A DNA stretch of 34,565 nucleotides, taken from NCBI GenBank assembly GCA_937891045.1, contig CALBEV010000031.1, forward strand, positions 1 to 34,565, written 5' to 3'. The stretch's first letter is position 1. Every line of letters starts with the position of its first letter. Below are positions 1 through 34,565 of the stretch, piece by piece. The DNA comes from an uncultured Burkholderiales bacterium (GTDB lineage: Bacteria > Pseudomonadota > Gammaproteobacteria > Burkholderiales > Burkholderiaceae). Both the position numbers and the translations under genes were made by a program. The notes below the pieces were generated by a model. The model was not told the DNA's origin, made no database searches, and worked only from the letters and a program-made list of their open reading frames with translations.

Positions 1-464
1 CCATGGCCCAAGCCATGCGCAGTGTCACCCCCTACCGCACCGAGGTGGTTCAAGGCAATTTCGTCTCCAAAGAACAGGTGCAAGCGTTGCGCCCTGGCAT
101 GAACCGCAACCAGGTGAAAGATATTTTGGGCACACCGCTGATTGCCAGTGTGTTCCACGCCGACCGCTGGGACTACGCCTTCACCATCCAACGCAAAGGC
201 ACGGCACCGCAGCAACGCAAACTGTCGGTGTTTTTCAAGAATGATTTGTTTGATCGCGTGGATGCACAAGACCTGCCCAGCGAAGCCGAGTTTGCCGAGC
301 GCATCTCTTCACCCGAAGACCGCAAGGCGGTGCCGCGTTTGCAGGCCACGCCGCAAGAATTGGAAAAATTCAACAAAAATTCACCCGCCACAGCGCCGGT
401 TGAAACCGCCCCGGCCAAGGCCCCGCCCAAAGCCTATCCCCCGCTTGAACCCGCAAGCAAGTGA
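1..464 (+). CDS. bamE: Outer membrane protein assembly factor BamE (5'-truncated)
   Basis: BamE (SmpA/OmlA family) is a small lipoprotein of the BAM complex, which inserts beta-barrel proteins into the outer membrane. The reading frame is open to the left edge, and the visible part lacks the signal peptide and lipobox cysteine, so the true start lies outside the window; the ATG at 3 is probably internal. The family core is clear: QGNFVS, a PGM segment, then LGTPL and FHADRWDY (visible residues about 17-58), followed by a beta-rich end ([11 protein letters not shown]). A tail rich in Pro and Ala (about 116-153) follows the folded domain. The stop overlaps a possible GTG upstream of dapB. Identification is firm; only the N-terminus is missing. 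Confidence 0.93.
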
Positions 465-472
465 GCGCCGCC

Positions 473-1306
473 ATGAACGCCTCCACCCCTCTTCGCATCG
501 CCGTGGCCGGTGCCAGCGGCCGCATGGGCCGCATGCTGATCGAAGCCATTGCCGAGGCACCAGACTGCCAACTCGCGGGTGCTTTGGACATCGCCGCCAG
601 CCCGTCCATCGGCAGCGATGCAAGCGCTTTCACCGGGCACAACAGCGGCGTCTTGATCACTGCCGACCTGGCGCAGGGCCTGAAGAACGCACAGGTGCTG
701 ATCGACTTTATCCGCCCCGAGGGCACCATGACGCATGTGGCCGTGTGCCGCCAAATGGGCGTGCAAATGGTGATTGGCACCACTGGTTTTTCGGAATCGC
801 AAAAAGCCGAGATTGAAGCTGCCAGCCAAGACATCGCCATCGTCATGGCGCCCAACATGAGCGTGGGCGTCAACGTCACCTTGAAGCTGCTGGAGATGGC
901 GGCCAAGGCGCTGTCCTCGGGCTATGACATTGAAATTATCGAAGCGCACCACAAACACAAAGTGGATGCGCCCTCGGGCACGGCCTTGAAAATGGGCGAG
1001 GTGATCGCCCAAGCCCAGGGCCGCAAGTTGCAAGACTGCGCTGTCTACGAACGCTATGGCCACACTGGCGAGCGGGTGGCCAACACCATTGGTTTTTCCA
1101 CCATCCGTGGCGGCGACATCGTCGGCGACCACACTGTCATGTTCGCCACCGAAGGCGAGCGCATCGAAATCACCCACAAGTCGGCCAGCCGCAGCACCTA
1201 CGCGCAAGGCAGTTTGCGTGCCGTGCGTTTCTTGTCGGCCAAGCCGCACGGACTGTTCGACATGTTTGACGTGCTTGGCCTTGAAGCCATTCGGGCGCTG
1301 GCATGA
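473..1306 (+). CDS. dapB: 4-hydroxy-tetrahydrodipicolinate reductase DapB
   Basis: DapB reduces 4-hydroxy-tetrahydrodipicolinate with NAD(P)H in the cytoplasm, in the diaminopimelate/lysine pathway that feeds peptidoglycan. The 277-residue protein has the nucleotide-binding glycine motif [10 protein letters not shown] at residues 11-20, the TTGF segment near 103-106, and the catalytic signature [16 protein letters not shown] at 157-172, with His159/His160 and Lys163 placed as in the E. coli enzyme (273 residues). I chose the ATG at 473 because it puts the Rossmann motif at the usual distance from the N-terminus. An in-frame GTG at 461 overlaps the bamE stop and would add four residues. The stop overlaps the next start (ATGA), which suggests translational coupling to the ExbB-like gene. 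Confidence 0.97.
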
Positions 1307-1947
1307 GCATGTGCTCGCTCTTGACGCAAGGCGATGCGCTGTTGCGCCTGCTCAGCCTGGTGTTGCTGGCCATGTCGGTATTCAGCTGGATGGTCATCCT
1401 GTACAAAGCCGTTTTGCTGTATGTGGCCCAGCGCGACTTGAGCTTGTGCCAAGCCTGTTTGCTGCAAGCCCCCGATTGGGCCCAAGCGCAAGCCCAGTGG
1501 CGCGACAGCGACCGCTGGCAACTCTTTCCCCCCTTGATGGCGGCGGTGCAAGCCAGCCCCACCGGGGCCTTGGCTGCCAGCGCCGCATTTGAAGACCAGC
1601 TGACACGTCGTTTGCGCGAGGCCTTGCACAGTGTGCGAGCCCGTTTGCAATGGGGCCAAGACGGTTTGGCCACCATCGGCGCCACCGCGCCGTTTGTCGG
1701 TTTGCTCGGCACGGTCTGGGGGATTTTTCATGCGCTCACCAACCTGGCCGGCGCCGGTCAGTACACCCTCGACAAAGTGGCGCAGCCGGTGGGCGAAGCG
1801 CTGGTCATGACCGCAGCCGGTTTGGCCGTCGCCATCCCGGCGGTGATGGCCTACAACCTGTTGGGCCGTCGCTTGGCGCGTTTGGACAGCCGCTTGGAAG
1901 GCCTGGCCTTCGATTTGCGTGCCCTGGCCCAAACTGGCAAACACTGA
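1303..1947 (+). CDS. exbB: MotA/TolQ/ExbB family proton channel protein
   Basis: Inner-membrane subunit of an ExbB/TolQ-type stator that uses the proton gradient to power an outer-membrane or envelope task together with an ExbD/TolR partner. The 214 residues contain a first hydrophobic helix at about 13-41, a long cytoplasmic section, and the family signature in the second helix at about 121-146 ([16 protein letters not shown]), followed by a third helix at about 164-186. The ATG overlaps the dapB stop by four bases, and the ExbD-like gene begins eight bases after the stop. No tonB, tolA or tolB lies nearby, so sequence alone does not decide whether this is an ExbB that works with a distant TonB or a separate system. 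The pair between dapB and leuS is, from general knowledge, a recurring arrangement in Burkholderiales. Confidence 0.85.
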
Positions 1948-1954
1948 GGCACCC

Positions 1955-2407
1955 ATGGCCTTTGGTGAATTCGACGCCAGCCCTGCATCAGCACCGATGA
2001 AGGACATCAACGTCACGCCCTTGGTGGACGTGATGCTGGTGCTCTTGGTCATCTTCATCATCACCGCGCCCCTCTTGAGCGGCAGTTTGAACCTCGAGTT
2101 GCCCAGTGCGGATGCACCGGCTGCGTCGCGCCAAGGCGTGCCGGTGGACGTGGCGCTGGACAGCCAATCGGTGTTGACGGTGGACGGACAGGCGGTGGAT
2201 TTGAAGCAGTTGGCAGCCGCCCTGAGCCTGCGTGCCGCGGATGGCGCGGCCAGCGAAGTGCAGTTGCGCATTGACAAGTCGGTGCCCTATGGCCGCGTGG
2301 CCGAAGTGATGGCCGAGATTCAAAAATCCGAGCTGCTCAGCCTGTCACTGGCGGTGCAAACACCTGCGCCTAAAATCCAGCCCACCTCCCCGCCACCGCG
2401 CAACTGA
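1955..2407 (+). CDS. exbD: ExbD/TolR family biopolymer transport protein
   Basis: Partner of the preceding ExbB-like channel subunit. The 150-residue protein has a short cytoplasmic N-terminus, a single membrane helix at about 23-42 and a periplasmic domain. The helix contains [14 protein letters not shown]; Asp25 is at the position of the proton-carrying aspartate of ExbD (D25) and TolR (D23). The segment DINVTPLVD is typical of the family. The C-terminus is Pro-rich (PTSPPPRN). An open frame extends upstream to 1919 inside the ExbB gene, but the ATG at 1955 gives a family-typical N-terminus and avoids overlap. The pair is probably co-transcribed with dapB and perhaps leuS. Confidence 0.88.
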
Positions 2408-2435
2408 GCGCGTACGGGGTTTCTCATTGAGCCCC

Positions 2436-5264
2436 ATGCAACACACCCCATCCCCATTCGATCAAGCCGGTGGCAACAGCAGCGCCGACTACAAAGCATC
2501 CGACATTGAAAAGGCCGTCCAGGCCGCTTGGCGCGATGCAGACGTTTACCGCGTCACCGAAGACAACAGCCGCCCCAAGTACTATGCCTGCTCGATGCTG
2601 CCTTACCCCAGCGGCAAGCTGCACATGGGCCATGTGCGCAACTACACCATCAACGACATGCTCACGCGCCATTTGCGCATGAAGGGCTACAACGTCTTGA
2701 TGCCCATGGGCTGGGATGCGTTTGGTTTGCCTGCTGAAAACGCCGCCTTGAAAAACGGCGTCCCCCCGGCCAAGTGGACTTATGAAAACATCGCTTACAT
2801 GAAGAAGCAAATGCAAGCGATGGGCTTGGCCATCGATTGGTCGCGCGAAGTGGCCACCTGCGACGCCACCTATTACAAATGGAACCAGTGGTTGTTTTTG
2901 AAGATGCTGGAAAAAGGCATCGCCTACCGCAAAACCCAAGTGGTGAACTGGGACCCGGTGGACCAAACCGTGTTGGCCAACGAGCAAGTGATTGACGGCA
3001 AAGGCTGGCGCACCGGCGCGGTGGTGGAAAAACGCGAGATCCCAGGCTACTACTTGAAGATCACCGATTACGCGCAAGAGTTGCTCGACCATGTTCAAGT
3101 GGGCAACCCCAAAGCCACCTTGAACGGCTGGCCCGACAAAGTGCGTTTGATGCAAGAAAACTGGATTGGCAAAAGCGAAGGTGTGCGTTTTGCGTTCACG
3201 CACAACATCGCAGGCGCGAACGGCCAGTTGATTGACGATGGCCGCATGTTTGTCTTCACCACCCGCGCCGACACCATCATGGGTGTGACGTTTTGCGCGG
3301 TCGCTCCCGAACATGCGCTGGCTTTGCATGCCGCGGCCAGCAACCCCAAGCTGGCTGCTTTCTTGGAAGAATGCAAAGAGGGCGGCACGACCGAAGCTGA
3401 GTTGGCCACGCAAGAGAAAAAGGGCATGGCCACGGGCTTGTTCGTGACGCATCCTTTGACGGGTGCGCAAGTGGAAGTGAGGGTTGGCAACTATGTGTTG
3501 ATGAGCTATGGCGATGGCGCGGTCATGGGTGTACCGGCGCATGACGAGCGCGATTTTGCGTTTGCCTTGAAGTACGGCTTGGAGATCAAACAGGTTGTTG
3601 CCCAAGCGGCCAAGTCAGTGACAGCGGGAGCGCCCGGCGAATCTCCCGATGCAGCCGCTTCAGTATTCGACAACACGCAATGGCACGAGTGGTATGCCAC
3701 CAAAACCGGCGTGTGCGTGAACTCTGGCGCACTCGATGGTTTGAAATTCAAAGCTGCGGTTCATCAGGTGGCCGAACTGCTGGCCGCCAAAGGTTTGGGC
3801 GAGAGGAAAACCACCTGGCGTTTGCGCGACTGGGGCGTGAGCCGCCAACGCTATTGGGGCACACCGATTCCCATCATCCATTGCGATGAACACGGCGCGG
3901 TGCCGGTGCCCGAAAAAGATTTGCCGGTGGTGTTGCCGCAAGACTGCATCCCCGATGGCTCGGGCAACCCGCTGCACAAGCACGAAGTTTTTCACCAGGC
4001 GAGTCCAGGAAGCGACAAGCGTGTCGCGTGCCCCATCTGCGGCAAACCAGCGCGGCGCGAAACCGACACCATGGACACGTTCGTTGATTCGAGTTGGTAC
4101 TTCATGCGCTATTGCGATCCGACCAATGCGCAAGCGATGGTGGCCGAAGGCACGCAGTATTGGATGCGCGAAGGCGACAAGGCCAGCGGCGGCAGTGGCA
4201 TGGACCAGTACATCGGCGGCATTGAGCACGCCATCCTGCATTTGCTCTACGCGCGGTTTTGGACCAAGGTGATGCGCGACTTGGGGCTGGTGAAAGTGGA
4301 CGAGCCGTTCACCAAACTTCTGACGCAAGGCATGGTGCTCAACCACATTTACTCACGCCGCACCGCTAAAGGCGGCAAGGACTATTTCTGGCCGCACGAT
4401 GTCGAACACGTGCTGGACGACAGCGGCAAGGTGATGGGGGCCAAGCTGAAGAACGCCGCTGACAGCAGCGATGGTGTGTTGGCGGTCGGCACCGCCATCG
4501 ACTACGAAGGCGTGGGCACCATGAGCAAGAGCAAGAACAACGGTGTCGACCCGCAAGAGCTGATCAAGCGCTATGGTGCCGATACCGCGCGTCTGTACAC
4601 CATGTTCACCGCGCCTCCCGAGGCCACCTTGGAATGGAACGATGCGGCGGTGGAGGGCAGCTACCGCTTTTTGCGCCGGGTTTGGCAGTTTGCGCACAAG
4701 CACGAAGCCGCTTTGCGTGCGGGCTTGAAAGTGGACCGCAGTCAAGCCGTGAACTTTGACAAAGCAGCGAAAGCCTTGCGCTTGGACATCCACACCGTGT
4801 TGAAGCAAGCCAACTACGACTACGAGCGCATGCAATACAACACCGTGGTGTCGGCGCTCATGAAAATGCTCAACACCTTGGAAGACGCGTCTTTGAGCGA
4901 CAACGCCAATGACAGCGCCGCACTGGCCGAATGCTTCTCCATCTTGCTGCGGGTGCTCTACCCGGTGTGCCCACACCTGGCCTACCACCTCTGGGGCGAG
5001 CTTGGTTATGCGCAATGCTTCGGTGGTTTGCTGGATGTGGCCTGGGCTGGCGTGGACGAGTCGGCGTTGGTGCGCGATGAAATCGAACTGATGTTGCAGG
5101 TCAACGGCAAGCTGCGCGGCTCGGTGCTGGTGAGTGCCCAAGCCAGCAAAGCCGACATCGAACAAGCGGCCTTGAACAACGAGGCCTTCATCAAGTTAGC
5201 CAATGGCGCGGCACCGACAAAAATCATCGTCGTGCCGGGCCGTTTGGTGAACCTGGTGTTGTGA
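2436..5264 (+). CDS. leuS: Leucyl-tRNA synthetase
   Basis: Class I synthetase that charges tRNA-Leu in the cytoplasm. With the ATG at 2436 the protein has 942 residues, longer than the 860 of E. coli. The HIGH-type motif is HMGH at 63-66 (within [11 protein letters not shown]) and the KMSKS-type motif is TMSKS at 695-699. The CP1 editing domain carries TTRADT near 275-280 and VPAHDERD near 367-374. A zinc-ribbon-like insert remains, with Cys483/His486 and Cys532/Cys535 (CPIC) just before [15 protein letters not shown]. Extra length also comes from an Ala/Gly-rich insertion after VVAQAAK and an extended N-terminus. A TTG at 2427 would add three residues; neither start has a convincing Shine-Dalgarno sequence. 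The stop shares one base with the likely lptE start. Confidence 0.97.
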
Positions 5265-5797
5265 TGCTCAAACACACAACAGTATTCAACACGCGTCGCA
5301 GCATCATGCGCCATGGGCTGTTGCTGGGCGGTGCCGGGCTGTTGTCTGCGTGTGGTTTCGAGTTGCGCAAAGCGCCCGATTACCCTTTCAAAACCTTGTT
5401 CATCAGCGTGGCTGAAGCCTCCTTGCTGGGGCAAGAACTCAAACGCAACATCGCCTCGTCGGGCAGGGTGGAAGTCATCACGGATGCGCGACAAATTGAA
5501 CGTGCCGATGTGATCTTTGATTTCCTGCTGGAGTTGCCCGAAAAAATTATCCTCAGCCGCACCTCCACTGGCGCGGTGCGCGAATTTCAATTGCGTTTGC
5601 GCTTTCGCTTTCGCTTGCGCACCCGCGATGGCTACGAGTTGATTTCCGACACCGAGTTGGTGCAAGAGCGCATCATCAGTTTCAACGAGAGCGCCGCCTT
5701 GTCCAAAGAGGCTGAAGAACAATTGCTCTACCGCGACATGCGCTCGGACATCGTGCAACAGGTGTTGCGCCGCTTGGGCGCGGTGCGTCAGCTTTAA
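5264..5797 (+). CDS. lptE: LPS-assembly lipoprotein LptE
   Basis: LptE (RlpB) is an outer-membrane lipoprotein that forms the LPS translocon plug with LptD. The 177-residue product begins with a basic stretch followed by a hydrophobic segment and the lipobox LLSAC, giving Cys30 as the lipidated residue. The mature part starts GFELRKAP, and it contains the family-like pattern of short beta strands and a conserved section ending in a helix with MRSDIVQQVLRRL. The ATG at 5264 overlaps the leuS stop; a second ATG at 5306 would leave a shorter but still functional-looking signal peptide, so the start is uncertain. The order leuS-lptE-holA is a conserved proteobacterial arrangement, which supports the call. 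The next gene follows after three bases. Confidence 0.9.
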   Translation: MLKHTTVFNTRRSIMRHGLLLGGAGLLSACGFELRKAPDYPFKTLFISVAEASLLGQELKRNIASSGRVEVITDARQIERADVIFDFLLELPEKIILSRTSTGAVREFQLRLRFRFRLRTRDGYELISDTELVQERIISFNESAALSKEAEEQLLYRDMRSDIVQQVLRRLGAVRQL

Positions 5798-5800
5798 GCC

Positions 5801-6853
5801 ATGCAAGTTGCCAGCGCCCGTTTGCCAGAGCAGTTGCGCAAAGGCCTGCGCAGCCTCTACACCTTGTATGGTGATGAACCCCTGCTGCAACAAGAAGCGG
5901 CCGACATGATTCGCCAAGAGGCACGAACCCAAGGGTATTCAGAGCGCCATGTGTTCACCGTGGCTGGGGCGCATTTCGATTGGGGCGAGGTGCAAGCCGC
6001 TGGGGCCTCCATGAGTTTGTTTGCCGACAAGTTGTTGCTGGATGTGCGCATCCCATCGGGCAAGCCCGGCAAAGAAGGCAGCGTGGCTTTGCAACGCATG
6101 GCCGAGATGGCGCCCGAGAACGATGGTGTGCTGACCCTGGTGTTGTTGCCGCGCTTGGACAAAACCAGCAAAGCCAGTGCCTGGTTCATGGCGCTCGATG
6201 CCAATGGCATCACAGTGCAACTCGATCCGATCGAGCGCAATGCCTTGCCCGCTTGGATTGCACAACGCCTGAGCCAACAACAACAGCGTGTGCGCGAAGG
6301 CGAAGAGGGGCAGCGCAGTTTGCAGTTTTTCGCCGATCGGGTGGAGGGCAACTTGCTGGCAGCGCACCAAGAAATTCAAAAGCTTGGCCTGCTCTACCCT
6401 GAAGGCGAATTGAGCTTTGAAGACATTGAACGTGCGGTGCTCAACGTCGCCCGCTATGACGTATTCAAGCTCACCGAGTCGGTGTTGGCGGGGCAGCACC
6501 TGCGGGTGCAGCGCATGCTCGATGGCTTGCAAGCCGAGGGCGTGTCCGAGGTGTTGGTGCATTACACCTTGGCCGAAGACATCCGCGCTTTGAAGCGCGT
6601 GAAAGACGCCGTGTCTGCGGGCCGACCACTGCCGCAGGTGTTGCGCGAGCAACGCGTGTGGGGGCAGAAGGAACGTTTGTTCGAGCGTGTGTTGCCGCAA
6701 CTCAGTGCCGCAACCTTAGAGCGCTTGTTGCAAAGTGCGCACCAAGTGGATGGGATTGTGAAAGGCATGAAGCTGCCCACTTGGCCCACCGACAGCTGGC
6801 AGGCCTTGTTGCGTTTGGCGCTGATGCTGTGCAAGGCTTGCAGCCCGCGCTGA
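5801..6853 (+). CDS. holA: DNA polymerase III subunit delta (HolA)
   Basis: HolA is the delta subunit of the clamp-loader complex that opens the beta sliding clamp during replication. The 350-residue length is close to that of E. coli delta (343). Recognisable features are the N-terminal YTLYGDEPLLQQEAAD segment (about 23-38, the degenerate nucleotide-binding region), the LLLDVRIPSGKPGKEG stretch, the region DRVEGNLLAAHQEIQKLGLLYP (family signature around the middle domain) and the C-terminal helical collar domain. It starts three bases after lptE stops, in the widely conserved leuS-lptE-holA order. A perfect 8-bp inverted repeat follows 11 bases after the stop, before proA. Confidence 0.94.
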   Translation: MQVASARLPEQLRKGLRSLYTLYGDEPLLQQEAADMIRQEARTQGYSERHVFTVAGAHFDWGEVQAAGASMSLFADKLLLDVRIPSGKPGKEGSVALQRMAEMAPENDGVLTLVLLPRLDKTSKASAWFMALDANGITVQLDPIERNALPAWIAQRLSQQQQRVREGEEGQRSLQFFADRVEGNLLAAHQEIQKLGLLYPEGELSFEDIERAVLNVARYDVFKLTESVLAGQHLRVQRMLDGLQAEGVSEVLVHYTLAEDIRALKRVKDAVSAGRPLPQVLREQRVWGQKERLFERVLPQLSAATLERLLQSAHQVDGIVKGMKLPTWPTDSWQALLRLALMLCKACSPR

Positions 6854-6864
6854 CACCGAAGCCC

Positions 6865-6886
6865 TTCAAGCCCTGGACGGCTTGAA
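6865..6886 (+). repeat. Perfect inverted repeat (hairpin) between holA and proA
   Basis: TTCAAGCC, six-base loop, GGCTTGAA forms a perfect 8-bp stem in the 78-base gap. No run of T follows, so it is not a classical intrinsic terminator. It could be an RNA-processing or stability element, or chance. Confidence 0.5.
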
Positions 6887-6931
6887 CCGACGGCTGGCAA
6901 GGCGCAGCAGCTTCTCTGCCAAAATCCAACC

Positions 6932-8212
6932 ATGAACGCGCACAACATCCCCGAACTGATGCAGGCCTTGGGCCAGCACGCCAAAACCGCCTCCGCTGCC
7001 ATGGCCAAAGCCAGCGCCGCGCACAAGAGTGCGGCTTTGCGCCATCTGGCCACGCTCTTGCGCAGTGAAACCACCGCGCTGGTGGCGGCCAACCAAGAAG
7101 ACCTGAGCCGCGCCAAAACCAATGGCTTGGACGGGCCCATGTTGGACCGCTTGAAACTCAGCGCTTCGATTTTGGAAACTTGCGCCGTGGGCTGCGAGCA
7201 ACTGGCAGTGATGCCTGACATCATCGGCAGCATCAGCGGCATGACCCAGCAACCCAGTGGCATTCGCGTCGGGCAAATGCGCGTCCCCATTGGTGTCTTC
7301 GGCATGATTTACGAGAGCCGCCCTAACGTCACCATCGAGGCCGCGTCATTGGCCATCAAGAGCGGCAACGCCTGCATCTTGCGCGGTGGCTCGGAAGCCT
7401 TGGCCTCGAACACGGCACTCGCAAAGTTGGTGCAACAGGCTTTGCAAGCGGCGGGTTTACCGGCTGAAGCCGTGCAACTTGTGCCCACCACCGACCGCGC
7501 GGCCGTGGGTGAACTCATCGCCATGCCTGCCTATGTGGACGTCATCATTCCGCGTGGTGGCAAGGGCTTGATTGAGCGCATCAGCAAAGACGCCAAGGTG
7601 CCTGTCATCAAACATTTGGATGGCAACTGCCACACCTATGTGGACGACCCCTGTGATTTGGACATGGCCCTCACCGTGGTGGACAACGCGAAAACCCAAA
7701 AGTACAGCCCTTGCAACGCGACAGAAAGTTTGTTGGTGGCGCGTGGTGTGGCGGCGGCGTTTTTGCCGCGCATCGGCCAGGTGTTGGCCGACAAAGGCGT
7801 GGAGATGCGCTGCTGCCCCGAGAGCAAAGCCTTGTTGCAAGGCTTCAAAGGCGCGGCGCTGAAAGACGCCACCGAGCAAGATTGGTTCGAGGAATATTTG
7901 GCCCCCATCATCAGCATCAAGGTTGTGAGCGGCGTGGACGAAGCCATTGACCACATCAACCACTACAGCAGCCACCACACCGACGCCATCCTGACGCTCA
8001 ACCATGTACACGGCCAACGCTTTGTGCGCGAGGTGGATTCGGCCAGTGTGATGATCAATGCCAGCACCCGGTTTGCCGATGGTTTCGAATACGGCTTGGG
8101 TGCCGAAATTGGCATCTCTACCGACAAATTCCACGCCCGTGGGCCGGTGGGCATTGAGGGCCTCACCTCGTTGAAGTTTGTGGTGCTGGGGGCTGGGGAA
8201 GTCAGGGGTTGA
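6932..8212 (+). CDS. proA: Gamma-glutamyl phosphate reductase ProA
   Basis: ProA reduces gamma-glutamyl phosphate to glutamate semialdehyde with NADPH, the second step of proline synthesis. The 426-residue protein matches the family length (417 in E. coli). It contains the N-terminal helix region with [10 protein letters not shown], the binding segment [32 protein letters not shown], and the catalytic cysteine region [13 protein letters not shown] with Cys261. The C-terminal [20 protein letters not shown] is a hallmark of the family. proB is not in the window. A -10-like CAAAAT lies six bases before the ATG with no Shine-Dalgarno sequence, so initiation may be unusual. It converges with a small-protein gene whose stop is nine bases away. 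Confidence 0.97.
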
Positions 8213-8221
8213 TGTGGAGAC

Positions 8222-8344
8222 TTAAAGTCCCTCGTCTTTATTTTCGGTCTTGCTTTTTTCTTTGGCTTCAAAGTAAGACGCAGCCAAGGACATGGCGCAC
8301 ATCAAGACGCCAAAAAAGATCACGATCCAATGCGCTTCAGTCAT
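8222..8344 (-). CDS. 40-residue single-pass membrane protein, unknown function
   Basis: A very short gene that automated callers may miss. Read on the minus strand it starts at 8344 with MTEAHWIVIFFG, runs through one hydrophobic helix (about residues 6-23) and ends in a charged tail (FEAKEKSKTENKDEGL). A strong Shine-Dalgarno sequence AAGGAG lies seven bases before the ATG, inside the end of the upstream small gene, and the ATG overlaps that gene's TGA by eight bases in total. This is what translational coupling looks like. The likely topology is helix in the inner membrane with a charged cytoplasmic tail. I do not recognise the family and assign no function. Confidence 0.6.
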   Translation of the reverse strand: MTEAHWIVIFFGVLMCAMSLAASYFEAKEKSKTENKDEGL

Positions 8345-8540
8345 CACGAGGCTCCTTGGCAAAATCAATGTCCATTGACGTCAAAAGTATAAGAGACAGA
8401 CCAATCACCATCAATACAACCAAGCTCACCCAATTCCTGTTTCCCAAAATCAAAAAAGCCACACAAGCGTTGCCCGTCATCATCGAGCCAGCAGCACGAA
8501 GCCCTGCTTTGAAGTCGGGTTTGGAGAAAGAAAAGTCCAT
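8337..8540 (-). CDS. 67-residue small membrane protein, unknown function
   Basis: Minus-strand gene starting at 8540. The protein has a short polar N-terminus (MDFSFSKPDFKAGLRAAG), two probable membrane helices at about 18-33 and 37-54 separated by GNRNW, and an acidic-ended tail (MDIDFAKEPRDD). Its stop overlaps the start of the 40-residue gene downstream, so the two form a miniature operon. No clear Shine-Dalgarno sequence precedes its own ATG, and I could not place a convincing promoter. It lies alone between proA and gshA, transcribed against both. The hydrophobic pattern and conserved-looking coupling favour a real gene, but no family was recognised. Confidence 0.6.
   Translation of the reverse strand: MDFSFSKPDFKAGLRAAGSMMTGNACVAFLILGNRNWVSLVVLMVIGLSLILLTSMDIDFAKEPRDD
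8351..8356 (-). promoter_or_regulatory. Strong Shine-Dalgarno site of the 40-residue gene
   Basis: AAGGAG on the minus strand (CTCCTT on plus), seven bases before the ATG at 8344. It lies within the coding region of the upstream 67-residue gene and is the main evidence that the 40-codon frame is translated. Confidence 0.65.
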
Positions 8541-8676
8541 GGATGCAAGCTTAAAGAGAACTTGTGAACTCTTCTTGAAGGTGCAGTTCCTGAATTTGTA
8601 AGCGTCCCGCCATCCCGTCGCTTGAAGCTGTCAGAATCACCCCCACATCAAAAATTCACTCTGACGAAGCGACCCC

Positions 8677-9972
8677 ATGGTTCCACACCTCATCACCGCG
8701 CTGACCGGCCCGATCAACGAGCTCGAGCAGCGCATCCTCGACTCCATGCCTGCCATCGAACGTTGGTTTCGCATGGAATGGATGGAGCACACGCCGCCTT
8801 TTTACAGCTCGGTCGACATCCGCAATGCGGGTTTCAAACTCGCCCCAGTGGACACCAACCTCTACCCCGGCGGCTGGAACAACCTCACGCCCGAGATGCT
8901 GCCCTTGGCGGTGCAAGCGGCCATGGCCGCCATCGAGAAAATCTGCCCCGAAGCCCGCAATCTGTTGCTGATCCCCGAGAACCACACGCGCAACACCTTT
9001 TACCTGAGCAATGTCGCGCAGCTGGCCCGCATCTTCAACATGGCCGGTTTGAATGTGCGCATCGGCTCGATCAACCCCGAGATCAAAGAAGACACCACCA
9101 TCGAATTGCCCAACGGTGACTCGGTGACCTTGGAGCCAGTCATTCGCAGCAAAACCCGCCTGGGTTTGAAAAATTTCGATCCGTGCACCATCTTGCTAAA
9201 CAACGATTTGAGCGCAGGCATTCCGGGCATCTTGGAAGACCTGCACGAGCAATACCTGTTGCCGCCGCTGCACGCCGGTTGGTGTGTGCGTCGCAAGAGC
9301 CAGCATTTCGCCAGCTATGAAGAGGTGAGCAAGCGCTTTGGCAAATTGCTGGGCATCGACCCTTGGTTGATCAACCCGATGTTCACGCACTGTGGCGAAG
9401 TGAATTTCGCCGAAGGCACTGGCATGGATTGCCTGACCACCAACGTGGACATGCTGCTGACCAAAATCCGCCGTAAGTACAAAGAGTTTGGCATCCACGA
9501 CAAACCTTTCGTCATTGTCAAAGCTGACAACGGCACCTATGGCATGGGCATCATGACGGTGCGTGATGTCAAAGATTTGGATGTGCTCAACCGCAAAACC
9601 CGCAACAAAATGAGCGTGGTCAAAGACGGGCAAGAGGTCAACCAGGTCATCATCCAAGAAGGTGTGCTCACCAACGAGCGGATCAATGATGCGGTGGCCG
9701 AACCGGTGGTCTACATGATGGACCGCTATGTGGTGGGCGGTTTTTACAGGGTGCACGCCGAGCGCGGCGTGGACGAAAACCTGAATGCGCCAGGCTCGAG
9801 CTTCGTGCCCTTGGCCTTTGAGCAAAGTGCCCACACCCCCCAGCCGGGCATGAAACCAGGTGCCAGTGCACCCAACCGCTTTTACATGTATGGCGTGATC
9901 GCCCGATTGGCCATGCTGGCCGCCAGCTATGAGCTGGAAGCGACCGATCCCAACGCCGAGGTCTACGAGTAA
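8677..9972 (+). CDS. gshA: Glutamate-cysteine ligase (T. ferrooxidans-type GshA)
   Basis: Catalyses the ATP-dependent joining of glutamate and cysteine, the first and rate-limiting step of glutathione synthesis. The 431-residue protein belongs to the separate GshA family found in beta- and some gammaproteobacteria rather than the E. coli type. Visible signature stretches are RWFRMEWMEHTPPFYSSVDIRN, LAPVDTNLYPGGWNN, and FVIVKADNGTYGMGIMTV (about residues 278-295), which resembles an ATP-grasp phosphate-binding loop, followed by IIQEGV and a C-terminal FYRVHAERG segment. The ATG at 8677 gives a family-like N-terminus, with only a weak purine stretch before it. gshB lies two genes downstream, separated by kup, which supports the assignment. 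Confidence 0.93.
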   Translation: MVPHLITALTGPINELEQRILDSMPAIERWFRMEWMEHTPPFYSSVDIRNAGFKLAPVDTNLYPGGWNNLTPEMLPLAVQAAMAAIEKICPEARNLLLIPENHTRNTFYLSNVAQLARIFNMAGLNVRIGSINPEIKEDTTIELPNGDSVTLEPVIRSKTRLGLKNFDPCTILLNNDLSAGIPGILEDLHEQYLLPPLHAGWCVRRKSQHFASYEEVSKRFGKLLGIDPWLINPMFTHCGEVNFAEGTGMDCLTTNVDMLLTKIRRKYKEFGIHDKPFVIVKADNGTYGMGIMTVRDVKDLDVLNRKTRNKMSVVKDGQEVNQVIIQEGVLTNERINDAVAEPVVYMMDRYVVGGFYRVHAERGVDENLNAPGSSFVPLAFEQSAHTPQPGMKPGASAPNRFYMYGVIARLAMLAASYELEATDPNAEVYE

Positions 9973-10054
9973 ACCCCCGTCTGTTGCACTGCAAAAGGTA
10001 AACTCCTGTTTTCCACGAATGGGGTGAAGCGACGCTTACGCGCTTGAATCCGTT

Positions 10055-11938
10055 ATGAGCACAGCAACTGAAAATAAGCACGTCTCGTCCTTGGCCGGAC
10101 TCACGCTCGGGGCCATCGGCGTGGTTTATGGGGATATCGGCACCAGTGTGCTGTATGCCATCAAAGAGGTGTTTGGCTCGGGCCATGTGGAATTCACACC
10201 AGACAACGTGATGGGGATTTTGTCCATTTTCTTTTGGACACTGACCTTCATCATTTCTATCAAGTACGTGACATTGGTCCTGCGGGCAGATAACAACGGC
10301 GAGGGCGGCTTGGTGGCCATGCTGGCCCTGGCCTCTTCTTCAGTCAGGGACAAGCCGCGGTTGCGCAATGTCTTGTTGGTGGTTGGGATCTTCGGCACTT
10401 GTTTGTTTTATGGCGATGGTGTCATCACTCCGGCCATCTCTGTCTTGTCCGCTGTCGAAGGCTTGGAAGTGGTGTCGCCCAATTTCAAGAAGGCGGTGAT
10501 TCCGCTGACCTTGTTCATCTTGCTTTGTTTGTTTGCAGTGCAAAAGCGTGGCACAGCGGGCATTGGCAAATTTTTTGGCCCGATCACCTTGGTCTGGTTT
10601 CTGACGATTGCGGTGCTGGGGGTCTATCACATCGCCAGCAACCCAGCCATTTTGTGGGCCATCAGTCCGCACTACGCTTTGCGGTTCATCTGGGAGCAAC
10701 CCGGCACCACGTTTTTGATTTTGGGCGCGGTGGTCTTGTGCGTCACCGGTGGTGAAGCCCTTTATGCCGACATGGGGCACTTTGGCAAAAGACCGATCCG
10801 CTTGGCCTGGTTCAGTGTGGTCATGCCCTGCTTGACCTTGAATTATTTTGGCCAAGGCGCCTTGCTGTTGACAGAGCCTGAGGCTGTCAAAAACCCGTTC
10901 TACAACATGGCCCCAGACTGGGCGCTGATCCCCTTGGTGATATTGGCCACCGCCGCCACCGTCATTGCGTCCCAAGCGCTGATCACCGGCGCGTTCAGCG
11001 TGACCAAACAAGTCATTCAACTGGGCTTTTTGCCACGACTGCAAATTCACCACACCAGCGAAAGAGACACCGGTCAGATTTACATGCCTTTTGTCAACTG
11101 GGGCTTGTTTGTTGTCATCGTGCTGGCCGTGGTCATGTTCAAGACCTCCAGCAACCTGGCAGCGGCTTACGGCATTGCCGTGTGCACCGACATGTTGATC
11201 ACCACGATCTTGACCTTTTTTGTACTCCGTTATGCATGGAAATACCCGATGTGGCTGTGCATCAGCACAACCAGCATCTTCTTCTTGGTGGACTTGGCAT
11301 TTTGGAGCTCCAACTTGCTGAAAATTGCCGACGGCGGCTGGTTTCCGCTGTTCATTGGCGGCATGATTTTGATCTTGATGTTGACTTGGCGTGATGGACG
11401 CCAATTGCTTCACCACAAAACCCGTGACGAAGCCATGGACTTGCGTTCCTTCTTGGATGCCTTGTTCATTGGCCCACCTACACGGGTAGAAGGCACGGCG
11501 GTCTTTTTGACAACAGAAAACGACATCGTGCCCAATGCCATGTTGCACAACTTGAAGCACAACAAGGTCTTGCACGCGCAAAACCTGTTTGTCACGGTGC
11601 GCAGCCACGAAGTCCCTTGGATCGCCAAAGATGAACGTGTAGAGCTGACCGATCTTGGCCATGATTGCTGGCAGGTGAAAATCCACTACGGCTTCAAAGA
11701 CGATCCGGATGTGCCTTTCGCACTGAGCTTGTTGCGGGACAAACTGGGCAATATCAATGGCATGAGCACCAGTTATTTCTTGTCGCGCGACAGCATCGTG
11801 CCCACCGTGCACGGTGGCATGGCGCAGTGGCGAGAAAAACTGTTTGCCCAGATGTACCTGAACGCCAGCGCCGCTGCCGACTTTTTGAATCTGCCCAGCA
11901 ACTCGGTGGTGGAGATGGGCAGCAAGATCGAAATTTAA
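10055..11938 (+). CDS. kup: Low-affinity potassium transporter Kup
   Basis: Kup (TrkD) imports K+ with protons across the inner membrane. The 627-residue protein matches the family length (622 in E. coli). It starts with [26 protein letters not shown] (first helix, about 9-34), the most conserved Kup motif, followed by about a dozen hydrophobic segments up to about residue 440, then a soluble C-terminal domain. Other typical stretches are [33 protein letters not shown] and [14 protein letters not shown]. It stands between gshA and gshB in the same direction with an 82-base gap upstream. A GC-rich hairpin follows its stop. No signs of transfer. Confidence 0.96.
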
Positions 11939-11946
11939 GCCTGAGC

Positions 11947-11964
11947 CGCCCGCCCCGGGCGTTT
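11947..11964 (+). terminator. Candidate weak intrinsic terminator after kup
   Basis: CGCCCG, loop CCC, CGGGCG is a perfect 6-bp GC stem followed by only TTT, nine bases after the kup stop. The T tract is short, so termination may be partial; gshB starts 20 bases further on. Confidence 0.35.
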
Positions 11965-11984
11965 GGGCTGTTAACCTCTCGGGT

Positions 11985-12938
11985 ATGAAGCTTTTGTTTG
12001 TCGCCGATCCGCTGAGCACCTTCAACATCCAGAAGGACAGCACTTTCACCATGATGCGTGAGGCACAGGTTCGGGGACATGAGCTGTGGTGCTGTGACAC
12101 AAAGGACTTGCATTGGCAAACTGGGCAGCCTGTCAGCGCCCAGATGCACCAAGTGCATTTGACCAGGGACCCCGCCGCTTGGTTCACCATTCAACAAACC
12201 TGCGTGCAGCCTTTGCACAGCATGGGCGCGGTGGTCATGCGCAAAGACCCGCCATTTGACAACGAATATTTCTACGCCACCCACTTGCTCAGCCAAGCTG
12301 AAAAAGAAGGCGCTCAGGTGTTCAACCAACCGGCCGCATTGCGCGAACATCCGGAAAAACTCGCTCTCATGGAATTCGCCGAATTTGCCAGCCCGACCTT
12401 GGTGACGCGCCAAGCCCAAGCCATTCGTGATTTTCACGCGCTGCACCAAGACATCATCTTGAAGCCTCTGGATGGCATGGGCGGCATGGGCATCTTCCGC
12501 GTCAAAGCAGATGGCTTGAATCTCGGGGGCATCATCGAAACCCTGAACCGCGACGGCGCCCAAACCGTCATGGTGCAAAAGTTCATTCCCGCCATCGCGC
12601 AAGGGGACAAGCGTGTCCTGGTGATTGGTGGCCAACCGGTGCCTTTTGCCTTGGCCCGTATTCCGCAAGGCAACGAGGTGCGCGGCAATTTGGCGGCCGG
12701 TGGCAAAGGCGTGGCACAAGCCCTCACCGAGCGTGACTGGCAGATTGCCAATGCATTGGGTCCGCGGTTGGCTGCCCGAGGCTTGTTGTTGGTGGGCTTG
12801 GACATCATTGGCGACTGTTTGACCGAGGTGAATGTCACCAGCCCCACCTGTTTTCGTGAAATCACCGATCAAACCGGTTTTGATGTGCCTGCCATGTTCA
12901 TGGATGCACTCACCCATCAAGTACACAGGCCTCAATGA
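11985..12938 (+). CDS. gshB: Glutathione synthetase GshB
   Basis: ATP-grasp enzyme that adds glycine to gamma-glutamylcysteine to complete glutathione. The 317 residues match E. coli GshB (316). Sequence landmarks are the N-terminal FVADPLSTFNIQKDSTF, the segment VVMRKDPPFDNEYFYATHLL, the ATP-binding lysine in ILKPLDGMGGMGIFRV (Lys160, same number as in E. coli), VQKFIPAI, GDKRVLVI, and the metal/substrate region LTEVNVTSPTCFREI near the C-terminus. The start ATG follows 46 bases after kup. The next gene, a photolyase-like protein, begins 13 bases after the stop, so the two are probably co-transcribed. Confidence 0.97.
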   Translation: MKLLFVADPLSTFNIQKDSTFTMMREAQVRGHELWCCDTKDLHWQTGQPVSAQMHQVHLTRDPAAWFTIQQTCVQPLHSMGAVVMRKDPPFDNEYFYATHLLSQAEKEGAQVFNQPAALREHPEKLALMEFAEFASPTLVTRQAQAIRDFHALHQDIILKPLDGMGGMGIFRVKADGLNLGGIIETLNRDGAQTVMVQKFIPAIAQGDKRVLVIGGQPVPFALARIPQGNEVRGNLAAGGKGVAQALTERDWQIANALGPRLAARGLLLVGLDIIGDCLTEVNVTSPTCFREITDQTGFDVPAMFMDALTHQVHRPQ

Positions 12939-12951
12939 GCATTGATGCCTT

Positions 12952-14160
12952 ATGAAGCTGTTCATTGAACAAGCCTTGTTTGAGCCCTATGCCCATGCGG
13001 CACAGGCGCGATTGGCGGCCATTCGGCCGTTTGAATATGCACAAACTCGCAACCACATCGACGGTGCGGTCAGCATGTTGTCACCCTACCTCACCCACGG
13101 CTTGTTGACCGTGCCCGATGTGGCCGACCATGTTTACAAGGTGCACCGCATGGGGGTGCAGCACAAGTTCGTTTTCGAGTTGGCGTGGCGTGAGTATTTC
13201 CAACATGTGCATGAGTTGGTGGGTGATCAAGTGCTTTCCAACTTCCATGAAGGCGTGCTGCCCGATGACGCCTACAGCCAGAAACTGCCCGACGACGTGC
13301 GCTGTGGCGCCACGGGTGTGCCCGCCATCGACCAAGCCATCCGCCAGCTGTATTTCAACGGCTATGTGCATAACCATGCACGCTTGTGGTTGGCCAGTTA
13401 TTTGGTGCACCTGCGCAAGGTTCATTGGCGTGTTGGCGCCGAATGGATGTACAGCCATTTGTTGGATGGCGACATCGCCAGCAACCACCTGAGTTGGCAA
13501 TGGGTAGCTGGCACAAGCAGCAGCAAGCCTTACTTGTTCAATGCCGCCAATGTGGCGCTTCATGCCCCAGAGCTTTGGCATAGTCAGAACACGGTGATTG
13601 ACAAGCCGATGGACATCATCGAGATGATTGCCCAAAGCCAAGCGACCTTCACCCAAGCCATGCACCAGCATGCGCATGTAGACGAACCCGATGTGTTGCA
13701 AATGCCGCCGGCCGAAGCCGATTTGGTGGCCAGTGGCTTGGCTGCCGATAAATTGGTGGGCAAAGAGGTGTGGTGGATTCACCCGTGGTCGCTCACAAAC
13801 CAAGCCCCCTCGGGTATGCCGCCTGATGCCATGCGGGTGGCTGCGTGTTGGCTCGAGTGGACCCAAACGCGACCATGGAGCCGAGGGCGTTGGTCGTTTG
13901 TGGCCAAGGGCATGCACCAGGTGGCCTCGCACTGCTGGTTTGAGGACGCCGCACGACTGACCGAGGTGTTTGCCAAAGCCAAAGCGGTGCATGTGTGGGA
14001 CCACATGGCTTTGCCCCATTGGCCTGGCGTGAATTGGGTGCGCCACCCTGCACCACGCTTGTGGCCGCGCCAAACCGAGCGCAGCCCCTCGTTTTCCCAT
14101 TGGTGGACCAAGGTGACGCGCTACAAACAATCCATACCGCAGTTGCTGCGCAACCGATAA
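12952..14160 (+). CDS. Photolyase/cryptochrome-like FAD-binding protein with rearranged domain order
   Basis: The first 215 residues match the FAD-binding catalytic domain of DNA photolyases: SMLSPYLTHGLL (41-52), FELAWREYFQHV (75-86), TGVPAIDQAIRQLYFNGYVHNHARLWLASYL (121-151), HWRVGAEW (158-165) and DGDIASNHLSWQWVAG (172-187, including the Asn178 expected to face flavin N5 and the WQW motif). The usual N-terminal alpha/beta antenna domain is absent: the protein starts directly at the FAD domain. After a linker, residues about 270-392 look like an antenna domain instead: EVWWIHPWSL resembles the VWFRRDLR first strand, then RVAACWLEW, SRGRWSFV, KAVHVWDH and a final FSHWWTKV like the FxPFxxxW end of antenna domains. 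HNR is HNH here. Co-transcription with gshB is likely. Substrate (CPD, 6-4 or other) cannot be told. Confidence 0.8.
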   Translation: MKLFIEQALFEPYAHAAQARLAAIRPFEYAQTRNHIDGAVSMLSPYLTHGLLTVPDVADHVYKVHRMGVQHKFVFELAWREYFQHVHELVGDQVLSNFHEGVLPDDAYSQKLPDDVRCGATGVPAIDQAIRQLYFNGYVHNHARLWLASYLVHLRKVHWRVGAEWMYSHLLDGDIASNHLSWQWVAGTSSSKPYLFNAANVALHAPELWHSQNTVIDKPMDIIEMIAQSQATFTQAMHQHAHVDEPDVLQMPPAEADLVASGLAADKLVGKEVWWIHPWSLTNQAPSGMPPDAMRVAACWLEWTQTRPWSRGRWSFVAKGMHQVASHCWFEDAARLTEVFAKAKAVHVWDHMALPHWPGVNWVRHPAPRLWPRQTERSPSFSHWWTKVTRYKQSIPQLLRNR

Positions 14161-14164
14161 ATCA

Positions 14165-14216
14165 GATCATTTCGCAGGCTGCGGTGTTGGAAGACAAAGC
14201 CCTGTGCGAAGTGATC
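14165..14216. repeat. Long inverted repeat between convergent genes
   Basis: GATCATTTCGCA (14165-14176) and TGCGAAGTGATC (14205-14216) are complementary over 12 positions with one G-T pair, separated by 28 bases; GGCT (14177-14180) and AGCC (14198-14201) can extend the stem past a three-base bulge. It sits in the 66-base gap between the photolyase-like gene and glcB, where a bidirectional terminator is expected, although neither side has a strong T tract. Confidence 0.5.
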
Positions 14217-14226
14217 AAGCAGCGGC

Positions 14227-16431
14227 TCAGGCGGCTTTCACCTTTAAGCGCCAAGCATGCAACAAAGGCTCGGTGTAGCCGCTGGGTTGTTCTTTGCCTT
14301 TGAACACCAAATCCAGCGCCGCTTGGTAGGCCTTGGATTGTTGGAAATGACCGGCCATGGGCTGGTACAGGCTGTCGCCAGCGTTTTGCTTGTCCACAAT
14401 GGCGGCCATGCGTTCAAAGGTGGCCCGCACTTGGGCTTGGCTCACCACGCCATGGTGCAACCAATTGGCAATGTGTTGGCTGGAGATGCGCAGCGTGGCG
14501 CGGTCTTCCATCAGGCCGACATTGTGGATATCGGGTACTTTCGAGCAGCCCACGCCTTGGTCGATCCAGCGCACCACATAGCCGAGGATGCCTTGCACGT
14601 TGTTGTCGAGTTCTTGCTGTTTCTGCGCATCATTCCAACCAGCTGTGGCCGACACGGGGATGGTGAGCAAGTCTTTCAGCAACTTGGCGTGCTCTTTGTT
14701 GGCATCGATTTTTTCCAACCCTTTTTGAACATCGCTCACCAACACCTGGTGGTAGTGCATGGCATGCAAAGTGGCACCGGTGGGGCTGGGCACCCAAGCG
14801 GTGTTGGCACCGGCTTTGGGGTGGGCGATTTTTTGTTTCAGCATCTCGGCCATCAGGTCGGGCATGGCCCACATGCCTTTGCCGATTTGCGCTTTGCCGC
14901 GCAAACCGCAGGCCAATCCCACCAAGACATTGTTGCGCTCGTAGGCTTGGATCCAGGCACTGGATTTCATGTCGCCTTTGCGCAGCATCGGGCCAGCCAG
15001 CATGCTGCTGTGGATTTCGTCACCCGTGCGGTCCAAGAAACCCGTGTTGATGAAGGCCACACGACTCGAAGCTGCAGCAATGCAGGCTTTCAAATTCACG
15101 CTGGTGCGACGTTCTTCGTCCATGATGCCCAGCTTGACTGTGCTGTCAGGCAATCCCAGCACGTGTTCGACGCGGCTGAACAACTCGGAGGCAAAAGCCA
15201 CTTCAGCGGGCCCGTGCATTTTCGGTTTGACGATGTACACAGAACCAGTGCGCGAGTTGCGAATGTCGTTGGCACCATGGCCTTGCAAGTCATGCAAAGC
15301 GATGGCGGTGGTCACCATGGCATCCATGATGCCTTCTGGGATTTCCTGCCATTGTCCATCCGCCGCTTGGTAAAGGATGGCGGGGTTGGTCATCAGGTGG
15401 CCCACATTGCGCAAAAACAGCAGTGAGCGGCCATGCAGTCGAATGTCAGCGCCGCCGTGGGGAGCGCGGTAAATACGGTCAGGATTCAAACCGCGCTTGA
15501 AAGTGTTGCCGCCCTTGCTGACATCCTCGGTCAGCGTGCCTTTCAAGATGCCCAACCAGTTGCTGTAGGCCAGCAATTTGTCATCCGCATCCACTGCAGC
15601 CACCGAATCTTCCAGATCAAGGATGGTCGACAAAGCGGCCTCGACCACCAGGTCACAAATATGCGCAGGATCGGCAGCGCCAACGGGATGCTTGGCGTTG
15701 ATTTGGATGTCCAAGTGCAGGCCGTTGTGGATCAACAAAACCGAAGAGGGGTGCGTCGCATCTCCTTGGTAACCCACGAGTTGTTGGGGGTTGGCCAAAA
15801 GTGTTGTTTGACCGCCTTTGAGGGCAACAACCAATGCGCCTTTGACAATGCTGTAGCCGGTCGAATCGATGTGCGAACCTTTTTTCAAGGGCACCGTGCG
15901 GTCCAGCACATAACGGGCGTATTCAATGACTTTGGCACCACGTTTCTCGTTGTAGCCAGGCCCTTTGGCGCAGCCATCGGCTTCTGAAATGACATCGGTG
16001 CCGTACAAAGCGTCATACAAAGAACCCCAACGGGCGTTGGCGGCATTCAATGCATAGCGGGCGTTCAAGATCGGCACGACCAACTGGGGGCCTGCTTGGG
16101 TGGCGAGTTCGGCATCCACATGGGTCGTGGTGGCTTTCACCTTGGCAGGCACGGGGACCAGGTAGCCTGTTTTGGTCAGGAAGGCTTGGTAAGCCGCCAT
16201 GTTGGTGATCGGTCCGGGGTGCGCACGGTGCCACTGGTCAAGTTCGGTTTGTAGACGTTCGCGCTCGGCCAGCAGCGCATTGTTTTTCGGAGCCAGGTCT
16301 TGCACCAATTTGTCAAAGCCTTCCCAAAACGTGACGCTGGACACGCCCGTGCCGGGGAGTACCTGCTGCTCAATGAAGTCGTGAAGGTTTGCGGCGACTT
16401 GCAGTTGATGGATGGGGGTGCGAACTGTCAT
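14227..16431 (-). CDS. glcB: Malate synthase G
   Basis: Condenses glyoxylate with acetyl-CoA to malate, in the glyoxylate bypass and glycolate use. The 734-residue protein fits the long G isoform (723 in E. coli). Arg335 in [15 protein letters not shown] corresponds to the active-site arginine (R338 in E. coli) and Asp624 in [15 protein letters not shown] to the catalytic base (D631). Other family stretches are [29 protein letters not shown] and [17 protein letters not shown]. It ends [14 protein letters not shown], as expected. It is a single-gene unit read against its neighbours, diverging from the outer-membrane protein gene through a 75-base gap. No good Shine-Dalgarno sequence precedes the ATG. 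Phosphoglycolate phosphatase (gph) elsewhere in the window feeds the same glycolate/glyoxylate pool. Confidence 0.97.
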
Positions 16432-16493
16432 TCAGGGCTTTCAAAAAATCAGGTCAAAAAGGATGCGGGTTATCACCGATAATTTTCCATTTT

Positions 16494-16499
16494 AAGGAG
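16494..16499 (+). promoter_or_regulatory. Shine-Dalgarno site fixing the start of the beta-barrel gene
   Basis: AAGGAG lies seven bases before the ATG at 16507. This selects 16507 over the GTG at 16504. A -10-like GATAAT is at 16478-16483 without a clear -35. Confidence 0.6.
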
Positions 16500-16506
16500 T
16501 CCTGTG

Positions 16507-17145
16507 ATGAAACAATTGAATGCAGTGGTCTGCGCCTTGGTCTTGTTGGCTTCTGGAACAGCTTTGGCAGAGTCTGAATTTGCCGTTTACGGAGGCGGTC
16601 AGTCATCCCCACACTCGCGAGTCACACCTGCGACAGGCGACTCCTTTTTGGCCACTTGGAAAGGCGAATCGATGTCTTTTCCTATCTATCTCGGGTTGCG
16701 CTACACCGAGTGGATGGATGATGAATGGGGTTGGGCGGTGAATTACAGCCACACCAAGGCCAAAGCCAATGCAACCACGCTTGCGACCAATGGCTACAGT
16801 CGTCTTGAATTCACGGATGGTGCCAACCCGGTCACCTTGGTCGCTTTGCGTCGCTTTGCCCCCATGAATGGTGGCATCAAGCCCTACCTTGGTGTGGGAG
16901 CTGGTATTTCTGTCCCCCATGTTGAGGTTCAGCGCACCGGTGGCGTCAGAACTTACGAATACCAATACGGCGGCCCCGTGTTAACCGGTTTGGCCGGTTT
17001 CAAATACCCTCTCAACGATCGCTGGGACCTGCTCACCGAGTTGCATGTGCATTACATGATGTTGGATGTCAAAGTGGATGGCGGCCGTTTGAAAACCAAC
17101 TTGGTCACCAATGCCCTGAACCTCGGGGTCAGCTACCGCTTCTGA
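16507..17145 (+). CDS. Outer membrane beta-barrel protein, LpxQ (lipid A oxidase)-like candidate
   Basis: A 212-residue exported protein: a signal peptide (MKQLNAVVCALVLLASGTALA, cleaved before ESEF) followed by alternating beta strands and a C-terminal YRF, the terminal-aromatic signal read by the BAM complex. The size fits an eight-stranded barrel. The middle and C-terminal stretches SRLEFTDGANPVTLVALRRF, KPYLGVGAGISVPHVEVQ, TYEYQYGGPV and TNLVTNALNLGVSYRF remind me of LpxQ-type lipid A oxidases of rhizobia, outer-membrane enzymes that oxidise the lipid A glucosamine; this is recollection and needs alignment. Alternatives are a general OmpA/OmpW-like barrel. It stands between divergent glcB and argS, which begins nine bases after its stop. 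Confidence 0.7.
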   Translation: MKQLNAVVCALVLLASGTALAESEFAVYGGGQSSPHSRVTPATGDSFLATWKGESMSFPIYLGLRYTEWMDDEWGWAVNYSHTKAKANATTLATNGYSRLEFTDGANPVTLVALRRFAPMNGGIKPYLGVGAGISVPHVEVQRTGGVRTYEYQYGGPVLTGLAGFKYPLNDRWDLLTELHVHYMMLDVKVDGGRLKTNLVTNALNLGVSYRF

Positions 17146-17154
17146 AAACGCTAC

Positions 17155-18921
17155 ATGCAACTTGTTCACCAAGAAATGCAAGCGGCTTTGGCCCTTGCAC
17201 TCGACACCCTTTCTCCCGGCAGCGCCAGCAAAGCCCAGTTTGAAACCCCCAAGGTCGCCGCGCATGGCGACTGGGCGGTCACGGCTGCCATGCAATTGGC
17301 CAAACCCTTGGGGCGCAATCCTCGCGAACTGGCCCAAGAATTGCAAAACCTGTTGCTCGCATCGCCTGCGGGACAACGCTGGTTGGCATCGGTTGACATT
17401 GCCGGCCCGGGCTTTTTAAACCTGCGCTTGAAGCCCGAGGCCAAGCAGCAGGTGGTGCGCGAGGTCTTGCAAGCAGCGGATGCTTTTGGGCATCAAACCC
17501 CTAACGGGCAACGCTTGCTGGTGGAATTTGTGTCCGCCAACCCCACCGGCCCCTTGCATGTGGGCCATGGCCGACAAGCAGCCTTGGGCGATGCGCTGTG
17601 CAATTTGTTTGAAACCCAAGGCTGGTTGGTGCACCGCGAGTTTTATTACAACGACGCTGGTGTGCAAATTCAAACCCTGGCCAACTCCACGCAACTTCGC
17701 GCACAAGGTTTCAAACCAGGCGACGCCGAATGGCCCGACAACGCCTACAACGGCGAGTACATCCAAGACATTGCGAACGCGTTTCTCGACAAACAAACCG
17801 TGCAAGCCGATGACCGCACGTTCACGGCGAATGGGCAAGTGGACGATGTGGCCAACATCCGCGACTTTGCCGTGGCGTATTTGCGGCACGAACAAGACCT
17901 GGACTTGCAAGCCTTTGCCGTCCAGTTCGATCACTATTATTTGGAATCCAGTCTTTACACCGATGGCCGTGTCGAGCGAGCCGTGGCCTCGTTGCAAGCC
18001 TCTGGCCACACCTATGAAAGCGAAGGCGCTTTGTGGTTGCGCTCGACCGACTTTGGCGATGACAAAGACCGGGTGATGCGCAAGTCGGATGGCAGCTACA
18101 CCTATTTTGTGCCCGATGTGGCCTACCACTTGGCCAAATGGGAGCGCGGCTTCACCAAGGTCATCAACATCCAGGGCACCGACCACCACGGCACCATCGC
18201 CCGGGTGCGGGCTGGTTTGCAAGCCGCTTCGCAGCAGCAGGGCTTGAACATTCCCCAAGGCTACCCCGACTATGTGCTGCACACCATGGTGCGGGTCATG
18301 CGCGGCGGCGAGGAAGTCAAAATTTCCAAACGTGCAGGCAGCTACGTGACCTTGCGCGATTTGATTGAATGGACCAGCAAAGACGCGGTGCGGTTTTTCT
18401 TGCTCAGCCGCAAGCCCGACACCGAATACGTGTTCGATGTGGACTTGGCGCTTGCCAAAAACAACGAGAACCCGGTTTTTTATGTGCAATACGCCCATGC
18501 CCGTATTTGCTCTGTGTTGATCGCTTCGCTGGGCGCGCAAAAAAACACGCCTTCACCGTTGGAGGATTCCACCGATGAAGCCGCTGCTCATGCAAAAGAT
18601 CACTTGTATCGCCAAGCCTTGGCTGGACTGGCCAATGTCGATCTCTCTGGCTTGAACAGCCCTCAGGCCCAAACACTCATGTTGTTATTGGCACGTTTTC
18701 CGCAAATGCTGGCCCAGGCTTGCCAAGACTTGGCAACCCACGATGTGAGTTTTTATTTGCGCGAACTGGCAGCTTGCTACCACAGCTATTACGATGCAGA
18801 GCGTATCTTGGTCGAAGATGAAGCCACCAAACGCGCACGTTTGGCGTTGGTGGCCGCCACGGCCCAGGTGTTGAAAAACGGTTTGGCGGTGTTGGGTGTA
18901 TCCGCACCCCTCAGCATGTGA
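17155..18921 (+). CDS. argS: Arginyl-tRNA synthetase
   Basis: Class I synthetase that charges tRNA-Arg. The 588-residue product is close to the E. coli length (577). It has the N-terminal tRNA D-loop-binding domain, the HIGH-type motif HVGH at 135-138 within [22 protein letters not shown], the YYNDAGVQI segment, [15 protein letters not shown], and KISKR at 389-393 (KMSKS-equivalent, followed by [10 protein letters not shown]). The C-terminal anticodon-binding DALR domain ends in [11 protein letters not shown]. The ATG at 17155 follows the barrel gene by nine bases. The SPOR protein starts 11 bases after the stop; argS next to a SPOR protein and dsbA is a recurring betaproteobacterial order. 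Confidence 0.97.
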
Positions 18922-18932
18922 AGGACAGGAAC

Positions 18933-19514
18933 ATGGCAAGCTTTGGCGCTCAGCGCGGCAACACATTCGTCGGCTTCATCCTTGGTTTGATCGTCGGGCT
19001 GACCATCGCCTTGGTGGTGGCCATCTACGTTACCAAGGTGCCGATTCCATTTTTGAACAAAGGATTGAGCCGCAACGCCGAGCAAGACGCTGCTGAGGAG
19101 AAGAAAAACAAAGACTGGGATCCCAATGCACCCTTGTATGGCAAAACCCCAAGCTCACCCAAGCCCACAGATCCGCCAGCAGCCCAACCTGTCACACCCC
19201 AAGCGCCGGCAACCGCGCCTGCTGCCTCCAGTGACCCCTTGGGCGACTTGGCCAACAGCAAAGCTGGTGCGGTGGAGGAATTTCAATATTTGGTGCAAGT
19301 CGGGGCCTACCACGCCAGCGATGAGGCCGAGAGCCAACGCGCCAAGTTGGCGCTGAGCGGCTATGACCCCAAAATTTCAGAACGCGATCAAGCAGGCAAA
19401 ATGGTTTACCGGGTGCGCTTGGGACCGTTTGAAAGCAAAACCGAAGCCGAGCAAATCCAGGCCAAACTCAAGGCCACCAAAGTTGAATCTGCCCTGATTC
19501 GTGTCCAACGTTGA
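18933..19514 (+). CDS. SPOR-domain membrane protein (FtsN-like)
   Basis: A bitopic inner-membrane protein that probably binds denuded peptidoglycan at the division septum. The 193 residues contain a short cytoplasmic N-terminus, one membrane helix at about 12-33 (TFVGFILGLIVGLTIALVVAI), a Pro/Ala/Lys-rich periplasmic linker at about 45-110, and a C-terminal SPOR domain at about 116-191 (YLVQVGAYHASDEAESQRAKL and VYRVRLGPFESKTEAEQI are the conserved blocks). AAGGA at 18921-18925 supports the ATG at 18933. It sits between argS and dsbA, with dsbA 14 bases downstream. FtsN itself is poorly conserved outside SPOR, so a true FtsN role is an inference from topology. Confidence 0.88.
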   Translation: MASFGAQRGNTFVGFILGLIVGLTIALVVAIYVTKVPIPFLNKGLSRNAEQDAAEEKKNKDWDPNAPLYGKTPSSPKPTDPPAAQPVTPQAPATAPAASSDPLGDLANSKAGAVEEFQYLVQVGAYHASDEAESQRAKLALSGYDPKISERDQAGKMVYRVRLGPFESKTEAEQIQAKLKATKVESALIRVQR

Positions 19515-19528
19515 AGAAAGAATGCACC

Positions 19529-20173
19529 ATGCAACGCCGTGAATTTACCGCCCTCAGTTTGTCTTCTCTTGCAGGACTGCCACTCACGCCAGCATTGGCC
19601 CAAGCTGCGGCATTCAAAGATGGAACCGACTACCTGTCCCTGAAAACCCGCGTGTCCTCTGATGTCGGCAAGGGCAAGATCGAGGTGCTGGAATTCTTTT
19701 GGTACAACTGCCCGCACTGCAATATGTTTGAACCCACCTTAAGCGCTTGGAGCAAAAAATTGCCCAAAGATGTGGTGTTGAAGCGGGTGCCGGTGCGTTT
19801 TCGCGAGGATTTTGAACCCCAGCAACGAGCCTATTACGTGCTCGAAGCCTTGGGCAAGGTTGAGGAATTGCAAACCAAAATGTTTGCCGCTATTCACGTC
19901 GACAAGCAAAACTTGACGAAACTCGATGCCTTGCTGGTGTGGGCCGAGAAGCATGGCATTGGCGCCAAGCAATTCACCGATTTGTACAACTCCTTTGCCG
20001 TGGTCGGTAAAGCCCGACAAGCTGCCAAGTTGCAAGAAGACTTCAAGGTGGAAGGTGTGCCAGCCTTGGGTGTCGGTGGTCGCTATTACGTGGATGGCAG
20101 TCTGGCGGGCAACATGGAGCGCGCCCTGCAAATCACCGATTTCCTCTTGGCAGAAATACGCAAGGGCCGCTGA
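19529..20173 (+). CDS. dsbA: Thiol:disulfide interchange protein DsbA
   Basis: Periplasmic oxidase that introduces disulfide bonds into exported proteins. The 214-residue protein carries a signal peptide (cleavage probably near ALAQAAA), then a thioredoxin fold with the active site CPHC at 61-64, preceded by EFFWYN, and the cis-proline loop EGVPALGVGGRYYVDG. The N-terminus reads MQRREFTAL, so a pair of arginines precedes the hydrophobic core, as in weak Tat signals. An in-frame TTG at 19511 overlaps the preceding stop, but the ATG at 19529 gives a normal signal peptide. It follows the SPOR gene and precedes lptA by 42 bases. Confidence 0.94.
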   Translation: MQRREFTALSLSSLAGLPLTPALAQAAAFKDGTDYLSLKTRVSSDVGKGKIEVLEFFWYNCPHCNMFEPTLSAWSKKLPKDVVLKRVPVRFREDFEPQQRAYYVLEALGKVEELQTKMFAAIHVDKQNLTKLDALLVWAEKHGIGAKQFTDLYNSFAVVGKARQAAKLQEDFKVEGVPALGVGGRYYVDGSLAGNMERALQITDFLLAEIRKGR

Positions 20174-20202
20174 ACCAGGCGATCGGGCACGGTTTTTGCC
20201 CC

Positions 20203-20208
20203 TACAAT
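20203..20208 (+). promoter_or_regulatory. Candidate -10 element close to the lptA start
   Basis: TACAAT ends seven bases before the lptA ATG, and no Shine-Dalgarno sequence lies between. If used, the transcript would begin at or very near the start codon. No good -35 is visible, so support is modest. Confidence 0.3.
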
Positions 20209-20215
20209 CCGGGCC

Positions 20216-20809
20216 ATGCCAGCATCCCTTATCAGCAATTTCCGTGCCTCCATCTATTTTCTTGCTTGCTGTGGCCTTGCTTACTTTTTAAGCGCGCCCT
20301 TGGCGGTCTGGGCCGAAAAAGCTGATCGCAACAAACCCATGAACATCGAGGCCGACAACCTGGATCATGATGAGTTGAAGCAACTGAGCATCTTCACTGG
20401 CAAGGTGGTCGCCACCAAGGGAACCATCACCATGCGCGGTCACCGATTGGAAGTTCGGCAAGACCCCGACGGTTTTCAGTACGGCATCTTGACCGCTGTG
20501 CCAGGTGCGCGGGCTTTTTACCGGCAAAAGCGCGAAGGTGTGGACGAATGGATTGAAGGCGAGGGCGAGCGCATTGAATATGACGGCCGCGCAGACAAAG
20601 TCGTGCTGTTGTCCAAGGCCGACTTTCGCCGTTACCGCGGCACGGTGTTGAGCGACCAAATGACGGGGCAGCGCATCGTTTATGAAAACCTCTCAGACCA
20701 ATTCACCGTGGATGGCCAACTCGCGGGTAGCAAGCCTGCCGCTGACGCACCCAAAGGTCGTGTTCGCGCGGTGCTGACCCCGCGCAACAACGACGAGGCT
20801 GCCAAGTGA
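20216..20809 (+). CDS. lptA: LPS transport periplasmic protein LptA
   Basis: LptA forms the periplasmic bridge that carries LPS from the inner-membrane LptBFGC complex to LptDE. The 197-residue precursor has a signal peptide (residues 1-33, cleavage after VWA) and an OstA-type beta-jellyroll with [54 protein letters not shown] and the [10 protein letters not shown] repeat-like segment. A charged, disordered tail follows ([10 protein letters not shown]). lptB overlaps its stop by four bases. lptC, which usually precedes lptA in this cluster, is absent; dsbA occupies that place. Confidence 0.93.
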
Positions 20810-21567
20810 GCAAGCCTACAGCTGGCTCAGACCGGTTGGAGGCGCAGCATTTGCAGAAGTCTTACGCGGGTCGCCAAGTGGTTCGCGATGTCTCGATTTC
20901 TGTAGGCAAGGGCGAAGTTGTTGGCTTGCTCGGCCCGAACGGTGCCGGTAAAACCACTTCTTTTTACATGATCGTTGGTTTGGTGCGGGCCGAAGGCGGC
21001 AGTATTTCGATTGATGGGGTGCCGGTCGAACACATGCCCATCCACCAACGTGCCCGCATGGGCCTGAGCTATTTACCGCAAGAAGCATCGATTTTTCGCA
21101 AGCTGAATGTGGCTGACAACATCCGCGCGGTGCTGGAGTTGCAGCGTGATGAACAGGGCCGCGCCTTGCACAAAGACGTGATTGAGCGCCGATTGACCGA
21201 GTTGTTGCAAGAACTGCGCATCGAGCATTTGCGCGAATCTGCCGCGCTGGCTTTGTCTGGTGGCGAACGACGTCGGGTTGAAATCGCCCGCGCCTTGGCC
21301 ACACAACCCCGCTACATCTTGCTCGACGAACCTTTTGCGGGCATTGATCCGATCGCGGTCTTAGAGATTCAACGCATCATTGGTTTCTTGAAAGCCAAAG
21401 GCATTGGCGTTTTGATCACCGACCACAATGTGCGTGAAACCTTGGGCATTTGCGACCACGCCAGCATCATCAGCGAAGGCCGGGTGCTGGCCGAGGGCAC
21501 GCCGCAAGCCATCGTCACCAACCCTGAGGTGCGCCGGGTGTACCTCGGCGAAAACTTCCGGATGTGA
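20806..21567 (+). CDS. lptB: LPS export ABC transporter ATP-binding protein LptB
   Basis: Cytoplasmic ATPase that powers LPS extraction from the inner membrane with LptF/LptG/LptC. The 253-residue protein shows Walker [10 protein letters not shown] at 43-51, the Q-loop region [15 protein letters not shown] signature LSGGERRR at 150-157, Walker [13 protein letters not shown] from residue 170, and the H-loop TDHNVRETL. The [10 protein letters not shown] segment after the Q-loop is typical of LptB. The GTG start overlaps the lptA stop, giving translational coupling. rpoN follows 16 bases later, the classic lptA-lptB-rpoN order. Confidence 0.97.
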
Positions 21568-21583
21568 AGGGAAGACGAGCAGC

Positions 21584-23155
21584 ATGAAGCAAGGCCTTTC
21601 ACTGCGCGTCTCGCAACACCTGGCGCTCACGCCGCAATTGCAGCAGTCCATCCGCTTGCTGCAACTCTCCACCTTGGAGCTGAGTCAAGAAATCGACCAG
21701 ATGCTGGACGACAACCCGTTTCTTGAAAAAGAAATGGAAGATTTGGCGCCACGTGAAGACTTCGGTCTGGCGCAAGAGAACACGGCTGCTGAAACCTCGG
21801 AGGCCGAGCCTGACAACTGGGACGGCCCCATGGACCGGGTCAGTGAAATACGCGTTGAAACCGCCAGCGAAGTGGCTGCGCCCATTGATGCGGAAGGCGT
21901 GGCTGAAAGCTGGGACGGCGACGGCAGTGTTGAGTTTTCCCCCGACGACAGCGAGTGGGGCGGCGATGCGCCAGCCCGCAACAACAACAACGACGATGAA
22001 AAAGCGCAGGCCACTGAGTTGGCCCGCAACCAAGAATCGCTGACCGCTTTTTTGCACCGTCAAGCGCTGTCCTTGCGCTTGGACGATACCGACCGTGCAG
22101 CGCTGCGCTTTTTGATCGAGTCGCTGAATGACGATGGTTATTTGGAAGACAGTTTTCAGTCCTTGGCCGAAAGCCTGGCCGGGGACGATTTAGAGCAATG
22201 CGAAGAGTTGGTGCACCGCTTCCAAGTCGCTTTGGGCTTGTTGCAAAGCCTAGAGCCTACGGGTGTGGGTGCACGCGACCTGGGCGAGTGCCTGCGCTTG
22301 CAATTGCAAGCCGTGTCAGCCGACACCGAAGAACGCGCCGAATTGCGGGCCTGTGCCTTGGCGATTTGCAAGCAACCCTTGGAAATGCTGGCCAAGCGGG
22401 ATGTGAAGCGCTTGGCCGTGGTGGTGAGTGAATCCGAGTCTTTGGTGAAATTGGCCATCACCCTGATCGCCCGTTTGGAGCCCAAGCCGGGTCGCCGTTT
22501 CATCGATGTCGAGCGCAATGTGGTGGTGCCAGATGTGCTGGTGCTGGCACACGGTGTGGACAAGCAAGGCCTGCCGCAGTTTCGCGCCATGCTCAACCCT
22601 GAGGTGATGCCGCGCCTGAAGGTGAACGATATTTACGCCAGCGCTTTGAAAGGCGGCAAAGGTGACAGCCACGCTGGTTTGCAGCAGCGCTTGCAAGAAG
22701 CCCGTTGGATGATCAAAAACATCCAGCAACGCTTTGACACCATCTTGCGGGTCAGCAACGCCATCACCCAACGGCAAAAAAGTTTCTTCATCCATGGCGA
22801 ACTGGCCATGAAGCCGATGGTGTTGCGCGAGATTGCCGAGGAGCTGGGTTTGCACGAATCCACCATCAGCCGGGTCACCACCGCCAAGTACATGCACACG
22901 CCCTACGGCACCTTCGAGCTGAAGTATTTCTTTGGCTCGGGCCTGGGTACCGACAGCGGCAACAACGCCTCCAGCACGGCGGTGCGAGCGCTCATCAAAC
23001 AGCTGATTGCCAGCGAGAACCCGAAAAAACCGCTTTCCGACAACCAACTCTCGGACATGTTGAAAGAGCAAGGCATCGACTGCGCCCGCCGCACCGTGGC
23101 CAAGTACCGCGAAGCCTTGCGCATCGCACCCACCAACCTGCGTAAAGCCCTGTGA
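21584..23155 (+). CDS. rpoN: RNA polymerase sigma-54 factor RpoN
   Basis: Alternative sigma factor that recognises -24/-12 promoters and needs enhancer-binding activators, typically for nitrogen, motility and carbon-source genes. The 523-residue protein has the Gln/Leu-rich region I (KQGLSLRVSQHLALTPQLQQSIRLLQLSTLELSQEI, 2-37), an acidic and low-complexity region II including NNNNDDE, the core-binding domain, the helix-turn-helix region IAEELGLHESTISRVTTAKYMHTPYG and the RpoN box ARRTVAKYRE at 501-510. The ATG at 21584 is preceded by a purine-rich GGGAAG stretch; an open frame extends upstream inside lptB but is not family-like. The following methyltransferase gene overlaps its stop. Confidence 0.97.
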   Translation: MKQGLSLRVSQHLALTPQLQQSIRLLQLSTLELSQEIDQMLDDNPFLEKEMEDLAPREDFGLAQENTAAETSEAEPDNWDGPMDRVSEIRVETASEVAAPIDAEGVAESWDGDGSVEFSPDDSEWGGDAPARNNNNDDEKAQATELARNQESLTAFLHRQALSLRLDDTDRAALRFLIESLNDDGYLEDSFQSLAESLAGDDLEQCEELVHRFQVALGLLQSLEPTGVGARDLGECLRLQLQAVSADTEERAELRACALAICKQPLEMLAKRDVKRLAVVVSESESLVKLAITLIARLEPKPGRRFIDVERNVVVPDVLVLAHGVDKQGLPQFRAMLNPEVMPRLKVNDIYASALKGGKGDSHAGLQQRLQEARWMIKNIQQRFDTILRVSNAITQRQKSFFIHGELAMKPMVLREIAEELGLHESTISRVTTAKYMHTPYGTFELKYFFGSGLGTDSGNNASSTAVRALIKQLIASENPKKPLSDNQLSDMLKEQGIDCARRTVAKYREALRIAPTNLRKAL

Positions 23156-24456
23156 ATTCCTTGCAATTGTTTGTCCCCTGCGCTGCCGGGGTGGAGGCCT
23201 TGTTGGCCTATGAAGTGGCGCAAATCACCAGTTTGCCAACGCGCGATATGCAAACCCTGCGCGGCGGCGTGCAACTGCAAGCCTCATGGCGCGCTGCCAT
23301 GCAACTGAATTTGCACAGCCGCTTAGGCATGCGGGTGCTGATTCAGTTGGCGCACCAGCCCTATGCCAACGAGGAAGATATTTACAACGCGGCGAGCTCC
23401 GTGGCCTGGGAAATGTGGTTCACCACTAAGCAAAGCTTTCGGGTCGAAATCACCGCCCAACACAGTCCCTTGAAAAGCCTGAACTTCGCCACCCTGCGGG
23501 TGAAAGACGCGGTGGCCGATCGTTTTCGTGACAAGACCGGTGTGCGCCCGGATGTCGATACCCAGCGCCCCGATGTGCGCGTCCATGTGCACCTGACCGA
23601 CAAAATGCTCACGCTGTATTTGGACACCACCGGCGAGCCCTTGTTCAAGCGCGGCTGGCGCGAAGACAAGGGCGATGCGCCCCTGAAGGAAACCTTGGCT
23701 GCAGCCATGTTGGCCGCCAGCGGTTGGAGCATGCCGCTGCTGACCGCGCCCGGTGAAACGCCGCCCGCCGTGCCCTCGGTGGCTGGGGTCGAGCAAGGGC
23801 TGCCTTTGTACGACCCGTGTTGCGGCAGCGGCACCATCGTCATCGAGGCAGCGCAAATTGCTTGCCGCATGGCACCCGGCTTACAGCGCCGTTTTGGCTT
23901 TGAAAAACTGCGCATGTTTGACGCCCATGTGTGGCGTCAATTGCAAGACGAGGCCCGGGCACAAGCATGCGAGCCACGTGCTCAAGTGTTTGGCAGTGAT
24001 GTGGCGTTTCGAATGGTGGACTTTGCCCAGCGCAATGCCGAGCGGGCTGGTGTGACCAAAGCAGTGAACTTGCGCGGCGGTGACGCTTTGCAGCGCATGC
24101 CGCCCACGGATGTGCCTGGCGTGATGCTGGTGAATCCACCCTATGGTGAACGGATTGAAGCCGCTGGTGTGGCGGGGGCTGCCAGCTTGGCGCGTGGTGG
24201 TCGCGAAACCGGTCAAGTGGAAGACGGCGGTGAGTTCTTCAGCCAATTGGCCAGCCACTGGAAAAAGAATTACACCGGTTGGCGCGCCTGGGTGCTGACA
24301 CCAGATTTGAAACTGCCGGGTCGCATGCGTCTGAAAGAATCGCGCCGGGTGCCGATGTGGAATGGTCCGATCGAATGCCGATTGTTTCGCTTTGATTTGC
24401 AGGCGGGGTCGCTGCGAAAAATAAGCAGCAGTGACAACACACCAGCGCCAACCTGA
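23152..24456 (+). CDS. rlmL: THUMP-domain 23S rRNA (guanine-N2) methyltransferase, RlmL-type
   Basis: Methylates a guanine in 23S rRNA (G2445 in E. coli for RlmL) using S-adenosylmethionine. This 434-residue protein corresponds to the RlmL half only; E. coli has an RlmKL fusion of about 700 residues. Visible are the N-terminal ferredoxin-like/THUMP region (FVPCAAGVEALLAYEV, then FRVEITAQHSPLKS and VRVHVHLTDKMLTLYLDTTG), the RGWRED segment, the SAM-binding motif DPCCGSGTIVIEAA beginning at residue 221, and the catalytic motif NPPYGE at 328-333. The GTG start overlaps the rpoN stop by four bases. The exact target base is an inference from family. Confidence 0.88.
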   Translation: MNSLQLFVPCAAGVEALLAYEVAQITSLPTRDMQTLRGGVQLQASWRAAMQLNLHSRLGMRVLIQLAHQPYANEEDIYNAASSVAWEMWFTTKQSFRVEITAQHSPLKSLNFATLRVKDAVADRFRDKTGVRPDVDTQRPDVRVHVHLTDKMLTLYLDTTGEPLFKRGWREDKGDAPLKETLAAAMLAASGWSMPLLTAPGETPPAVPSVAGVEQGLPLYDPCCGSGTIVIEAAQIACRMAPGLQRRFGFEKLRMFDAHVWRQLQDEARAQACEPRAQVFGSDVAFRMVDFAQRNAERAGVTKAVNLRGGDALQRMPPTDVPGVMLVNPPYGERIEAAGVAGAASLARGGRETGQVEDGGEFFSQLASHWKKNYTGWRAWVLTPDLKLPGRMRLKESRRVPMWNGPIECRLFRFDLQAGSLRKISSSDNTPAPT

Positions 24457-24469
24457 ACACGCGACTGGG

Positions 24470-24919
24470 ATGACGGCCCACCATACGGCTTCAGCGGATG
24501 CACTTTCAGACGTTCAGTCTGTGGTGATTGACACCAACATCGTGCTGGACTTGTGGGTCTACCAAGACCCAGCCACACCACCTTTGATGCAGGCCTTGCA
24601 AGCAGGTCAACTGAAGTGGATTGCAACAGCACCCATGCGCGAAGAACTGCTGCGCGTATTGGACTATCCGCACATTGCCACACGCCGAGCGCAGGAGGGC
24701 TTGAGCGCCCAAGATGTATGGACGAAGTTTGACGACTTGGTGCATTTGCAAGAAGTTGCCGCCAAGGCAAGCTACATCTGCAAAGACGCAGACGATCAAA
24801 AGTTCATCGATTTGGCGGTGGCACACCAAGCCTTGCTGCTCAGCAAGGACAAACAAGTGTTGCGGCTGACCAACCGGCTGGCGCGGCTAGGGGTGCTGGT
24901 GCGTCGAGCTTGGGCTTGA
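24470..24919 (+). CDS. PIN-domain putative ribonuclease (toxin-like), no antitoxin seen
   Basis: PIN domains are Mg2+-dependent ribonucleases, often the toxin half of toxin-antitoxin pairs. The 149-residue protein contains the expected acidic set: Asp21 in VVIDTNIVLD, Glu58/Glu59 in MREELLRVL, Asp106/Asp108/Asp109 in CKDADDQKFIDLA, and Asp127 in LLSKDKQV. This arrangement suits the family annotated as putative toxin component, PIN family. No small antitoxin gene with a DNA-binding fold adjoins it: upstream is the rRNA methyltransferase (stop 13 bases before the ATG) and downstream the convergent pncC. It may therefore be a housekeeping RNase linked with rRNA processing. An in-frame GTG at 24431 would overlap rlmL; I prefer the ATG. 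Confidence 0.8.
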   Translation: MTAHHTASADALSDVQSVVIDTNIVLDLWVYQDPATPPLMQALQAGQLKWIATAPMREELLRVLDYPHIATRRAQEGLSAQDVWTKFDDLVHLQEVAAKASYICKDADDQKFIDLAVAHQALLLSKDKQVLRLTNRLARLGVLVRRAWA

Positions 24920-24946
24920 GTATCAGCACCGAGGTTTTTGCACTGC

Positions 24947-25468
24947 TCAGTGGCTGCGCTGGTTCAGCAATACCAGCAGTTGGTTCAAGGCATGTTGCTG
25001 GGTGGCCAAGCGCACTGCCGCACGGTCACCCTCGAAATGACAAGTTTCAAGCTTGACCCAAGCGGTTTCGGCGCCCACGGTGGGTCCGCCGTCGGTGGGC
25101 AAGCCCCAGGCAAAACACACCGTGCCCACTGGTTTGGTTTTGCTGCCCCCCGTGGGCCCAGCGATGCCCGTGACCGCCACCGCCACTTGCGCTTGGCTGT
25201 GGTTCAACGCACCCAGCACCATGGCCTGCGCCACCGCTTCACTGACCGCGCCATGGCGGGCCAAAAGCGCAGCAGGCACACCCAGCATGTCTTGTTTGGC
25301 CTCGTTGCTGTAACTGACAAAGCCGCGTTCAAACCATTGGCTGGAACCGGCCACGTCGGTGCAAGCCGCCGAGATCATGCCGCCAGTGCAACTCTCTGCT
25401 GTGGTCAACAACCAACCGCGTTGCAACAAAGCCGAGGCCAAAGTGGTGATGGTGTCGTGTGTGTTCAT
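24947..25468 (-). CDS. pncC: Nicotinamide-nucleotide amidohydrolase PncC (CinA C-terminal domain)
   Basis: Deamidates nicotinamide mononucleotide to nicotinate mononucleotide in NAD recycling. The 173-residue protein is the stand-alone CinA C-terminal domain. It has the N-terminal active-site motif TTAESCTGGMISA (22-34), YSNEAKQDMLGV, HGAVSEAVAQAM and AVAVTGIAGPTGGSKTKPVGTVCFAW, all strong family markers. The ATG at 25468 overlaps the pgpA stop by four bases, so it is the last gene of the apaG-thiL-pgpA-pncC unit. A TTG further upstream is not needed. Confidence 0.94.
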   Translation of the reverse strand: MNTHDTITTLASALLQRGWLLTTAESCTGGMISAACTDVAGSSQWFERGFVSYSNEAKQDMLGVPAALLARHGAVSEAVAQAMVLGALNHSQAQVAVAVTGIAGPTGGSKTKPVGTVCFAWGLPTDGGPTVGAETAWVKLETCHFEGDRAAVRLATQQHALNQLLVLLNQRSH

Positions 25469-25974
25469 CGTGTCGCCTGCCAAAGAGCCAAACAAAGCAG
25501 CGTGCAAAACGCGGCCACCAAATCGTCAAACATGATGCCAAAACCGCCCCGCCAACCGAGGCCGTGAAAAGCGCGGTCGGCCCAGCCCACCGGCCCGGGC
25601 TTGACAGCATCAAAGAATCGAAACAACAGAAAAGCCACGAGTTGAGCGGCAAAACCAGCGGGCATCCACAGCCACAGCACCAGCCAAAACGCGGCGATTT
25701 CATCCCACACGATGGCGCTGGGGTCGCTCATGCGCATGTGCTCGGCGGTCACTTTGCAAAACCAGCAACCCAACAAGACAGACGCAGCAATCAACAAACC
25801 CATCTCGGTGGGGTTCAGGTAAAGATTGAGCAAGCTGTAGGACGCCCAAGCCCACAAGGTGCCGACAGTGCCGGGCGCCATGGGGCTCAAGCCCGAACCA
25901 AAGCCCAGCGCAAACAGATGGGCTGGGTGGGACCACATGAAGCGGCCAGCGTGCATTTGATTCAAGGGTGTCAT
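25465..25974 (-). CDS. pgpA: Phosphatidylglycerophosphatase A
   Basis: Inner-membrane phosphatase that removes the phosphate from phosphatidylglycerol phosphate, making phosphatidylglycerol. The 169 residues carry the PgpA signatures: FGSGLSPMAPGTVGTL (about 25-40), VWDEIAAFWLVL (acidic active-site helix), FRFFDAVKPGPVGWADR and GGFGIMFDDLVAA (second acidic motif), with several hydrophobic helices. It begins six bases after thiL stops; thiL-pgpA-pncC is a common proteobacterial string. It ends overlapping pncC. Confidence 0.95.
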   Translation of the reverse strand: MTPLNQMHAGRFMWSHPAHLFALGFGSGLSPMAPGTVGTLWAWASYSLLNLYLNPTEMGLLIAASVLLGCWFCKVTAEHMRMSDPSAIVWDEIAAFWLVLWLWMPAGFAAQLVAFLLFRFFDAVKPGPVGWADRAFHGLGWRGGFGIMFDDLVAAFCTLLCLALWQATR

Positions 25975-25980
25975 GGAAGA

Positions 25981-26946
25981 TCAGCGGGCAAAGTGGTCAA
26001 ACGAGGCAAAGCGCCTGGACATGGCCACGCCCTGCGCATCCATCACTTGCAAACCCGGCGTGGGCATGATTCGACCAATACAAGTCACGGGTACGCCGCA
26101 ATCGTTGGCGGCTTCTTGCACCGCATCGGCTTGGTCTGGGGCTGCGGTGAACAAAAGCTCGTAGTCATCGCCACCGGCCAGCGCGTAATCCAAGCGCCGA
26201 GAAAGCGGCAGGGTTTGCATGGCCGAGCTGATCGCGGCGCTGTCGGCCACCCAATCGGTGGTCAATACCGCGCCCACTTTGGAGCGTTTCAAGATGTGAC
26301 CCAAGTCGCCGACCAAACCATCGCTGATGTCGATGGCGGCATTCGCCACGCCGCGCAAGGCTTGGCCCAGCGCCACCCGCGGCGTGGGTTGCTCCATGCG
26401 CATTCGAGCGGTTTCAAAGTGTTCAGCTTCCAAGCGCCAGGTTCCGCGAAACACCTCCAGTGCCAAACGGGCGTCGCCCACGGTGCCACTGACATAAATA
26501 TCGTCGCCAGCTTGGGCGTGTTGACGCAACAGGGCGTCACCGGGCGGCACCTCGCCAAACACGGTGATGCAAATGTTCAGGGGTCCTTGGGTGGTGTCAC
26601 CCCCCACCAACTCGCAGCCATGTTCATCGGCCAAGGCCCACAGACCTTGCGAAAAGCCTTGCAGCCAAGCCTCGTCCATGTGTGGCAAGGCCAACGCCAA
26701 AGTGAAGGCCACCGGCTTGGCACCGCAAGCGGCCAGGTCGCTCAGGTTGACCGCCAGAGCTTTGTGCCCCAACCGGGCAGGTGGCGTGGTGCTGAGGAAA
26801 TGGCGGCCGTCAACCAACATGTCGCAAGACACCGCCCACTGCATGCCGGGTTGTGGTTGCAGCAAGGCGCAGTCGTCACCCACGCCCAACACCGCGTGGC
26901 GAGGGGCACGGGTGAAATAACGGGCGATCAGGTCGAACTCGCCCAT
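25981..26946 (-). CDS. thiL: Thiamine-monophosphate kinase ThiL
   Basis: Phosphorylates thiamine monophosphate to thiamine diphosphate, the last step of cofactor synthesis. The 321-residue protein starts MGEFDLIARYFTR, the standard ThiL N-terminus, and contains GVGDDCALL (metal and nucleotide binding), SCDMLVDGRHF, GGDTTQGPLNICITVFGEV, DISDGLVGDLGHI and AGGDDYELLFTA, all diagnostic. It starts three bases after apaG stops. No TPP riboswitch is visible near this unit, as expected for a kinase gene outside a thi synthesis operon. Confidence 0.97.
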   Translation of the reverse strand: MGEFDLIARYFTRAPRHAVLGVGDDCALLQPQPGMQWAVSCDMLVDGRHFLSTTPPARLGHKALAVNLSDLAACGAKPVAFTLALALPHMDEAWLQGFSQGLWALADEHGCELVGGDTTQGPLNICITVFGEVPPGDALLRQHAQAGDDIYVSGTVGDARLALEVFRGTWRLEAEHFETARMRMEQPTPRVALGQALRGVANAAIDISDGLVGDLGHILKRSKVGAVLTTDWVADSAAISSAMQTLPLSRRLDYALAGGDDYELLFTAAPDQADAVQEAANDCGVPVTCIGRIMPTPGLQVMDAQGVAMSRRFASFDHFAR

Positions 26947-26949
26947 GGT

Positions 26950-27336
26950 TCAGTGCAAATGACGGTGGCTGTCACTCAGGGCATCAAGCACGAACATGGG
27001 GATATCGACATCGAACTTTTCGCCGTCGACGGCCACGCAAAAGTAGCTGCCATGCATGGTGCCGGTAGGTGTGCGCAAGCGGGTGCCGCTGGTGTACTCG
27101 AAGCGTTCGCCGGGTTGAAGCAAAGGCTGGTGGCCGACCACCCCCAAGCCCCGCACTTTTTCGTGCAAGCCGTTGGCATCATTGACATGCCAAGTGCGGG
27201 ATACGACTTGAGCGCCGATGCTGCCGGTGTTGCGAATCAAGACGGTGTAGGAGAAGGCGTAAACGCCGTCCTCAGGGGAGGATTGTTCGGGTAGATACTG
27301 CGGCGTGACGTCGACAGTGAGTTGGTAGGCGGCCAT
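26950..27336 (-). CDS. apaG: ApaG (Co2+/Mg2+ efflux-associated) protein
   Basis: A DUF525 protein with a fibronectin-III-like fold; its exact molecular role is not settled, though mutants have been linked with metal resistance and dinucleoside tetraphosphate metabolism. The 128-residue size matches the family. The signature is clear: [69 protein letters not shown] and a C-terminal [13 protein letters not shown]. It is first in the minus-strand unit apaG-thiL-pgpA-pncC and divergent from rpe across a 56-base gap that must hold both promoters. Confidence 0.95.
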
Positions 27337-27379
27337 GGGGGGTCAGGATTCAAAAAAAGAGCTTGCACCATTCTGACAC

Positions 27380-27385
27380 CATAAT
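27380..27385 (+). promoter_or_regulatory. Candidate -10 element close to the rpe start
   Basis: CATAAT ends seven bases before the rpe ATG. The stretch between (TGGGGCC) is not a typical Shine-Dalgarno sequence. Spacing matches the lptA and trpL cases. No clear -35. Confidence 0.3.
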
Positions 27386-27392
27386 TGGGGCC

Positions 27393-28070
27393 ATGACGAC
27401 CTACCGCATCGCCCCCTCCATTTTGTCCGCCGACTTTGCCCGTCTGGGTGACGAGGTGAAAAACGTCATTGCCGCTGGCGCTGACTGGATTCACTTTGAC
27501 GTGATGGACAACCACTATGTACCCAACCTCACCTTTGGCCCCATGGTGTGTCAGGCCCTGAAACCGCACGCCAAAACTCCGGCGGGTGTTGCTGTGCCCA
27601 TCGATGTGCACCTGATGGTGCAACCGGTGGATGCGCTGGCCGCTTTGTTCGCCAAAGCCGGTGCCGATCTGATCAGTTTTCACCCAGACGCCAGCGCCCA
27701 TGCCCACCGCAGCGTGCAAGCCATCAAGGCCGCAGGTTGCCAGGCCGGGGTGGTGTTCAACCCGGCCGAACCGCTGGACGTGCTGGATTGGTTGATGGAT
27801 GACATCGACCTGATCCTCATCATGAGCGTCAACCCTGGTTTTGGTGGTCAAAGCTTCATCGATTCGGCGCTGCGCAAAGTCGAGCACGCCCGCAAGCGCA
27901 TCGAGGCCAGTGGCCGCGACATTCGCCTTGAAGTGGATGGCGGCATCAAACCCGACAACATCCGCCAAGTGGCCAATGCTGGGGCCGACACCTTTGTGGC
28001 TGGCAGCGCCATTTTTGGCAAGCCAGATTACAAAGCTGTGATCGACCAAATGCGTGTTGCGCTGTCCTGA
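27393..28070 (+). CDS. rpe: Ribulose-phosphate 3-epimerase
   Basis: Interconverts ribulose 5-phosphate and xylulose 5-phosphate in the pentose phosphate pathway (and Calvin cycle where present). The 225-residue TIM-barrel matches the family length. Signature elements: [17 protein letters not shown] (6-22), [19 protein letters not shown] (32-50, with metal ligands His34 and Asp36), [21 protein letters not shown], and [10 protein letters not shown] with Asp182. An upstream in-frame non-ATG start at 27363 would add residues not typical of the family. It heads the rpe-DUF1566-gph-trp region. Confidence 0.97.
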
Positions 28071-28091
28071 TTTTTTTGAGAAAGTGTTTCC

Positions 28092-28580
28092 ATGCTTATT
28101 CGTTTTTCTTTGTCAGTTTTATCCGCAAGCCTGGTTTGCATCGGCTTGACCCAAGCAGCCTGCATTCCAAATGAACCCCTGACCCGTCCTGACAGCCGGT
28201 ATGAAGCCGTGGACGACAAAGGCGCTCAAGTGAAAGACTTGGACACAGGTTTGGTCTGGCAACGTTGTGTGCACGGTCAGCAGTGGGACGGTAAAACTTG
28301 CGCTGGTGATCCCATTGCACAGGATTGGAACTTGGCGGTCAAAACTGCCAAAGCTGCAGGTTGGCGCTTGCCCAACCAAAAAGAACTGGAAGGACTGGCC
28401 GAAAAAAGTTGTTCCGAGTTGGCTTTGAACCAAACCTGGTTTGGCTCTGGCCCCAGCGGCTGGGTTTGGACCGCCACCGACATGGGCAGTCCTGATGGCG
28501 CCGTGGTGGTGCACTCTGGCAGCAGCTTGATTGCCAATTTGGTCAAAAAATTACCGCTTTTCATCCGTTGGGTGAAGTAG
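28092..28580 (+). CDS. Secreted DUF1566 (Lcl-like) domain protein
   Basis: A 162-residue exported protein of unknown role. It has a signal peptide (MLIRFSLSVLSASLVCIGLTQA, residues 1-22) and a DUF1566-type region: VKDLDTGLVWQRC, QDWNLAVKTAKAAGWRLPNQKELEGL, and WVWTATDMGSPDGAVVVHSG. This domain resembles C-type-lectin/sulfatase-modifying-like folds found on many secreted and surface proteins. There are four Cys in the mature N-terminal half and centre (near 24, 57, 68 and 105), which may form disulfides, in keeping with dsbA in the genome. The cysteine near 24 is not in a good lipobox. It is inserted between rpe and gph, 21 bases after rpe, so is likely co-transcribed. Confidence 0.78.
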   Translation: MLIRFSLSVLSASLVCIGLTQAACIPNEPLTRPDSRYEAVDDKGAQVKDLDTGLVWQRCVHGQQWDGKTCAGDPIAQDWNLAVKTAKAAGWRLPNQKELEGLAEKSCSELALNQTWFGSGPSGWVWTATDMGSPDGAVVVHSGSSLIANLVKKLPLFIRWVK

Positions 28581-28596
28581 CTCGCAAGCAAAGGCG

Positions 28597-29301
28597 ATGA
28601 ACATGCAACTCAACAATATCCAAGCCCTGATGATTGACCTGGACGGCACCATGGTCGACACCATGGCCGACTTTGAAGCTGCTTTGAATTTGGCCCTGGC
28701 CGACGTTGATCTGCCCAAGGTGTCGCGTGATGTCGTCAATATTGCTGTGGGCAAAGGCTCAGAGCATCTGGTGCGTACCGTGTTGCAACACCAGTTGGCC
28801 CTGCCCGAGGTGCAAGCCAGCGACTTGGTCTGCGACAGCACCACCGTGGAGCGTCTTTACGAACCGGCGTTTCAACGCTATCAACACCACTATGGCCTGG
28901 TCAATGGCCAACTCGCTGAGGTTTACAGCGGTGTGTTGGAGGGACTGCAAGCTTTTGCTGGTCGTGGCTTACCCATGGCCTGCCTCACCAACAAGCCCAC
29001 CGCCTTCGCCAAAGACTTGCTGGCGCGCAAAGGGTTGAGTGGCTTCTTTGGCCATGTCTATGGCGGGGACGCCTTTCCCCGCAAAAAGCCCGACCCTATG
29101 CCGCTGTTGGAAACGTGCAAAACATTGGGCACTTTGCCTTCACGCACCCTGATGCTGGGGGATTCACAAAACGATGCTCAAGCCGCGCGTGCTGCTGCGT
29201 GCCCGGTGGTCTTGGTCACTTATGGCTACAACCATGGCGAACCGATTCGCGGTGTGGATTGCGACGGTTTCATCGACCGCTTCACGCAATTGCAAATTTA
29301 G
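28597..29301 (+). CDS. gph: Phosphoglycolate phosphatase (HAD family)
   Basis: Hydrolyses 2-phosphoglycolate, a by-product of DNA repair and of Rubisco oxygenation, to glycolate. The 234-residue HAD protein shows motif I IDLDGTMVDT with nucleophile Asp14 and acid Asp16, a helical cap, motif II CLTNKP, motif III lysine in KKPDPMPLLET and motif IV MLGDSQNDAQAARAA. Other HAD phosphatases share these motifs; the Gph call rests on length and the rpe-gph-trpE neighbourhood, common in beta- and gammaproteobacteria. The second ATG at 28603 is an alternative start. Downstream lies the trp leader. Confidence 0.92.
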   Translation: MNMQLNNIQALMIDLDGTMVDTMADFEAALNLALADVDLPKVSRDVVNIAVGKGSEHLVRTVLQHQLALPEVQASDLVCDSTTVERLYEPAFQRYQHHYGLVNGQLAEVYSGVLEGLQAFAGRGLPMACLTNKPTAFAKDLLARKGLSGFFGHVYGGDAFPRKKPDPMPLLETCKTLGTLPSRTLMLGDSQNDAQAARAAACPVVLVTYGYNHGEPIRGVDCDGFIDRFTQLQI

Positions 29302-29317
29302 TCGCCAAAAGTCCTTT

Positions 29318-29326
29318 TGTTACACT
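29318..29326 (+). promoter_or_regulatory. Candidate extended -10 of the trp leader
   Basis: TG, one base, then TACACT (29321-29326) forms an extended -10 whose end is six bases before the trpL ATG at 29333. Transcription would start around the A of the ATG. The -35 region is poor, which extended -10 promoters tolerate. Confidence 0.35.
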
Positions 29327-29332
29327 TTTGCC

Positions 29333-29428
29333 ATGTTCTTACACCTCAACACCCTCACAGGTTGCAACGACCGGGGAGCTTGGCCTTGGCGTCGCCAGCC
29401 CTGCCCGGCAGTGTTGGTGTTGTCTTAA
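29333..29428 (+). CDS. trpL: Tryptophan operon leader peptide TrpL
   Basis: A 31-codon frame in the 213-base gap before trpE. The peptide contains Trp17 and Trp19 in GAWPWRRQP, two Trp codons separated by one codon, followed by a stop 86 bases before trpE. Tandem Trp codons in a short frame immediately before trpE are the hallmark of ribosome-mediated attenuation, as in E. coli trpL. Several mutually exclusive stems follow: CTGC/GCAG (29401-29411), GGCAGT with ACTGCC (29407-29412 and 29436-29441), ACTG/CAGT (29436-29450) and GGTGCG/CGCACC (29452-29466). No Shine-Dalgarno sequence precedes the ATG, so the leader may be leaderless. The frame is real; the regulatory role is strong inference. Confidence 0.8.
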   Translation: MFLHLNTLTGCNDRGAWPWRRQPCPAVLVLS

Positions 29429-29473
29429 ACCCTTTACTGCCTCCTTCAGTGGGTGCGCTTCGCACCATTTGTT
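29401..29473 (+). terminator. Candidate trp attenuator region
   Basis: Contains alternative pairings expected of an attenuator: GGCAGT (29407-29412) can pair upstream with CTGCC or downstream with ACTGCC (29436-29441). The last hairpin, GGTGCG-CTT-CGCACC (29452-29466), is followed by ATTTGTT, a weak U tract. Which stem acts as terminator is uncertain. Confidence 0.45.
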
Positions 29474-29514
29474 GAGTAAGAGGGCCCTGTGGGGCCGAGC
29501 TATGGAGGCTCACC

Positions 29515-31014
29515 GTGATCACCGAACTTGAATTCAAAAGCCTGTCTGCCCAAGGCTATAACCGCATTCCCTTGATGGCCGAGGCGTTTGCCGACCTGGA
29601 AACCCCCCTGTCGCTGTATTTGAAACTCGCCTTCACCAAGGATGGCGGCCGCCACAGCTTTTTGCTCGAATCCGTGGTCGGCGGAGAGCGCTTTGGCCGC
29701 TACAGCTTCATTGGTTTGCCCGCCCGCACCTTGCTGCGTGCCAATGGTTTTGGTGTTGATGCGCACACCGAGGTGGTGACCGACGGCGTGGTGGTGGAAA
29801 CCAACCACGGCAACCCACTGGACTTCATAGCCAGCTACCAACAGCGATTCAAAGTGGCCTTGCGCCCTGGCATGCCACGTTTTTGTGGTGGCTTGGCCGG
29901 TTATTTTGGCTATGACACGGTGCGCCACATCGAGAAAAAACTGCAACACAGTTGCCCGCCCGACACCATGGGTTGCCCCGATATTTTGTTGCTGCAAACC
30001 GAAGAATTGGCTGTCATTGACAACCTCTCTGGCAAGCTTTACCTGATGGTTTATGCCGACCCTGCTGCCCCCGAGGCCTACACCCGCGCCAAAAAACGGC
30101 TGCGTGATTTGAAGGACATGTTGAAGTATTCGGTGAGTGCGCCGGTGGTCAAACCCACGCAAAGTCACCCGCCCGAGCGCGAGTTTGCCAAGACCGATTA
30201 TTTAGAGGCGGTCGAACGCGCCAAACGATTGATTGAAGCCGGTGACTTCATGCAGGTGCAAGTGGGGCAGCGCATCAAAAAACGCTTCACCGAAAGCCCC
30301 TTGTCGCTCTACCGCGCTCTGCGCTCCTTGAACCCCAGCCCTTACATGTACTACTACCACATGGGGGACTTTCATGTGGTGGGTGCGTCTCCAGAGATTT
30401 TGGTGCGCCAAGAAACCACGCCAGAAGGCAACAAGGTCACCATCCGACCTTTGGCGGGTACCCGGCCCCGCGGTGCAACCCCTGAGGCCGATTTGGCCAC
30501 TGAGCAAGAACTGATCAACGACCCGAAAGAACGTGCTGAACATGTCATGCTGATCGATTTGGCCCGCAATGACATCGGCCGCATCGCCAAAACCGGTACG
30601 GTGAAAGTGACCGAGGCTTTTGCGGTGGAACGCTACAGCCATGTGATGCACATCGTCAGCAATGTCGAGGGTGTTTTAAAAGAAGGCATGAGCAGCATGG
30701 ACGTGTTGCGGGCCACGTTCCCGGCAGGTACGTTGACCGGGGCACCCAAAGTGCACGCCATGGAACTGATTGACCAACTCGAGCCGGTGAAGCGCGGCAT
30801 CTACGGCGGCGCTTGCGGCTATCTGAGTTTTGCGGGTGACATGGACGTGGCCATCGCGATCCGCACGGGCATCATCAAAGACGAAACCTTGTATGTGCAA
30901 GCGGCTGCTGGCGTGGTGGCCGACTCGGTGCCCGAGATGGAATGGCGCGAAACCGAGCACAAGGCGCGGGCCTTGCTCCGTGCCAGCGAATTGGTCGAGG
31001 AGGGCTTGGAATGA
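29515..31014 (+). CDS. trpE: Anthranilate synthase component I TrpE
   Basis: Makes anthranilate from chorismate using ammonia supplied by TrpG, the committed step of tryptophan synthesis. The 499-residue protein has the N-terminal Trp-feedback motif LLES at 50-53 and the chorismate-binding domain with [78 protein letters not shown] and [14 protein letters not shown]. The GTG start has GGAGG at 29504-29508, six bases upstream; that site lies in the loop of a small hairpin, GAGC/GCTC. trpG overlaps the stop by four bases. Regulation by the upstream leader peptide and by Trp feedback is expected. Confidence 0.97.
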
Positions 31015-31586
31015 AACTCCTGATGATCGACAACTACGACAGCTTCACCTACAACCTGGTGCAATACTTTGGCGAGCTTGGCGCCGAGGTACTGGTGCAC
31101 CGCAATGATGAAATCAGCTTGGCTGAGATTGAAGCCTTGCAGCCCAGCCATTTGGTGGTCTCGCCGGGGCCTTGCTCGCCGGCCGAGGCTGGTATTTCGG
31201 TGGCTGCCATCCAGCATTTCGCCGGCAAGTTGCCCATCTTGGGTGTGTGTTTGGGGCATCAAAGCATTGGCGCGGCATTTGGCGGGCGCATCATCCGCGC
31301 CCAGCAACTCATGCACGGCAAAACCAGCGTCATCCACACCCTGCAACAAGGTGTATTCGCGGGTCTGCCCAAGGATTACACGGTCAACCGCTATCACTCG
31401 CTGACCATCGAGCGCAGTTCGTGTCCGGCCGACCTGGAAGTCACCGCCTGGACCGGCGATGGTGAAATCATGGGTGTGCGGCACCGCTCCTTGCCCATCG
31501 AGGGCGTGCAATTCCATCCCGAGTCCATCCTCACCGAGCACGGCCACGCCTTGCTGAACAACTTTTTGAAGACCCCCAAGCCATGA
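31011..31586 (+). CDS. trpG: Anthranilate synthase component II TrpG (glutamine amidotransferase)
   Basis: Class I glutamine amidotransferase that delivers ammonia to TrpE; it may double for folate synthesis (PabA) as in some bacteria. The 191-residue protein begins [18 protein letters not shown], includes the oxyanion segment [13 protein letters not shown], the nucleophile Cys80 in [12 protein letters not shown], and the His169/Glu171 pair in VQFHPESIL. The ATG at 31011 overlaps the trpE stop; an upstream frame within trpE is not family-like. It is not fused to TrpD, unlike in E. coli. trpD overlaps its stop by four bases. Confidence 0.97.
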
Positions 31587-32617
31587 CCAGCATCACCCCC
31601 ATTGAAGCCCTGCAACGCACCATCGAGCACCGTGAAATTTTTCACGATGAAATGCTGCATCTGATGCGCATGATCATGCAAGGCGAAATCACGCCGCTCA
31701 TGACGGCAGCGATCCTGACCGGCTTGCGCGTCAAGAAAGAAACCATTGGTGAAATCACGGCAGCAGCGCAAGTCATGCGCGAGTTCTCCACCAAGGTCGA
31801 GGTGGCTGACCGTACGCATTTGGTTGACATCGTCGGCACCGGCGGCGATGGCGCCAACACCTTCAACATTTCCACGTGTTCCATGTTTGTCGCAGCAGCA
31901 GCAGGCGCACGGGTCAGCAAGCATGGTGGGCGCAGCGTCAGCAGCAAAAGCGGCAGTGCCGATGTGCTGGAGAGCTTGGGCGTCAAGATCAACCTGCCGC
32001 CCGCCCTCATCGCTCAATGCGTTGCTGAGGTGGGCATTGGCTTCATGTTCGCGCCCAACCACCACCCCGCCATGAAAAACGTGGCGCCGGTGCGCAAAGA
32101 ACTGGGTGTGCGAACGCTGTTCAACATCTTGGGGCCCCTCACCAACCCCGCCTCGGCCCCCCATATTTTGATGGGCGTGTTCCACCCCGATTTGGTCGGC
32201 ATTCAAATCCGCGCCTTGCAACGACTGGGTGCCGAACACGCTTTGGTGGTCTATGGCCGCGATGGCATGGACGAGGTGAGTTTGGGGGCAGCCACCTTGG
32301 TCGGCGAATTGAAAGACGGGGAAATCTCCGAGTATGAAATCCACCCCGAAGACTTTGGCCTGACCATGGCCAGTCACCGCGCCTTGAAGGTGGACTCGCC
32401 CGAGCAGTCGCGCGACATGGTGTTGTCGGTGTTGGACAACCAAGAAGGGGCGCCACGCGATATCGTCGCTTTGAACACTGGTGTGGCTTTGTATGCGGCC
32501 AATGTGGCCCCCACCATCGCCGCTGGTTTGGCCTTGGCGCAACAAGCCTTGGCGCAAGGCGCGGGCAAGGCCAAGTTGGCACAATTGACCGCATTCACTG
32601 CCCAAAACGCGGCATAA
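31583..32617 (+). CDS. trpD: Anthranilate phosphoribosyltransferase TrpD
   Basis: Transfers the phosphoribosyl group of PRPP to anthranilate. The 344-residue protein has the GTGGDG motif at 85-90 followed by NTFNIST, the [18 protein letters not shown] segment that binds anthranilate and [38 protein letters not shown], and [11 protein letters not shown]. Length fits stand-alone TrpD. It overlaps trpG and is followed 15 bases later by trpC. Confidence 0.97.
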
Positions 32618-32632
32618 AAACAAAGGCAAGCT

Positions 32633-33436
32633 GTGAGCGACATCCTGAACAAAATCATCCAAACCAAGCACGAGGAAGTGGCGCAGCGTTTGCGCAAAAC
32701 CTCTTTGGCTGACATGCGCTCGGATGCCGAAAGCCGCGTGCTGACCCGCGACTTTGAAGGCGCCTTGCGTACCAAAATCGCCGCTGGCCAAGCCGCCGTC
32801 ATCGCCGAGGTGAAAAAAGCCAGTCCATCCAAGGGCCTGCTGCGCGAAGACTTCATTCCGGCCGACATTGCGCAAAGCTATGCCTTTGGCGACGGCCACA
32901 CCAGCGCTGCCTGCTTGTCGGTGCTCACCGACCAACAGTATTTCCAAGGCAGCACCGATTACCTCAAGCAAGCCCGCGCTTCTTGCGACCTGCCTGTGTT
33001 GCGCAAAGACTTCATGGTCGATGTGTTTCAAATTTACGAGTCTCGCGCCATGGGCGCTGACTGCATCTTGTTGATCGCTGCTTGCTTGAACGACGCGCAA
33101 ATGGCCGATTTCGAAGCCGTGGCCCAGGCTCTGGGCATGGCCGTGTTGGTGGAGGTTCACGATGCCCAGGAGCTTGAACGCGCTTTGAAATTGAAAACCC
33201 CGCTTTTGGGGGTGAACAACCGAAATCTGCGCACCTTTGAAGTGTCTTTGGACACCACCTTGTCGCTCATGGTCGAACTGCCCTCCGAAAAATTGCTGAT
33301 CACCGAAAGTGGCATCGCCACCCGCGAGGATGTGCTTCGTTTGCGTCAAGCGGGGGTGCATGCGTTTTTGGTCGGCGAGGCTTTCATGCGTGCCTCCGAA
33401 CCTGGCCAGGCGCTGGCAGAGCTGTTTGAAGTCTGA
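32633..33436 (+). CDS. trpC: Indole-3-glycerol phosphate synthase TrpC
   Basis: TIM-barrel enzyme that closes the indole ring from carboxyphenylamino-deoxyribulose phosphate. The 267-residue protein has [13 protein letters not shown] at the start, the catalytic [10 protein letters not shown] from residue 59, [55 protein letters not shown] and [28 protein letters not shown]. It begins with GTG. It is monofunctional (no TrpF fusion). trpF, trpB and trpA are not in the window, consistent with the split trp genes usual in betaproteobacteria. Confidence 0.97.
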
Positions 33437-34157
33437 TGCTTTTTTAAGCAGTGCCAAGCCTGCAGATTGGCTTGTGGACCCCTCTTGGCAAGCGCTGGTG
33501 GAAGGGTTTTGGCAAACCCCAGATGGGCACCAACTTTCATTGTTTTTAAATGAAAGACAGAAAGCAGGCGCTCACATTTTTCCGCATCAGCCATTGCGCG
33601 CCTTGCAACTGACCCCCTTGCCTGAAGTGCGGGTGGTTATCTTGGGTCAGGATCCTTATCACGGTCTGGGGCAGGCGGAAGGCTTGGCTTTTTCGGTGCA
33701 ACCCGGCGTGCAGACGCCGCCCTCTTTGCGCAATATCTTCAAGGAAATGCGGGACGACTTGGGCTTACAGCCACCCATGAGCGGCTCCTTGCAGGCCTGG
33801 GCGCAGCGCGGCGTTTTGCTGCTCAACACCTGTTTGACGGTGGAGGAGGGGCAGGCGGGCTCGCACGCCAAACGCGGCTGGGAAGCCTTGACCGATGCCC
33901 TCATCCAGGCGGTGGCGGCTCGTCCGCAGGCCTGTGTTTTCATGCTGTGGGGGGCGCATGCCCAGACCAAGGCGCCACTCATTGCTCAAGCCAGTGCTGC
34001 ACATGCCGCGCCCCGTCTGCTGTTGCAGGCCAATCACCCGTCACCGCTATCAGCCTTGCGTGGTCCGACGCCCTTCATGGGCTGTCGCCACTTCTCTCAA
34101 GCTCGGAATTGGCTTGAATCGCAAAACCTGCCGCTGGATTGGTCGCTAGAGGCTTGA
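33426..34157 (+). CDS. ung: Uracil-DNA glycosylase
   Basis: Removes uracil from DNA to start base-excision repair. Family 1 motifs are clear: the water-activating loop LGQDPYHG with Asp76 (numbering from the chosen start), [29 protein letters not shown], and the DNA-intercalating loop HPSPLSA with His204. The start is uncertain. No ATG is available between the trpC stop and the conserved region; a TTG at 33426, overlapping the end of trpC by 11 bases, gives 243 residues, and a GTG at 33474 gives 227 (229 in E. coli). The frame is open upstream inside trpC to an ATG at 33309, which is not family-like. Overlap suggests co-transcription with trpC. Confidence 0.93.
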
Positions 34158-34195
34158 TTTGCAAGGGTTTTGGCGCATTGACGAGGGCGGCCAAA

Positions 34196-34223
34196 CTGTC
34201 AACAGTTAAAAATGTGCTATATT
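34196..34223 (+). promoter_or_regulatory. Promoter of the tRNA cluster
   Basis: CTGTCA (34196-34201, -35-like), 16 bases, then TATATT (34218-34223) preceded by TGC, an extended -10. The tRNA-Tyr begins 12 bases after the -10. This is the best promoter match in the window. Confidence 0.6.
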
Positions 34224-34235
34224 CTTCGGCTCGCT

Positions 34236-34321
34236 GGAGGGGTGCCCGAGTGGCTAAAGGGGGCAGACTGTAAATCTGTTGGCTTACGCCTACGCTGGTT
34301 CGAATCCAGCCTCCTCCACCA
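34236..34321 (+). tRNA. tyrT: tRNA-Tyr (anticodon GTA)
   Basis: An 86-base class II tRNA with the long variable arm expected for tRNA-Tyr. The acceptor stem GGAGGGG pairs with CTCCTCC (one G-T pair), the anticodon GTA is at 34270-34272, the T arm is GCTGG-TTCGAAT-CCAGC, and CCA is encoded. First of three tRNAs behind an extended -10 promoter. Confidence 0.96.
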
Positions 34322-34383
34322 GCGCTTGAGTGGGCTGCAACTGCGAAGAAATCCAAGGGGTTCCAGCCCATTTGGCAGACGAT

Positions 34384-34457
34384 GCGGGAGTAGTTCAATG
34401 GTAGAACCTTAGCCTTCCAAGCTAATGACACGGGTTCGATTCCCGTCTCCCGCTCCA
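34384..34457 (+). tRNA. glyT: tRNA-Gly (anticodon TCC)
   Basis: A 74-base tRNA with acceptor GCGGGAG/CTCCCGC, anticodon TCC at 34416-34418 in loop CTTCCAA, a canonical T arm with TTCGATT, and encoded CCA. It reads glycine GGA/GGG codons. It lies 62 bases after tRNA-Tyr, probably on the same transcript. Confidence 0.96.
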
Positions 34458-34489
34458 AGCGGAGTTGGTGATCCGGCGAAGAGTTTTTC

Positions 34490-34564
<75 letters not shown>

Positions 34565-34565
34565 G

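What the first reader, a model, noticed from the sequence alone, without database searches (positions are those of the whole stretch)
12952..14160. Photolyase-like protein with the antenna-type domain at the C-terminus (possible circular permutation)
Seen: the FAD-binding photolyase domain starts almost at residue 1 (SMLSPYLTHG, WREYF, GVPAIDQAIRQL, WQW). After about residue 270 comes a section whose order of elements looks like a photolyase antenna domain: EVWWIHPWSL, RVAACWLEW, SRGRWSFV, KAVHVWDH, then FSHWWTKV, matching the FxPFxxxW close of that domain. Known: in photolyases and cryptochromes the antenna domain precedes the FAD domain. Inferred: the two domains have swapped order. HNR is also HNH, and the gene seems co-transcribed with gshB, so the protein may have a distinct redox or repair role.
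Basis: partly seen in the sequence, partly recalled or inferred. Interest (0 to 1): 0.7.

Follow-up and report, generated by a model that had tools for sequence, protein, structure and literature searches.

The report
Photolyase with its domains reversed

Summary

It is not new in kind: NewPHL/SPL and Phr4/5/6 reversed photolyases are published. The window family (Burkholderiales) looks like a third lineage: no Fe-S cysteines (0 of 81), a shortened antenna domain, and the signature HNHxR(M/L)W shared with the other reversed families. The CPD-contact residues compared are kept. In 43 of 80 related loci it directly follows an Fe-S (6-4)-type photolyase gene; gshB is directly upstream in 5 of 80. 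Some Burkholderiales hold split FAD/antenna gene pairs. Best reading: a light-dependent CPD photolyase, possibly for single-stranded DNA, whose C-terminal domain caps the FAD site; antenna function doubtful.

The parts
12952..14160 (+). gene for the reversed-order photolyase, 402 aa
12979..13644 (+). FAD catalytic (photolyase) domain, residues about 10-231
13177..13194 (+). E76 to E81: E76, W79, R80 align with E. coli E274, W277, R278
   Evidence: alignment to 1dnp; conservation
13369..13389 (+). HNHARLW, residues 140-146: N141 = E. coli N341; H142 and W146 mark the reversed families
13495..13503 (+). WQW, residues 182-184: W182 and W184 align with E. coli W382 and W384
13744..14157 (+). C-terminal antenna-type Rossmann domain, residues 265-402
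   Evidence: model pLDDT 90; VIA; hhalign
13780..13788 (+). HPW, residues 277-279, just after the first strand of the antenna-type domain
   Evidence: W279 in 81 of 81, H277 in 80 of 81, P278 in 79 of 81
14092..14106 (+). FSHWW, residues 381-385, aligned by profile with the closing segment of Phr6-type antenna domains
   Evidence: hhalign alignment printed
11985..12938 (+). gshB, 13 bp upstream, possibly co-transcribed in this lineage
   Evidence: the simple scan reports no promoter-like or terminator-like site in the gap

Best explanation
The gene encodes a photolyase with reversed domain order: FAD catalytic domain first, a shortened antenna-type domain last. Shown by computation: the order, the predicted fold of both halves, and retention of the compared residues that contact FAD or a cyclobutane pyrimidine dimer (CPD) in E. 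coli photolyase. Inferred: bound FADH-, excited by blue or near-UV light, passes an electron to a CPD, perhaps in single-stranded or unpaired DNA as reported for NewPHL, and splits it. The C-terminal domain packs on the catalytic domain and covers the FAD site; because the model lacks the first helix of the antenna domain, an antenna pigment may be absent. It shares a reversed ancestor with Phr4/5/6 and NewPHL and has no Fe-S cysteines. It is an extra repair enzyme next to normal-order and (6-4)-type photolyases of its hosts.
Confidence: 0.75

Rival explanations
1. It is a light sensor (cryptochrome-like) or a redox protein that has lost DNA repair, tied to glutathione through gshB.
For: HNR is HNH; the third Trp of the class I chain is missing; gshB lies 13 bp upstream in the window; 25 of 80 related loci hold a MerR-type regulator, a regulator type linked to light responses in PMC9758184 and PMC5241685 (passages).
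Against: The CPD-contact residues compared are invariant in the tree set (E76 is Q in 1 of 81), including N178 at the flavin N5 position (role recalled). HNH is also found in NewPHL-like rows (9 of 9), and NewPHL are said to repair CPDs (PMC13274461, passage). gshB adjacency is confined to 5 of 80 loci.
Confidence: 0.15
2. Residues 265-402 are an unrelated Rossmann/HUP domain added to a photolyase catalytic core, and the likeness to an antenna is fold convergence.
Against: Profile match to the C-terminal domains of Phr6-type and Burkholderiales Phr5-type proteins (E 8e-6 and 9e-8), which match class I antennae (E 9e-11 and 4e-7); among the 50 VIA rows only photolyases and cryptochromes align beyond residue 106; separate antenna ORFs follow the FAD ORF in L122-L125.
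Confidence: 0.07
3. The protein is simply a NewPHL/SPL as published, not a separate lineage.
For: Same domain order, similar length (about 400 aa), no CxxC...CP motif in either; shared HNHxR(M/L)W signature.
Against: In the trees the alphaproteobacterial NewPHL-like rows join Phr6 rows (97/98 and, with Burkholderiales Phr4/6 genes, 96/99) apart from the window family; the C-terminal domains show no profile similarity. The characterised NewPHL sequences were not at hand, and the window family itself is not resolved as one clade, so this is not closed.
Confidence: 0.25

Closest known systems
Phr4/Phr5 pair and fused Phr6 of Synechococcus and Cyanobium (PMC9426592, section 5 read)
   Same: FAD domain first, photolyase antenna domain last; C-terminal domains homologous by profile (E 8e-6); shared HNHxR(M/L)W signature
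   Different: Phr4/6 carry four Fe-S cysteines; the window family has none (0 of 81 against 93 of 120 Phr6-like proteins with the CxxC...CP motif); antenna domain shorter in the window family
NewPHL / short photolyase-like (SPL), e.g. Dinoroseobacter shibae (named in PMC13274461, passages; the original 2020 paper is recalled, not held)
   Same: Inverted topology, about 400 aa, no CxxC...CP motif, CPD residues (NewPHL-like alphaproteobacterial relatives)
   Different: Separate branch from NewPHL-like rows in the trees; C-terminal domain not recognisably alike in sequence
Class I CPD photolyase (E. coli PhrB, Anacystis)
   Different: Antenna domain at the N-terminus; R and V/I where the window family has H142 and W146 (14 of 14 class I type rows)
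DASH cryptochrome
   Same: Best NCBIfam hit, 101.9 bits
   Different: Far under its cut-off of 317.05; normal domain order

Membership tests
Photolyase/cryptochrome superfamily | FAD_binding_7 catalytic domain | tested here: met
Class I CPD photolyase | PF00875 antenna domain N-terminal of the FAD domain | tested here: not met
   No PF00875 match at E<=10; the FAD fold aligns from model residue 3
Class I CPD photolyase | CPD-contact residues E274, W277, N341, W384 (E. coli numbers; roles recalled) | tested here: met
   E76, W79, N141, W184
NewPHL / SPL | Inverted order, catalytic domain N-terminal | tested here: met
NewPHL / SPL | Groups with NewPHL sequences in a tree | tested here: inconclusive
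NewPHL / SPL | CPD repair restricted to single-stranded DNA; no antenna pigment | not testable with these tools
   needs biochemistry
Phr4/Phr5/Phr6 | C-terminal photolyase antenna domain | tested here: met
   hhalign E 8e-6 and 9e-8; VIA; Pfam PF00875 itself does not match the window domain
Phr4/Phr5/Phr6 | Four Fe-S cysteines | tested here: not met
   0 of 81 loci-plus-window proteins have the CxxC...CP motif; the window protein has 3 Cys at 118, 299, 328
DASH cryptochrome | TIGR02765 above curated cut-off | tested here: not met
   101.9 bits against 317.05
Fe-S bacterial (6-4) photolyase (FeS-BCP) | PF04244 N-terminal domain and catalytic His | tested here: not met
   No PF04244 match at E<=10; N141 where 6 of 6 FeS-BCP rows have His

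The most novel reading that the evidence does not exclude
The window family is a third, Fe-S-free class of reversed photolyase whose antenna domain has been worn down from a light-harvesting domain to a structural cap, with possible steps of the route still visible in living Burkholderiales: split FAD and antenna genes, a fused Fe-S enzyme, and the fused Fe-S-free enzyme, often beside an Fe-S (6-4)-type photolyase. It would work as the CPD (perhaps single-strand) partner of that neighbour, and use W146 in place of the third Trp of the electron chain.
Probability: 0.35. Interest if true: 0.55.

Novelty: new variant of a known kind. Interest (0 to 1): 0.4.

Why it matters
Short reversed photolyases (SPL) have been considered a possible origin of the whole photolyase/cryptochrome family (passage of PMC9498864). 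A further branch with a reduced antenna domain, plus split and fused versions in one bacterial order, gives a concrete series for asking whether the antenna domain changed place once, and whether it can lose light harvesting and stay on as a cap. It also re-labels proteins that sources name only 'FAD-binding domain-containing protein' or 'deoxyribodipyrimidine photolyase'.

Tried and rejected
gshB-linked redox role: rejected as a general reading, since gshB lies directly upstream in 5 of 80 loci (L001-L004, L009) plus the window. DASH substitute: tested in 200 genomes of the order of G008. DASH above cut-off in 13 of 200, the A1 profile at E<=1e-40 in 28 of 200, both in 1 (G008); Fisher p 0.70, so no exclusion is seen. 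Six of those 28 matches covered only the FAD part: five (L122-L126) proved to be split or fused Phr4/5/6-type genes, and L127 a family member whose two parts lie in different, overlapping frames; so the 28 is an upper bound for the family. Direct profile matches of the C-terminal domain to class I antennae, to FeS-BCP antennae and to NewPHL-like C-termini: not significant. Foldseek on the C-terminal domain: best E 0.05, unrelated proteins. PF00875 by Pfam on the window's own domain and on L123-L126 Phr5/Phr6-type proteins: no match at E<=10. Paper searches: one search found nothing; led to PMC9426592; some searches showed (titles and abstract starts only) no paper on a Burkholderiales Fe-S-free reversed family; but the original NewPHL paper is not held, so its coverage of this family is unknown. 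Rows left out: L086 and L115 from the class I antenna alignment; alignment rows with under 60% of a cut domain; L084 (plasmid hit with a short open frame) from all trees; L083 (long branch) from the second and third trees; FeS-BCP and the divergent cluster-5 rows from the second and third trees because of very long branches; DASH from the third. L128 was fetched and not examined.

Full report
What is there. It lies 13 bp after gshB on the same strand and is followed by a convergent malate synthase G gene. Pfam-A at E<=10 gives one domain, FAD_binding_7 at 73-201 (E 2e-25), and no antenna domain. Against the protein database, 5348 of the 7998 scored candidates pass E<=0.001; the 120 listed are 286-446 aa long and carry only PF03441 in the precomputed column.

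A reduced antenna. In the model no helix follows the first strand (272-276) before the second (294-300), where the class I antenna has its first helix (recalled). The domain is 138 residues as cut, against 166 for the class I cut. Its most constant residues among those counted are W279, W309, R313 and W314 (81 of 81 each), H277 (80) and P278 (79). Whether a pigment still binds cannot be read from this.

Relatives and descent. FAD-domain trees put the reversed proteins on one side and the normal ones on the other: 48 reversed (22 window family, 18 Phr6-like, 8 NewPHL-like) against 15 normal (14 class I type, 1 DASH), support 100/99 (bootstrap not fully settled), and 100/100 with five Burkholderiales Phr4/6 genes added and DASH left out. 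The trees are unrooted, so they do not say which order came first. Within the reversed group NewPHL-like and Phr6-like rows join (97/98; 96/99), and the window family stands apart but is not resolved as one clade (2 changes). An earlier quick tree with FeS-BCP and cluster-5 rows carried long-branch warnings and is not relied on. 'NewPHL-like' here means alphaproteobacterial relatives of the plasmid gene in L082; that they are NewPHL is inferred from order, length and taxon. The motif H-N-H-x-R-(M/L)-W separates the groups independently: H at 142 in 22/22, 17/18, 9/9 and W at 146 in 22/22, 17/18, 8/9 of window, Phr6-like and NewPHL-like rows; 0 of 14 class I type rows have either. Fe-S cysteines (CxxC...CP) occur in 93 of 120 Phr6-like proteins and in 0 of 120 listed homologues, 0 of 81 loci-plus-window proteins and 0 of 120 NewPHL-like ones.

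Split genes in the same order of bacteria. Of the six partial matches in the order sample, four genomes (L122-L125) have a 256-259 aa FAD gene followed directly by a separate ORF (133-161 aa) with the antenna features, ending in L123 in LTRFTPYWKAIE; three of the four FAD genes (not L122) have the Fe-S cysteines. A gene that by eye is the end of an Fe-S (6-4)-type photolyase precedes them (directly in L123-L125; with one ORF between in L122), and in L123 and L125 another photolyase-like gene follows. L126 holds a fused 409-aa version. This is the Phr4/Phr5/Phr6 arrangement described for Synechococcus and Cyanobium in PMC9426592 (section 5). L127 is a window-family gene whose two parts lie in different overlapping frames.

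Neighbourhood and hosts. Of 80 loci, 43 have the Fe-S (6-4)-type photolyase gene (PF04244) directly upstream on the same strand and 46 have it somewhere in the stretch held; 25 have a MerR-type regulator, 23 a second divergent photolyase-like gene, 22 a DCC1-like protein, 19 an SDR (tblastn with one representative each; Pfam of representatives). 76 of the 81 sequences (window included) hold at least 1.7 kb upstream. gshB is directly upstream in 5 of 80 plus the window. In 30 genomes searched whole (30 of the 80 loci, chosen by me), 30 have a PF00875 photolyase gene over cut-off, 28 an FeS-BCP gene and 1 a DASH gene above cut-off (G008, with a TGA in the matched span). The protein is thus an additional repair enzyme. 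MerR/LitR regulators of light-induced photolyase genes are described in passages of PMC9758184 and PMC5241685; that these Burkholderiales clusters are light-induced is inference.

Known or new. The reversed order is known: PMC9426592 describes Phr4/5/6, and Phr7 with a FAD domain followed by a 'Z-domain', said there to act on single-stranded DNA in two other bacteria; PMC13274461 describes NewPHL/SPL as repairing CPDs in single-stranded DNA with an inverted topology (passages). The original NewPHL paper could not be read. What I did not see in the searches made (listings only, beyond the passages named) is this Fe-S-free Burkholderiales lineage with the shortened antenna. I file it as a new variant of a known kind.

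Noticed in passing
P0276 (also P0278-P0280): Phr6-like reversed photolyases with a uracil-DNA glycosylase domain fused at the C-terminus (PF03167 at 524-670 of P0276; PF03167 in the precomputed column for P0278-P0280), a double DNA-repair fusion.
   Followed up: partly
L122-L125: Burkholderiales versions of the split Phr4/Phr5 pair: FAD domain and antenna domain as two adjacent genes just downstream of what by eye is an Fe-S (6-4)-type photolyase gene.
   Followed up: yes
L029:2699-4258 and 22 other loci of L001-L080: A divergent photolyase-like gene (about 520 aa; no WQW, His at the N378 position in 8 of 8 rows) often lies near the window family's gene; very long branch in the tree.
   Followed up: partly
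L082, L083 (plasmids of Peteryoungia and Asticcacaulis): NewPHL-like genes on alphaproteobacterial plasmids with a UbiB-type kinase gene in the same stretch.
   Followed up: no
window 10340-12190, 11754-12965, 13081-14130, minus strand: Long open frames antisense to kup, gshB and the photolyase gene; most likely by-products of codon bias (inference).
   Followed up: no
window 33309-34157, plus strand: A uracil-DNA glycosylase superfamily gene in the same window.
   Followed up: no
L127: A window-family gene whose FAD part and antenna part lie in different overlapping frames, either a sequencing error or a broken gene.
   Followed up: no
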